DNA of 55,600 nucleotides from Candidatus Omnitrophota bacterium (GTDB taxonomy: Bacteria; Omnitrophota; Gorgyraeia; Duberdicusellales; 4484-171): assembly GCA_014729775.1 (NCBI GenBank), contig WJJJ01000003.1:1-55600 (forward strand), given 5' to 3'. Below the pieces are notes generated by a model. It ran no database searches and was not told the origin of the DNA. It was given only the letters and a program-made list of their open reading frames with translations. Every line of letters starts with the position of its first letter. The stretch's first letter is position 1. A program made the translations under genes and the position numbers. Shown here in pieces: positions 1 through 55,600 of the stretch.

Positions 1-795
1 AAAAAAGACAGAAATAAAGTTGAAGGCGTGGGGGTGGCTCTCGGGGGAGTAATCCATCACCAGAAAGGGGTCGTCTATTGGCCGCAGCGGGAAGATTCAT
101 CCGCGATTTACATCGCCCTGCCGCTGAAAGAATATCTGGAAGAGAAGTTCCACTTACCTATTATACTGGAGAATGACACCAACGCCTGCGCCTGGGCGGA
201 ATACGCCAGTAATTTTTCTTCTCAGGAACACCTGTTGTATTTTTTTTCGGGGATCGGCAGCGGCCTGGTGCTGAACGGGCAGTTGTATCGCGGCCGTGAC
301 GGAGGGGCAGGAGAGCTTTTCCTGCACCCGAAAAAAAAGATGCACTCATTGCTGGGAGATTTTTCTTTTCTCCGTCAGTGGTCGGTCGATTTAGGAATGG
401 TTGACCGGGCGAAAGAAGGAATTTCTTTGGGCCGTACCACGGGATTATTGAAACGGGTATCTTCCACGGGGGAGTTGAAAATGCGGGATATATTCGCTGA
501 GGCGGCGGGGCAGGATGAATTTGCCCGGGAAGTATTGAGCGAAGGTGCGTATTGTCTCGGAGTGAAAGCGGCGTTCATGATCAATCTGTTGAATCCCGAA
601 ACCGTAGTGCTCGGCGGAGGCGTGGAAGAAGCGCCGGAATACTTTTTACACGAGTGTGTGAATACCGTAAAGAAATTTTCTTTCAGCGAATCCCGCAAAG
701 GAGTGTCGATTGTGTATTCCGATTTGGGAAAACGCGCGGCTTCACTGGGCGGAGCACTGCTTTTTTTTAAGAAAAAGCTTTACAGAGATACCTGA
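1..795 (+). CDS. ROK family protein (sugar kinase or repressor), 5' truncated
   Basis: The frame is open to the first base, so the gene starts outside the window and its N-terminal phosphate-binding loop or HTH cannot be seen. Visible family features are END-N at residues 57-60 of the fragment, the GIGSGLVLNG turn, a GGAGE segment near residue 102, and a late NPETVVLGGG strand typical of the ROK/hexokinase ATPase fold. The zinc motif CxCGxxGCxE that usually follows GAGE is absent; the segment reads HPKKKMHSL instead. Known ROK members are glucokinases, N-acetylhexosamine kinases or sugar-responsive repressors, and without the N-terminus I cannot choose. A LacI-type regulator lies two genes downstream. 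The stop is followed after 32 nt by the next gene. Confidence 0.85.
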   Translation, partial: KKDRNKVEGVGVALGGVIHHQKGVVYWPQREDSSAIYIALPLKEYLEEKFHLPIILENDTNACAWAEYASNFSSQEHLLYFFSGIGSGLVLNGQLYRGRDGGAGELFLHPKKKMHSLLGDFSFLRQWSVDLGMVDRAKEGISLGRTTGLLKRVSSTGELKMRDIFAEAAGQDEFAREVLSEGAYCLGVKAAFMINLLNPETVVLGGGVEEAPEYFLHECVNTVKKFSFSESRKGVSIVYSDLGKRAASLGGALLFFKKKLYRDT

Positions 796-801
796 TATGA
801 T
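793..801 (+). promoter_or_regulatory. Extended -10 promoter for the coiled-coil gene
   Basis: TGATATGAT overlaps the stop of the ROK gene. It matches the extended -10 form (TGn plus TATGAT) seen at several other genes here. No good -35 is visible at 16-18 bp upstream. The predicted start near 808 leaves a leader of about 20 nt with a strong GGGAGGTGAGG Shine-Dalgarno before the ATG. Confidence 0.5.
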
Positions 802-827
802 AGAATTTATAAAAAGGGAGGTGAGGA

Positions 828-2003
828 ATGGATAAGTCCAAGTTGATACCAATCTTTTTGGTTATCATAGTACTCTTAGTAGGCGGCGCCGGTATATATC
901 TTTACAGCATCAACCAACAACTCTCCACGCAAGTAACCGCACTCGAACAAAAACGCAGCGAATTAATGCAGGAAACGCAAGGTTTGCGCGCCCGATATAA
1001 CGAAAAACGGCGCGAGGTCGAAGATCTCGAGCAGAAAATGGCCACCCGCGAAGAAACGATAAGCCAGTTAGAGCAGGAAAAAGAAGAACTGCAGCGGAAA
1101 TATCAGAGTGTTTCCCAGGAGCGGGATATGCTGGTGGAACAGCTTCGCACGCAGGGCCCGAAAGTGAGCGTGCAGGATGAAGGGCAGCGGCCTCAGCCGG
1201 CAACCGGTGAGGCCCGTTCGGAAGATTACTGGACCGACTTCGTCACGAAAAAGGCCGAATTGGAAGCTCGTCTGGAAGATCTCAGTAAAGCGCTCAGGGA
1301 GAATAAAAATAAGCTTGCGGAGTTAGATAAAGAAAACAAAGAATTGAGCATTAAGATTGATGAGCTGAACAAAGAGAAAGAGCGTCTTGAACGGGAGATC
1401 GCTTTTAAAGAACGGACGATCGAAATTATGAGCAAGGATTTGGTGAGCGAGCGCGAAGCCCGCAAAAAGATGGCCCAAGACCTGGAAAAAATGCGTGCGG
1501 ATAACATCGAGCTGAAACGCGAATTGATCATGGCGAGCAAAGAAAAAATGCAGCTCCAGAATTACCTTGAAGGGACTACCGAGAAAAAGCAGGTGTTACA
1601 GCAGAGGATCAGTTCGATTGAAAACATTTTGAAAGAAAAAACCCTTGCCCTCGACGAACTGGAAGAACAGCTTACCAAGGCGATCAAAGGCGGGAAGAGC
1701 GTGGTCACTCCTGAGACCGCTTCGGTTGAGCTTCCTCCCATTGTGGTGAAACCGGGGCAAGCGGGAGTCAGCGGGATCAAAGGAGAAGTGATTGCCGTCA
1801 ATTACGAAGAGAAATTCGTGATCATGGATATCGGTGAACAGTCCGGGATCAGACCGGGAGCCGAACTGAAGATCGTCCGGGGAGGGAAAAACATCGGTAC
1901 CGTATCGGTGGTCGAGACCCGGAAAGATATTTCCGCGGGAGATATTATCGAAGTCGTCAGCGGCTACACCATTCAGGAGGGCGACAGCGTTGTTGCCCGG
2001 TAA
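828..2003 (+). CDS. Membrane-anchored long coiled-coil protein with C-terminal beta-barrel-like domain
   Basis: I do not recognise a named family. Residues 7-28 form one hydrophobic anchor (IPIFLVIIVLLVGGAGIYLY) with a short lysine-bearing N-terminus, so the body is probably outside the cytoplasmic membrane. Residues about 30-285 are almost continuous heptad-type, charged coiled coil rich in E, K, L and Q. The last 75 residues are a separate G/V/I-rich unit (GEVIAVNYEEKFVIMDIGE, PGAELKIVRGGKNIG, AGDIIE, EGDSVV). This pattern is like the SH3-like barrel at the C-terminus of FlgT-type and related envelope proteins. The start is fixed by a strong ribosome site. A spacer or scaffold role in the envelope is inference. 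Confidence 0.8.
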   Translation: MDKSKLIPIFLVIIVLLVGGAGIYLYSINQQLSTQVTALEQKRSELMQETQGLRARYNEKRREVEDLEQKMATREETISQLEQEKEELQRKYQSVSQERDMLVEQLRTQGPKVSVQDEGQRPQPATGEARSEDYWTDFVTKKAELEARLEDLSKALRENKNKLAELDKENKELSIKIDELNKEKERLEREIAFKERTIEIMSKDLVSEREARKKMAQDLEKMRADNIELKRELIMASKEKMQLQNYLEGTTEKKQVLQQRISSIENILKEKTLALDELEEQLTKAIKGGKSVVTPETASVELPPIVVKPGQAGVSGIKGEVIAVNYEEKFVIMDIGEQSGIRPGAELKIVRGGKNIGTVSVVETRKDISAGDIIEVVSGYTIQEGDSVVAR

Positions 2004-2005
2004 CG

Positions 2006-2024
2006 GCACGCGCGTTCAGCGTGC
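2006..2024 (+). other. GC-rich hairpin after the coiled-coil gene
   Basis: GCACGC and GCGTGC form a perfect 6-bp stem around a 7-nt loop, 3 nt after the stop codon. No U-tract follows, so it is a weak candidate for a terminator or an mRNA 3'-end protector rather than a classical intrinsic terminator. Confidence 0.4.
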
Positions 2025-2081
2025 GCCTATTCACAGAGGGAATGTCTGAACAAAATCAGACCTGCGCAATCGGAAAAGCCC

Positions 2082-3083
2082 GTGTCTTCCTCAAAAGTTA
2101 CCATCAAAGAAGTCGCTCAAAGAGCGAATGTTTCGATTGCCACGGTTTCCCGGTATCTCAATAAACCCACCTCGATTAAAAAAGACAATCGGACCCGCGT
2201 CGAGAAAGCAATCCAAGAGCTGAATTACCATCCCTTATTTTTCGCCCGCCTGCTGGCGGGAGGGAAATTAAATACGTTTGGATTGATCATTCCCGGGTAC
2301 GAAGGGATTTTTTATTCTTTCTACGCCCAGGAGATCGTTCGGGGAGTTGCGTCCGCGTTGGAACGGGAAGCGATTGATTTGCACCTGCATATTTTCGGGA
2401 AGCGGGATTCATTCAACAGTTCTCTGGTCGAAGGCGTAATTTTTGCCGACGTAATCGGGAATGAAGCTCAACTGCGTCGACTTCTGAAAGAAGAAGTCCC
2501 TGTGGTGGTCATGAACAAGAAGGTCGACGACCCGGGGGTAAGTTTTGTGGCAATCGATAATTTCAAGGGGGCCTATGACGCTACGGAGTTTCTGATTACC
2601 CATGGACACACGGCCATTGTGCATCTGGGCGGAGATCCCCGCGTGCAGTGTGCGCAGGAGAGGGTCGAGGGGTACAAGGCGGCGTTGGCGAAACACGCCG
2701 TGCCGGTCAATGAAGATTATTTATGTATGACGCACTTTTCATGCCGCGAAGCGCGGGATCATCTGGAGGTGCTCTTCGCGGGGGACAAAAGGCCTACCGC
2801 GATTTTTTGCTGCAGCGACGAAGTGGCGAAGGAAGTGATCGCGTTCGCGGAAGAGAAAGGGATCGCGGTGCCGGATGATCTCAGCGTGATCGGATTCGAT
2901 GATAATCCTCTTCTTGCCTACGGGAACGTACTGCTTACCACCGTGAGACAGCCGTTTCAGCAAATGGCATCCTCGGCAGTGAAGCTCCTGAAAGAAAGCG
3001 CGCGAAAGAACGCTGCTCCCCAGCAGATGGTATTAGACCCCGAACTCGTCATCCGGGATACCGTGGGGTTTATCTCCTCTTAG
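2082..3083 (+). CDS. LacI/GalR family transcriptional regulator
   Basis: The 333-residue length fits the family. An N-terminal helix-turn-helix (VTIKEVAQRANVSIATVSRY) is followed by the hinge helix region (FARLLAGGKLNTFGLIIPG). A periplasmic-binding-like effector domain runs to the end, with typical elements LGGDPRVQCAQERVEGY, TAIFCCSDEVA, DLSVIGFDDNPL and TTVRQPF. It starts at GTG. The ligand is presumably a sugar or nucleoside, but no transport or catabolic operon lies beside it except the ROK protein upstream, so the target is unknown. It could autoregulate or act on distant genes. Confidence 0.9.
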   Translation: MSSSKVTIKEVAQRANVSIATVSRYLNKPTSIKKDNRTRVEKAIQELNYHPLFFARLLAGGKLNTFGLIIPGYEGIFYSFYAQEIVRGVASALEREAIDLHLHIFGKRDSFNSSLVEGVIFADVIGNEAQLRRLLKEEVPVVVMNKKVDDPGVSFVAIDNFKGAYDATEFLITHGHTAIVHLGGDPRVQCAQERVEGYKAALAKHAVPVNEDYLCMTHFSCREARDHLEVLFAGDKRPTAIFCCSDEVAKEVIAFAEEKGIAVPDDLSVIGFDDNPLLAYGNVLLTTVRQPFQQMASSAVKLLKESARKNAAPQQMVLDPELVIRDTVGFISS

Positions 3084-3123
3084 GGCGAAACCTTGAGGTC
3101 GCGGCAGGACTTACCGCTACATG

Positions 3124-3134
3124 TTGTGTCACAA
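3124..3134. promoter_or_regulatory. Perfect short palindrome upstream of nrdJ
   Basis: TTGTGTCACAA is a 5-bp inverted repeat around one base, about 45 nt upstream of the nrdJ -10 box. It is a candidate operator by position only. It does not fit the NrdR box, and a cobalamin riboswitch is not apparent in this leader. Confidence 0.3.
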
Positions 3135-3178
3135 GGGTTGACAAACACGCGCGAATGTGCGAAAAAGAATCATCTGAA

Positions 3179-3184
3179 TATAAT
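3179..3184 (+). promoter_or_regulatory. -10 box of the nrdJ promoter
   Basis: A consensus TATAAT sits 30 nt before the nrdJ ATG, with the Shine-Dalgarno AAAGGAG between them. A TTGACA at 3138-3143 lies 35 bp away, too far to be its -35, so the upstream element is uncertain. Confidence 0.55.
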
Positions 3185-3214
3185 TACGGACATTCCCAAG
3201 GAAAGGAGTAGTTT

Positions 3215-5503
3215 ATGAATGCATCCCTAAACTTCTCCTCGAACGCCGAAGTCGTTTTAAGGAAAAGATATGTGGAAAAAAACGCCCACGGTGAGGTGAT
3301 CGAGAACCCCGAACAACTGCTTCGGAGAGTATCGAAAGCGATTGCCGCCACGGAGCGGCGCTACGGCATGGAAAAGGTCGAGGTGAAAAAAGTGGAAGAG
3401 CAGTTCTTCCGCGCCATGGCCGATCTGGAATTCATGCCGAATTCCCCCACCTTGATGAATGCCGGCAAAGAGCTCGGCCAGCTTTCCGCGTGTTTTGTCA
3501 TTCCGGTTGAAGACAGCATGGAGTCGATTTTCGACGCGATCAAGGCCACGGCAATGGTGCATAAAACCGGAGGAGGCACGGGATTCAGCTTTTCCCGGTT
3601 GCGTCCGGCGAACAGTGTGGTCAAATCCACCGGGGGGGTCGCATCGGGACCGGTATCCTTTATGAAAGTGTTTGATTCCGCCACGCAGGCGGTCAAACAA
3701 GGCGGTACCCGTCGCGGGGCCAACATGGGAATTTTAAGGATCGATCATCCCGATATTTTTGACTTCATCCGTTGTAAAGGAAGCGAAGGCGATATTTCAA
3801 ATTTCAACATCTCGGTGGCGGTAACGGACGAATTCATGGAAAAGATGATGAAGGGAGAAGATTACGCGTTGATCGATCCTCTCACGCAAAGCGTGTTCAA
3901 GAAAGTATCCAGCCGGGACGTGTTTAATCTCGTAGCGGAATGCGCCCACAAAAACGGGGAACCGGGAGTCGTCTTTATTGATAAGATCAATACCGGCAAT
4001 CCTACTCCGCATTTAGGGAAGATCGAAAGCACCAATCCCTGCGGCGAGCAGCCGCTGCTTCCCTTTGAGTCGTGTAATTTGGGATCGATTAACCTTGCCC
4101 GGATGATCACGGAAGAAAACGGCAGTTTCGCGATCGACTGGGAGAAGCTGGAACGTACTACCCGTCTGGCCGTCCGGTTTCTGGACAATGTGATCGACGC
4201 CAATAAATTCCCGATCCCGCAGATTCGCAGTAAAACGCTCAAGACGAGAAAGATAGGCCTGGGAATCATGGGCTGGGCCACTCTTTTGGGGTATCTTCTG
4301 ATTCCCTATGAAAGCGCCGATGCCATCGAGCTGGCCAAAGAAGTGATGGAATTCATCCATCTCCGGGCGCAGGAAGAATCAGTGAAACTCGCCAAAGAAA
4401 GGGGCGTGTTTCCCGCCTGGAAGGGGAGTTCGTGGGAAGAGCGGGGGATCCGGATCCGCAACGCGACGATTACGACCATCGCGCCTACCGGTACGATCAG
4501 TATTATTGCCGGACCGACTTCTTCCGGAATCGAACCGAATTTCGCCTTGTGTTATTTCAGGAACGTGCTGGACGGGGAGAAATTACTTGAGGTTGATCCG
4601 GCGTTCGAGTACATCGCGCGCAAGAAAGGGTTTTATTCCGAAGCGCTCATGAAAGAGATCGCCTCGGGAAAAAGTCTTCAGGAAATGCCCAAAATTCCCG
4701 AGGAGATCAAGCGTTGTTTCAAGACGGCGTTGGAAATCGCGCCGTTCTGGCATATCAAAATGCAGGCCGCGTTTCAAGAACACACTGACAACGCGGTTTC
4801 GAAAACGATTAATTTACCTAACAGCGCTACGGTGGACGATATCAAAGAAGCGTATCAGCTGGCGTATAAACTCGGGTGTAAAGGCATTACGGTCTACCGC
4901 GACGGCAGCCGGTCGGTACAGGTGCTTACGGTTGAAAAAGAACAGCAGAAAAAGGAAACGGCCGTCGTACCGCAGGAATCGGCGCATCAGGTGGCATATC
5001 CCAAACCGCGCAACGAAGTGATCGTCGGGACCACGACGAAGGTGATGACCGGGTGCGGTAACCTGTACATCACCATTAATCAGGATGAAGAAGGATGTCT
5101 CTTCGAAGTATTCACGCAGATGGGAAAGGCCGGCGGGTGCGCGGCTTCTCAATTAGAAGCTATCGGGAGGCTCATTTCACTCGCTCTTCGCGGCGGGATT
5201 GATATCAAAGTGATCGTGGAGCAATTGAAAAGCATTCGCTGTCCTTCGCCGAGCTGGGCGAACGGGAAAAAGATTTTTTCCTGCGCGGACGCGATCGCGC
5301 GGGTGCTGGAGAAACGGGCGTTTGATCAGAAGCAGATATTGAAGCCCGATATTCCGGTGAGAACCGAACCCCAGGAAAAGGTGAGGGTTACACCGAAAAA
5401 AGGACTGCGCAACATCGTGGGGGTATGTCCTGAGTGCGGATTCGCCCTGCGGCATCAAGAAGGATGTATGGTATGCGATGCCTGCGGGTATTCTAAGTGC
5501 TGA
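3215..5503 (+). CDS. nrdJ: Adenosylcobalamin-dependent ribonucleoside-diphosphate reductase (class II)
   Basis: It makes deoxyribonucleotides from ribonucleotides using a radical generated from coenzyme B12, so it needs no oxygen. Key residues are visible: Cys93 and Cys287 as the redox pair, and the N274-P-C276-G-E278 active-site loop with Asn, thiyl Cys and Glu. The glycine-rich [16 protein letters not shown] and the [20 protein letters not shown] barrel motif are also present. The 762-residue protein ends in CPECG and CDACG pairs, a zinc-ribbon/redox tail typical of the NrdJ subfamily. No small subunit gene (nrdB) or class III gene is nearby. An AAAGGAG ribosome site sets the start. The next gene, gpmA, begins 24 nt downstream and is probably cotranscribed. 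Confidence 0.96.
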
Positions 5504-5526
5504 ACAGCAGACAGAAAGGGAAAACG

Positions 5527-6270
5527 ATGATCAAATTGGTGTTACTGCGTCACGGAGAAAGTATCTGGAATTTGGAAAATAAGTTTACCGGCTGGACGGA
5601 TGTGGGCTTGTCCGAAAAGGGAGTGAGGGAAGCTCACCGGGCCGCAGAATGGCTTGCCAAGGAAGGGTGCGGGTTTGATATGGCGTTTACCTCGGTATTG
5701 AAACGTGCGATTGGCACGTTGTGGATCGTGCTCGAGGATATGGATTTGATGTGGCTGCCTGTGTCCCGTACCTGGAGACTGAACGAGCGGCATTACGGCG
5801 CTCTTCAGGGTCTTCATAAAAGGGAAATGGTGGAAAAATACGGCGAGGAACAGGTGCTGAAATGGCGCCGCAGTTACGATATCCGTCCGCCGGCATTGGA
5901 GCCCGACGACCCCCGCTCTCCTGCGAATGAAGTGAAATACGCGCATCTCTCTTCCGACGAAATACCGCTCACCGAATGTCTGAAAGACACCGTCGACCGG
6001 TTTCTTCCCGCCTGGCACGAGACGATCGTTCCGCAGTTGAGACAGGGCAAGCGGGTGCTCATTGCCGCGCATGGAAACAGTCTGCGCGCCTTAGTGAAGT
6101 ATCTGGATAACGTGTCCGATCAGGAGATCGTACAGCTGAACATTCCCACGGGAATACCGCTTGTATACGAACTGAATGAGGATCTGGCGCCGCTGCGACA
6201 TTATTATCTGGGCGATGCCGCGGTAGTTGACGCCGCCGTGAATTCGGTAGCGAATCAGACCAAAAAGTAA
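5527..6270 (+). CDS. gpmA: 2,3-bisphosphoglycerate-dependent phosphoglycerate mutase
   Basis: It interconverts 3- and 2-phosphoglycerate in glycolysis and gluconeogenesis. The phosphohistidine motif LRHGES is at residues 8-13. [25 protein letters not shown] and the second active-site histidine in [15 protein letters not shown] (about residue 182) are all conserved, and length (247) matches the dPGM family. A longer in-frame start at a GTG overlapping the nrdJ stop is possible. I prefer the ATG after AGAAAGGG because it puts the first beta-strand ([10 protein letters not shown]) at the usual place. Confidence 0.95.
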
Positions 6271-6281
6271 ATTCCTCCGAA

Positions 6282-6299
6282 CGCGGCGCTCCGGCCGCG
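6282..6299 (+). other. GC-rich hairpin after gpmA
   Basis: CGCGGC and GCCGCG pair perfectly around a 6-nt loop, 12 nt after the gpmA stop. No T-run follows. It may slow transcription or stabilise the upstream mRNA. Confidence 0.4.
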
Positions 6300-6361
6300 A
6301 ACCCGAGGCCGAAAGAGGGGATACGTAAGACGCCGTCCTCAGCAACGAATAAGGGGGGGGA

Positions 6362-7441
6362 ATGAATAAAAAGTTCTTGTTTTTCTGCGCCGTGTCCGCG
6401 GCCGTGTTGATCTTCCCGCGAGGGGCGCGTTCCGATTCCAACCAGGAAACTCTTACCTTCACGACATATTATCCTTCTCCTTACGGGGTGTACAAAGCCC
6501 TGGTGATCAGCGAACGCGGGGCGGTCGGGGATCTGAACCAGGATAACATGGTGAATGTGGATGATCTTCCGATTGATCCACACAACGACCCGCTGACCGG
6601 CTCATTCGCGGTTTCGCATTTTCTCGGAATCGGTACCCGCACGCCGACCACAAATCTCTATATTAAAGAAGGCAGGCCGGAGAACCGGAACCGCCCCGCG
6701 ATGACCATGGAAGATTTGGGAAGCGGGACGAAATTTACCATGGCGTTGAGAACCGGGTCAGGGGGAACGGATAATTTTATGGATTTCTTTTTTCCGGCCG
6801 ATGCCGGTCAGCCCGGTTCGGGAAGGTATATGCGCGTCGATGAACACCGGAACGTGGTGTTCTACGGGAACGCGTTGACCGTGCCTCACAATGAAGAGGA
6901 TCCGGATCTTTCCTGGAACGGGATGATTTATTACAATACCAGGAGCAATACATTCCGGGTGTACGCCAACGGCGTATGGAAGGATATCGGCGGCGGGCCG
7001 GCGTTGCACATGGCGAAAATGGTGCGTGCCGCCGGGCAGAATGTCGGTGAAGCCGGAAAACCAAAGATCTGGCTTGATACGGAAATCTTTGACCACGGAG
7101 GGATTGCCGATCCGGCGAACGGACGATTCGTGATCAGGCAGGACGGGTTGTATTTGGTGACGACCAGCTGGCGCTGTCCTCGATTTGCGCATGCCCACGA
7201 GCAGAGCAGAGACAGCGAGATCATGGTTTACATCATGAAAAACGGCGGCGAAGCGCTTCACGCGGGGGCGTTTGTGAAAGGGCCAGTCGATGAAACCGGC
7301 TATGTGTTAGGGCAGGATGTGCTGTTTTTGCGCGAAAATGACGTAATTCAAATGCATGTGAAACATACCGCCGGGCGTACGATTTCCACGTTGACCGGCA
7401 CGGGAGACCGTCCCAGGATGTCGATCGTTCAAATTAAATAG
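6362..7441 (+). CDS. Secreted protein with TTYYPSPYGVY motif, dockerin-like calcium loop and C1q-like C-terminus
   Basis: Residues 1-24 are a Sec signal peptide (basic start, then FLFFCAVSAAVLIF) ending near RGARS. Right after it lies LTFTTYYPSPYGVYKALVIS, a motif I recall from many predicted secreted proteins of Omnitrophota, function unknown. DLNQDNMVNVDDL (around residues 58-70) has D-x-N-x-D-x-x-V-N-x-x-D spacing like a dockerin/EF-hand calcium loop, but only one copy is evident. From about residue 215 a segment containing FVIRQDGLYLVTTSWRCP, VYIMKNG, VLFLRENDVIQMHV and MSIVQIK looks like a C1q/TNF-type jelly roll. An A-plus-G-rich ribosome site precedes the ATG. A surface binding or appendage role is inference. 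Confidence 0.8.
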   Translation: MNKKFLFFCAVSAAVLIFPRGARSDSNQETLTFTTYYPSPYGVYKALVISERGAVGDLNQDNMVNVDDLPIDPHNDPLTGSFAVSHFLGIGTRTPTTNLYIKEGRPENRNRPAMTMEDLGSGTKFTMALRTGSGGTDNFMDFFFPADAGQPGSGRYMRVDEHRNVVFYGNALTVPHNEEDPDLSWNGMIYYNTRSNTFRVYANGVWKDIGGGPALHMAKMVRAAGQNVGEAGKPKIWLDTEIFDHGGIADPANGRFVIRQDGLYLVTTSWRCPRFAHAHEQSRDSEIMVYIMKNGGEALHAGAFVKGPVDETGYVLGQDVLFLRENDVIQMHVKHTAGRTISTLTGTGDRPRMSIVQIK

Positions 7442-7469
7442 AAAGGGTCTCTAAAGGAAAAAAGAGAGG

Positions 7470-7719
7470 ATGGGAAGAGTTGCGCTGCGTTACGCGGCGT
7501 TGTGTGTTTTTCCCCGAGGAATGTCCCTTTATACGCGCAGGAAAGGGGAGAAGCAATTACGCTCACTGCGTCTTTTTCTTTTGTCAAGACACACGCGGTG
7601 TTTTCCAACGTTGAAGACGGCGGCCGGAGACATGGATGTCAGTCATTGACAGTTCCTCGTTCAAAGTGACCGCCGATAAAGACGAGCAGTACCTGAGATT
7701 TGCGGTGATCGGCGAGTAG
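7470..7719 (+). pseudogene. Frameshifted relic of a small secreted protein
   Basis: Three frames together spell one short exported protein. An ATG after AGAGAGG begins MGRVALRYAALCVFPRG. A shift between about 7505 and 7520 leads to NVPLYAQERGEAITLTASFS, with LYAQ resembling a signal-peptidase site. A second shift between about 7600 and 7636 leads to [20 protein letters not shown] and a stop at 7717-7719. No single frame spans it. The mature start EAITLT echoes ETLTFT of the secreted protein just upstream, so it may be a decayed relative, but the identity is too low by eye to be sure. Two sequencing errors are the alternative. Confidence 0.5.
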
Positions 7720-7788
7720 ACACTCCGCGTGCTTCTTTCGGCCCCAAGGGGCGTTTCGATGAAACCTCCTTTTCATTCTTCCGGAATG

Positions 7789-7797
7789 TGTTACAAT
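7789..7797 (+). promoter_or_regulatory. Extended -10 promoter directly before mnmG
   Basis: TGTTACAAT ends 8 nt before the chosen mnmG ATG. A start 6-8 nt downstream would put the first transcribed base at or next to the ATG, and no Shine-Dalgarno is present. No convincing -35 is seen. Confidence 0.45.
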
Positions 7798-7805
7798 CTA
7801 CATCC

Positions 7806-9632
7806 ATGAAAAAGTATGACTGCATTGTCATCGGCGGCGGCCACGCCGGCATCGAAGCCGCCTACAGCGCCGCGAAGCTAGGCTGCAGGGTGATATTAAT
7901 GACCCTTGATCTGGACGGGATCGGCCGGCTTTCCTGCAATCCTGCGGTAGGAGGTATTTCCAAAGGGGCCTTGGTGCGGGAAGTGGATGCGTTGGGGGGG
8001 CTGATCGCCCGGATCACCGATGCCTGCGCCGTCAGTTACCGCCTCTTGAACCGCAGCAAGGGAAAGGCGGTATGGGCGACCCGCGCCCAGGTCGACAGGT
8101 TCCGCTATCCCCGGATTGCCCGGCAGTATTTAGAGCGTATGCCGCAGATAGATCTGCTCAACGCGAAAGCCAGGTCTCTTGACGTGGAGAAAGGCGAGAT
8201 CCGGGGAGTGGAGACGAATTTCGGCGAATATTTCGCGGCGTCGACGGTGATCGTGTGCGCCGGGACATTTTTGCAGAGTACGTTGCATATCGGTCTGCAG
8301 AGTTTCCCCGGAGGACGGCTCTATGAAGAATCCAGCGACGATTTATTCCGCGCGCTCGCCCAATCCGGTTTTCGTACGATGCATTTTAAAACCGGAACCT
8401 GCGCCCGGCTGGATAGACGAACTCTCGATTTTTCCTCAATGGAGGCACAGCCGTCCGAACCGGACGCGGGACCGTTCTCATTCAGAGGAGATCCTTCGCG
8501 CACCGCCGGTGAGGCGTGCTACATTACGTACACGACCGAAAAGACCAAAAAGATCATTGAAGCAAATCTCGGCCGTTCGCCTTTATATTCCGGCAAAATT
8601 CAAGCGACCGGTGTCCGCTACTGTCCTTCACTCGAAGATAAGGTCGTTAAATTTCCGCACAAGGAACGGCACCAGGTGTTCATCGAACCCGAAGGCCGGG
8701 ATACAGTCGAGATCTATCCCAACGGAATTTCCACTTCTCTTCCTTTTGACGTACAGGAACAGTTTATTCACACCATTCCCGGGCTGGAGCAGGCGCGGAT
8801 TCTGCGGCCCGGATACGGCATTGAACACGGGGTGATCGATTCCCGGCAGCTGAAAGTCACGCTGGAAGCCGGACACGTGAAGGGGTTATTTCTCGCCGGA
8901 CAGGTAAACGGGACTACCGGCTATGAAGAAGCCGCCGCCCAGGGGCTTGTTGCCGGCGTGAACGCTGCTTTTCAGGTCAAGGGCGCTCCGCCGTTTGTCC
9001 TTCAGCGGGATGAATCGGTGATCGGGGTGTTGATCGATGATTTGACGACAAAAGGCACCCGGGAGCCGTACCGGATGTTTACCTCGCGCTGTGAATATCG
9101 GCTTTCTTTGAGGGAAAGCAACGCAGATCTTCGGCTGGCGGTACGTGCCAGAGAAATGGGGTTGCTCTCGGAAAAAGAATATTCTCTGGTAAGCGCTAAG
9201 GATGCGGCAATTGAGGAGGAGCTTTCCCGGTTACGGCGGGAATCGGTCATGCTGACGGAGCGGCGGATTTCTTTGTTTGACGCGTTGAAGCGACCCTGCT
9301 ATTCCTATGCGAATTTGGTTAAAAAAACGGTGCCGCCTGGAGTGGAGAGAGAAGTGGAGATCAGGGTGAAATATCAGGGATTTCTGCGTAAAGAACGCAT
9401 ATGGAAAAAAGAACTCGCACATTTGGACCGGATAAAAATCCCTCCCGGCATCGATTTTGCCGCGGTCCCTTCACTTTCCAACGAAATCAAAGAAAAGCTG
9501 ACCCTTTCCCGCCCGTCGACGCTGGCCGATGCCCTGCGGATCAGCGGAGTGACTCCCGCCGCGATATTCAGTCTCTACAGCTACATCCGTAAACCTATCA
9601 AGGAAAAGAGTCCGGAGAGAACGGCCGGCTAG
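7806..9632 (+). CDS. mnmG: tRNA uridine-5-carboxymethylaminomethyl modification enzyme MnmG (GidA)
   Basis: The FAD-dependent large subunit of MnmEG modifies the wobble uridine of tRNAs reading two-codon boxes. The dinucleotide-binding GGGHAG is at residues 10-15. The family signatures [25 protein letters not shown] and [18 protein letters not shown], the block [20 protein letters not shown], and the helical C-terminal MnmE/tRNA-binding region are all present. Length (608) is normal. A longer in-frame GTG start exists 18 nt upstream, but it lies inside the -10 box, so the ATG is chosen. Its stop codon overlaps the stop of the convergent lpxB. Confidence 0.96.
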
Positions 9633-10720
9633 GCCGCCGAAAGCCCCAGGTAATTTCCGATGTATTCTGCGAAACGGGAAGTGGCGTGGTCCGGTCCCAG
9701 CATCCTTTTGAGGGTTTTGAGCTTCTCTTTCATTTCCCCGTATTTTACCGGATTGGTGAGGTATTCGAGCACGGTATCGGCAATTGCCCGGGGGTTGGCG
9801 TCATGCTGAAGAAGTTCGTCGATGATCCGGTCCGACGCGACGATGTTGGCCATCGCGATTGAATCAACGGTAACCAGCTTGCGGATGAGGTGCCAGGTCA
9901 GGGGATGCACTTTATAGATGACACAATATGGGATTTCCAGCAGTGCGATTTCTATTGTCGCGGTACCGGAAGAGGAAACCACAAACCGGGAACTTTCCAG
10001 GATGTCGTAAGAATGCAGGCTGATTTCCTCTGCCGGGAAAAAGGGCCGGTACAGCGATTCATCAAGGTGGCGGGGCCGCAGTATTTGGAAGCGGTAGCCG
10101 GGCAGTCTTTCCGCCAGCATATCGCGGGCTTCTCTCAGCACTCCTAAATGCCGCTGGATTTCATTTTTTCGCGAACCCGGAAGGAACGTGATCAGATCCT
10201 GGGGAGGAAACCCTTTTTTTTGGATTACTTCCAGTAGCGGGTGTCCGAAATAAAGGGCGTCTACCTGATGGGTACCGTAAAAATCCCGTTCGAAGGCAAA
10301 GATGACGATCATTTTTTTTATGTATTTTTTGATCTGTAACACTCTTTTCTTGCGCCATGCCCACACTTGGGGGCTCACGTAATAGAAGACCGGTATATCG
10401 GGATAGAGAGTCCGGGCCAGCCGAAGATTGAAGTCGGGGAAATCGATTAATATTACAAGATCCGGGTGAAGAGTTTTGACCTTCTGCACGCACTTTTTCA
10501 GGAGCCCGGCAAGAGTTTTGAGGTGGCGTACTACCTCGAATATGCCCGATACCGAATGCCGCTGGATATCCAGTATTTGTTCTGATTCCCGGGCCATTTT
10601 TTCTCCGCCGCAGGAATAGAGAGCCAGTTCCGGTCCGTATCGTTGTTTCAGCTCCCGGCAAAGAAGGGCGCCGTAGAGGTCTCCGGAAGTGTCGCCTGCG
10701 ACTATTACGATTTTTTTCAT
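9629..10720 (-). CDS. lpxB: Lipid-A-disaccharide synthase
   Basis: It condenses UDP-2,3-diacylglucosamine with lipid X to form the lipid A disaccharide on the inner face of the cytoplasmic membrane. The family markers are clear: [20 protein letters not shown] at the N-terminus, [41 protein letters not shown] and [20 protein letters not shown]. The 363-residue length is typical. Three bases separate its ATG from the stop of the upstream oxidoreductase gene, so both form one operon. The gene end overlaps the mnmG stop on the other strand by 3 nt. Confidence 0.96.
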
Positions 10721-10723
10721 TGG

Positions 10724-11623
10724 TCAGTCTGCGGTTCGAATATTATCCTGAATGCGCAGGGCGAGGCCCAGCGCGTCCCGCGCGCTTTCTGCGTATTCCA
10801 GCGGTGAAGAACCGTTGCGGACCAGCTGGATGAACTCGGTAATTTCTTTTTTCAGCGGTTCTTCTTTTTGGATGGGGATATCCTGACGGATAATTTCATG
10901 TTCTTTTTTCTGGTAAATTTCCACATGTTGGCGGGCGTAATCCAGAGAGACATAGCGCTGAGGCATGAACACGCGGATTTTCCTTTCCCGTTTCGCCGAT
11001 ATTCGGGAGGAGGTCACGTTGGCGACGCAGCCTCCCGTGAATTCCAGCCGGGCGTTGACGATGTCTTCGGCGGGGGAAAGCACTTTTACTCCTTTGGTCG
11101 AAATCTGATGAATGTCGTCTTTGACCAGATCAAGGATGATATCGAGATCATGGATCATCAGATCGAGCACGACGCTCACTTCCAGGGAACGGTAAGGATA
11201 AGGGCTTAACCGGTGACACTCGATAAAGAGAGGGGCGGTGATGATTTGTTTCGCAGCCAGATAGGCGTTATTGTACCTTTCCACATGTCCTGCGAATAAC
11301 AGCGTGCGGTGTTGACGGGCCAGCTCGAGCAGGCGGTTTGCCTGGTCAAGCGTCGAAGTGAGCGGTTTTTCCACGAACGTCGGAATTCCTTTTGCCAAAA
11401 AGAACCCAGCGATTTCATGATGGGTCGGGGTAGGCGTGGCGATGCTGACCGCGTCAACCGGGGGGAGCTCGCGGTAGTCCGAGAATCCTGTCAGGTGAGG
11501 ATGGCAGGAGAGCGCGTCCGGACGGGTGTCGACAAGAAAAATCTGCGTGATTTCAGGGAGTTCCTCGTAAATCCGCCGATGAATACCGCCCAGTTTCCCG
11601 ACCCCGATAATCCCGACTTTCAT
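10724..11623 (-). CDS. Gfo/Idh/MocA family NAD(P)-dependent oxidoreductase linked to lipid A genes
   Basis: The Rossmann start MKVGIIGVGKLGGIHRRI, the strand DAVSIATPTPTH and the FVEKPLTSTLDQA motif (the EKP family mark) are visible, followed by the usual C-terminal alpha/beta domain. I start at the ATG that opens the first strand. It lies directly beside lpxB and is divergent from msbA. In several diderms a related oxidoreductase, GnnA, oxidises UDP-GlcNAc at C3 to supply 3-amino sugar for lipid A, and GnnA genes sit among lpx genes. That role is plausible here but unproven, and no GnnB-type aminotransferase is in the window. Other family members act on inositol or sugar substrates. Confidence 0.88.
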   Translation of the reverse strand: MKVGIIGVGKLGGIHRRIYEELPEITQIFLVDTRPDALSCHPHLTGFSDYRELPPVDAVSIATPTPTHHEIAGFFLAKGIPTFVEKPLTSTLDQANRLLELARQHRTLLFAGHVERYNNAYLAAKQIITAPLFIECHRLSPYPYRSLEVSVVLDLMIHDLDIILDLVKDDIHQISTKGVKVLSPAEDIVNARLEFTGGCVANVTSSRISAKRERKIRVFMPQRYVSLDYARQHVEIYQKKEHEIIRQDIPIQKEEPLKKEITEFIQLVRNGSSPLEYAESARDALGLALRIQDNIRTAD

Positions 11624-11633
11624 AATGATAGGT

Positions 11634-11662
11634 ATCATATCAAATCGCTTGTGGAAAGTCAA
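11634..11662 (-). promoter_or_regulatory. Promoter of the oxidoreductase-lpxB operon
   Basis: Read on the minus strand: -35 TTGACT (11662-11657), 17-bp spacer, and extended -10 TGATATGAT (11642-11634). Only 10 nt separate the -10 from the ATG at 11623 and no Shine-Dalgarno is seen, so the mRNA may be leaderless. Confidence 0.6.
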
Positions 11663-11677
11663 TTGATGTGATACAAT
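11649..11677 (+). promoter_or_regulatory. Promoter of msbA, interleaved with the divergent promoter
   Basis: -35-like TTGTGG (11649-11654), 17-bp spacer, extended -10 TGATACAAT (11669-11677). Its -35 lies inside the spacer of the opposite promoter, so two polymerases could hardly occupy both at once. Confidence 0.6.
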
Positions 11678-11730
11678 CGCTTGTCTTTCAACGGAACTGC
11701 CGATTTTTGCACTCAATCGTAAGGAATTCA

Positions 11731-13548
11731 ATGAAAGAATATTTGAGGGAATATTTCAAATTGCTCCGGTTTACGAAACCGTACAAGGGCCTTTTTTTTC
11801 TCGCGCTTTGCTGCATGGCGGTTTCTACCGTTTTTGACGGGGTGACGTTGGGGATGATCGTGCCCCTTTCCGACCGGATTCTTACGAACAAAGAAGTGAT
11901 CATTCCCGGGGATGTTCCGCCTGCCCTGGCGCAGGTGGTCGCGTATTTTAATTCTTTAAATCCCCATGTGTTGTTAAGGTACATGGTCATATTCATGATC
12001 GGGCTGTTCTTTTTCAAAGGGGTGTTCCTGTTCCTTCAGACCTACCTCATGAACGTGATCGGGGAAAGCGTCATTCGCGAGGTGCGTGATGCGCTGTACA
12101 GGAAATTTCAGGATCTATCGATGAGTTTTTACGCGCAGAAGAGGACCGGTGAACTTATTTCCCGTGTGACCAACGACGTCCTGCGCATTGCCAACGCGCT
12201 TACCTACGCGCTTACGGACATGTTGTATCAGTCGATGCAGGTGCTGTTCTTTGCCTCGATCGCTTTTTATATCGGGTTCAAAATATCGTGGTTCCTTCCG
12301 CTGATCTCATTCGTGATTTTTCCCTGTATCATGATTCCGGTCGTGAAGTTCGGGAAGAAAATAAAGTCATATTCTGCCGAGGTACAGAATAAAATGGCCG
12401 ATTTGAATTCTCAGCTTGCCGAAACGATTCAAGGCGCCTATATTATTAAGGCCTTTTTGCGGGAAGAATATGAAATCGAGCGGTTTCGGGAGATTAACCG
12501 CCAATATTACCGGTTCACGCTAAAAGGAATGAAACGGACGATTTTCCTGTCTCCGTTTACCGAGTTTGTCGGCGCGTGCGGTGCGATGGTATTATTGTGG
12601 CTGATCGGGCAGGAGGTGATTGCCGGCCGGATTTCCTTCGGCGTGTTCGGTTTGTTTTTAGCTTCGGTATTGTCCATGATGCGGCCCTTGAAGAAGCTCT
12701 CCAACGCTCACGCGATCAACCAGCGGGCGATTGCCGCATCTTCCCGGATTTATAAAATTCTGGAAGAAGAGCCGCTGGTGAAAGAAGCTTCCCGGCCGGT
12801 GGAAATATCGGGGATTGACCGGGATATCCGGTTCGAGCAGGTATCCTTTCAGTATAATCCCGGTGAAGAAACCGTGCTCAAAGACGTGGATTTTACGGTG
12901 CGCAGGGGGGAGCAGATCGCGTTCGTCGGTCATTCCGGCGCGGGGAAGTCGACGCTGGTTAATTTACTGCCGCGGTTTTATGATCCTACCCGGGGCCGTA
13001 TTTTGATTGACGGAAGGGACATCCGGGAGCTTCGCATCGTATCCTTGCGGCGGCTTATTTCGGTAGTTTCTCAGGAAACGATGCTCTTTCATACCACGGT
13101 GCGGGAAAATATCCGTTACGGAAAAGAGGACGCCGGTGAAGAAGACCTGATCCAAGCCGCGCAAAAAGCCCACGCCTGGGAGTTTATCCGGAATTTGCCC
13201 CGGGGGATGGATACGATCGTGGGCGACCGGGGTTTTCGTCTGTCCGGCGGACAGAAACAGCGTATTGCGATCGCGCGGGCGATACTCAAAGACGCGCCGA
13301 TTCTCATTCTGGACGAGGCGACCAGCCATTTAGACACCGTGGCGGAGCGGCTGATCAAAGACGCGCTCCACGTGCTCATGAAGGGAAAAACCGCCTTTAT
13401 TATTGCGCATCGACTGTCCACGGTCCAAAATGCCGACCGTATTTTGGTCATTGAAAACGGCAAGATCACGGAAGAAGGCCGGCACGAGGAATTATTAAGG
13501 AAAGGGACGGTGTACCGGACGTTGTACGATCTCCAATTTAAGGTATAA
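11731..13548 (+). CDS. msbA: MsbA-type lipid A/phospholipid exporter ABC transporter
   Basis: A half-transporter fusing a six-helix membrane domain (residues about 1-330) to an ATPase domain. The ATPase shows Walker A GHSGAGKST near residue 400, a Q-loop VVSQETMLFHTTVREN, the signature LSGGQKQR near 504, Walker B ILILDEATSHLD and the H-loop IIAHRLSTV. Length (605) is that of MsbA. Its position divergent from lpxB supports flipping of lipid A across the inner membrane, though drug or peptide exporters share this architecture. An upstream in-frame start exists at 11668, but it lies within the promoter. The ATG after AAGGAA is chosen. Confidence 0.9.
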   Translation: MKEYLREYFKLLRFTKPYKGLFFLALCCMAVSTVFDGVTLGMIVPLSDRILTNKEVIIPGDVPPALAQVVAYFNSLNPHVLLRYMVIFMIGLFFFKGVFLFLQTYLMNVIGESVIREVRDALYRKFQDLSMSFYAQKRTGELISRVTNDVLRIANALTYALTDMLYQSMQVLFFASIAFYIGFKISWFLPLISFVIFPCIMIPVVKFGKKIKSYSAEVQNKMADLNSQLAETIQGAYIIKAFLREEYEIERFREINRQYYRFTLKGMKRTIFLSPFTEFVGACGAMVLLWLIGQEVIAGRISFGVFGLFLASVLSMMRPLKKLSNAHAINQRAIAASSRIYKILEEEPLVKEASRPVEISGIDRDIRFEQVSFQYNPGEETVLKDVDFTVRRGEQIAFVGHSGAGKSTLVNLLPRFYDPTRGRILIDGRDIRELRIVSLRRLISVVSQETMLFHTTVRENIRYGKEDAGEEDLIQAAQKAHAWEFIRNLPRGMDTIVGDRGFRLSGGQKQRIAIARAILKDAPILILDEATSHLDTVAERLIKDALHVLMKGKTAFIIAHRLSTVQNADRILVIENGKITEEGRHEELLRKGTVYRTLYDLQFKV

Positions 13549-13664
13549 TGAGGAGAACTCCGCGATTTCGCAACAATTTGCCCTGCCAGGGGCGGTCCCG
13601 ATGAATTTTTCGCGCTGTCCCTTAAAAACGGGCCGAAGGCAACGGACTGCGGGATAGAATAAAC

Positions 13665-13692
13665 TTGCAAATATAGCGGATTATGATATACT
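13665..13692 (+). promoter_or_regulatory. Promoter of the rpsB-tsf-pyrH-frr operon
   Basis: -35 TTGCAA (13665-13670), 16-bp spacer, extended -10 TGATATACT (13684-13692). It predicts a leader of roughly 95 nt before rpsB. Confidence 0.7.
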
Positions 13693-13716
13693 TTTCCTTC
13701 TGTCTGGAAAAGGAGA

Positions 13717-13749
13717 ACGTCTTCCCGGCGGTTCCGGAAGGGGGGACGT
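13717..13749 (+). promoter_or_regulatory. Structured 5' leader of rpsB
   Basis: Arms 13717-13726 (ACGTCTTCCC) and 13740-13749 (GGGGGGACGT) form ten continuous pairs, two of them G-U, closing a 13-nt loop. A smaller A/T stem (GCAAA at 13750, TTTGC at 13763) follows. Ribosomal protein S2 controls its own leader in several bacteria, so an autoregulatory site is a reasonable guess. I do not recognise it as one of the catalogued motifs. Confidence 0.5.
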
Positions 13750-13795
13750 GCAAATTTTTTCTTTTGCGGAAGTCTAAAGAGGAGGACATATACCT

Positions 13796-14647
13796 ATGGC
13801 AATACCGGAGGTAATCAGGAAATTATTGGAAAACGGGGTGCATTTTGGGCATCTCAGCAAACACTGGAATCCGAAAATGAAAAAGTTTATTTTCGGGAAG
13901 AAGAAAAATATCTATATTATCGATCTCGAAAAAACAGCCGATAAAATCGAAGAGGCGAAAGATTATCTGAGGGAACTGGCTGCCGACGGAAAGAAGATCA
14001 TGTTCGTTTCGACAAAAAAACAGTTGAGGGAACTTGTGCGCGAACATGCCGAATCGGTGAATATGCCGTACGTGGTCGAACGCTGGGTAGGCGGTTTTCT
14101 TACCAATTATTCTACTGTGCGCGAACGCGTCAGACACTACGTGGAATTGCTGGAAAAAAAGGAAAAAGGCGATTTTGACCGCATGCCGGGGAAGGAAAAA
14201 GTGCGTCTGAAGAGGGAACTCGAGCGAATGAAGAAGAATTACGACGGAGTTACTTCTCTTGAGGATTTACCCGATTGTATCTATGTGGTTGATCCCAAAA
14301 AAGAGTGGGCGTGTATCCGGGAAGCGACCAAACTGAGTATTCCCCTGGTCGCTTTGATTGATACGGATGCGAATCCCGAGGTGATTGATTATCCGATCCC
14401 CGGGAATGACGACGCGATAAAATCGGTACGGCATATTACTTCCTGTCTGACCGAGGCGATTGGCGAAGGGCAGGAAAAAGGGCGCAGTGCCGCAGAGGAG
14501 AGTGTGTCCCGGGAAGCCGCTGGGGAACAGAAAGAAGAGGCGCAGGCTCAGCCTGAATTGGTGCAGACGGAAACCAAGGTAAATGAAACGGCAGAGGCGC
14601 CGCAAGACAAGACCTCTCCCGAGAATTCTCAGCAAAAGGAGGAATAG
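13796..14647 (+). CDS. rpsB: 30S ribosomal protein S2 with acidic C-terminal extension
   Basis: The core runs from AIPEVIRKLLENGVHFGH through LEKTADKI, FVSTKKQLRELV, ERWVGGFLTNY and the SIPLVALIDTDANPEVIDYPIPGNDDA region to about residue 225, all typical of S2. About 55 further residues, rich in E, Q, A, S and K and without predicted fold, extend the chain to 283 residues against about 240 in E. coli. GAGGAGGA precedes the ATG. First gene of the classic rpsB-tsf-pyrH-frr order. Confidence 0.97.
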   Translation: MAIPEVIRKLLENGVHFGHLSKHWNPKMKKFIFGKKKNIYIIDLEKTADKIEEAKDYLRELAADGKKIMFVSTKKQLRELVREHAESVNMPYVVERWVGGFLTNYSTVRERVRHYVELLEKKEKGDFDRMPGKEKVRLKRELERMKKNYDGVTSLEDLPDCIYVVDPKKEWACIREATKLSIPLVALIDTDANPEVIDYPIPGNDDAIKSVRHITSCLTEAIGEGQEKGRSAAEESVSREAAGEQKEEAQAQPELVQTETKVNETAEAPQDKTSPENSQQKEE

Positions 14648-14651
14648 AGGA

Positions 14652-15170
14652 ATGAAAGTGGAGGACGTGAAAAAGTTACGCGAAATGACTTCATTAGGCG
14701 TCAAGGATTGTAAAAACGCGCTCCAGGAAGCATCCGGAGATGTCGATAAAGCACTCACGATTCTTCGTCAAAAAGGAATCCGCATGATGGAGAAAAGACA
14801 GGGTCGGGTTGCCCAGCAGGGACGGATTGAATCCTACGTGCATTTCGGAGGAAATCTTGGTGTATTGGTCGAGGTGAACTGCGAAACCGATTTTGTCGCC
14901 CGGACCGATGTGTTTAAAGCCTTCACCAAAGATATCGCAATGCAGGTCGCGGCGGCCAGCCCGGTGTATGTATCCCGGGAGGAGATTCCTGAATCCGAAG
15001 CTGAAGGAGTAAAGGATATTGAGGCATACGCGAAACAGTATTGTCTGCTTGACCAGCAGTTCATCAAAGACAGCAAACTTACTATCGCTGAGTATTTGAA
15101 GAATATCGTTTCTCAAACCGGGGAAAAGGTGGTAATCCGGAGGTTTGTTCGGTTTGTCGTTGGAGAATGA
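14652..15170 (+). CDS. tsf: Elongation factor Ts (short form)
   Basis: The nucleotide-exchange factor for EF-Tu. The N-terminal UBA-like domain ([20 protein letters not shown]) and the TDFVAR motif in [17 protein letters not shown] are conserved. The protein is 172 residues, well below the roughly 280 of E. coli, because only one core subdomain is present, as in other compact EF-Ts such as that of Thermus. The ATG follows AAGGAGGAATAGAGG four bases after the rpsB stop. Its stop overlaps the pyrH start. Confidence 0.96.
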
Positions 15171-15880
15171 TGTCCGGATATAAACGAATTCTGTTAAAAC
15201 TGAGCGGAGAAGCTTTCCTGGGAGAACGCACGCACGGGATTGATACCCAGGTGTGCGTGCATTTAGCCAAACAGATCAAAGAAGTGGTTTCCTCCGGTGT
15301 GGAAATTGCACTGGTGGTCGGCGGGGGGAATATTTTCCGCGGGATACCCCGGTCTCAGGAATACGCTATGGAACGTACCGTAGCCGACTACATGGGAATG
15401 CTGGCTACGGTACTCAACGGTCTGGCGCTGCAGAATGCCCTGGAAAAAGAGGGTGTGCCGAGCAGAGTGATGACCGCGATTCAGATGCATCAAATCGCCG
15501 AACCCTACATCCGGCGGCGGGCGATTCGGCATTTGGAAAAGAAACGGGCGGTTATTTTCGTCGCGGGGACCGGCAATCCTTATTTTACGACCGATACCGC
15601 CGCAGGATTGCGGAGCGTTGAGATTGACGCGGATGTCCTTTTAAAAGGAACCAAAGTCGACGGTGTATATTCCGAGGATCCCGAAAAAAACGCGGAGGCG
15701 GAATTATACCCCGAACTCGCCTACATGGATGTCATCCAGCGAGAGCTGCGGATAATGGATTCAACCGCGATCACGCTCTGTATGGAAAACAAATTGCCGA
15801 TCATCGTGTTTAATTTCATGCAGGAAGGGAATTTAAAAAAGGCGGTGAGCGGAGAAAATATTGGAACGATTATTAAGTGA
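15167..15880 (+). CDS. pyrH: Uridylate (UMP) kinase
   Basis: It phosphorylates UMP to UDP in pyrimidine nucleotide synthesis. The bacterial UMP-kinase markers are [57 protein letters not shown] and the [11 protein letters not shown] motif. Length (237) is normal. ATGATG at the start overlaps the tsf stop, so either ATG could be used. Confidence 0.97.
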
Positions 15881-15889
15881 GGGGGCGCT

Positions 15890-16450
15890 ATGGGAATGAA
15901 GCAGATTTTACGGGAAATAGAAGACTCGATGAAGAAGACAATAGAGGCGACAAAGCGAGAATTTTCCGAGCTTCGTTCAGGCCGGGCGAATCCGAAAATG
16001 GTGGAAGGAGTACGGGTGAATTACTACGGAACTCCCACGCTGTTAAAGGAAATCGCGACGATCAGTGTTCCTGAAGCCCGTCTGATGGTAATTAGCCCCT
16101 ATGATCCGTCCTCGTTGAAAGAAATGGAGAAAGCGCTGTTGCAGGCCGATCTCGGGATCACCCCGATGAGCGACGGAAAAGTGATTCGTCTGATCGTCCC
16201 GCCGCTTTCACAGGAGCGACGGGAGGAACTCATAAAAATCGTGAAAAAGGTGGCGGAGGAAGGGAAGGTGTCGGTACGCACCGTGCGGCGTGATGGCAAA
16301 GAGCAGATCCGCGGCCTGGAGAAGAAAAAAGAGATATCGGAAGACGAGAAGTTCAAAGGCGAAGAAGAGCTGCAGAAGCTCACGGATAGATATGTCGAGG
16401 AGATCGACCGGATCCTCGAAGAGAAAGAGAAAGAGCTGAAATCGTTTTAA
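15890..16450 (+). CDS. frr: Ribosome recycling factor
   Basis: It splits the post-termination ribosome together with EF-G. The family pattern is complete: ELRSGRANPKMVEGVRVNYYG, PLKEIATISVPEAR-type block, ADLGITPMSDGKVIRL, and VRTVRRDG in the long helical arm. Length 186 is normal. The tRNA-Lys begins one base after the stop, so the transcript probably continues into the tRNAs and is cut by RNase P. Confidence 0.97.
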   Translation: MGMKQILREIEDSMKKTIEATKREFSELRSGRANPKMVEGVRVNYYGTPTLLKEIATISVPEARLMVISPYDPSSLKEMEKALLQADLGITPMSDGKVIRLIVPPLSQERREELIKIVKKVAEEGKVSVRTVRRDGKEQIRGLEKKKEISEDEKFKGEEELQKLTDRYVEEIDRILEEKEKELKSF

Positions 16451-16451
16451 T

Positions 16452-16524
16452 GAGCCGCTAGCTCAGTCGGCAGAGCACCGGCCTTTTAAGCCGGGTGTCC
16501 CGAGTTCGACCCTCGGGCGGCTCA
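16452..16524 (+). tRNA. tRNA-Lys (UUU)
   Basis: A full cloverleaf. Acceptor GAGCCGC/GCGGCTC, D arm GCTC-GAGC, anticodon stem CCGGC/GCCGG with loop CTTTTAA (anticodon TTT), and T arm CCGAG-TTCGACC-CTCGG. The discriminator is A. The 3' CCA is not encoded. Confidence 0.97.
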
Positions 16525-16633
16525 CTATAACATGAACGATTTTGAGATAAGTGATCTTTGAAAGGGTGCGCGAGGGGCAGGAGCGCGTGCACTATGCAGG
16601 TGCAGACAGAGAGGAAGCATGGTATTCCGGTCT

Positions 16634-16715
16634 GCCGAGGTGGCGGAACTGGCAGACGCGCAGGATTTAGGATCCTGTCCCGCAAGGGGTGGGAGTTCGA
16701 TTCTCCCCCTCGGCA
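16634..16715 (+). tRNA. tRNA-Leu (UAG)
   Basis: A type II tRNA. Acceptor GCCGAGG/CCTCGGC, anticodon stem CAGGA/TCCTG with loop TTTAGGA (anticodon TAG), a short variable arm (CCCGCAAGGGG region) and T loop TTCGATT. Discriminator A, no encoded CCA. The 109 bases between it and tRNA-Lys hold nothing I recognise. Confidence 0.95.
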
Positions 16716-16752
16716 TTATAGAAGCGCTGCCTGACGTGAGAGGGAATAAATC

Positions 16753-16828
16753 GCGGGTGTAGCTCAGCTGGTAGAGCGTCACGTTGCCAACGTGAAGGTC
16801 GGGGGTTCGAAACCCCTCGCCCGCTCCA
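16753..16828 (+). tRNA. tRNA-Gly (GCC)
   Basis: Acceptor GCGGGTG/CGCCCGC, D arm GCTC-GAGC, anticodon stem TCACG/CGTGA with loop TTGCCAA (anticodon GCC), and T arm with GTTCGAA. Discriminator T followed by an encoded CCA, unlike the two preceding tRNAs. Confidence 0.97.
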
Positions 16829-16876
16829 AACGCACAAAATTCAAGTGGATAGACGCATAAGCACAGTGAACGTGAG

Positions 16877-17353
16877 ATGGACCTTAACATAATTGATTAT
16901 CTGGACAAGGATGCCATAGTCCTTGACGTAAAACAAAAGAATAAGAAAAACCTTCTCTCCTTTCTTCTCGATCATCTTATCCAGAAAAAAAAATTAAAAA
17001 AAGAACACAAAAAAGACGTTCTTAAGACGCTGATCCAGCGGGAAGAAATGGGATCGACCGCGATCGGGGGCTATATCGCTCTGCCGCACGCGCGTACGAA
17101 CACGGTCGGGCGGATCCTCATCAGTTTCGCGGTATCCAAAGACGGGATCCCTTTTGATTCTCTTGATCAGGAACCGGTTCACATCATTGCCCTTTTGCTC
17201 TCACACCAAAAAGAAGCAGGCCTGCATCTCAAGATGCTCGCATTCCTCGCCCGTTTGCTCCGAGATAAACTTTTTGTGCAGCGTTTAAAAGCCGCGAAAA
17301 CAGAGGAAGAAGTGCTCGCGCTTATCAAGAAGCAGCAACAAGCAGTAAAATAA
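16877..17353 (+). CDS. ptsN: PTS EIIA-type (PtsN-like) phosphoacceptor protein
   Basis: A 158-residue EIIA domain of the fructose/nitrogen type. The phosphorylated histidine is His71 in GGYIALPHAR, preceded by LIQREEMGSTAIG. The strand PVHIIALLLSHQK and the C-terminal helix also fit. No EIIB or EIIC sugar permease is present, and the gene lies beside HPr and enzyme I. A regulatory rather than sugar-transport PTS is therefore likely (inference). The gene is 4 nt upstream of yvcK. Its N-terminal third is unusually lysine rich (KNKKNLL, KKKLKKEHKKD). Confidence 0.88.
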   Translation: MDLNIIDYLDKDAIVLDVKQKNKKNLLSFLLDHLIQKKKLKKEHKKDVLKTLIQREEMGSTAIGGYIALPHARTNTVGRILISFAVSKDGIPFDSLDQEPVHIIALLLSHQKEAGLHLKMLAFLARLLRDKLFVQRLKAAKTEEEVLALIKKQQQAVK

Positions 17354-17357
17354 TCAC

Positions 17358-18623
17358 ATGAAAAAAGTATTGAAGTATTTTCGCTGGCTTTATCCCGGTC
17401 TCCGTATCAAACGGTGGATCAGTTTGGTGATGATCGGAGTATTGCTGATTTTGCTTTCTTCCCCCTATATTTTCCAGCCCAATTCCTGGATCCGGCTTCT
17501 CTACATTATCATATTTACCGTCGGAGCAGGGATTCTCATCGCGGGGATTTCAAAGCTGATTAAAAGTTTAATTGAGGCCGTGTATCCGTATAAGGAACGG
17601 GAACTGATCGATATCATTTACGAAAAAAGGCTGTTATCCCGAGGTCCGAAGATCGTTGCGGTCGGCGGAGGAACCGGTTTAGGAAGTATTATGGAAGGAT
17701 TAAAAGAATATACCTCGAACATCACGGCGATTGTCGCGGTGGCCGATGAAGGTGGATCTTCAGGCCGTCTGCGCGAAGAGTTCGGAATTCTCCCCCCCGG
17801 AGATATCCGCAACTGTCTTGTTTCTCTGGCCGAAGTGCCGCAGTTGATGCGGGATCTTTTTCAGTACCGGTTTCAGGAAGGCGACGGCATCAAGGGGCAC
17901 AGTTTCGGGAATTTGTTCATTACCGCCCTGACGGAAGTGACCGGAAGCTTTCAGGAAGCGGTAGAAGAATCCAGCAGGGTATTGGCGATACGCGGCCGCG
18001 TGCTCCCTTCAAGTTTAGACCGGATTCGTTTGAAGGCGGAATATCACGACGGGTCCGTACGGGAAGGAGAGGACAAGATTCCGGATACCGGCAAGCCCAT
18101 TAAAACGATTTCCTTGATGCCGCAGCCCGTCGGACCGAACCCGGAGGCGCTGGAAGCGATCCGGGAAGCGGATTTGGTGATTCTCGGGCCCGGAAGTTTG
18201 TTTACCAGTGTGCTGCCTAATCTGCTGATCCGGGAGATTCAACAGGAACTTGCCGCGAAGAATGTGATGAAATTATATATTTGCAACGTGATGACCCAGC
18301 ACGGTGAAACAGACGGGTTCACTGCCGCTGATCACCTTGAGGCGTTAAAAACACATTGTGACAAAAATATCGTGAATTGCTGCCTGGTGAATTCCGGGCG
18401 GCTAGAATACAAGCTTTTGTTCCGTTACGCGCAGGAACGGTCTTTCCCGGTGATTTTTGACCGGGAACGCATCCGAAAAATGGGGGTGGTGGCGTTTGAA
18501 GCCGACGTGGTCAGTAAAAGCGATTATCTCCGTCATGATTCTTTTAACACCGCCAAAGAAATAATTAACATTTATCACGCGTATAAAAAACAATGGAAGA
18601 AATTAAAGAAAAAATTACTGTAA
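17358..18623 (+). CDS. yvcK: YvcK/CofD-like protein with N-terminal membrane anchor
   Basis: The core carries the family hallmarks IVAVGGGTGLGSIMEGLKEY, VADEGGSSGRLREEFG and PPGDIRNCLVSLAE, plus LGPGSLFTSVLPNLL. YvcK of Bacillus (about 317 residues, cytosolic) binds UDP-sugars and is needed for growth on gluconeogenic carbon and for normal cell wall. This protein has about 95 extra N-terminal residues with two hydrophobic segments (WISLVMIGVLLILLS and LLYIIIFTVGAGILIAG), so it is predicted to be membrane bound. It sits between EIIA and HPr, echoing the yvcK-crh pairing of Bacillus, where Crh is an HPr homologue. Its 3' end overlaps HPr by 31 nt. Confidence 0.92.
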   Translation: MKKVLKYFRWLYPGLRIKRWISLVMIGVLLILLSSPYIFQPNSWIRLLYIIIFTVGAGILIAGISKLIKSLIEAVYPYKERELIDIIYEKRLLSRGPKIVAVGGGTGLGSIMEGLKEYTSNITAIVAVADEGGSSGRLREEFGILPPGDIRNCLVSLAEVPQLMRDLFQYRFQEGDGIKGHSFGNLFITALTEVTGSFQEAVEESSRVLAIRGRVLPSSLDRIRLKAEYHDGSVREGEDKIPDTGKPIKTISLMPQPVGPNPEALEAIREADLVILGPGSLFTSVLPNLLIREIQQELAAKNVMKLYICNVMTQHGETDGFTAADHLEALKTHCDKNIVNCCLVNSGRLEYKLLFRYAQERSFPVIFDRERIRKMGVVAFEADVVSKSDYLRHDSFNTAKEIINIYHAYKKQWKKLKKKLL

Positions 18624-18859
18624 ATAACCCCCATGGCCTGCATGTGCGGCCCGCGGCAGTGTTTGTGCAGATCGCCAATAAATTTGATTCCCGGGTATTC
18701 CTGGAAAAGAACGGGGAAAGAGTTGACGGGAAATCGATTATCACTATACTGAGTTTAGGCGTGCATAAAGGCATGGAAGTGACGTTAATAGCCGAAGGCA
18801 ACGACGCGGCGCAAGCGTTCGCGGAGTTAAAGCAATATTTGGAGAAAAAAGATGATTAA
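18593..18859 (+). CDS. ptsH: HPr phosphocarrier protein
   Basis: An 88-residue HPr. The catalytic histidine is His17 in NNPHGLHVRPAA, and Ser48 in DGKSIITILSLGV is at the position phosphorylated by HPr kinase in organisms that have it. It passes phosphate from enzyme I to EIIA. The start codon lies within the last 31 nt of yvcK in another frame with no clear ribosome site, suggesting translational coupling. The stop overlaps the ptsI start. Confidence 0.95.
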   Translation: MEEIKEKITVNNPHGLHVRPAAVFVQIANKFDSRVFLEKNGERVDGKSIITILSLGVHKGMEVTLIAEGNDAAQAFAELKQYLEKKDD

Positions 18860-20609
18860 ACTCAAAGGAATCGCCGTTTCTCTCGGTATCGGTATCGGGA
18901 AAGCGTACCGGATCGGTCAGGAAGAGGTGACGGTGCCTAAACGGAAAATCGGGCACGAAGAGATCTCCCGGGAGATTTACCGCCTGGAGGAAGCCCTGAT
19001 CGAGACCAGAAGGGAGATTACCTCCCTACAGAAAAAGATTTTTCAGGAGCTCGGTTTTGATCATTCTAAAATTTTCGAAGCCCACGTGTTAGTGCTGGAA
19101 GACCGCGTGTTAATCGAAGATATTATCCAGCAAATAAAGAATAAAAAGGTAAATGTTGAGTTCGCATTCTGGACGAGCATAAAAAAATACATGGATACTT
19201 TGTTAAAACTGGAAGACGATTATCTGCGTGAGCGGGTAAACGATATTGACGACGTGGCCCGGCGGGTTCTGCGTAAATTACTGAAGAAGGAGATCGTAAG
19301 TCTGAAAGACCTGAAAGAGAAGGTGATCGTGGTCGCCCACGATCTTTCCCCTTCCCAGACGGCGAGTTTACCCAAGGGAAACATCCTCGCGTTCGTTACC
19401 GACGTGGGGGGGCGGACTTCCCACACTGCGATTATCGCTCGCAGTTTGGGGATCCCGGCAGTGGTCGGCGTAGAAATAGGCACGAAGAACATCAAGCCCG
19501 GAGAAAAACTGATCGTTGACGGGTCCAAGGGCGTAGTGGTGGTCCATCCTACGGAACGCATCCTGAAGGAGTATCAGAAGAAATCGCAGCAGTTGGTAAA
19601 GGCGCGGAAGGCGTTCCATATCCCCAAAGTATACAAAGCGCAGACAAAAGATAAAAAAGAGGTTGATGTGTCGGGCAACATCGAGTTGCCCGAAGAACTT
19701 CCTTTGGTGCGGGAATACGGCGCGGAAGGGATCGGGCTTTACCGGACGGAATTCGTCTTTTTGGGAAGACGGGATCTGCCGTCCGAGGAGGAGCAGTATC
19801 AAGCGTATGTGAATGTCGCCCGCCGGGTGAAACCTCACTCGGTGATTATCCGGACGATGGATATCGGCGGCGACAAATTCCTTTCACAACCGCAGGTGCC
19901 CAAGGAGATGAGTCCGTTTCTTGGCTGGCGGGCGATACGTTTTTGTCTGGCCCAGCCGGAGATCTTTAAGGTCCAGCTGCGGGCGATCCTTCGTGCCGCG
20001 GCCGAAGGGGAGATGAAAATAATGTTCCCGATGATTTCCGGAATAGAAGAGCTTCGCCAGGCGAAAGCGCTTCTCGAGGAATGCAAGGAAGAGCTGCGCC
20101 GGGAAAAAAAGAATTTCAAAGCGGACATTTCCGTGGGAACAATGATTGAAGTTCCCTCCGCGGCGATGTGCGCCGATGAATTGGCCAAGGAGAGCGATTT
20201 TTTCAGTATCGGGACGAACGATTTGATCCAGTATTCTCTCGCGGTGGACCGGGGGAACGAAAAAGTCGCCTATTTGTATGAACCCGGGCATCCCGGAGTG
20301 ATCCGTCTGTTAAAACACGTGATAGAAACTGCGCATAAAAACAAAATATGGATAGGGATGTGCGGTGAAATGGCCGGAGAGCCGTTGTTCGCCTATCTTT
20401 TGCTCGGAATGGGGCTTGATGAGTTCAGCATGTCGCCCCCCCGCGTTCCGAAAGTAAAAGACATGATACGAAATGTGTTTTTTCAGGACGCCCAGCGGGC
20501 CGCGGAAAAAGCCGTGACGTTGTCCACGGCAAAAGAAGTGGAAAAGTTCCTTCAGGAGGAATTGAAACGGATGCTGAGAAACGAGTACGAACGAATAGTG
20601 CTCACGTGA
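18852..20609 (+). CDS. ptsI: PTS enzyme I (phosphoenolpyruvate-protein phosphotransferase)
   Basis: It takes phosphate from phosphoenolpyruvate and gives it to HPr. The phosphohistidine is His191 in GGRTSHTAIIARSLGIPAVVG. The PEP-binding barrel shows GIGLYRTEFVFLG, RTMDIGGDKF, MFPMISGIEELRQ, SIGTNDLIQYSLAVDRGNE and the active-site Cys in IWIGMCGEMAG. Length 585 is that of housekeeping PtsI; no GAF domain precedes it, so it is not PtsP. It overlaps HPr by 8 nt in the same operon as ptsN and yvcK. Confidence 0.96.
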   Translation: MIKLKGIAVSLGIGIGKAYRIGQEEVTVPKRKIGHEEISREIYRLEEALIETRREITSLQKKIFQELGFDHSKIFEAHVLVLEDRVLIEDIIQQIKNKKVNVEFAFWTSIKKYMDTLLKLEDDYLRERVNDIDDVARRVLRKLLKKEIVSLKDLKEKVIVVAHDLSPSQTASLPKGNILAFVTDVGGRTSHTAIIARSLGIPAVVGVEIGTKNIKPGEKLIVDGSKGVVVVHPTERILKEYQKKSQQLVKARKAFHIPKVYKAQTKDKKEVDVSGNIELPEELPLVREYGAEGIGLYRTEFVFLGRRDLPSEEEQYQAYVNVARRVKPHSVIIRTMDIGGDKFLSQPQVPKEMSPFLGWRAIRFCLAQPEIFKVQLRAILRAAAEGEMKIMFPMISGIEELRQAKALLEECKEELRREKKNFKADISVGTMIEVPSAAMCADELAKESDFFSIGTNDLIQYSLAVDRGNEKVAYLYEPGHPGVIRLLKHVIETAHKNKIWIGMCGEMAGEPLFAYLLLGMGLDEFSMSPPRVPKVKDMIRNVFFQDAQRAAEKAVTLSTAKEVEKFLQEELKRMLRNEYERIVLT

Positions 20610-20616
20610 GGCAAGG

Positions 20617-21372
20617 ATGTCGAAAACAAATATATTAATACTTGCGGCCGGATACGGAACCCGGTTGTATCCGTTAACTGAAGATACGCCGAAACCGCTC
20701 ATTTCGGTCGGCGGGAAAAAAATTCTGGACCATTTGATGGATAAAATCGACGTGCTCCGGCAGCGGTATCCGGACGGAAAAATAAAAGTAGTTTCGAATA
20801 ATAAATTTTACGACACATTTTCCCGCTGGCGGCAACAGCGGGGTATCAACGCGGAAGTGGTCAATGACGGCAGCAACAGTCCCGAAGATCGTCTCGGCGC
20901 GATCGGGGATATTCATTTTGCGCTTCGGGGAGAGGACGCTGCCGACTGGTTAGTGCTTGGCGGAGATAACATGTTTGCGGAAGAGCTTGACCGGTTTGTG
21001 GAGTTTTCCGAATCGAAACGGCCTCATCCCTGCGTGGCTTTATCCGATGTCGAAGACAAACGTATTGCCGGAAGGTTCGGCATCGTCGAGCTGGAAGCGC
21101 ACGGACGGATTACGGCTTTTGAAGAAAAACCGGAGCATCCGGAATCAACTCTCGCGGCAACCTGTCTTTATTTTTTTCCGAAAGAATCTCTGTCCCTCAT
21201 CGATGAATTCTTGGGGGAAGTACACGCTGCCGATGCCTCGGGGAAATACATTGAATGGCTTGCCAGAAAAAAACAGGCCTATGGATATATACTTGAAGGG
21301 AGCTGGCTGGATGTCGGCCACAAGGATTCTCTGCCGAAAGCCGAAGTATTATTTCACGTTGACCGGGAGTGA
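20617..21372 (+). CDS. Sugar-phosphate nucleotidyltransferase
   Basis: The Rossmann-like NTP-transferase fold opens with ILILAAGYGTRLYPLTEDTP, giving the G-x-G-T-R-L nucleotide loop and the following PKP lysine. WLVLGGDNMF supplies the metal-binding Asp, and FGIVELEAHGRITAFEEKPE the sugar-binding motif. The 251-residue length resembles glucose-1-phosphate thymidylyl- or uridylyltransferases and related sugar activators. The exact sugar cannot be read from sequence alone. It lies 8 nt after ptsI and 4 nt before pheA. Confidence 0.9.
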   Translation: MSKTNILILAAGYGTRLYPLTEDTPKPLISVGGKKILDHLMDKIDVLRQRYPDGKIKVVSNNKFYDTFSRWRQQRGINAEVVNDGSNSPEDRLGAIGDIHFALRGEDAADWLVLGGDNMFAEELDRFVEFSESKRPHPCVALSDVEDKRIAGRFGIVELEAHGRITAFEEKPEHPESTLAATCLYFFPKESLSLIDEFLGEVHAADASGKYIEWLARKKQAYGYILEGSWLDVGHKDSLPKAEVLFHVDRE

Positions 21373-21375
21373 ACG

Positions 21376-22443
21376 ATGTCATTGGAACAGTTACGAAAAA
21401 AGATCGACCGTATTGACGAGCAGCTGTTGCGTTTGCTGAATCAGCGGATGGAGCAGGTACTCAAAATAAGCAAAGAAAAGAAGAAGGGAAACCTGAAACC
21501 GTTCGCGCCGGAACGGGAATCCGCTCTGTTTGCCCGGTTAAAAAAACTTAACACCGGCCCCCTTACCGAAGAGGACGTGACCGCGATTTTTCGGGAAATT
21601 GTGTCCGTGTGCCGCTCGGTCCGAACGGAATTGCGCGTTGCCTATTTGGGGCCTAAAGGCACATACACTCATCTTGCGTCCATGAAAAAATTCGGCAAAA
21701 AAGCCGATCATGTCGCCGCGGAAAGCATCCAGGAGGTATTCGAGCTGGTGGAGAAAAGACAGGCCGACTACGGGCTCGTTCCCATTGAAAATTCCATTGA
21801 AGGTGTGGTGAATCATACGTTAGATATGTTTTTTGAATCACCGCTGCAAATTTGTTCGGAAATCACGCTGACGATTTCGCATGTGCTATTAAGCAGAGGG
21901 GCGGCATCACGGATAAAAAAGATTTATTCGCATCCGCATGTATTTCCGCAGTGCCGGTCATGGCTTGCGCGCAATTTCCCCCACGCAGAGCTGATACCGG
22001 TTTCCTCGACTTCCCGCGCTGCGCTCCTGGCGCGCAAATCCGCTCAGAGTGCCTGTATCGGGAACAAGATTCTGGCTGATTTGTACGGATTGAAGACGGT
22101 ATCTACGGCAATCGAGGATTCCCTTCAGAATTATACCCGTTTTTTGGTCGTCGGAGAACATGACAGCGCTCCTTCACAGGATGACAAAACCTCGATTCTT
22201 TTTTCGGTGAAGGACCGCGCGGGCGCGCTTCATGACGTACTCGCGGCGTTTAAACGGAATAAGCTCAATTTGACGAAAATAGAATCTCGTCCATCCAAGA
22301 AGAAACCCTGGGAGTATTATTTTTTCGCGGATTTCGAAGGGCACCGGGAATCTGCCGCCGCCAAGAAAACCCTGAAAGAGCTCCGTGAAGGATGCATTTT
22401 TGTCAAAGTGCTCGGTTCCTACCCCCGGGGCCAATACGAATAA
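21376..22443 (+). CDS. pheA: Bifunctional chorismate mutase/prephenate dehydratase (P-protein)
   Basis: It converts chorismate to prephenate and then phenylpyruvate in phenylalanine synthesis. Residues 1-85 are an AroQ chorismate mutase (LEQLRKKIDRIDEQLLRLLNQRM). Then comes the dehydratase, with VAYLGPKGTYTHLA, DYGLVPIENSIEGVVN and the TRFLVVG triad. A C-terminal ACT domain (ILFSVKDRAGALHDVL, then LTKIESRPSKKKPWEY) carries the ESRP phenylalanine-binding motif, so feedback inhibition by phenylalanine is expected. It is one of four aromatic-pathway-type genes in a row. Confidence 0.97.
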   Translation: MSLEQLRKKIDRIDEQLLRLLNQRMEQVLKISKEKKKGNLKPFAPERESALFARLKKLNTGPLTEEDVTAIFREIVSVCRSVRTELRVAYLGPKGTYTHLASMKKFGKKADHVAAESIQEVFELVEKRQADYGLVPIENSIEGVVNHTLDMFFESPLQICSEITLTISHVLLSRGAASRIKKIYSHPHVFPQCRSWLARNFPHAELIPVSSTSRAALLARKSAQSACIGNKILADLYGLKTVSTAIEDSLQNYTRFLVVGEHDSAPSQDDKTSILFSVKDRAGALHDVLAAFKRNKLNLTKIESRPSKKKPWEYYFFADFEGHRESAAAKKTLKELREGCIFVKVLGSYPRGQYE

Positions 22444-22449
22444 TCAAGG

Positions 22450-23550
22450 ATGTATACCATGCAAACGAGGAAACAGTTGCAAGGCATTAAGGTCTATTCG
22501 CCGGGGAAGCCCGTGGAGGAAGTGAAACGGGAGCTCGGACTCACGCAGGTGTACAAACTGGCTTCAAACGAGAATCCGTTTCCGCCGCTGTTCCTGGGGC
22601 CGGTATTCCGCAGAGAACTCAAAAGAGTACAGCAGTATCCCGAAGCCGGGTGTTTTTACTTGCGCAGAGCCCTGGCGAAAAAGCACCGGATCGCGCAGGA
22701 ACAGATCGTGTTCGGTAACGGTTCCGACGAATTGATCGTAATGGCTCTGCGGGCGTTCGTGTCATCCGGGGAGGAAGTGGTCGTTGCCCAGCCGACTTTC
22801 CTGGTATATGAAATTCAAGCGGCGGTCCAGGGTGCCAGGATCACGCGGATTCCGCTTTCCGGATTCAAGTATGATCTGGAGGCGATGAGCCGCGCCGCGG
22901 GCCCGCGCACGAAAATAATTTTTGTGGCGAATCCGGATAACCCTTCCGGCACCTATTGTACTCACCGGGAGGTAAAGAAATTTTTAAAAATGATACCGAA
23001 GAACACACTGGTATTTATGGATGAGGCGTATTTCGAATTCGCTCCGGGGGATTTTCCTAAAACACGCGAATTGCTGAAGGAATTCCCGAATCTTCTCTGT
23101 ACCCGGACATTCTCCAAGGCCTACGGTCTGGCCGGGCTCAGAATCGGGTACGGGATCATGTCTTCCCGGATCGCCGCTGCGTTGCAGAAAGTGCGGGAAC
23201 CGTTTAACGTGAACCGTTTGGCCCAGGCCGCCGCGGTGGAAGCATTGAAAAACAAGGAGTATCTGAAGAAAGTGCTCACCCATACCAAAAAAGAAAAAAA
23301 ATATTTTTATCGACAGTTTGAGGAACTGGGGGTGGAATTCATCGAGAGCGCGACGAATTTCGTGCTCGTCAACTGGAAACGCGATACCCGGAAAGTATAT
23401 GACTTTCTCCTGCGCAGGGGGATCATCGTCCGCCAATTACAGGGCTGGGGATGGAATAATTTTTTCCGGGTAACCGTAGGACTGCATAAAGAGAATGAGA
23501 AATTCATTCGGGAGCTGCGCCGGTTTCTTCAAGAAGAAAGAAAAAAATGA
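22450..23550 (+). CDS. hisC: Histidinol-phosphate/aromatic aminotransferase
   Basis: A PLP aminotransferase of fold type I. KLASNENPF, FGNGSDELI, FVANPDNPSGTY and the DEAYFEF motif are followed by the PLP lysine Lys223 in TRTFSKAYGLAGLRIGYG, and GIIVRQLQGW closes the chain. This is HisC, which makes histidinol phosphate. It lies between pheA and aroF rather than with the other his genes at 35.8 kb, so it may also transaminate phenylpyruvate and hydroxyphenylpyruvate, as HisC does in some bacteria (inference). Either ATG at 22450 or 22459 could start it. Confidence 0.93.
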   Translation: MYTMQTRKQLQGIKVYSPGKPVEEVKRELGLTQVYKLASNENPFPPLFLGPVFRRELKRVQQYPEAGCFYLRRALAKKHRIAQEQIVFGNGSDELIVMALRAFVSSGEEVVVAQPTFLVYEIQAAVQGARITRIPLSGFKYDLEAMSRAAGPRTKIIFVANPDNPSGTYCTHREVKKFLKMIPKNTLVFMDEAYFEFAPGDFPKTRELLKEFPNLLCTRTFSKAYGLAGLRIGYGIMSSRIAAALQKVREPFNVNRLAQAAAVEALKNKEYLKKVLTHTKKEKKYFYRQFEELGVEFIESATNFVLVNWKRDTRKVYDFLLRRGIIVRQLQGWGWNNFFRVTVGLHKENEKFIRELRRFLQEERKK

Positions 23551-23665
23551 AACCGCGAATACTGCTTCCGGATAGGACTATTGCTGCGTTGAAGGATGAA
23601 AGAGGCGGTATGCCGACACACTCAGTATCTGAATTTTGTTTTGATTGAGCCGGCAGTGCGCGGTT
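23551..23665 (+). promoter_or_regulatory. Long-range base-paired leader upstream of aroF
   Basis: AACCGCG (23551-23557) pairs perfectly with CGCGGTT (23659-23665), and ACTGC (23561-23565) pairs with GCAGT (23653-23657) just inside. That gives 12 pairs closing an 87-nt interior. A small CGG-TATG-CCG hairpin lies inside. The leader sits between hisC and the strong ribosome site of aroF. It could be an attenuator or processing element; I do not recognise a known riboswitch or T-box. Confidence 0.4.
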
Positions 23666-23712
23666 GTGAATCTATTGAGTGAAGTAACGCTGATTAACAT
23701 TAGGAGGGTACG

Positions 23713-24729
23713 ATGATTATCGTGTTTAAGCGTGATGCGACAGAAGACCAGGTGTCGCATGTGATTAAAAAAATCGAAGGTTTGGGATTAAAAGCCATGA
23801 TTTCTCAGGGAATTGAGCGGACAATTCTGGGGATTATCGGTCCGGAGGATATTGTCCGGCTCCAGCCTTTTGATATCTATCCCGGCGTGGAAAAGGTGAT
23901 GCCGGTATTGGTTCCCTACAAACTCGTGTCCCGCGAGTTTAAACGGGAGGACAGCGTCATTGAGGTGAAAGAAGGAGTTTCCGTCGGCGGGAAACGTGTT
24001 GTGGTGATCGCCGGGCCGTGTTCTATCGAATCCAAGGAAGTGCTGGAAGATGTTGCCGGCAGGATCAAGAAATCCGGAGCGACGCTTCTCCGCGGCGGCG
24101 CGTTTAAACCCCGGACTTCTCCTTATACCTTTCAGGGCCTGGGAGAAGAAGGACTGAAAATAATGAGCGAGGTCTCAAACGCGCTGGGGATCGCCTCAGT
24201 TACCGAAGTAATGGATACTCGCGATGTGGAATTGGTCGCAAAATACGCCGACGTTTTGCAAATCGGCGCCCGGAATATGCAGAATTTCAATCTACTGAAA
24301 GAAGTCGGGCAAACCAGGAAGCCGGTGATCCTAAAGCGGGGATTAAGCGCGACGATCAAGGAATGGTTGATGAGCGCCGAATATATTCTTGCCGGAGGAA
24401 ATTTCAACGTGATTCTCTGCGAACGGGGGATCCGTACTTTCGAAACCTATACCCGGAACACGCTTGATGTGAGCGCGGTTCCCGCGGTAAAGCATCTTTC
24501 GCATCTGCCGATCATTGTCGATCCTTCGCACGCGACCGGGAAATGGAGCATGGTGGAACCGTTGAGTATGGCGGCGGTTGCCTGCGGGAGCGATGGTCTG
24601 CTCATAGAGGTCCATCCAAAGCCGGAAGAAGCGCTCAGCGACGGGTCTCAGCAGTTGTACCCGGAGAAATTCATGGCGGTGATGGAGCAGATCAGAAAAG
24701 TGGCGGAAGTAATCGGAAGGGAAGTGTGA
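23713..24729 (+). CDS. aroF: 3-deoxy-7-phosphoheptulonate (DAHP) synthase
   Basis: The first committed enzyme of the shikimate pathway, joining PEP and erythrose 4-phosphate. The N-terminal 80 residues are a ferredoxin-like regulatory domain of the Thermotoga type (MIIVFKRDATEDQVSHVIKK). The KDSA-like barrel shows VVIAGPCSIES, LLRGGAFKPRTSPY, LQIGARNMQNF, PVILKRGL and the metal-binding LPIIVDPSHATG. Length (338) fits this type Ibeta form. AGGAGGG before the ATG is a strong ribosome site. Its stop overlaps the tyrA GTG. Confidence 0.97.
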   Translation: MIIVFKRDATEDQVSHVIKKIEGLGLKAMISQGIERTILGIIGPEDIVRLQPFDIYPGVEKVMPVLVPYKLVSREFKREDSVIEVKEGVSVGGKRVVVIAGPCSIESKEVLEDVAGRIKKSGATLLRGGAFKPRTSPYTFQGLGEEGLKIMSEVSNALGIASVTEVMDTRDVELVAKYADVLQIGARNMQNFNLLKEVGQTRKPVILKRGLSATIKEWLMSAEYILAGGNFNVILCERGIRTFETYTRNTLDVSAVPAVKHLSHLPIIVDPSHATGKWSMVEPLSMAAVACGSDGLLIEVHPKPEEALSDGSQQLYPEKFMAVMEQIRKVAEVIGREV

Positions 24730-25565
24730 CGAACGAGAAGATCGCGTTAATCGGAGTAGGTTTCATGGGAGGATCTTTGGCGCGCGCGCTGAAGAAAAAA
24801 TTTCCCGGAGTAACGGTCGCGGGGTTCGCGCGTAATTCCCGGTCCCGCCAAAAACTGCAGCGGCTCGGACTTGTCGATAAAGTCTCCTCTGATCTGGAGG
24901 AAGTGGTCCGGGAGGCCGATTACGTGGTGTTGAGCCTTCCGGTCTACGTGATTACCGAGTATATGCAGAAGATATCGAAGGTGTTGAAAGCGGGGTGTGT
25001 AGTATTTGACCTGGGAAGTACCAAGCAGTACATACACAGTCAGGCGAAACGGCGCCTTCCCCGTAAAGTGAAATTCATAGGGTGTCATCCCTTGTGCGGA
25101 AGCGAAAAGAGCGGAGCGGAATTCAGCCGGGAGGACCTGTATCGCGGTTCGGTGTGTATCATGACTTCGTCTCCCCGGTCGTCGGGGACGCGGCAGGTCA
25201 AAAAAATGTGGAATCAGCTGGGCGCGACCGTGGTATTCCTTACTCCGGCGAAACACGACCGGCTCTTGTCCTCTCTCTCTCACCTTCCGCACGTGATTTC
25301 CTTTTGTTTGACTTCGTGCACGCCTCTGACCTATGCGGTTCAGTTCCCGAAAAGTCTGAAGGAACTCACCCGTATTTCCGGTTCGCCGCCGCAGGTATGG
25401 GCAGAGATATTCCTATCCAATAAAAACTTCCTTTTACAGGATATTCGGAAATTCCGCGAAGAACTCGACCGGGCTGCGCAATTGATCTCCCGGGGGCGTC
25501 AGGAAGAACTCGGCAAGTGGATCAGAAAAGCGAATTCGCGTCACGCGGCCATTCAACAAGGATAA
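24726..25565 (+). CDS. tyrA: Prephenate dehydrogenase
   Basis: It oxidises prephenate to 4-hydroxyphenylpyruvate for tyrosine synthesis. The NAD(P) fold begins KIALIGVGFMGGSLARALKK. DLGSTKQYIHSQ and GCHPLCGSEKSGAEF are the family's substrate-site motifs, and the helical dimer domain includes HDRLLSSLSHLPHVISF. At 279 residues it has no chorismate mutase or ACT domain. I start at the GTG overlapping the aroF stop, because this places the Rossmann strand at residue 5; a longer frame exists upstream inside aroF but is not needed. Confidence 0.95.
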   Translation: MTNEKIALIGVGFMGGSLARALKKKFPGVTVAGFARNSRSRQKLQRLGLVDKVSSDLEEVVREADYVVLSLPVYVITEYMQKISKVLKAGCVVFDLGSTKQYIHSQAKRRLPRKVKFIGCHPLCGSEKSGAEFSREDLYRGSVCIMTSSPRSSGTRQVKKMWNQLGATVVFLTPAKHDRLLSSLSHLPHVISFCLTSCTPLTYAVQFPKSLKELTRISGSPPQVWAEIFLSNKNFLLQDIRKFREELDRAAQLISRGRQEELGKWIRKANSRHAAIQQG

Positions 25566-25577
25566 TCGAAACGGATA

Positions 25578-26228
25578 ATGATTATAGCGATTGACGGTCC
25601 GGCAGGATCAGGAAAAACGACCATTGCCCGACAGCTTGCCCGCGCGCTGGGGATCTCGTATCTGGATACCGGCGCTACTTACCGGGCGTTAACCTTGTAT
25701 TGCGTAGAGCATGACGTGGACCCTTCCGACGGGAAGGCCGCTGCCGCCGCGGCCCGGAAACTTGATTTGCAATTCAAGGGAGAAACACTTCTCCTCTCCG
25801 GACGCGACGTGAGCGAACTGATACGCACTCCCCGGATTGACCGGGCAATTTCTCAGATTGTTGCACATCCGGAGGTGAGAGAGGTGATGGTTGCGCTTCA
25901 GCGTGAGATCGCCCGGGAGAAAGATTATGTAAGCGAGGGGCGCGACGTGACCACGGTGGTCTTCCCGGAAGCCGAACATAAATTCTATCTTGACGCCGAC
26001 CGCGGCGTGCGCGCTCAGCGAAGATACAAAGAAATGCAGGAAAAAGGCGTTTCGATCAGCAAAGAGGAACTTACGCGGCTTCTGGAAAAAAGGGATCATG
26101 CCGATCAAACGCGGGAAGTCGGCGCGCTCCGGCAGGCCGAAGATGCCACGTATATTGATACTACCGGATTGAATCCCGAAGAGGTGCTGGCACTGTTGAA
26201 GGATTGCATTGAAGGGAAACGCGTATGA
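25578..26228 (+). CDS. cmk: Cytidylate kinase
   Basis: It phosphorylates CMP and dCMP. The P-loop AIDGPAGSGKTTIARQLAR is at residues 4-22, followed by YLDTGATYRALTLY, the NMP-binding SQIVAHPEVREVMVALQRE segment, SEGRDVTTVVFPEAEHKFYL and the LID arginines. Length 216 is normal. In many bacteria aroA lies between tyrA and cmk; here it does not. The stop overlaps the lepA ATG (ATGA). Confidence 0.96.
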   Translation: MIIAIDGPAGSGKTTIARQLARALGISYLDTGATYRALTLYCVEHDVDPSDGKAAAAAARKLDLQFKGETLLLSGRDVSELIRTPRIDRAISQIVAHPEVREVMVALQREIAREKDYVSEGRDVTTVVFPEAEHKFYLDADRGVRAQRRYKEMQEKGVSISKEELTRLLEKRDHADQTREVGALRQAEDATYIDTTGLNPEEVLALLKDCIEGKRV

Positions 26229-28018
26229 GCGACAAAAAACGAATAAGGAATTTTTGTATCATCGCCCATATCGATCACGGGAAGTCCACGGTGGCCGACC
26301 GTTTTCTTCAGATGACCCAAAGCGTAGACGAACGCAAGTTCCGGGAGCAAATGCTGGACAGTATGGAGCTGGAGCAGGAGCGGGGAATTACCATCAAAGC
26401 GAAAGCGGTCCGGCTGGAGTACGAATATCAGGGCGAAGAGTACATTTTGAATCTCATCGATACTCCCGGACACGTGGATTTCACCTATGAAGTAGCGAAG
26501 TCTCTGAAGGCGTGCGAAGGAGTCATTCTTCTCGTTGACGCTTCTCAAGGGGTGGAAGCCCAGACCGTGGTGAATTTTTATCTGGCGCTGGAAGCGGACC
26601 TGCGCATGATCCCGGTGTTGAACAAGATCGATTTACCCAATGCCGATGTCAAGCGGACGACGGAACAGCTTTGCGAAATATTCGGATTCCGCGAGAATGA
26701 AATTTCTGCTGTTTCGGCAAAAGACGGAACCGGTATCCCGCAGATATTACAGAGAATCGTGGAAGAGATCCCATCGCCGTCCGGGAAAGATTCCCTGCCG
26801 TTAAAAGCGGTATTATTCGATTCGGTGTATGATCCTTACAAAGGAGTTATTTTGTTCCTCCGCGTATTCGACGGGAAGATTTCCGTGGGAGATCCGATCC
26901 TGTTTATGCATCAGCAGAAGACCTATCGGGTGGAAGAAGTGGGAATTTTCCTTCCCCATATCGAAAAAACGGATACCCTGGCCAGCGGGGAGGTCGGCTA
27001 CATCTGCTGTCACATCAAAAATCCGGAAGAGATCGATATGGGAGATACCGTAACGAATCCGGATAATCCGACCGCTGATCCTTTTGAAGGGTATAAAAAA
27101 ATTTCCCCCATGGTTTTCTGCGGGATTTTCCCCTCATCTCCCAAAGATTATCCGCCCTTGCGGAAAGCGATCGAAAAGCTCAGGTTATCCGATCCTTCTT
27201 TCGTGTATGAACCGGATAACATCGGAAGTCTCGGATACGGATTCCGCTGCGGTTTCCTCGGTCTTCTGCATATGGAGATCGTGCAGGAACGCCTGGAACG
27301 GGAGCACGATCTTGATCTTATCCTTACTTCGCCCAACGTGATGTATAAAGCAAAACTGAAAAACGGCGAGATGGAGAAAGTGGAAAGCCCTCATCAGCTC
27401 CCGGATGAGTCATCGATCGAGGAAATGTTCGAGCCTTATGTGACCGCCACGATCGTCACTCCGTTAGACAGCATGGACCCGATCTGTGAGTTATCGAAAG
27501 CCCGCCGCGGCGAGTTCGTCAAGATGGACTATCTGGGAAAAGACCGGCTGAGTATTGTGTTCGAACTTCCTCTGTCCGAAGTGATCGTGGATTTCTATGA
27601 CATAGTGAAATCGGCGACGAAGGGTTATGCTTCCTTCGATTACGAATTTATCGGATACCGGAGCACTAAGATCGTGAAGATCGACGTCTATTTTAACCGC
27701 AAGAAAATGGACGCGTTTTCGCTCCTGGTACACCGGGAGAAGGCGGAAACGAAAGCCCGCGCCGTGGTGGATAAGCTGAAGGAACTTATTCCCCGGCAAA
27801 TGTACGAGGTCGGTATCCAAGCGGGGATCGGTTCCAAAATTATCGCGTCTGCGAAAGTGTCGGCATTAAAGAAGAATGTGACCGCCAAATGTTACGGCGG
27901 AGACATTACCCGGAAAAGAAAATTGTGGGAAAAGCAGAAAAAAGGAAAGAAGAAAATGAAACAGATGGGAAATGTCTCAGTGCCCCAGGAAGCGTTTCTG
28001 GAAGTGCTCAAAATGTAG
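26225..28018 (+). CDS. lepA: Elongation factor 4 (LepA), ribosome back-translocase GTPase
   Basis: A translational GTPase of 597 residues. G1 IAHIDHGKSTVADRFLQ, G2 RGITIKAK, G3 DTPGHVDFTYEV, G4 NKIDLPNAD and G5 SAKDG are all present. The LepA-specific C-terminal domain follows (IGSKIIASAKVSALKKNVTAKCYGGDITRKRKL), ending with a lysine-rich stretch before VPQEAFLEVLKM. It acts on stalled or early ribosomes. Signal peptidase follows closely, the lepA-lepB order known from many bacteria. Confidence 0.97.
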   Translation: MSDKKRIRNFCIIAHIDHGKSTVADRFLQMTQSVDERKFREQMLDSMELEQERGITIKAKAVRLEYEYQGEEYILNLIDTPGHVDFTYEVAKSLKACEGVILLVDASQGVEAQTVVNFYLALEADLRMIPVLNKIDLPNADVKRTTEQLCEIFGFRENEISAVSAKDGTGIPQILQRIVEEIPSPSGKDSLPLKAVLFDSVYDPYKGVILFLRVFDGKISVGDPILFMHQQKTYRVEEVGIFLPHIEKTDTLASGEVGYICCHIKNPEEIDMGDTVTNPDNPTADPFEGYKKISPMVFCGIFPSSPKDYPPLRKAIEKLRLSDPSFVYEPDNIGSLGYGFRCGFLGLLHMEIVQERLEREHDLDLILTSPNVMYKAKLKNGEMEKVESPHQLPDESSIEEMFEPYVTATIVTPLDSMDPICELSKARRGEFVKMDYLGKDRLSIVFELPLSEVIVDFYDIVKSATKGYASFDYEFIGYRSTKIVKIDVYFNRKKMDAFSLLVHREKAETKARAVVDKLKELIPRQMYEVGIQAGIGSKIIASAKVSALKKNVTAKCYGGDITRKRKLWEKQKKGKKKMKQMGNVSVPQEAFLEVLKM

Positions 28019-28074
28019 ACGGGATGCCCTGGATCATCGATGCGTGATCCTGGATGCGGAGAAAGCGAAAGAAA

Positions 28075-28662
28075 ATGGCAAAAAGAGCGCAACAGCCGAA
28101 AAAGAAGGTATGGAGAGAATGGGGCGAGTCGATTATCGTCGCGGTGGCGCTCGCCGTGTTTTTGCGCACGTTTTTCTTCCAGATTTACAAGATTCCTACC
28201 ACATCCATGGTGCCGACGCTCCGGCCCGGTGATAAGATTTTTGTGAGCAAACTCGTGTACGGTCCGCTGATCCCCTTTACCGATATTCGGCTTCCCGGCG
28301 TGCGGGAGCCGCGGAGAGGAGAAGTGGTGGTGTTTGTCCCGCCGCACGATCCCCATAAGGCCTATGTGAAACGATTGATCGGCATTGGCGGGGACCTGGT
28401 AGAAATTAAAAAAGGAAATGTATATATCAACGAAGAAATGGTTGTTGATCCCCGGATTGCAAAGTATAATTATTCTACGACGGGCGATTTCGTCGAAGCC
28501 GGAAAACCTCTGCGGGTGCCGGAGGGGAAATATTTTTTCCTTGGGGACAACAGCCCGGCCTCGCTGGACAGTCGGTTTTGGGGATTTGTCGATGAAGAGG
28601 ATGTGGTCGGCAAGGCGATTTTTGTATGGTGGCCTCCCGGACGGATGGGAATGATTGAATAA
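28075..28662 (+). CDS. lepB: Signal peptidase I
   Basis: It removes Sec signal peptides on the outer face of the cytoplasmic membrane. One membrane segment (SIIVAVALAVFLRTFFF) precedes the catalytic serine in IPTTSMVPTL (Ser44 from this start). The general-base lysine is in YVKRLIGIGGD (about residue 99), and the GDNSPASLDSRFWGFV motif is conserved. The start could instead be the ATG at 28054, seven codons upstream. I prefer this one because a purine-rich stretch precedes it and nothing like a ribosome site precedes the other. Confidence 0.93.
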   Translation: MAKRAQQPKKKVWREWGESIIVAVALAVFLRTFFFQIYKIPTTSMVPTLRPGDKIFVSKLVYGPLIPFTDIRLPGVREPRRGEVVVFVPPHDPHKAYVKRLIGIGGDLVEIKKGNVYINEEMVVDPRIAKYNYSTTGDFVEAGKPLRVPEGKYFFLGDNSPASLDSRFWGFVDEEDVVGKAIFVWWPPGRMGMIE

Positions 28663-28679
28663 ACGGACAGGTGAGGAAA

Positions 28680-28919
28680 ATGATACACAAAAAACTAATT
28701 TTTGCAGTAACCGGGAGCATAGTGGTTACCAGCATCGGCTGCGGTACAATGGAAATGGTGTCTCCTTCTCCGAGCCCTCGGCCGAAGCGGACCTATTCCC
28801 GGCCGGACGGCGGTGAGTACAGAGGAGCGCTGCGCTGTCCTCAATGCGGACGCACGTTCCCTTCGGGAACGGAAACCTGTCCGTACGACGGCACTCCGTT
28901 GGATCGGAGCGTTAAATAA
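28680..28919 (+). CDS. Small lipoprotein with zinc-ribbon-like cysteine pairs
   Basis: A 79-residue protein I cannot assign. MIHKKLIFAVTGSIVVTSIG then CG is a lipoprotein signal peptide with a lipobox-like SIGC. After a Pro/Ser linker the C-terminal 30 residues hold CPQCGRTFPSGTETCPYDG, a C-x2-C...C arrangement like a half zinc ribbon, which is unusual on an exported protein. AGGTGAGG precedes this ATG; an in-frame GTG lies three codons upstream. It is between lepB and pgsA, probably in the same operon. Confidence 0.7.
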   Translation: MIHKKLIFAVTGSIVVTSIGCGTMEMVSPSPSPRPKRTYSRPDGGEYRGALRCPQCGRTFPSGTETCPYDGTPLDRSVK

Positions 28920-28930
28920 TCTTTAAATTG

Positions 28931-29491
28931 ATGACCTTCGCGGATAAAATTTCCAGTGTACGAATTCTGCTGATCCCGGTGTTTGTTTCACTTCTTATCT
29001 ATTCGCCGCAGAAGGAGTTGCTGCGATATGTTGCCGCGGGAGTATTTCTTATCGCGGTTTTTACCGATTTTCTGGACGGATTGATCGCACGGATCAAAAA
29101 GGAAAAATCCGAGCTCGGGCAGATTATCGATCCCCTTGCCGATAAATTGCTGCTGCTGACCGCGTTTATTTCGCTCTACCTGCTTGAGTTCACAATTCCG
29201 CTGTGGGTGGTCCTGGTGGTCGTGAGCCGTGACGGGGTAATCCTTATCGGCGTACTGACCCTTCATCTGATGAATAAAAAAATCCAGTTCAGTCCGTCGG
29301 TCTGGGGGAAGTTAACCACGTTTTTTCAGATGATCACGATTCTCAGCGTGTTATTGTGGGGCGGACAGAACATCGCGGTGTGGACCATCTGGACGGCGAC
29401 CGTGGTGTTCACCGGTATTTCGGGTATTGATTATTTCGTGAGAGGAGCAAAAGCACTGAATGGCAATTCTCGTTCTGCTGCTCGTACTTAG
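28931..29491 (+). CDS. pgsA: CDP-diacylglycerol-glycerol-3-phosphate 3-phosphatidyltransferase
   Basis: It makes phosphatidylglycerol phosphate in the inner membrane. The CDP-alcohol phosphotransferase signature is intact: D-x2-DG-x2-AR-x8-G-x3-D-x3-D in DFLDGLIARI through GQIIDPLADK. Several hydrophobic helices surround it. The ATG is chosen; a TTG directly precedes it. Its last 32 nt overlap plsY, another phospholipid gene, which points to coupled translation. Confidence 0.93.
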   Translation: MTFADKISSVRILLIPVFVSLLIYSPQKELLRYVAAGVFLIAVFTDFLDGLIARIKKEKSELGQIIDPLADKLLLLTAFISLYLLEFTIPLWVVLVVVSRDGVILIGVLTLHLMNKKIQFSPSVWGKLTTFFQMITILSVLLWGGQNIAVWTIWTATVVFTGISGIDYFVRGAKALNGNSRSAART

Positions 29492-30068
29492 TTTTTTTTC
29501 GGGGAGTATTCCTTTCGGATTTCTGGTCGCCGTGTGGACCAAAGGCATCGATATCCGTCATTTCGGGTCCGGCAATATCGGGACAACGAATGTCTGGCGT
29601 GTCGTCGGAAAACCTTGGGGGATTCTGGTTTTTGTGCTCGATTTCTGCAAAGGAGCGCTGCCGGTGTTTGCAGTAGGGGCCTGGGCCGGCGAAGGTGCTT
29701 CCGATTTCCTCTATATGGGGGCGGCGGTGTGTGCGGTGGCCGGGCACAGCTGGACTCCGTTTCTTCGCTTCAAAGGCGGCAAAGGGGTTGCGACCAGTAC
29801 CGGCGCCGTCGCCGGATTGACTTACGTGTACCCGCTTACCGGGATAATTCTGCTGATTGCACTGGGGATATGGCTGGTCGTGTTTCTTCTTTCAAAATAT
29901 GTTTCCCTGGCTTCGCTCTCAGCCGGTTTTGTGTTCTTTCTCTGTTCACTGTTGTTTCCGCTGCCGCTGGCCATACGGATTTTGGCACTGTTGCTCTTTT
30001 TGTTCATTCTCGTCCGTCATAAAAAGAACATTAAGAATCTTTTCCTCAGGAAAGAATTCCGATTCTGA
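29460..30068 (+). CDS. plsY: Acyl-phosphate:glycerol-3-phosphate acyltransferase PlsY
   Basis: It acylates glycerol 3-phosphate, the first step of phospholipid synthesis. The three conserved family motifs are SGSIPFGFLVA, RHFGSGNIGTTNVWRVVG and HSWTPFLRFKGGKGVATSTG. Five or so hydrophobic helices are visible; length 202 is typical. The start lies within pgsA, after GAGGAG. PlsX is not in the window. Confidence 0.95.
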   Translation: MAILVLLLVLSFFSGSIPFGFLVAVWTKGIDIRHFGSGNIGTTNVWRVVGKPWGILVFVLDFCKGALPVFAVGAWAGEGASDFLYMGAAVCAVAGHSWTPFLRFKGGKGVATSTGAVAGLTYVYPLTGIILLIALGIWLVVFLLSKYVSLASLSAGFVFFLCSLLFPLPLAIRILALLLFLFILVRHKKNIKNLFLRKEFRF

Positions 30069-30160
30069 CCATCCGTCCGGCTGTTTTCAGCCTGTTTCCC
30101 GCACGTACGGGAAAATCCTGGGCGGGATATATTGAGAAAAATACCGCGAAAACGCTGGGT

Positions 30161-30189
30161 TTGACACAAAAACTCTAGAAAGGTATAAT
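30161..30189 (+). promoter_or_regulatory. Consensus promoter of recA
   Basis: TTGACA, a 17-bp spacer and TATAAT give a perfect housekeeping promoter. Unlike most promoters here it lacks the TG extension. A leader of about 25 nt with GAGGAGGATG precedes the recA ATG. Confidence 0.85.
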
Positions 30190-30194
30190 TACCT
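30181..30194. promoter_or_regulatory. Inverted repeat over the recA -10 box
   Basis: AGGTA-TAAT-TACCT is a perfect 5-bp inverted repeat centred on the -10. A repressor bound here would block recA, as LexA does elsewhere, but the sequence matches neither the E. coli nor the Gram-positive LexA consensus. Evidence is positional only. Confidence 0.3.
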
Positions 30195-30222
30195 ACAACT
30201 TACCGGAAAAGAGGAGGATGAA

Positions 30223-31266
30223 ATGACAAAAAAAGAAAAAAACACCGGCCCAGAGCAGAAAAAAAAGGCATTGAATCTGGCATTATCCCAGATAGAGAAA
30301 CAGTTCGGGAAAGGCGCTATCATGCGTTTAGCGGACGGTGTGCATCTTGACGTCGAAGCGATTCCCACGGGGATTATGTCGCTTGATCAGGCGTTGGGGG
30401 TCGGCGGCCTTCCCCGCGGCCGGGTGACTGAAGTCTACGGACCGGAAGCGTCGGGAAAAACCACGCTCACCTTAAGTATTATCGCTCAGGCCCAGAAGGA
30501 AGGAGGAGTCGCCGCGTTCATCGACGCGGAACACGCATTTGATCCGACCTATGCCCGGGTGATCGGAGTGAACCTTGAAGACCTGCTGGTGTCACAGCCC
30601 GACACCGGCGAACAGGCGTTGGAAATCGTGGAAGCGCTGGTGCGGTCCAACGCGCTTGATATGGTGGTGATCGATTCCGTCGCGGCGCTGGTTCCGCGTG
30701 CAGAGATCGAAGGCGAAATGGGTGACTCCCAGATCGCGCTTCAGGCGCGGCTCATGAGTCAGGCGTTGCGCAAGCTGACTGCCGCGATCAGTAAATCCAA
30801 AACCTGCGTGGTATTTATTAACCAGATCCGCCAGAAGATCGGGGTGATGTTCGGTTCTCCGGAAACCACTCCGGGCGGACGGGCGCTTAAATTCTACGCG
30901 TCGGTACGGGTCGATTTGCGGAAAATCGCGACCCTGTCGTCTTCGGAGGGCGTGATTGGCACCAGGGTAAGAGCGAAAATTGTCAAGAATAAGGTCGCCG
31001 CTCCGTTTCGGGAAGCAATGTTTGAAATTCTTCATACCGAAGGGGTTTCCCGGGTCGGTGCGTTAATTGATGCCGGAGTGGAACAAGGGTTGCTGAAGAA
31101 GGCGGGGAGCTGGTTTTCCTATAACGAGCAGAATCTCGCGCAGGGAAAGGAACAGCTGAGGAATTTATTAAAAGAGAACGAGTCATTGCGGGCCGAGATC
31201 GAGCAGAAGGTGCGTGCGGCGATGGCTCCGCAGAAAGAAGAGGAAAAAGAAGAGGTTGCACAATGA
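30223..31266 (+). CDS. recA: RecA recombinase
   Basis: It forms filaments on single-stranded DNA for recombination and the SOS response. Walker A GPEASGKT at residues 73-80, Walker [14 protein letters not shown], the L2 loop region [20 protein letters not shown] and the C-terminal acidic and glutamate-rich tail are all present. Length 347 is typical. No intein or frameshift. recX follows two genes later in the same run; the stop overlaps the protease ATG. Confidence 0.98.
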
Positions 31267-32675
31267 GAACCGCGATCGCGCTGCTTATCGTGATGCTGGC
31301 CTGTGCGGGCACGGCATCCGCGCAGAAATACGGGGAGTTAGAGCGGGCGACGATCTCCGTCGCGGCCGAAGTCGGAGACGCGGTGGTGTCTATCAGCAGT
31401 ACCGTAAAGCAGCGCGGCGGCGCCTTTTCCTTCGGCTCCCCGTTCGGAGAAATGGAAGACGATATGTTCCGGCGGTTCTTTGAGGAGTTCTTCGGAGAAG
31501 TTCCCCAGCAGGAACGCCGGCGCATGGGGTTGGGCAGCGGGGTGATCATCGATGAAGCCGGGTACATCCTTACTAATGAGCATGTCATCTCCGGCGCAAG
31601 TGAAATAAAGGTGAAGCTTTCGGACGGCCGGGAATTTAACGCGGAAGTTTCAGGAGCGGATCCACGCAGTGATTTAGCGGTCATTCGGATCGACGCCCGC
31701 GATCTTCCTGTCGCGCGGCTCGGGGATTCTGATGCGCTTGAGATAGGCAGGTGGGTTGTCGCCGTCGGGAATCCGTTCGGATTCGCCATCGAGAATCCCG
31801 AACCGACCGTGACGGTGGGCGTGGTGAGCGCGATTCACCGCTATCTGCCCGTGGTAGGGCACCGGGAACGCAGTTACGATGATCTCATTCAAACCGATGC
31901 TGCGATTAATCCGGGGAACAGCGGAGGACCGCTGGTGAATTTAGACGGCGAAGTGATCGGGATTAATACCGCGATCATTACCACGACCGGCGGATATCAG
32001 GGACTCGGCTTCGCTATCCCGATCAACAAAGCGAAGCGTGTGCTGGATAAATTGATCCGCGGCGAAAAAGTCGTGTATGGCTGGCTGGGGGTGACGATAC
32101 AGGATCTTAATGACGATCTGAGAAGTTATTTCGGGATTAAGGAACAGGAGGGCGTGATCGTTATTAAGGTCGCGAAAAACTCCCCGGCGGATAAAAGCGG
32201 CTTCAAAGAAGGCGATTTGATTCTTTCTTTTGCCGGCACTCCGGTAAAGACGACGAGAGATCTGGTGCGCATGGTTTCACGACAGGAAGTGGGGCAGGAG
32301 GTCCCCGCGACCATACTGCGCAGCGGTAAGCGCAAGAAAATTACCGTTACCATCGGGTCCCGTCCGGAGGACGGCCCGCCCGTCGCAAAAGGAACGGTGC
32401 ATACTCTTAAGTTCCGCGGAATGAAACTCCAGCCGCTCACCCCGCTTCTTCAGCGGCGGTATGATCTTGCCGATCCTTCCGGAGTAGTGGTGAGCTATAT
32501 CGAAGATGCGTCGCCGTCGGATAAAGCGGGATTACGCGAAGGAGATCTTATCGTAAAAATCGAAGGCCATCAGATAGAGTCGTTTGCTGACGCCCAAGCC
32601 GCGGTAGGGAAGGTCAAGGGCAAAGTGTTGGTGAAAACCAACCGGGGTTACTTCGTGGTGAGAGAGGAGAAGTAG
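31263..32675 (+). CDS. degP: HtrA/DegP-type periplasmic serine protease
   Basis: A 20-residue signal peptide ([20 protein letters not shown]) exports it. The trypsin-like catalytic triad is His107 (LTNEHVISG), Asp137 (RSDLAVIRI) and Ser220 (NPGNSGGPL). Two PDZ domains follow, near residues 275-365 and 380-465. It degrades or refolds damaged envelope proteins. Being between recA and recX is odd; translation is coupled to recA through an ATGA overlap. Confidence 0.95.
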
Positions 32676-32683
32676 CGGGAAGG

Positions 32684-33157
32684 GTGACGAACGAAGAGCG
32701 GAAAGCGGTAAATTATGCACTGTTGCTTCTTCGTTATCGCGCCCGCAGTGAACAGGAGATTATCGGGCGCCTCAAAAAAAAGCATTACTCTCCTTCCGCA
32801 ATCAACACGACCCTCGAATATCTGCGCGAGTATCGTCTGATCGACGACAGGGAATTTGTGAATTCTTTCGTAAGGAATTCAATCGGCAAAGGCTGGGGGC
32901 CGAAAAAGATTTTGCTCGCTCTCCGGAAATTCGGGGTTTCCGGTTCATACGTCAGAGACGCGATGCCGGATCCTCAAACGGAAACGAAAGTACTGAGAGA
33001 ACTGATAAAAAAAAAGAAACCGTACTACAGGAAACGGCCGCAGGGATATGAAAAAATGGCACGGTTTCTTTATTCACGCGGATTTTCCTATTCCCGGATC
33101 CGCGCGGAATTAAATACCCTGTGGCATCAGGAAGGACCGAAACGTGAACACGAATGA
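32684..33157 (+). CDS. recX: RecX regulatory protein
   Basis: It restrains RecA filament growth. It is a small helical-repeat protein with YALLLLRYRARSEQEIIGRLKKK, the family's opening three-helix unit, then YRLIDDREFVNSFVRNSIGK and a KIL-A-L-FGVSG repeat. It starts at GTG. Length 157 is normal. It overlaps alaS by 14 nt; a recA-recX-alaS order is common in bacteria, here interrupted by the protease gene. Confidence 0.9.
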   Translation: MTNEERKAVNYALLLLRYRARSEQEIIGRLKKKHYSPSAINTTLEYLREYRLIDDREFVNSFVRNSIGKGWGPKKILLALRKFGVSGSYVRDAMPDPQTETKVLRELIKKKKPYYRKRPQGYEKMARFLYSRGFSYSRIRAELNTLWHQEGPKREHE

Positions 33158-35777
33158 GTTAAGAGAGAAATACCTGAAATATTTTCAGCGTAAGGGACAC
33201 GCGTTGTTCCCTTCCGATACGCTCGTTCCCGACGATCCCACGGTATTGTTTACTTCCGCGGGCATGAATCAGTTTAAGCCTTATTTTTTAGGCGAAAAGA
33301 AAGATGTTTCCCGGGCTGCGTCTTGCCAGAAATGTTTCCGTACCGGAGATTTGGAAGAAGTCGGCCGGACCCCTTTCCACCACACCTTTTTTGAAATGCT
33401 GGGGAATTTTTCTTTTGGCGATTATTTTAAGAGAGAGGCCATTGCCTATGCCTGGGAATTCTTGACCGCGGAATTAGAAATGAGTTCAGAGGACTTGTGG
33501 GTATCGGTCTACCGGGATGACGAGGCCGCGTACCGGATTTGGGTCGACGAGATCGGATTCCCGGAACATAAAATCGTCCGGCTGGATGAAGATAAGAACT
33601 TTTGGCCGGCAAACGCGCCAAGCGCGGGGCCGGACGGACCCTGCGGGCCCTGTTCGGAAATTTTCTACGATAAAGGAGCGGACGCGGGATGCCGGAAGAA
33701 AGAATGCGGTCCCGCGTGCGATTGCGGCAGATTCGTGGAAATATGGAATCTGGTTTTTACCGAATTCAACCGGTGCGGGGAGAACGATCTTCGTCCTCTC
33801 CCTCAAAAAAATATCGATACCGGAATGGGGCTGGAAAGGATGGCTTCAGTTCTTCAAAAGAAAGATTCGAATTTCGAAATAGACATCTTCGCGCCGCTGA
33901 TTTCGCATACGGAAGCCCAGCTGGGAGTGTCGCGGCGAGAGAGCGAATCGACTCTCCGGGCAGTTCGCTTGATCGCGGATCACGCGCGGGCCGCCGCTTT
34001 TTCCATCTGTGACGGAGTATATCCTTCCAACGAAGAGCGGGGTTATGTAGTGAGGAAAGTAATACGGAAAGCGGTATGGAGCGCGTATCTTTTAGGAAAA
34101 AAGGAGCCGTTCTTGTGTACGTTCATTGACCCTCTCGTCGCGACGATGGCCGGTGCCTATCCCGAATTAAAAGAAAAAAGTGAGATCCTGCGTAAAGTGA
34201 TCCGTACCGAAGAGGAGAAATTCTTCGAAACTCTGGAGGAAGGGAACGAACAATTTACGCAGATTGCCGAAAGAAAAAAGGCGCAGGGTTCGTCTGAAAT
34301 CGAAGCGGAAGAGGTATTTCGATTATACGATACGTACGGATTTCCTCTGGAACTTAGCGAACTCATGGCCGCCGGATACGGGTTAACGGTCGATCGCCCG
34401 GGATTTATGCGTTTATTGTCCCGGCAGAGGGAACAATCCCGCAAAAAGAGCATGTTTCAGGAAAGTATTTTTACGCAAGACCGGGAATTTTCGGCTCCGA
34501 GCGTATTCCGGGGCTATGAGGCGCTTACGCTTTCCGGACGGATATCACATGTGTTCACGGCAGGGGCCGAACAGGAACGCCCCTTGCGTCAGGGAGAGGA
34601 GGGACTGGTAATTCTTCCGCAGACACCCTTCTATCCCGAAGGCGGGGGGCAGTGCAGCGACCAGGGTCGGATCACTACCGGCGAAGGAGAGTTTCTGGTA
34701 GAGGCAGTGTATAAGGCGAAGGAGACGATTATTCATAAGGGACGGGTGGTTCAGGGGACTATCGCGCCGGCTGATTCCCAAGCCCGGGTTGATCCGGAGC
34801 GGAGGGCCGCGCTCAGCCGCGCCCATACCGCTACGCACATTTTGCAGTCCGTACTGCGGAAAGTACTTGGAGATCATGTGGTACAGCAGGGCTCGTACGT
34901 GGATGCGGACCGGTTTCGTTTTGATTTTACTCATTTTGCCGGGCTGTCCTATGATCAGTTGCAGCGGATTGAAGCCGAAGTGAACAGGAGAATCCTGCGG
35001 GCGGATCCGGTGAGGAAAGAAATTATGGATTTCAGTGAGGCGAAACGCCGCGGCGCGCTCGCCTTTTTTAAAGAAAAATACAGCGATTCGGTGCGCATGG
35101 TTTCCGTCGGGGAATTCAGCCGGGAATTGTGCGGCGGGACCCACCTGGATACTACTGCGCAGGTCGGAAGCTGTGCTTTGCTTTCGGAGTCGTCGATCAG
35201 CAGCGGCATTCGCCGCATCGAGGCGGCTACCGGATGGAAGGCGTATGAACATTTTCGGCAAAATCGGCAGGGCCTGGCGGAAATTGCCGTGCGTCTCAAG
35301 ACCGTGCCGGCACAGGTGCCGGAGGCCATCGAGAAATTACAGAGTGAATTGAAAAAGGCCCAGGATCTGTCGGCGGCGCGGGAAAAAGAGCTGATGCAGG
35401 CGCGAATTGATACCGTGCGCGCCGAGACTGAACCGTCTTCCGGGATCCGTTTTTTAGCGCACGTGATGGAAAACCCGGACCGGACGGCGTTATTCAACGC
35501 CGCCGACGCGCTTAAAGAATCGATCGGTTCCGTGTTCCTGTTCCTGTATGCGCCGTCGCAAAAGAAGCCGCTTTTTTTATGCACGGCGACCGATGATTTA
35601 CTGAACGCGGGGCTTTCGATGCGTGATTTTCTGCAGAAGACCCGCGCCGAACTCCAGCTCAAAGGGGGCGGCAACGACAGGATCGTGCAGGGAGTAGTCG
35701 GCGCGTCCGGCGAAGGGTATATTGAAAAGGTGCGTGCGCAGATGAAGCGGTTTCTGACACGGAAGGAAGGGGTATGA
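33144..35777 (+). CDS. alaS: Alanyl-tRNA synthetase
   Basis: It charges tRNA-Ala and edits misactivated serine and glycine. The class II catalytic part carries RTGDLEEVGRTPFHHTFFEM then LGNFSFGDYFK, and DTGMGLERMASVLQ. The editing domain has the zinc-binding HTATHIL and CGGTHLD histidine and cysteine motifs, and a C-Ala region ends the chain with KGGGNDRIVQGV. Length 877 is normal. Its stop overlaps the hisD start. Confidence 0.97.
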   Translation: MNTNELREKYLKYFQRKGHALFPSDTLVPDDPTVLFTSAGMNQFKPYFLGEKKDVSRAASCQKCFRTGDLEEVGRTPFHHTFFEMLGNFSFGDYFKREAIAYAWEFLTAELEMSSEDLWVSVYRDDEAAYRIWVDEIGFPEHKIVRLDEDKNFWPANAPSAGPDGPCGPCSEIFYDKGADAGCRKKECGPACDCGRFVEIWNLVFTEFNRCGENDLRPLPQKNIDTGMGLERMASVLQKKDSNFEIDIFAPLISHTEAQLGVSRRESESTLRAVRLIADHARAAAFSICDGVYPSNEERGYVVRKVIRKAVWSAYLLGKKEPFLCTFIDPLVATMAGAYPELKEKSEILRKVIRTEEEKFFETLEEGNEQFTQIAERKKAQGSSEIEAEEVFRLYDTYGFPLELSELMAAGYGLTVDRPGFMRLLSRQREQSRKKSMFQESIFTQDREFSAPSVFRGYEALTLSGRISHVFTAGAEQERPLRQGEEGLVILPQTPFYPEGGGQCSDQGRITTGEGEFLVEAVYKAKETIIHKGRVVQGTIAPADSQARVDPERRAALSRAHTATHILQSVLRKVLGDHVVQQGSYVDADRFRFDFTHFAGLSYDQLQRIEAEVNRRILRADPVRKEIMDFSEAKRRGALAFFKEKYSDSVRMVSVGEFSRELCGGTHLDTTAQVGSCALLSESSISSGIRRIEAATGWKAYEHFRQNRQGLAEIAVRLKTVPAQVPEAIEKLQSELKKAQDLSAAREKELMQARIDTVRAETEPSSGIRFLAHVMENPDRTALFNAADALKESIGSVFLFLYAPSQKKPLFLCTATDDLLNAGLSMRDFLQKTRAELQLKGGGNDRIVQGVVGASGEGYIEKVRAQMKRFLTRKEGV

Positions 35778-36997
35778 TGAGGGTTGCGCGGAACCTCGAA
35801 AATCTGGAAAAGCTGCTGTTGAAGTCCCGGATACGGAAGAACGCCGTTCCCGATAAAACCGCGCGGATTATCAAAGGGGTAAGGGAACGGGGCGATGAAG
35901 CGCTGACCGAATTCAGCCGGAAATATGATAAAGTGAAATTGCTGCCGAAGGAGTTCAAAGTCAGCGAATCGGAAATCAGCGCGGCGTTTAATGAACTTGA
36001 TTCAGGATTGATCGCGGCTTTTAAATGCGCCATTGAGAATATCACGGCGTTTTACAAACCTCAGGTGCCCCGTCAGCACCGGATCAAAGGGAAGAACGGC
36101 CAGGTGATGATCAGCAGGTATGTTCCTCTGGAACGGATCGGCGTCTATGTGCCCGCGGGCTCCGCTCCTCTGGTATCGAGCGTATACATGAGCGTGCTGC
36201 CCGCTCTGGTTGCGGGGGTGAAAGAGATCGTGCTTGTTTCGCCGCCGGGAAAAGACAAGCGGGTCAATCCGTTCATCCTGGCGATGGCCTCTCTGCTGAA
36301 AATAAAATCCATTTACCGCGTCGGCGGCGCGCAGGCGGTCGCCGCGCTGGCTTACGGTACCAAGACTATTCCCAAAGTGGACAAAATCGTCGGCCCCGGG
36401 AATGATTTCGTCACGGAGGCGAAACGGCAGCTGTTCGGGACCGTCGATATCGATATGCTGGCGGGTCCTTCGGAAGTGGTTGTGCTCGCGGGGAAAGACG
36501 CGAATATCGACTACATCACCGCCGATCTGGAATCGCAAATGGAACACGTCAACGGTGTAGGAATCGTGGTGACCAATTCGCGCCGGATTATCCGCGAACT
36601 TCGCAATAAAAAAATTACCGGACTCGCGTTGAGGGTAAAAACGCTCGACCAGGCCTGCGAAGCGGTTAACCGGATCGCGCCGGAACATTTGGAAATTCTG
36701 ACCAGGAAACCGGCCAGTTTATTGAAAAAGATCAAGAATGCCGGGGCGGTTTTTCTCGGCGAATACACTCCTGTAGCACTGGGAGATTATATCGCGGGAC
36801 CCAGTCACGTACTGCCCACGGGCGGTACCGCGCGGTTTTTTTCGTCACTTTCGGTGCGGGAGTTTATGAAGGAAATGCACGTGGTGCAGTATACCAAAAA
36901 AGCGCTCTCGGAAGAGGCCCAGATTCTGGAAACGATCGCGTCGCTGGAGGGTATGACAAAGCACATCGAGAGCGTAAAAAAACGCCTGTCGGCCTGA
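35774..36997 (+). CDS. hisD: Histidinol dehydrogenase
   Basis: It performs the last two oxidations of histidine synthesis. Conserved blocks are [80 protein letters not shown] and the active-site [19 protein letters not shown]. Length 407 is slightly short of the usual 430 but complete. ATGATG at the start overlaps the alaS stop. It opens a hisD-hisB-hisH-hisA run. Confidence 0.96.
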
Positions 36998-37008
36998 TTG
37001 GAGGAAAA

Positions 37009-37626
37009 ATGCGCCAAGTACACATTACACGTAACACGAACGAAGTGAAAATCAGCGGCAAACTGGCGATCGACGGTTCCGGCGAGGCACGCGTTTCGAC
37101 CGGAATCGAACCGCTGAACCATCTATTGACCTTGTGGGCGTTCCATGGATTTTTTGACCTGGAACTGGAGGCCCGGGGAGATTTACAGCACCACCTTATC
37201 GAAGACATAGGGATCGCGTTGGGCAAGGCCTTTGCCCGGGCGCTGGGCGAAAAAGAGGGGATTCGCCGCTACGGTTCGTTCTCTCTGGTGATGGATGAGG
37301 TGGTCGTCGAGGTCAACATCGACATCAGCGGACGGCCTGTGTTGCACGGCGGAGTGATTGCCGAGCAGAAAGAAGAAATCATGAGAGTGCTTGAGCAGGA
37401 AAAGTTCGATGATACGTCGTTTACGTTCACGCATATACAGGAATTTCTGCACGGGTTTGTACAGCATGCCGGCCTGAGCGTGGTGTACGTAGTGAAATCC
37501 GGGCCGGGTGATTTGCACCATCTGCTGGAGGCGTTATGTAAAGCGATGGGGAAGGCGCTGGATGAAGCCACTCAGATCGATCCCCGGCGCAAAGGCGTTC
37601 CCTCGACCAAGGGCATCATCGACTAG
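37009..37626 (+). CDS. hisB: Imidazoleglycerol-phosphate dehydratase
   Basis: The histidine-rich metal motifs are present: NHLLTLWAFHGFFDLELEA (usually LDHML..), HHLIEDIGIALGKAF and HHLLEALCKAMGKAL, and the family's ending PSTKG. Some usual residues differ, for example Asn for Asp beside the first His, and a shorter turn before HHLIED. Length 205 and position after hisD support the call. It is monofunctional, with no HAD phosphatase domain. Confidence 0.9.
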   Translation: MRQVHITRNTNEVKISGKLAIDGSGEARVSTGIEPLNHLLTLWAFHGFFDLELEARGDLQHHLIEDIGIALGKAFARALGEKEGIRRYGSFSLVMDEVVVEVNIDISGRPVLHGGVIAEQKEEIMRVLEQEKFDDTSFTFTHIQEFLHGFVQHAGLSVVYVVKSGPGDLHHLLEALCKAMGKALDEATQIDPRRKGVPSTKGIID

Positions 37627-37656
37627 GCAGAATAAAATACTGGATTCTTGATCCTT

Positions 37657-37670
37657 GGTGCCGGAGCACC
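37657..37670 (+). other. Small hairpin between hisB and hisH
   Basis: GGTGC-CGGA-GCACC, a 5-bp stem with a tetraloop, lies in the 116-nt gap that breaks the otherwise tight his run. No T-run follows. Function unknown. Confidence 0.35.
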
Positions 37671-37742
37671 GTCACAAAAAATGAAATTAATTCCATGCAT
37701 CGGGCGCCCACAACCGGTGATCGGGACAAAGGAGTTTACCGA

Positions 37743-38366
37743 GTGATCGTCATTATCGACTGCGGGATGGGAAACTTGCATAGCGTGCAGAACGCGGTTC
37801 TGCATCTTGGTGGACAGGCTGAAATTACGGATTCGGCCGAGAGGATACTCGGCGCCGAAAGCGTCATCTTTCCCGGTCAGGCGCATTTCGGAAAAGCGGT
37901 GAAAGAACTGCACCGCAGGGGCCTGTTTTCCTGCGTGAAGGAAAAGATCTCGCAAAAGGTCCCGTTCCTCGGGATTTGCATGGGAATGCAGTTGTTGATG
38001 GAAGAGAGCGAAGAGGCACCCGGCCAGAAGGCGCTTGGGGTCATCCCGGGAAGAGTAAAGAGATTCGCGCGCGGCGTGCTTGTTCCTCATATCGGATGGA
38101 ATCAGCTTAAGCTCATCAATCGCCCTCACGGCCTTTTTCAGGGGGTGAAACAGGGTACCCATTTTTATTTCGCTCATTCTTATTACTGTGTCCCGGCAGA
38201 TGACGGATTCGTGGCCGGAGTGACCGCCTACGGCGCCGAATTCGCTTCTTCGGTAAAAAAAGACAACGTGTGGGGAGTGCAGTTCCATCCGGAAAAAAGC
38301 CAGGATGCCGGCTTGCGGATATTGAAGAATTTTCTCGCGTTTACCAAAGCGGAGGGTGGCCGGTGA
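37743..38366 (+). CDS. hisH: Imidazole glycerol phosphate synthase, glutaminase subunit HisH
   Basis: It supplies ammonia from glutamine to HisF. The glutaminase triad is visible: nucleophile Cys in FLGICMGMQLLMEES, and His and Glu in WGVQFHPEKSQ; VIFPGQAHFG provides the oxyanion region. I start at the GTG that follows AAAGGAG by 8 nt, giving 207 residues and the usual VIIDCGMGNLHSV opening. A longer frame upstream lacks a ribosome site. The stop overlaps the hisA GTG. Confidence 0.95.
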   Translation: MIVIIDCGMGNLHSVQNAVLHLGGQAEITDSAERILGAESVIFPGQAHFGKAVKELHRRGLFSCVKEKISQKVPFLGICMGMQLLMEESEEAPGQKALGVIPGRVKRFARGVLVPHIGWNQLKLINRPHGLFQGVKQGTHFYFAHSYYCVPADDGFVAGVTAYGAEFASSVKKDNVWGVQFHPEKSQDAGLRILKNFLAFTKAEGGR

Positions 38367-39076
38367 ATCTCATTCCCGCAATAGATGTGCTGGACGGGAA
38401 AGTCGTTCGTTTATTCAAAGGTGATCCTTCTCGTTCGAAGGTGTACAGCGATGATCCGGTGCGAACCGCCGTTGAATGGGCGCGCCGCGGCGCGCCGCTG
38501 CTCCATGTGGTGGACCTTTCGGCGGCACTGGGCAGGGGGGAGAATACCCCGCTTGTCCGGTCTCTTTCCGAAACGGTGTCCTGCCCGGTTCAGACCGGCG
38601 GCGGAATTCGTTCGAAGGCACGTGCTCGCCTGCTGCTGGAAGGCGGGATCGCCCGGGTGATCGTCGGGACCAAGAGCCTTGACCGGCAATTCCTCTCCGA
38701 ATTAGTGGAAGAGTTCGGCCCGGACAGGATCGGAGTAGGGATCGACGTGCGCGGGGGACAGGTTGCGGTGAAGGGCTGGACGGAAGATAGCGGAATGGAC
38801 GCGGAACGGTTTCTGGAGACGGTTGCCCAAGCCGGCATCCAGTGGGTGGTGTATACCGATATTTCCCGCGACGGAACTCTCCAGGGGCCGGACATCGAAA
38901 AAGTCTCCGCGCTGCGGCGTTTTTCGCAGATGAAGCTCATATTTTCAGGGGGAATATCCTCTTCCCGGGATCTTGAAATCCTTTCCCGGGACGCGCCTTT
39001 TTTGTGGGGCGTGATTGCGGGCAAAGCGCTGTATGAACGGACGATCGATCCCGAAAAGATGAAATTTTTGTATTGA
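38363..39076 (+). CDS. hisA: ProFAR isomerase HisA
   Basis: A TIM-barrel isomerase of histidine synthesis. NLIPAIDVLDGKVVRLFKGD carries the first catalytic Asp and phosphate site. VQTGGGIRS, RVIVGTKSL, VYTDISRDGTLQGP (second Asp) and FSGGIS follow in order. Length 237. The start is a GTG overlapping the hisH stop. The usual partner hisF does not follow; rplM comes next with its own promoter. Confidence 0.95.
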   Translation: MNLIPAIDVLDGKVVRLFKGDPSRSKVYSDDPVRTAVEWARRGAPLLHVVDLSAALGRGENTPLVRSLSETVSCPVQTGGGIRSKARARLLLEGGIARVIVGTKSLDRQFLSELVEEFGPDRIGVGIDVRGGQVAVKGWTEDSGMDAERFLETVAQAGIQWVVYTDISRDGTLQGPDIEKVSALRRFSQMKLIFSGGISSSRDLEILSRDAPFLWGVIAGKALYERTIDPEKMKFLY

Positions 39077-39100
39077 CAACCGCGCTAATTATGATATAAA
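39073..39100 (+). promoter_or_regulatory. Promoter of rplM-rpsI
   Basis: TTGACA overlaps the hisA stop, followed by a 16-bp spacer and the extended -10 TGATATAAA (39092-39100). The leader is short, about 17 nt, with GGAGAG before the ATG. Confidence 0.8.
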
Positions 39101-39123
39101 AGGACTTTATCCGGAGAGAGCGT

Positions 39124-39549
39124 ATGAAGAAAACAAGATTTTTTAACTCGGAGGAGCGGAAATGGGTGGTGATCGACGCCAGGGATAAAGTCCTGGGACG
39201 TCTTTCCTGCCAGATCGCGCGTATCCTCCAGGGGAAGAATAAACCGACCTACACGCCGAATTTCCTCTGCGGGGACAAGGTGATCGTGATCAACGCTGAT
39301 CATATCCGGGTCACCGGCAACAAAGCGCAGCAGAAAGTGTACGATAAATACAGCGGATATCCCAGCGGCCGCAAGGAAATCACGTATCAGCGGCTGGCGG
39401 AGAAAAATCCCACAAAGGTGCTTTATTTGGCGGTAAAGAGGATGCTGCCGAAGAACTGGCTCGGAAAAAGAATGGCGCGGTCGTTGAAGATTTATCCAGG
39501 CCAGACCCATCTTCATGAAGCGCAAAAGCCCGAAAACATAGAGGTGTAG
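39124..39549 (+). CDS. rplM: 50S ribosomal protein L13
   Basis: It carries the L13 core WVVIDARDKVLGRLSCQIAR, GDKVIVINADHIRVTGNK, and VYDKYSGYPSGRKE, with the LPKNWLGKRMARSLKIYPG end. Length 141 is normal. It is paired with rpsI, as in most bacteria, two bases apart. Confidence 0.97.
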   Translation: MKKTRFFNSEERKWVVIDARDKVLGRLSCQIARILQGKNKPTYTPNFLCGDKVIVINADHIRVTGNKAQQKVYDKYSGYPSGRKEITYQRLAEKNPTKVLYLAVKRMLPKNWLGKRMARSLKIYPGQTHLHEAQKPENIEV

Positions 39550-39551
39550 CA

Positions 39552-39947
39552 ATGAGCCCGAAACAAACATATACCGCAACCGGAAGAAGAAAAGAAGCCG
39601 TCGCCCGCGTAAGAATGATCGCAGAAGGGCAGGGCAGGATCGTCATCAACGGGAAGACGCACGAGCAATTCTTCTGTACGATCGATCAGAGAAGACAGGT
39701 CGAACATCCTTTCGAAGTGCTCGAGCAGAAAAACGTCGATGTATACGCGAAGGTGAACGGAGGCGGGCATTCAGGCCAGGCCGGCGCAGTAGGATTGGGC
39801 ATTGCCCGTTGCCTGGTGCAGATGGATGAATCGCTTCGTAGTGCGTTGCGGAAAGAAGATCTGCTCACCCGCGATCCCCGCGCCAAAGAACGGAAGAAAT
39901 ACGGGCGTAAAGGCGCGCGACGCCGGTTTCAGTGGACCAAACGGTAA
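39552..39947 (+). CDS. rpsI: 30S ribosomal protein S9
   Basis: The family core is complete: YTATGRRKEAVARVRMIAEG, VKVNGGGHSGQAGAVGLGIA, and the basic tail KYGRKGARRRFQWTKR that reaches the P-site tRNA (SKR in most species, TKR here). Length 131. No intrinsic terminator is evident in the 168 bases that follow. Confidence 0.97.
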   Translation: MSPKQTYTATGRRKEAVARVRMIAEGQGRIVINGKTHEQFFCTIDQRRQVEHPFEVLEQKNVDVYAKVNGGGHSGQAGAVGLGIARCLVQMDESLRSALRKEDLLTRDPRAKERKKYGRKGARRRFQWTKR

Positions 39948-40056
39948 AGCGCCGCTATTCGCGCCGGAAGTAGGTCTTTTTCCATTCCTTTCTTCTCTTC
40001 ATTTTTTTGCCGCACAAGACCGCAAATTCACTTGTTTGTCGGATACGCAAAATTGC

Positions 40057-40085
40057 TTGACAAGTCCCGGCTGATGAGTTAATGT
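40057..40085 (+). promoter_or_regulatory. Possible promoter of ribBA
   Basis: TTGACA, a 17-bp spacer and a poor -10 TAATGT. The leader of about 25 nt has GGGGGAA before the ATG. It is too short for an FMN riboswitch, whose conserved elements are also absent. Confidence 0.45.
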
Positions 40086-40115
40086 AATCTACCGTTTTTT
40101 ACGGGGGAATATGGT

Positions 40116-41303
40116 ATGTTCAGTTCTATTGAAGATATCCTTGCCGATGTAGCCCGCGGGAAACCGGTCATCGTCGTCGACGACGAAAACCGGGAGAACG
40201 AAGGGGACCTTGTGGTCGCCGCCCAGCACGCCACTCCGCAGATAATAAATTTCATGATCACGCAGGCCAGAGGGCTGGTGTGCGTGCCGTTGACCAAAGA
40301 ACGGATAGAAACACTCCATTTATACCCGATGCATACCCGCGACGACCAGGATCCGTTCCGGACCGCATGGCGTATCTCGGTGGACGCGGCAACCGGCGTA
40401 ACCACGGGAATTTCCGCATACGACCGGGCACGCACGATTTCAGTGCTTATCGATCCCGCCTGTGCACCGAACGATCTTACCCGTCCCGGACATCTTTTCC
40501 CCTTACAGGCGCAGGAAGGAGGAGTACTGGTCCGCGCCGGGCATACCGAAGCGGCGGTTGATCTGGCTCGTCTGTCCGGATGCGCGCCGGCGGGAGTGAT
40601 CTGTGAAATTATCAATGAAGACGGGACCATGGCCCGGATTCCCGACCTGTTGGAGTTCAGTACCCGTCATAAGTTGCGGATGTGCACGATCGCGTCGCTC
40701 ATCGAATACCGGCGCAAAAAAGAAAAATTGATCCGGAAGCTGGAAAAGGTCGCCCTGCCCACTGAGTACGGTGATTTTCAGCTCCATCTTTATGAATCGC
40801 TTACCGACGGCAGGCATCACGCGGCGTTGGTGAACGGAGAGATTTCCCGGCGGCCGGTATATGTCCGGGTTCATTCTGAATGTCTGACCGGGGACGTGTT
40901 CTTTTCCCGGCGCTGCGATTGCGGTCTCCAGCTGCAGACGGCCTTGGAGATCATCGGGAAAAACGGCGGCGTGGTGTTATACATGCGTCAGGAGGGGCGC
41001 GGGATCGGTTTGGAAAAAAAGATGAAAGCGTACCGTCTGCAGGAGCAGGGCGTCGATACGGTAGAGGCCAACCGCATACTCGGATTCGCTCCCGACCTGC
41101 GTGATTACGGAATCGGCGCCCAAATGCTGGTGGACTTAGGCGTCAAGAAAATCCGGCTTCTCACCAACAATCCCAAAAAGATTATCGGCCTGGAAGGGTA
41201 CGGGCTGGAAATTGTGGAACGGATCGGGGTAAAAATGAAGCAGTCGAAAAACAACCGCCGTTATCTGGAGACAAAAAAAACAAAAATGGACCATATGCTG
41301 TAG
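40116..41303 (+). CDS. ribBA: Bifunctional DHBP synthase/GTP cyclohydrolase II
   Basis: It makes both riboflavin precursors. The N-terminal half is RibB: VIVVDDENRENEGDLVVAAQ (metal-binding acidic cluster), DAATGVTTGISAYDR and GHTEAAVDLARLSG. The C-terminal half is RibA: VRVHSECLTGDVFFSRRCDC with the three zinc cysteines, YMRQEGRGIGL, and LLTNNPKKI. Length 395 is typical. ribH follows after a 133-nt structured gap, and ribD lies 1.9 kb downstream. Confidence 0.96.
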   Translation: MFSSIEDILADVARGKPVIVVDDENRENEGDLVVAAQHATPQIINFMITQARGLVCVPLTKERIETLHLYPMHTRDDQDPFRTAWRISVDAATGVTTGISAYDRARTISVLIDPACAPNDLTRPGHLFPLQAQEGGVLVRAGHTEAAVDLARLSGCAPAGVICEIINEDGTMARIPDLLEFSTRHKLRMCTIASLIEYRRKKEKLIRKLEKVALPTEYGDFQLHLYESLTDGRHHAALVNGEISRRPVYVRVHSECLTGDVFFSRRCDCGLQLQTALEIIGKNGGVVLYMRQEGRGIGLEKKMKAYRLQEQGVDTVEANRILGFAPDLRDYGIGAQMLVDLGVKKIRLLTNNPKKIIGLEGYGLEIVERIGVKMKQSKNNRRYLETKKTKMDHML

Positions 41304-41352
41304 AAATAGGAATTGAGAAGAGGCGAAAAAGCACGGAGGCAGAGAGAGAACC

Positions 41353-41415
41353 TTCTTGTCCGATCCGCGAAGACGGACAAGAATGCCTGGAGAGAAAAAG
41401 GATCACGCGTCCAGG
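41353..41415 (+). promoter_or_regulatory. Two stem-loops in the ribBA-ribH gap
   Basis: TTCTTGTCCG (41353-41362) and CGGACAAGAA (41374-41383) form a perfect 10-bp stem with an 11-nt loop. A second stem, CCTGGA (41386-41391) with TCCAGG (41410-41415), follows and ends 12 nt before the ribosome site. They could set relative expression of ribBA and ribH or be a processing site. Confidence 0.5.
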
Positions 41416-41436
41416 ATCCAGGAAAAGGAGGAAGGA

Positions 41437-41895
41437 ATGAGAGAGCTGAAAGGGACCTTTTCGGGGCAGGGAAAAAAGATCGCGATCGTCGTTTCCCGTT
41501 TCAACGAATTTATCAGTAAAGAGCTGCTCCAGGGGTGTGTCGATACCTTGCAAAAATCCGGAGTAACGGAAGAGCACATCACCGTGATCTGGGCGCCGGG
41601 TGCCTATGAGATCCCGCAGGTATTGAGCCGAATGGATACGGCACAATGGGACGCGATCATCACACTGGGCGCGGTGATCCGGGGAGAAACGCCCCATTTT
41701 GATTATATTGCCGCGGAAGTAGCCAAAGGCGTCGCCTCTCTCGCATTGGCCCGCAAGGTTCCCGTAATATTCGGAATCCTTACTTCCGATACCGTCGAAC
41801 AAGCGATTGAGCGGTCCGGGACAAAACAGGGCAATAAAGGAAGAGACGCGGCGCTCGCGGCGCTGGAAATGGCTGCGCTTTACGGTCAGTTGTAG
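41437..41895 (+). CDS. ribH: 6,7-dimethyl-8-ribityllumazine synthase
   Basis: It joins the two riboflavin precursors. IAIVVSRFNEFISKELLQGC, VIWAPGAYEIPQVL, GAVIRGETPHFDYIAAEVAKG and PVIFGILTSDTVEQAIERSG are the family blocks, and length 152 fits. AAAGGAGGAAGG before the ATG fixes the start. An upstream in-frame extension runs through the hairpins and is not coding in character. Confidence 0.96.
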   Translation: MRELKGTFSGQGKKIAIVVSRFNEFISKELLQGCVDTLQKSGVTEEHITVIWAPGAYEIPQVLSRMDTAQWDAIITLGAVIRGETPHFDYIAAEVAKGVASLALARKVPVIFGILTSDTVEQAIERSGTKQGNKGRDAALAALEMAALYGQL

Positions 41896-41900
41896 GAAAC

Positions 41901-41917
41901 CTCCGCATTCGGCGGAG
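41901..41917 (+). other. Hairpin between ribH and nusB
   Basis: CTCCGC-ATTCG-GCGGAG is a perfect 6-bp stem with a 5-nt loop, 5 nt after the ribH stop. No T-run follows. Confidence 0.4.
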
Positions 41918-41942
41918 AATCACGTGGAAATCACATAGATAC

Positions 41943-42377
41943 ATGCGCGCACGTTCGAAAGCACGAGAATTCACTTTGGTAGTTCTCTATCAGAAGGAAA
42001 TTACCCACGCTCCGGTCGAAACGCTGTTGTCCTCCCTCATTGAATCCGATCCCCAGCCGCGGGAAGTAATTGAGTTCGCCCGTTTTCTGCTCACGGGACT
42101 TTCCGGACGCGAAGCAGTCATTGATCAGCTGATAAAAAAACACGTGAAAAACTGGGAAATAGAACGCATGGCCATTATTGACAGGAACATTCTTCGGGTC
42201 GGATGCTATGAGCTGCTGTTTTTGGATGAGATTCCGCCCAAGGTGTCCATCAATGAGGCCATTGAACTGGCCAAGAAGTACGGCGATATGGATTCCCCGC
42301 GTTTTGTGAACGGGATTCTCGATAAAATATACAAGACGGAAACCGAGAAACAGGATTCGGAACCGGTATCCGAATAG
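41943..42377 (+). CDS. nusB: Transcription antitermination factor NusB
   Basis: A small all-helical RNA-binding protein that acts with NusE (S10) on boxA of rRNA operons. ARSKAREFTLVVLYQKE, NWEIERMAIIDRNILRVGCYELLF and IPPKVSINEAIELAKKYGD are diagnostic. Length 144. ribH-nusB adjacency is common in bacteria. Confidence 0.95.
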   Translation: MRARSKAREFTLVVLYQKEITHAPVETLLSSLIESDPQPREVIEFARFLLTGLSGREAVIDQLIKKHVKNWEIERMAIIDRNILRVGCYELLFLDEIPPKVSINEAIELAKKYGDMDSPRFVNGILDKIYKTETEKQDSEPVSE

Positions 42378-42404
42378 TTTTTCGCACGAACGAGCCAGGC
42401 AGTA

Positions 42405-43241
42405 ATGAACAAAAAGTGCGACCTGCATATTCACACACTTTATTCCGACAGTGACCTTTCGGTGGAGGAGTGTTTCCGCGACGCCCGCAGAAAAGAGCTT
42501 TCCTGCATTGCCATTACCGATCACGATACGATGTCCGGGATAAAAGAAGCCCGCGTCTTAAGCTCCCGTTACGGGATCGAACTGATCGAAGCGATCGAAT
42601 TCAGCGCGCAGGAAGCCGACGTGGAAGTGCATGTGCTCGGATATTTCCTTGATGCGGAAAATCAGCGGCTTCAAGAGGCGCTCGCGGTAATGGAAACGCA
42701 CCGCCGGGAGCGTCTGAACAAAATGGCCGATAAACTGAATGACATCGGCGTGCGGGTCGATAAAGAAGAACTGACCGAAAAAGTGCGCAACAAAATACCC
42801 ACAAGGCTGCATCTTGGACTTTACCTTCTGGAAAAAAAACGTGTTTCGGCACTGCGAGATGCGTTCAGAAAATATCTTTCTCCGGGGAAGCCGGCATATT
42901 TAAGCCGGTTCAAGTTCACCGTACAGGAATCGATTGAAATCATCAAAGACGCCGGCGGTCTGGCATTCCTTGCCCATCCCCATATGATTTCCGATCAGTC
43001 CTGGATCGAGAAATTCATCCGGTACGGAATTGCCGGATTGGAGGTATCTTATCCCCATATGTCCGTGGTGCGCCGCAATATATACGAAAACATGTGCCGC
43101 AGGTACGGATTGCTGCGCAGCGGCGGCTCGGACGCGCACGGAAGCTATAAAAAGTATACGGAAATAGGCGCCGCGGTGGTTCCGTACGCCTGGGTGGAAG
43201 AAATGAAGCGAGCGCGCGCATGCCGGGAAACGCAGAGTTGA
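42405..43241 (+). CDS. PHP-domain phosphoesterase (RNase AM/TrpH-like)
   Basis: It has the four PHP metal motifs: CDLHIHTLYSDSDLSVEE, AITDHDTM, the central LAFLAHPHM and the late SGGSDAHGSY. The 278-residue length and the conserved EVHVLGYFLD after the second motif match the YciV/TrpH group, whose E. coli member trims 5' ends of rRNA and hydrolyses nucleoside 3',5'-bisphosphates. The substrate here is inferred. It overlaps ribD by 22 nt. Confidence 0.88.
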   Translation: MNKKCDLHIHTLYSDSDLSVEECFRDARRKELSCIAITDHDTMSGIKEARVLSSRYGIELIEAIEFSAQEADVEVHVLGYFLDAENQRLQEALAVMETHRRERLNKMADKLNDIGVRVDKEELTEKVRNKIPTRLHLGLYLLEKKRVSALRDAFRKYLSPGKPAYLSRFKFTVQESIEIIKDAGGLAFLAHPHMISDQSWIEKFIRYGIAGLEVSYPHMSVVRRNIYENMCRRYGLLRSGGSDAHGSYKKYTEIGAAVVPYAWVEEMKRARACRETQS

Positions 43242-44341
43242 CCCAAGACAAAAAATGGATGAAGCTGGCGCTTGATCAGGCCCGTCGCGCGATAGGCCGG
43301 ACTTCGCCCAATCCAATGGTGGGCGCCGTGCTGGTATGGAAAGGAAAAGTGATCGCCACGGGGTTCCACCGCGGCGCGGGCAGGCCGCACGCGGAAATCG
43401 AAGTGATTCGCCGGGCAAAATCGATCCCGGAAGGGACGGTTCTGTACGTGAATCTGGAACCGTGCGCTCATTACGGCCGGACGCCTCCCTGCGTGGATCA
43501 AATATTGTGTTCTCCGGTCCGCCGGGTGGTGATCGGTACCGCCGATCCCAATCCGCTGGTACGGGGGAAATCAATAAGAAAATTGCGCCGTGCCGGAGTC
43601 CGCGTGACCACCGGAGTGCTTGCCGAGGAATCGCGGCGGCTCAACGAGGTGTTTTTTAAGAATATGAAGGCCTCACTTCCCTTTGTCGCGGCGAAAGCGG
43701 CCCAGAGTCTTGACGGACGTATCGCCACCAGACAGGGGCATTCGCGCTGGATCACCGGCGCACGGGCGCGCCGTCACGCCAGAACACTGCGCGACCGGTA
43801 TGACGCGGTGATGGTGGGAGTCGGCACCGTCGAAGCTGACGATCCTCTGCTTCACGGCGCCAGGGATGTGCCCTGCAAGATAGTTCTCGATCCGTCTTTT
43901 CGCGTATCGGCCGGCCGCAGAATTTTTTCTCATTCTCCCGAAAAGGTCTTTCTCGTCACGGAGCAAAATCCCCTGCGGGTAAAGAAACGATTACCTCCGA
44001 AGGTTACGGTTATCCATCTGTCCCGCCGTAAAGACGGTTCATTTTCGCTCACGCGTGTGCTTCGCGTCTTATACCGGTCCGGCATTTGTTCCGTGTTCGT
44101 GGAGGGCGGGGGATATACCCTGGGAGCGTGCTTTCAACAGAAAATAGTCGACCGCGTGTATTTTTATTATGCGCCGAAAGTGATTGGGGGAATGAACGCG
44201 CCGGGATCGGTAGGCGCCCGGGGGTATGGATCACTTCGGCGGGTTCCTCAGATAAAAGAAATCACGCTGAACCGAATCGGACAGGACATTCTATGCGAGG
44301 GAACGGTGCATTATCCGGCCTGTAAGGAGTCCCAGAGATGA
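43220..44341 (+). CDS. ribD: Bifunctional riboflavin deaminase/reductase RibD
   Basis: The N-terminal deaminase has the zinc site His-Ala-Glu in GRPHAEIEVI and the PCAHYGRTPPC motif. The C-terminal reductase shows AAKAAQSLDGRIAT, SRWITG, VMVGVGTVEADDPLL and VEGGGYTLGAC. Length 373 is typical. It starts inside the PHP gene. The riboflavin synthase gene ribE is not in the window, although ribBA, ribH and ribD are. Confidence 0.96.
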   Translation: MPGNAELTQDKKWMKLALDQARRAIGRTSPNPMVGAVLVWKGKVIATGFHRGAGRPHAEIEVIRRAKSIPEGTVLYVNLEPCAHYGRTPPCVDQILCSPVRRVVIGTADPNPLVRGKSIRKLRRAGVRVTTGVLAEESRRLNEVFFKNMKASLPFVAAKAAQSLDGRIATRQGHSRWITGARARRHARTLRDRYDAVMVGVGTVEADDPLLHGARDVPCKIVLDPSFRVSAGRRIFSHSPEKVFLVTEQNPLRVKKRLPPKVTVIHLSRRKDGSFSLTRVLRVLYRSGICSVFVEGGGYTLGACFQQKIVDRVYFYYAPKVIGGMNAPGSVGARGYGSLRRVPQIKEITLNRIGQDILCEGTVHYPACKESQR

Positions 44342-44943
44342 ATCGTTCTCTTTTTCAATTGATTTCGTCACGCAGATCGGTGCGGCGGTTCACAGACCGT
44401 CCGGTACCGCGGGAAATTTTGGCGCAGGCCGTGGACGCGGCGCGAACGGCGCCTTCGGCGGCAAATCGTCAGTTTCTCGAGTACGTGGTGGTGACCGATC
44501 CCGATACGCGCGCGCGGATATTTCCGCATCTGCGGTGGGCCGCGTATGTTGCGCCGCGCCGCACTCCGGCGCAGGAGAATCGTCCGACCGCGTATTTTTG
44601 CATGCTGTCCTGCGAGCGGAAAACACCGTCGCCGGATCTGCGGGATATCGGCGCGGCGGCGGAGAACGTGATGCTCACTCTTGCCGCGGCCGGGGTCGGC
44701 ACATGTTGGATCGCTTCGATTCAGAGGCAAGAGCTTGAACAAATACTTTCCCTGCCGCCGGGATACCGTCTGGATTCGATCATCGCCGCCGGATACCCGG
44801 ACGAGGATCCGGTCCGGGAAGAACACGCCGCCGAGATACGTTACTGGATCGACGAATCGGACCGTCTCCATGTGCCCAAACGGCCCCTGGAAACGATCTT
44901 GCATTGGGAAAAATTCAGGGCGAAGACCGATGAAAGAATTTGA
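44338..44943 (+). CDS. Nitroreductase family FMN-dependent protein
   Basis: The fold opens with LISSRRSVRRFTDRPVPREI, the FMN-binding arginine cluster, then TAPSAANRQFLEYVVV and the GIGAAAENVMLTLAAAG-like dimer helix (here DIGAAAENVMLTLAAAGVGT), ending near DSIIAAGYPDE. At 201 residues it is a generic member; the family covers nitro, enone and flavin reductases and BluB. The riboflavin context suits an FMN user, but the substrate is unknown. It overlaps both ribD and mazG (4 and 14 nt). Confidence 0.85.
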   Translation: MNRSLFQLISSRRSVRRFTDRPVPREILAQAVDAARTAPSAANRQFLEYVVVTDPDTRARIFPHLRWAAYVAPRRTPAQENRPTAYFCMLSCERKTPSPDLRDIGAAAENVMLTLAAAGVGTCWIASIQRQELEQILSLPPGYRLDSIIAAGYPDEDPVREEHAAEIRYWIDESDRLHVPKRPLETILHWEKFRAKTDERI

Positions 44944-45628
44944 CGAACTGCTTCGAATCGTGGAAAAACTTCGTTCTCCGCAGGGGTGTCCCTGGGATCG
45001 GGAGCAGACCGTGGCTGATTATCGGAAATATCTCCTGGAGGAGACGTATGAATTGATCGAAGCGATAGAGAAAGACGAAATATCGATGATCCGCGAGGAA
45101 ATCGGGGATGTATTACTGCTTTTAGTAATGGTGTGCCAGATTCTCAAAGAACAGGATCTTCTGCGGGTGGAAGAGGCGCTTCACAGCATTAATGCCAAAC
45201 TGATCGCCCGGCATCCTCATGTCTTTGCGGAAAAGAAACTGGAGGATAAAGACGCCGTCCTGGCGCATTGGATACGCCGGAAAGCCAGGAAGAAATCCCG
45301 CACGACGATCAGGGAAAGACTGCCCGCGGCCGCGCCGGCGCTGCTTCTTGCCGAGCTGCTTTGGAAAGAAAAGGCCTATCACGAGCCCGGATGCGAGGAT
45401 ACGGCCCGGGAGCGGGAGCTCACTTCCCGGTTAGCCGAAGACGCGGCCGCAGTGAGCCGGGGGAAAGATGACGCCGCATTGGTGCGTCTGCTGGAAACGG
45501 TGAGCGAGCTCGCGTCAGTGAGAAAAGTAAGTTTAGAGACCGCGTTTCGGGACTGCATTTTGCGGAAGGCCGAATCCCTGCAGTACGGCCGGGCCGCGCC
45601 TTCCGGCCGGAATGAGGAAAAAAAGTAG
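44930..45628 (+). CDS. mazG: MazG nucleoside triphosphate pyrophosphohydrolase
   Basis: It hydrolyses NTPs or dNTPs to monophosphates. KLRSPQGCPWDREQT is the MazG opening, with the metal-binding pair EETYELIEAIE and EEIGDVLLLLVMVC. KLIARHPHVF and a second, shorter helical part follow. I start at the ATG overlapping the nitroreductase stop, giving 232 residues; a longer frame upstream is a shadow of that gene. Confidence 0.93.
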   Translation: MKEFDELLRIVEKLRSPQGCPWDREQTVADYRKYLLEETYELIEAIEKDEISMIREEIGDVLLLLVMVCQILKEQDLLRVEEALHSINAKLIARHPHVFAEKKLEDKDAVLAHWIRRKARKKSRTTIRERLPAAAPALLLAELLWKEKAYHEPGCEDTARERELTSRLAEDAAAVSRGKDDAALVRLLETVSELASVRKVSLETAFRDCILRKAESLQYGRAAPSGRNEEKK

Positions 45629-45648
45629 ATATTTCCCTTTGTTTCTTA

Positions 45649-45654
45649 TATAAT
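45649..45654 (+). promoter_or_regulatory. -10 box directly before the PilZ gene
   Basis: A consensus TATAAT ends 7 nt before the PilZ ATG, with no Shine-Dalgarno between. No -35 or TG extension is evident. Transcription would start at or next to the ATG. Confidence 0.45.
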
Positions 45655-45661
45655 AACTCCA

Positions 45662-46018
45662 ATGGAAAACCGCAGACGACTCGTACGAGTGGAAGTGAAC
45701 GATTTCCTGGAGCTGAAGCCGGTGAATGAGGTCGGCAAGAAGCTGGTCGCGCAGTCGAAGGACTTAACCCTCATGGGGGTGTGTTTTACCTCGGAGGCGG
45801 AATGGAAGAAGGGACAGGTATTGGAAATCAATTATTTTGTCCCGGATGAGCTCGATTCGGTCCAGTTGAAATTAGTGGTCGTGTGGTCGGAGTTTATCGG
45901 CCCGGAAGAAGGGTACTTCTGCGGCGGAGAAATCCTTTACGTGGAAGAGGGCAAAGAGAAGGTCTTTGCCAGCTACTATTTCAACAAGCTCCAGGAACGG
46001 TATTTCCGTAACGAATAG
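45662..46018 (+). CDS. PilZ-domain protein (putative c-di-GMP receptor)
   Basis: A 118-residue single-domain protein. The N-terminal RRRLVR (R5-x3-R9) fits the PilZ arginine motif, and DLTLMG (residues 34-39) fits D/N-x-S-x-x-G with Thr for Ser. The rest forms the expected six-stranded barrel pattern (EINYFVPDE, LKLVVVWSEF, GGEILYV). PilZ proteins bind c-di-GMP and act on motility, secretion or polysaccharide synthesis. A GGDEF protein lies 7 kb downstream. Confidence 0.75.
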   Translation: MENRRRLVRVEVNDFLELKPVNEVGKKLVAQSKDLTLMGVCFTSEAEWKKGQVLEINYFVPDELDSVQLKLVVVWSEFIGPEEGYFCGGEILYVEEGKEKVFASYYFNKLQERYFRNE

Positions 46019-46146
46019 ATCTTTTCCTTGCCGCGGGTACTGCTCCTGCTGTTTTCGGGAAAAGGTACGACCCGCCCTGCGGTCCCGCGCAGCACATACG
46101 TGAAGATGGCCGGTGGATCCGCTGCACCCGGTAAACCCAACGCAAC

Positions 46147-49100
46147 GTGAAAAAACGAGATAATTCCGGATTGCGATTCCCCGAGGTGGTCGTCGTCGAG
46201 GCGTCCGCCGGTTCCGGCAAGACTTTTGCCCTTGCCAAACGGTACCTCCAACTTTTATTTGATCTTCCTCCTCAGTCCGTCTCGCTGCGCGGCATTCTGG
46301 CGATCACGTTCACCAATAAGGCGACCGTCGAAATGAAGGAACGTATATTGTTCCTTCTGAAGAAAATCGCGTTAGGACTTCAATCTCCGGAAATCGCCGA
46401 TGTCCTTGCCGCCTGCGGGATTGACCGCGAGACCGCACAAGAAAGGGCAGCGCGGATCATGGAAGAAATTATGCGGCATTATAATTTCTTCCAGGTCAAA
46501 ACAATTGACAGTTTCATCAATTCGCTTTTACTGGGCTGTGCATTACATATCGATCGCTCCGCGCATTTTCAGATTAAAAGGGATTACGCAGATTTTTTTG
46601 AATATTGTCTGGATTGGGCGATCGAACAGGCGGCGAGTGACGAGGAGCTGGCACATTTCTGGGAAGAGTTTCTGCGTCATTATTTGTTCGTGGAAAACCG
46701 CAAAGGGTGGTTTCCCAAGAAAGATATTCAGGGGTTGATGATCTCTTTGTTCCAGATCAGCAATAAATACGGCGGGATCCTGGCCGAATATCCCGGGACG
46801 ACCGATGAATTAATTCAGGCGAAAAAGGCGGTGTTTGCCGAAATCCGGGAATTCGCCGCCCGCATGCCGGAGGGACTGCATAAATCCGCGGCAAATTCCA
46901 TTCTTAAGTTTGTCGATGAAAACGATCCGTTGTTTGAAATAAGCCAGCTTCCCGCGAGATTTCGAAACTCGCGTATGCCGCTGCGCAAAGGGACCGAAAG
47001 CGTTCCGGAAGCGGCGCGGCAATGGGAAAAGATCCACCGCCGTCTGCGACCGATCGTGGAAAAAGAAGCCGAAGTCTCCTATACTCCCTATATTCGGCTG
47101 TTCCGGTATTTGCTCGCGGTGTTTCAGCAGGTGTCCCGGAAAGAAGACGTGGTTTTTTTACAAGAACTCAACCGAAAGGCGAGAGCGCTGTTTCAGGACG
47201 GCATTACCGTTGCCGAGATGTATTACCGGCTGGCCGCGCGTTTTACTCATTATTTGATCGATGAATTTCAGGATACGAGCATCCTGCAGTGGCAGAATCT
47301 CGAAATAATGGTGGAAGAGGCGCTCTCCCGCGGCGGAACGTTATTTTACGTGGGAGACAAAAAGCAGGCGATTTACCGATTCCGGGGAGGAGAAGCCGCG
47401 CTATTCGAACGGGTGAAGCGTCGCTTCTCGCATTTCGGCGTGCGTCAGCGGCGTCTAGCCCGAAACTGGCGCAGCCACGAAGAAATCGTGAAATTCAACA
47501 ACCGGGTATTTTCCTCGGAGAATCTCCGCCGGATGCTGGAAGAATCGGGGATCGCCAAGGAAATCGGACCGGGATCCGTATCCGAGGTGCTGTCGGTGTT
47601 TCACGATCCGCTCCAAGCGTGGCGGCCGGAAGCGGCGGGAGGGCGTGTGTGCATCGAAAAGATCGAGGAAAAGAACAAGCACGAATACTATGAGATCCTG
47701 CAGGAAAGATTGCCGGATCGGATCGAAGCCCTTACCGGCGGCGGATATCGACGCGAAGATATTGCGGTATTGCTGAGAGATAACGAAGAGGTCGAACAGG
47801 TCACCTTGTGGCTGGTGGAGCGGGGTATCCCGGTGGAATCGGAGAAAACCTTGAACGTGGCTGAGAATCCGTATATAAGGGAGATCGTGTCTTTGCTGAA
47901 ATTCCTGCATTCTCCTCTCGATGACCTTTATTTCGCTTCGTTTTTAATCGGTGCTCTTCTCCCCGCCGCGGCCGGAATCCCCGGACACGCGATGCGTGAT
48001 TTTCTTTTTTCGCTCCATCGTGAAGGGAACATGGGGGAGGGGATTTCTTTGTACCGGTGGTTTCGGCGGAGTTATCCCGAGTTATGGGAGCGATACTTCG
48101 AAGAGTTTTTCCGTTCAGTGGGGTTTATTTCTCCGTATGAACTGGTGCGCAGCATTTACTCCCGGTACGACGTGATGAGCCGGTTCCCGGATCAGCATGC
48201 TTTTTTTATGAAATTTCTCGAACTGGTAAAATCCGGTGAAGAAGATCATGTCGGCCTGGGCGAATTCCTCGCCTATCTGGATGATTTGCCGTCCGAAGAC
48301 GCCTATGTGCATACCGCGCAGAGAAACGCGGTGAGGGTACTGACGATACATAAGGCAAAAGGGCTTGAGTTCCCGGTAGTGATCATGCCCGCGGTAAAAA
48401 TGAACATTTCTCCGGAAACAGGAGGCAGGGGTACCAATTCACACGTAGAAGAAGGCGCGGATACTTTTGGATTGTTGCGGATCACCAAGGCCTACCGCGA
48501 ATACAGCGGGCGGCTGCAGGAAGTGTATGCGCGCGATTATGCCAAGTCCGTGATCGATGAATTAAACAGTATTTATGTCGGGTTTACCCGGGCCAAGGAA
48601 GAACTCTATTTATTTCTTCCGAGGAAAGCCGGCCCCGGCGGAAATAAAGCGCGCTGGCTGATCCCCGACGACCTGCGCCAGTGCGGCGGCGATACGCCGC
48701 GCCGCGCGGCGCGCGGGGAAGAGCCCCGGTTAGTGGAACTGGAGCCGGTAGCCGCGGCCCAATGGTACAAGCCTTTGCGCGAGGAGTTCAGGTCGATCCC
48801 TCATCCGCGGGAACAGCGAAAAGTCCGCCGCGGGCTTGTGGCTCATGCGTTATTGGCCGGAATCGGAAATCTGGCCGGGAAGGATCCGCGGGAAGAGATT
48901 CCCGCAGCGGTCGAAAAACTGCAAGGACCGGTAGATCCCCAGCTCCGTGGCGAATGCGAACGGTTGGTCCGGCGTTTGATAGACGATCCCGGATTGAGGG
49001 GTTTTTTCACGGTGCCGGAAGGAGAGGTATGGTGCGAGAAAGAGATATGCAATCGTTTCGGCGATACCAAACGAATTGACCGTCTGGTGGTGACCCCTTC

Positions 49101-49266
49101 ACAGGCCTTGATCATAGATTATAAATCCTCGGTTGACCGCTATGCATCACAGCAGGCCCAGGTGAGGGAATATATGGATCTCGTCAAAGAAATTTATCCC
49201 CGGCGCGACGTTCGGGGCGTGCTGATCTCGCTTGAAACGGGAGAAAAAGAAGAGGTTAAACCGTGA
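46147..49266 (+). CDS. addA: AddA-like UvrD-family helicase/PD-(D/E)XK nuclease
   Basis: A 1039-residue SF1A helicase with a C-terminal nuclease. Motif I ASAGSGKT at residues 19-26, Ia ITFTNKATVEMKERI, II DEFQDTS at 372-378, III GDKKQAIYRFRGGE, IV RLARNWRSHEEIV, V VRVLTIHKAKGLEFPVV and VI YVGFTRAKEELYLF are all present. The nuclease has Asp978, Asp991 and Lys993 in RIDRLVV..LIIDYKSS. Paired with the next gene it should process double-strand ends for RecA. The start is a GTG without a clear ribosome site. Confidence 0.9.
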   Translation: MKKRDNSGLRFPEVVVVEASAGSGKTFALAKRYLQLLFDLPPQSVSLRGILAITFTNKATVEMKERILFLLKKIALGLQSPEIADVLAACGIDRETAQERAARIMEEIMRHYNFFQVKTIDSFINSLLLGCALHIDRSAHFQIKRDYADFFEYCLDWAIEQAASDEELAHFWEEFLRHYLFVENRKGWFPKKDIQGLMISLFQISNKYGGILAEYPGTTDELIQAKKAVFAEIREFAARMPEGLHKSAANSILKFVDENDPLFEISQLPARFRNSRMPLRKGTESVPEAARQWEKIHRRLRPIVEKEAEVSYTPYIRLFRYLLAVFQQVSRKEDVVFLQELNRKARALFQDGITVAEMYYRLAARFTHYLIDEFQDTSILQWQNLEIMVEEALSRGGTLFYVGDKKQAIYRFRGGEAALFERVKRRFSHFGVRQRRLARNWRSHEEIVKFNNRVFSSENLRRMLEESGIAKEIGPGSVSEVLSVFHDPLQAWRPEAAGGRVCIEKIEEKNKHEYYEILQERLPDRIEALTGGGYRREDIAVLLRDNEEVEQVTLWLVERGIPVESEKTLNVAENPYIREIVSLLKFLHSPLDDLYFASFLIGALLPAAAGIPGHAMRDFLFSLHREGNMGEGISLYRWFRRSYPELWERYFEEFFRSVGFISPYELVRSIYSRYDVMSRFPDQHAFFMKFLELVKSGEEDHVGLGEFLAYLDDLPSEDAYVHTAQRNAVRVLTIHKAKGLEFPVVIMPAVKMNISPETGGRGTNSHVEEGADTFGLLRITKAYREYSGRLQEVYARDYAKSVIDELNSIYVGFTRAKEELYLFLPRKAGPGGNKARWLIPDDLRQCGGDTPRRAARGEEPRLVELEPVAAAQWYKPLREEFRSIPHPREQRKVRRGLVAHALLAGIGNLAGKDPREEIPAAVEKLQGPVDPQLRGECERLVRRLIDDPGLRGFFTVPEGEVWCEKEICNRFGDTKRIDRLVVTPSQALIIDYKSSVDRYASQQAQVREYMDLVKEIYPRRDVRGVLISLETGEKEEVKP

Positions 49267-52112
49267 CCCGAATCGTTTCGGATGCCGTCAGATCATATTC
49301 TTTAGACACGCCGTTCCTTTCTCGTCTGGCAGAGGTGCTGATCAGGGAATATATCCGTGAAGGTAACGATCTGAGTCACGTGGCGTGCGTGTTCGGCGGC
49401 AAACGTCCGGCTTTGTTCTTGCGCCGTGAACTTGCCCGCCGGATCCGGTCCAGTTTTCTCCCTCCGCGGGTGATGACGATTGATGAATTGATTGAGCTGC
49501 TGCTGCCCGCCGAAGAATACTCCGGTCCCGTCGATGAGCTGGATGCCGCTTTTCTCATTTATTCTCTTGCCCGGGAGCGGTTCCCGGAAATCATGCCGGG
49601 AACACGTTCCTTTGGGGCGTTTCTCCCCTGGGCGAGAGAGATCGTGTCGTTTATCGATCAGCTTGATCTGGAAGGCATCGGCGCTGAGGCGCTCACGTCG
49701 ATCGAAAAGAGCGCGGTAATCGGATATGAAGTCCCCGAAAGCATTAACCGGCTTTTGCAGTCGATTGTCGGGCTTCGCGAAGAATACCACCGGCAGCTGC
49801 GGAACAGAAAGACCCTTTCCCGCGGAATGAAATACGCCGCGGCCGCCCGTCATGCGGCAAATCGCTTCCCGGAAGATCTTTCCTCGGTTCTCTTTTGTAA
49901 TTTCTTTTATCTCCACGCGACCGAAAAAAAGCTCATTTCCGCGTGTATGGCGCAGAAAAAAGGAGCATGTTTTTTCCAGGGAAGGGCTGAGGACTGGTCA
50001 GTACTGCGCGAGAATGCCGCGGTATTTGGTACTTCCATCCGTCCCGCCGAAGACACGCCCGGGACGTTTCCCGAGTTCAGTGTCTGGAGGGGATTCGATA
50101 TCCATTCTCAGGTCGGACTGGTACGACATATTTTCGCGCAGGAGAGGATATCTCCGGAGGAGACGGTAATAGTGGTTCCCCGGCCGGAAGCGGTGATTCC
50201 GCTGCTGCACGAGTTATCCGGGGAGCTCGCGGAATGCAACGTGTCTCTGGGGTATCCGTTGAAGCGCAGTACCCTGTACGTACTGTTCTATTCCCTGCGT
50301 AAAGTGCAGGAAAGCAAAAAAAACGGAGGGTATTACGCCAGGGATTATCTGGATGTGCTCAAACATCCGCTCATAAAAAATCTCAGGCTGTCGGATGATT
50401 CCCGGGCCACGCGGGTATTGGTTCACAAGATAGAGGAATTGCTTAACGGCGGGGAAGATTCTTCGATAGGCGGATGTCTTTTTTTTGAGCTTGACCAAAT
50501 AGAGAACGAACCCAAAGTATATCAAGCGACATGTCAGACGTTGGCGCATATGGATATCGCCTGCACCGAAGAAGAATGTGCTGTGCTGCTGCGCGCGCTT
50601 CATCGAGTGTGTTTTCGGCAATGGGAAAGAACCGAAAGTTTCGCGGCATTTTGCGAATGCGTCCGGGAGGTGCTGGATATTCTGGTCGAGAAAAGTCCGG
50701 TGATTCAGTACCCCTGGAACCGGAAGATTATCGAAAGGGTCTATGAAGTTGAACAGCAGCTTTCGCAAAGTCTCTTCGTCGAAACGTCTTTTCCCGCGGA
50801 CGAATTATGGGATATCTTTCAGCAGCGGCTCGATGCCACGATGATCTCTTTCCACGGGTCACCCCTGCGGGGTCTGCAGATATTGGGTTTGTTCGAAACG
50901 CGTTCACTTCATTTTCGCAATGTGATCGTACTCGACATGAATGAATCGGTGTTTCCTAAACTGAGGGTTTACGAACCGTTTGTTCCGCGTGAAGTAATGT
51001 TGAGCCTGGGACTGAACCGGCTGGAGAAAGAGGAAGAGATACAGCGTTATCAATTTATGCGGCTTATTTCATCCGCCGAGCGGGCGTTCTTTATTTATGA
51101 GGAAAATGACGTGAATGAGAAGAGCCGTTTTATCGAAGCGCTGATGTGGGAAAAACAGAAGCAGGAGTACACGCTCCAGGTCACTTCCGCTCCCCAGGGC
51201 CGGTTCCGGTGCAAAGTTCCTCTCCGGCATTCGTCCGCGGAAAAAACTCCCGAGATCATCGAGGAGCTTCGCCGGAGCACGTATTCGGCCAGCCGGATCA
51301 ACACCTACTTGCATTGCCCGCTGCAGTTTTATTATCAGTATGTATTGGGTCTGAGGGAAAAAGAGGATCTCCTGCAGGAGCCCGAGCCGGCGACCATCGG
51401 CACGTTTCTGCACGAACTCCTGGAAGAGAGTTTTACTCCTTACGCCGGCAAAAGACCCGTGCTGGACGAACGATTTGAGAAAGAGTTCTTCCGGCGTATG
51501 GAGGACAAATTCGAGCGGGAAGTTTCCCGGAGAATGAAATCCGATGCGCTCTTGCTGAAGAAAATTTTCCGTTTCAGGTTGAAAAAATTCCTGAGGAATG
51601 AACGCGAACGCAGCGAGGGGATTTCCCGGATAATCTCTCTGGAAAAAGAATGCCGGGACCATGTCGTCCTGGACGGTTGTCATTTAGAATTTCGCTATAC
51701 CGCCGACCGGATTGATGAGTTGAACGAGGGAACCTTGCTGATTATTGATTATAAGTCCGGGGGAGCGGATATCGCGCCCAAACCGCAGCGGGTACTGGAA
51801 AAGAGTCTCGAAATGAACCGCGAATCGATTAAAGAGCAGATCAAATCGTTTCAGCTTCCGTTATATTATTATTTTCTACAGAAAGAGTACCCGCGGCGGC
51901 GGGTAAACGCGGAACTGTACAATATCCGGACGTTGGAGAGAAAGCCTTTTATTTCGGCGGATACGGACCGCCAAGCGGACGCGCGGCTCAACTTATGCCT
52001 GGGCGCGTTGGCGCACATATTCCGTGAGTTATTCGACGAAGGCGTTCCTTTTGTCGCCGATCCCCAGGAAAACCGTTGTCGTTTTTGTCCCTTTGCGCAT
52101 TTATGCGGATAA
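49263..52112 (+). CDS. addB: AddB-like PD-(D/E)XK nuclease subunit with iron-sulfur cysteines
   Basis: It is 949 residues long and overlaps addA by 4 nt (GTGA). The N-terminal helicase-like part is degenerate: VACVFGGKRPALFLRREL stands where a Walker A loop would be. A motif II-VI core is only partly kept (SLHFRNVIVLDMNESVFP). The C-terminal nuclease shows DRIDEL (Asp815) and IIDYKSGG (Asp829, Lys831). Cys685 with Cys939, Cys942 and Cys948 (CRFCPFAHLC) form the 4Fe-4S clasp of AddB nucleases. Confidence 0.87.
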   Translation: MTRIVSDAVRSYSLDTPFLSRLAEVLIREYIREGNDLSHVACVFGGKRPALFLRRELARRIRSSFLPPRVMTIDELIELLLPAEEYSGPVDELDAAFLIYSLARERFPEIMPGTRSFGAFLPWAREIVSFIDQLDLEGIGAEALTSIEKSAVIGYEVPESINRLLQSIVGLREEYHRQLRNRKTLSRGMKYAAAARHAANRFPEDLSSVLFCNFFYLHATEKKLISACMAQKKGACFFQGRAEDWSVLRENAAVFGTSIRPAEDTPGTFPEFSVWRGFDIHSQVGLVRHIFAQERISPEETVIVVPRPEAVIPLLHELSGELAECNVSLGYPLKRSTLYVLFYSLRKVQESKKNGGYYARDYLDVLKHPLIKNLRLSDDSRATRVLVHKIEELLNGGEDSSIGGCLFFELDQIENEPKVYQATCQTLAHMDIACTEEECAVLLRALHRVCFRQWERTESFAAFCECVREVLDILVEKSPVIQYPWNRKIIERVYEVEQQLSQSLFVETSFPADELWDIFQQRLDATMISFHGSPLRGLQILGLFETRSLHFRNVIVLDMNESVFPKLRVYEPFVPREVMLSLGLNRLEKEEEIQRYQFMRLISSAERAFFIYEENDVNEKSRFIEALMWEKQKQEYTLQVTSAPQGRFRCKVPLRHSSAEKTPEIIEELRRSTYSASRINTYLHCPLQFYYQYVLGLREKEDLLQEPEPATIGTFLHELLEESFTPYAGKRPVLDERFEKEFFRRMEDKFEREVSRRMKSDALLLKKIFRFRLKKFLRNERERSEGISRIISLEKECRDHVVLDGCHLEFRYTADRIDELNEGTLLIIDYKSGGADIAPKPQRVLEKSLEMNRESIKEQIKSFQLPLYYYFLQKEYPRRRVNAELYNIRTLERKPFISADTDRQADARLNLCLGALAHIFRELFDEGVPFVADPQENRCRFCPFAHLCG

Positions 52113-52138
52113 TAAGACAGTGACGCCGATGAGAAAGG

Positions 52139-52147
52139 TGATATAAT
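52139..52147 (+). promoter_or_regulatory. Extended -10 promoter for the CBS gene
   Basis: TGATATAAT, an exact match to the window's recurring extended -10. It leaves a leader of about 10 nt with GAGG before the ATG. Confidence 0.55.
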
Positions 52148-52163
52148 AAAGGTCGAGGTTCTC

Positions 52164-52589
52164 ATGATTAAAGTGAAAGACATCATGTGCGAGCATCCCA
52201 TTAAGATTCGGGAGAGCGTGCCGCTTGGTCAGGTGGTGCATTTGATGCTGCGTTACCAGGTTCACGGCATTCTCGTGGTCGCCGACGGGAATGAGGAGGA
52301 GCTTACCGGTATTTTTACGATGACCGATCTTCTTCGCATTATGGATACGGTGCTTGCCGGAGGGAAACAACGTTCATCGCAGTTGAAGAAGATCTCTTCG
52401 TTCCCCCTGGGTAAGGTGGCCAAGAAAAGAGTCATCACGCTGCAGAAAGAAGACCGCGTGGTGAAAGCGATCGCGACCATGCATAAAAAACAAGTGCATA
52501 CCATTCCCATTATGGACGGAGAAACCCTGGTCGGCGTGCTCGGCCGGCACGATATCCTGAATGTCGCCTTTAATTCCCTGGGTGAATAG
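52164..52589 (+). CDS. CBS-domain pair protein
   Basis: A 141-residue protein made of two CBS repeats: VKDIMCEHPIKIRESVPLGQ then HGILVVADGNEEELTGIFTM, and KRVITLQKEDRVVKAIATMH then HTIPIMDGETLVGVLGRHDI. Such stand-alone pairs bind adenine nucleotides and regulate partner enzymes. No partner can be named. It lies 51 nt after addB with its own promoter. Confidence 0.9.
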   Translation: MIKVKDIMCEHPIKIRESVPLGQVVHLMLRYQVHGILVVADGNEEELTGIFTMTDLLRIMDTVLAGGKQRSSQLKKISSFPLGKVAKKRVITLQKEDRVVKAIATMHKKQVHTIPIMDGETLVGVLGRHDILNVAFNSLGE

Positions 52590-52635
52590 TTCCTCCCCCT
52601 CCGCATGCGGTTCCCTCGACGGGTAGTAGGGTTTC

Positions 52636-52644
52636 TGCTATAAT
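52636..52644 (+). promoter_or_regulatory. Extended -10 promoter directly before the REC-GGDEF gene
   Basis: TGCTATAAT ends 9 nt before the ATG. No Shine-Dalgarno is present, so the mRNA would be leaderless or nearly so. Confidence 0.55.
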
Positions 52645-52653
52645 ACCCAATAT

Positions 52654-53829
52654 ATGGACAGAATTAAGCGTATTCTGATCATTTCCACGGATACCAACCT
52701 GCGGGAAGTCCTGGAATTCTGTTTCGACGGGTGGGGATATGAAGTCATCCTGTGGGACACGTATGAAGAGGACGTGACCCCCATTAAAAAAGTCGCGCCT
52801 GACGTGGTGGTCGTGGACGTCCATGCGGCGCGTCTTACCGATCTGAAAATTTGTTCTTTGCTGAAGAGTGATTTTATCACCGCGTCGATTCCGGTCATCA
52901 CTTTGATCAACAAACGTCACCTGCGCGCGCAGCTGCTGCATTTGAAGCAGGGAGTGGATGATTATTTAATTAAACCTCCGGATCCGCTGGATTTACGTAT
53001 TCGCATCGAGATGGCGGTCCGCCGTTCGCAGGCCAGTTTATACGCCAATCCGCTCACCCGTCTGCCTGGAAGCCGGGCAATTGAAGGAATACTGCATGAA
53101 TATTTGGAAACGGACAAGGAGTTCTCCATCGGATACGTGGATATCGACAATTTTAAGTCCTTTAATGACGTGTACGGATACCTCAAAGGTGATGACGTGA
53201 TTTTGCAGACGGCCTATATTTTATATAATACCGTGAAGCGGTTCGGCCATGAGGACGATTTCGTGGGGCATATCGGCGGAGATGACTTCATGTTTCTCGC
53301 TTCTCCCGCCAGGTTTGAACGGATTTGTCAGCATTTCATTTTTTTGTTTGACGGTATCATCCCGTTTCATTATTCTCCGGCCGACAGACGCCGGGGCTTT
53401 GTGATCACCCGCGACCGGACGCAGAAATTGAATAAGATCCCGCTGATGAGCGTGACTGCCGCCGTGGTGAACGTGAGCGGACGGTCCAAGAACATTTCAA
53501 TGGTGGAGATCAATGAGCGGCTTGCCGAAATTAAAAAGTATCTGAAATCTCTCCAGGGGAGTAAATATATGGCGGATCGCCGGTCCGAATCCGACGCCGG
53601 TCCGCAGGAGCCGCAGGTCCACCGAAAAGACAAATTCACCAGTTCATACACGCCGCTGGGCCAGATGCTGCTGCAAAAAGATTTAGTGACTTCTCCCCAG
53701 TTGGAAGAAGCATTGCGCATTCACTGGAAACGGGGCGTCATTTTGGGCGAGGTGCTTAAGGAATTGGGGTACGTAAAGGAAAAAGAGCTCAACGAAGTTC
53801 TGCAATTGCAGGAAAGCAGAGTCGCCTGA
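52654..53829 (+). CDS. Response regulator with REC, GGDEF and MshEN-like domains
   Basis: Residues 1-125 are a receiver domain: phosphoacceptor Asp55 in VVVVDVHAARL and Lys107 in YLIKPPDP. Residues about 130-320 are a diguanylate cyclase: YVDIDNFKSFNDVYGYLKGD and the active-site GGDDF (208-212), a working variant of GGDEF. The inhibitory site is HEDD instead of RxxD, so product inhibition is probably lost. Residues 333-391 (PLGQMLLQKDLVTSPQLEEA, then ILGEVLKELGYVKEKELNEV) resemble an MshEN/GspE N-terminal unit, a fold known to bind c-di-GMP. No histidine kinase lies nearby. Confidence 0.85.
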   Translation: MDRIKRILIISTDTNLREVLEFCFDGWGYEVILWDTYEEDVTPIKKVAPDVVVVDVHAARLTDLKICSLLKSDFITASIPVITLINKRHLRAQLLHLKQGVDDYLIKPPDPLDLRIRIEMAVRRSQASLYANPLTRLPGSRAIEGILHEYLETDKEFSIGYVDIDNFKSFNDVYGYLKGDDVILQTAYILYNTVKRFGHEDDFVGHIGGDDFMFLASPARFERICQHFIFLFDGIIPFHYSPADRRRGFVITRDRTQKLNKIPLMSVTAAVVNVSGRSKNISMVEINERLAEIKKYLKSLQGSKYMADRRSESDAGPQEPQVHRKDKFTSSYTPLGQMLLQKDLVTSPQLEEALRIHWKRGVILGEVLKELGYVKEKELNEVLQLQESRVA

Positions 53830-53854
53830 GCATAGAAAAGAAGGAGTATACGCG

Positions 53855-54889
53855 ATGGCGAGAACGAAGATAATCGGGACGCTGGGTCCCTCCAGCACGA
53901 ACGCGACGGTGCTGAGGAAAATGTATAAGAAGGGACTGGATATCGTGCGTCTCAATTTTTCTCACGGTACGCATCTTGAACATACCGAGAGAATACACAT
54001 GGTACGGTCGCTGAACAAAAAAATGCGCCGTGCCGTGAAGATCATGCAGGATTTGGAAGGGTATCGCATCCGCATCGGCAGGCTGCGGGAGCCGCTCGTG
54101 TTGAAACGGAATTCAATCCTTTCGCTTACTCAAAAGGAAGTGCGTGGAACCAAAAAAGAAATTCCGTTTGATTACCAGGGGTCTCTGCGGCGGATCAAGC
54201 CCGGGATGGCGATTTACATCGACGACGGGCGGATTGTGCTTCAGGTCAAAGAGCGCCGGGGAAAGCACCTGAAAGTACAGGTGAAGAACGCGACGGCGCT
54301 GCTGGAGTCGAATAAAGGCGTGAATATTCCGGAAGCCGATCTTGATTTTCCCCCGGTGACCGACAAAGACAAGAAGGACGTGAAAGTTGCGCTCGTGCAC
54401 GAACTGGAGTTTGTCGCTCAATCTTTCGTGCGGAACGCCCGGGATGTCGAAGAGATGAAAGGGATCGTGAAATCAACGCGTCCGGAATGTAAGCTTTTCG
54501 CGAAAATCGAGAGCCGGGCCGCGCTGGAGAATATCGATGAAATCATCCGCGTTTCAGACGGCATTGTCGTCGCGCGCGGCGATTTAGGGGTGTGTATGCC
54601 GATCCATAAGGTTCCGGTGATCCAGAAAGAGATCATCAAAAAGTGCCGGTTCGCGGATATCCCCGTGGTAGTGGCGACCCAGATGCTTGATTCGATGATT
54701 GAGAATCCGTTTCCGACCCGCGCGGAAGTGAGCGACATTGCCAACGCAATTCTCGACGGCGCGACCCACCTGTTGCTTTCCGCCGAAACCGCGGTAGGCA
54801 AATACCCTCCCAAAGCCATCGAGATGATGAATAAGGTGATAAAACACACGGAGCGCTACGAAGAGAAACTTCGCGAGTTGATGCTGTAA
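53855..54889 (+). CDS. pyk: Pyruvate kinase lacking the C-terminal domain
   Basis: It converts PEP and ADP to pyruvate and ATP. The barrel motifs are intact: TKIIGTLGPSS, VRLNFSHGTH, FAKIESRAALENIDEI with the catalytic Lys, SDGIVVARGDLGV, and ATQMLDSMIENPFPTRAEVS, with DLEGYRIRIG where most have DLxGPKIR. The chain ends at residue 344 just after the barrel (AETAVGKYPPKAIEMMNKVI), so the roughly 120-residue C-terminal allosteric domain is missing. The ATG follows AAGGAG. It also lacks the usual PK in the B-domain entry, so activity deserves a test. Confidence 0.85.
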   Translation: MARTKIIGTLGPSSTNATVLRKMYKKGLDIVRLNFSHGTHLEHTERIHMVRSLNKKMRRAVKIMQDLEGYRIRIGRLREPLVLKRNSILSLTQKEVRGTKKEIPFDYQGSLRRIKPGMAIYIDDGRIVLQVKERRGKHLKVQVKNATALLESNKGVNIPEADLDFPPVTDKDKKDVKVALVHELEFVAQSFVRNARDVEEMKGIVKSTRPECKLFAKIESRAALENIDEIIRVSDGIVVARGDLGVCMPIHKVPVIQKEIIKKCRFADIPVVVATQMLDSMIENPFPTRAEVSDIANAILDGATHLLLSAETAVGKYPPKAIEMMNKVIKHTERYEEKLRELML

Positions 54890-54897
54890 CCTGCGCA

Positions 54898-55600
54898 ATG
54901 CACATGATCGCGTTACTTACCGATTTCGGGCTCAAAGATCATTATGTCGGCGTGATGAAGGGAGTGATCAAAAAAATCTGCCCCGAAACGCCGGTAGTCG
55001 ATGTCACCCATGGAATCACTCCGCAAAACATTCTCGAGGCGGGAATGCGTCTTCTGCAGAGTTATCCCTTCTTCCCGGCGCGTACGATTTTTGTGGTCGT
55101 GGTTGATCCCGGGGTAGGGAGCGACCGCGCGGCGATCGCGGTGGAAACCGAACAGTTCGTCTTCTTCGCGCCCGATAACGGCGTGCTCGCACCGGTATGC
55201 GAACGGGAACGGGTTCACGCTCAGGTGAAACTTACCCGGCGGCAGTATTTCTTGTCCCCGGTGTCCGCGACTTTTCACGGCCGGGACGTGTTCGCGGCGG
55301 CGGCCGCGCATCACGCGCAGGGCGTATCACTTGCGCAGTTGGGGGAGCCGCTAAAGCGGATTCATCGTGCCGCATTTCCGGTTCCCGAGGTGAGGGGCGC
55401 GCGTTTGCGGGGACTGGTCTGCGCCGCGGACCGGTTCGGGAATATCTTGACCAATATTGACACCGCGCTGATCTCGGAATTCCTCCGCGGCGGGAAAAAT
55501 TTCCGGGCAGTGTGTATGGGAAGGGAAATCAGCGGGTGGTATCGGGCTTATGCTGAAGCGCCGGAGCAGGTGCCGTTTTTGATCATCGGCAGTTCGGGCT
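54898..55600 (+). CDS. SAM hydroxide adenosyltransferase (DUF62 family), 3' truncated
   Basis: The frame runs off the window end after 234 codons. IALLTDFGLKDHYVGVMKG at the N-terminus, VVDVTHGITPQN, FVVVVDPGVGSDR, FFAPDNGVL and FHGRDVFAAAAA are the family's signature blocks. These enzymes cleave S-adenosylmethionine with water to adenosine and methionine; halogenating relatives (fluorinase, chlorinase) are rare and have a loop I do not see. It lies 8 nt after pyk, and a second ATG two codons later is also possible. Confidence 0.93.
   Translation, partial: MHMIALLTDFGLKDHYVGVMKGVIKKICPETPVVDVTHGITPQNILEAGMRLLQSYPFFPARTIFVVVVDPGVGSDRAAIAVETEQFVFFAPDNGVLAPVCERERVHAQVKLTRRQYFLSPVSATFHGRDVFAAAAAHHAQGVSLAQLGEPLKRIHRAAFPVPEVRGARLRGLVCAADRFGNILTNIDTALISEFLRGGKNFRAVCMGREISGWYRAYAEAPEQVPFLIIGSSG

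Follow-up and report, generated by a model that had tools for sequence, protein, structure and literature searches.

A conserved N-terminal tag on exported, fiber-like proteins of Omnitrophota and Elusimicrobiota

The window analyzed here, the whole 55,600-nucleotide stretch at the start of Omnitrophota contig WJJJ01000003.1, contains a real gene that begins with ATG and is flanked by a phosphoglycerate mutase-like (gpmA-like) gene and an mnmG-like gene. From its N terminus, the encoded protein carries a signal peptide, ETLTFTTYYPSPYGVY, an Asp-rich loop, a GIGT fiber motif, and a C1q/TNF-like C terminus (Table 1). Along the open reading frame (ORF), ETLTFTTYYPSPYGVYKAL is followed by the Asp-rich loop DLNQDNMVNVDD, then by LGIGTRTPTTNLYI, GMIYYNTRSNTFRVYANGVWKDI, and a beta-rich C-terminal region. 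Signal peptides were recognized from their hydrophobic stretch and small-x-small sites, not with a trained predictor, and the likely cleavage site of the window protein, placed by eye, is A22-R23-S24/D25. The conserved segment E29-TLTFTTYYPSPYGVY-44 follows. The hydrophobic stretch thus precedes the conserved segment, which differs from the type IV pilin arrangement of a prepilin-peptidase site followed by a hydrophobic helix. Segments like GMIYYNTRSNTFRVYANGVWKDI, of the type G-x-x-Y-Y-x, are visible in other tagged members. A PDB sequence search returned nothing relevant. The same genome (G000) encodes two further tagged genes, which lie side by side on a different contig, with a valS-like gene as their neighbor.

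Table 1. Coordinates of the tagged gene and its features in the window
Feature	Position	Strand	Basis
Putative G-rich ribosome-binding site	6353..6360	+	GGGGGGGG directly 5' of ATG 6362, read from sequence
Tagged exported fiber-like protein, 359 aa (stop included)	6362..7441	+	ORF; exact self-match in G000:C31
Signal peptide, residues 1-24	6362..6433	+	KK n-region and hydrophobic core, read from sequence; at family level, hydrophobic stretch ahead of tag and small-x-small sites
Mature N-terminal tag E29-TLTFTTYYPSPYGVYKAL-47	6446..6502	+	Consensus of 214 full-length members; invariant columns in alignments
Asp-rich Ca-loop-like insertion D57-D68	6530..6565	+	Recurs about +19 after YYP elsewhere in the family
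LGIGTRTPTTNLYI fiber-shaft motif, residues 88-101	6623..6664	+	GIGT-type motif in 112/204 members; aligned
GMIYYNTRSNTFRVYANGVWKDI segment, residues 187-209	6920..6988	+	Read from sequence
C1q/TNF-like head, residues 210-359	6989..7438	+	PHROG match at 210-348; Foldseek TNF/C1q; homologue L269

To follow the segment beyond this gene, we searched with a degenerate DNA pattern for YYPxP[YF]G, using the reversed pattern as a control; a second pattern also fixed T at -1 and Y/F at +8. The first pattern matched the window once at 0 mismatches and the window's genome three times, against none for the reversed control. In frame, it was found in 255 distinct ORFs, 244 of which have a strongly hydrophobic stretch no more than 60 residues upstream, mostly starting 24 to 28 residues before YYP. 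Of the remaining 11, three are chance matches (L120, L121, and L245), one (L081) has a disrupted start, and the others are truncated where their contigs end. Small-x-small sites lie 7 to 15 residues before YYP in 163/165 Omnitrophota members. Member sets were drawn by the motif itself, and conservation of the searched letters is no independent evidence. Full-length members, however, share the extended consensus E-x-[IL]-T-[LI]-T-T-Y-Y-P-[AS]-P-[YF]-G-x-Y-x-x-[LM], in which several unforced positions are conserved: E at -7 (86%), T at -4 (80%), T at -2 (81%), I/L at -5 and -3, and a semiconserved L/M at +11. The family is defined here by the presence of E-x-[IL]-T-x-T-T-Y-Y-P-[AS]-P-[YF]-G-x-Y no more than about 20 residues behind a signal peptide, and residues 1 to 44 of the window protein fit this definition. 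Sequence comparison confirms the tag as a true feature, predicted to lie at a fixed place near the mature N terminus of a large exported family. The initial annotation had proposed a tag for a family of surface proteins, and its fixed place after the signal peptide, the export of its carriers, and their differing C termini all hold. We also looked for the motif at random positions, or in unrelated phyla without a signal peptide, and neither pattern emerged. The motif was not described in the literature searched. In several Elusimicrobial members, L207, L217, and L211 among them, a conserved CWHPG-type stretch closes the hydrophobic segment before SETLTLTTYYP. This is unusual for an ordinary cleaved signal peptide and could mark a special site of processing or a segment that stays uncleaved as an anchor.

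The motif had initially been taken for a hallmark of Omnitrophota, but it is not exclusive to that phylum. The tag pattern is present in 148/384 Omnitrophota genomes (the reversed pattern in 7 of the genomes listed) and also in 37/248 Elusimicrobiota genomes, where the control gave 0 matches, and we have rejected the single-phylum reading. A scan of 84,980 species' genomes returned at least 112 stretches with the tag; those among the matches listed belong to Omnitrophota and Elusimicrobiota, apart from a few mislabeled records and one chance match. A Planctomycetes record (L237, with the same Bin_37 label as L242) was reassigned to Omnitrophota, since its phylum sample gives the same matches as G002 and G018, and the Bdellovibrionia hit L245 is the chance match, with no signal peptide. 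The remaining exception is L243 (JAMDEM010000044.1), a 5.6-kb contig labeled Bacillota that encodes a tagged protein; it represents the sole tag-bearing genome of 23 sampled in its phylum and is likely misbinned. The tag is absent from the viral contigs, phages, and plasmids searched, which indicates that the tagged genes are cellular. Together with the signal peptide and the housekeeping neighbors, this led us to reject a phage or provirus origin. Tandem tagged paralogues occur in several genomes, and two small genomes show strong amplification of tagged genes, G104 (L141-L143) with 9 exact matches and G163 (L127-L131) with 14.

Behind the tag, the window protein was initially described as carrying a dockerin-like calcium loop. 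The loop itself (D57-LNQDNMVNVDD-68) is present, but no dockerin domain is joined to it. In 39/162 Omnitrophota members, a D-rich, Ca-loop-like pattern begins between +15 and +40, while its density elsewhere is 0.052 per equal stretch; the pattern is absent at this place from the 42 Elusimicrobial members. Judged from these patterns, the Asp-rich loop is an insertion that recurs behind the tag, at about +19 after YYP. The window protein has no Pfam Dockerin match and a single loop rather than the two duplicated Ca-binding segments of dockerin type I (PF00404), and just 1/150 members gave a weak Dockerin_1 match. For these reasons a dockerin module was rejected.

The jelly-roll, C1q-like C terminus that had been proposed for the window protein fared better. 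Residues 210 to 348 match PHROG virion structural/minor tail families (E=3e-5 and 1.5e-3), and a Foldseek search with the AF2 model recovered TNF/C1q domains at a probability of 1.00 (best E=3e-4), although the Pfam C1q curated cutoff was not reached (12.8 bits versus 23.7; E=0.14). Matches to viral structures were tail fibers and C1q-domain proteins. The AF2 model has a mean pLDDT of only 58, with C-terminal values of about 50 to 84, so the predicted C1q/TNF jelly roll is supported as a fold assignment and not as a detailed structure. One other tagged member, L269, has the same head. The C1q/TNF fold is trimeric in known members. The window C terminus thus has its fold in common with C1q/TNF heads such as those of C1QL3, adiponectin, and collagen VIII NC1, and with phage and bacterial C1q-like tips, to which the PHROG structural families also link it. 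Unlike C1q/TNF heads, the window protein falls below the Pfam cutoff and shows no collagen repeat.

Other members end differently. At 70% identity, the 212 full-length proteins reduce to 204, which form 96 groups by their last 100 residues, so that a survey of C-terminal domains, as had been suggested for tagged proteins, reveals very varied tips that are swapped from member to member. Among 150 members, Pfam identified Peptidase_S74 in 25, Peptidase_G2 in 3, and YadA_head in 3, while PHROG tail-fiber families matched up to 58/150 members for one family; Ata-type matches were found in 3 tagged members, and further C termini are Gly-rich or Cys-rich. Shaft sequences directly after the tag are very diverse. 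The chain beyond the tag is thus freely exchanged, with the tag alone common to all members. S74 and G2 domains are C-terminal chaperones of trimeric fibers, and because of this the tagged family is best read as exported fibers. Its S74 C termini, tail-fiber PHROG matches, and GIGT-type shaft motifs resemble those of phage tail fibers and spikes with endosialidase-type chaperones; in contrast to these, the tagged genes are cellular and encode a Sec signal peptide and the tag, and the window member lacks Peptidase_S74 by Pfam. Similarly, the YadA_head repeats and Ata-type matches recall the trimeric autotransporter adhesins YadA and Ata, but the Pfam families listed for tagged members include no YadA-type C-terminal membrane anchor, and the window protein has no Pfam match to one.

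Taken together, we propose, with a probability of roughly 45%, that these proteins form an undescribed family of Sec-exported modular fibers, probably trimeric, in which the tag is a foot and the heads are interchangeable. After removal of the signal peptide, the chain would begin, within a few residues of its new N terminus, with a short beta-strand/turn tag of the form E-x-I-T-I-T-T-Y-Y-P-[AS]-P-[YF]-G-x-Y. As a common foot, the tag would attach every fiber to one shared partner at the cell surface, while the shaft, with its GIGT segments, and the C-terminal tip would be exchanged among members. The tip, C1q/TNF-like in the window protein and elsewhere an S74/G2 chaperone, a YadA-like head, or a Gly-rich or Cys-rich end, may be responsible for adhesion. 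Because the tag is the sole universal part and lies at the opposite end from the variable heads, it is most economically read as a foot or anchor. Against this reading, no tag-binding partner was identified, and the tag has no structure in AF2 monomer models of two members (pLDDT below 50).

The same models bear on a second explanation: the tag would form the first strand of a trimeric shaft and cap it, nucleating or closing the fiber without a receptor of its own, and its conservation would reflect one folding unit. The alternating I-T-I-T-T would suit a beta strand, and the semiconserved L/M at +11 would continue the unit; AF2, however, shows no strand at the tag, and the diverse shaft sequences right behind it disfavor one invariant cap, which leaves this explanation unlikely. 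We regard it as less probable still that the tag is a donor strand joining subunits end to end. Chaperone-usher and TasA-type pilins do polymerize through N-terminal extensions, and an extended alternating segment at the mature N terminus, together with the tandem tagged paralogues, would be in keeping with such a role. The 96 C-terminal groups, however, imply no shared groove-bearing domain to receive the tag, and no chaperone or usher was recognized among recurrent neighbors.

Alternatively, the tag could be an export or sorting address for an outer-membrane secretion machine rather than an anchor. In this it would work like the short N-terminal secretion segment (N22) that the curlin CsgA carries at its mature N terminus after a Sec signal peptide, a comparison of function that claims no sequence relation. 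The strong conservation of the tag, its place close behind the signal peptide, and its independence of the downstream domains fit such an address, and both secretion systems and pilus systems have been reported for Omnitrophota (PMC10066038). Apart from hxs genes, however, the neighbors are mostly housekeeping genes, and we consider an address unlikely, though slightly more probable than a cap. The same report describes Omnitrophota as ultrasmall cells that bear pili, show host-dependent traits, and encode giant adhesin-like ORFs (PMC10066038); adhesive fibers would be useful in that lifestyle, which is context and not proof.

A co-occurring processing enzyme had been suggested as something to look for near tagged genes, and a recurrent partner was found in the His-Xaa-Ser radical-SAM system (HxsA, HxsB, HxsC, and HxsD). 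Genes around the Omnitrophota tagged genes were predicted by a simple ORF rule, and the neighbor clusters shared by the largest number of genomes were an HxsD-like protein, directly adjacent, and the radical-SAM enzyme HxsB, two genes off, each in 11 genomes. NCBIfam assigned HxsD at 71.8 bits (cutoff, 50), HxsB at 503 (cutoff, 370), and HxsA4 at 74 (cutoff, 55). HxsD is present in 35/384 Omnitrophota genomes, and about 20 of the 30 hxsD loci read there have a tagged gene alongside, as counted from the listed output. At the genome level, the tag accompanies HxsD in 23/35 Omnitrophota genomes versus 125/349 without it (P=8e-4), and in Elusimicrobiota HxsD occurs in 34/37 tagged versus 21/211 untagged genomes (P=6e-24); both values are indicative, since the genomes are related. 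An HxsD match lies within 4 kb of 32/48 Elusimicrobial tagged genes. Linked tagged and hxs genes lie on the same strand in 45/45 pairs, and a Cys falls within the last 12 residues of 43/45 linked members (32/32 Elusimicrobial and 11/13 Omnitrophota) versus 43/103 unlinked ones. Tag variants beside HxsD include TTYFPSPNG and TTFYPAPNG, so the exact pattern undercounts the family, and several linkage counts rest on exact matches. In L327, L329, and L334, tandem genes with a strict (TTYYPSPFG) and a relaxed (TTYFPSPNG) tag precede hxsD.

The cassettes in L212 and L216 run from the tagged gene through hxsD and hxsB to a membrane-anchored or exported protein and a (His-x-Ser)n peptide. The extra protein between hxsB and the repeat peptide is poorly conserved (cassettes L216:2777-6349 and L212:2246-5857), and an Omnitrophota copy (L083:8912-9634) matched no NCBIfam family. 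HxsA-like repeat peptides at L216:2777-3127, L212:5537-5857, and L144:2674-3078 end in GGWC or GGGWC, which places a Cys near the C terminus of both the repeat peptide and the linked tagged protein. For other HxsD genes no tagged neighbor was detected, so that the tag characterizes one branch of the system. Conversely, unlike its hxs-linked relatives, the window gene has no hxs gene beside it and its genome has no HxsD match, as is the case for 125/148 tagged Omnitrophota genomes; the tag therefore does not require the Hxs system. For the same reason we deem it highly improbable that the radical-SAM enzymes recognize or modify the tag itself. Tight same-strand linkage in two phyla would fit such a role, but the cassettes encode their own His-x-Ser repeat peptide. 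In the foot reading, a subset of members, including most of those in Elusimicrobiota, is encoded with the His-Xaa-Ser system and may hold or present its modified peptide. Tentatively, and with the odds against it, we suggest further that TTYYPxPYG proteins are the surface scaffold of a distinct, fiber-type branch of the system. The exported fiber, with its Cys near the C terminus, would hold or display the modified His-Xaa-Ser repeat peptide on the cell surface, and the tag would serve as the foot of these and of unlinked adhesive fibers alike.

The literature searched reported no function for the His-Xaa-Ser system and described no exported tagged fiber as its partner; the linkage found here gives the system a recurrent exported partner. 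The tag also provides a searchable N-terminal signature for an exported fiber family in two little-cultured phyla.
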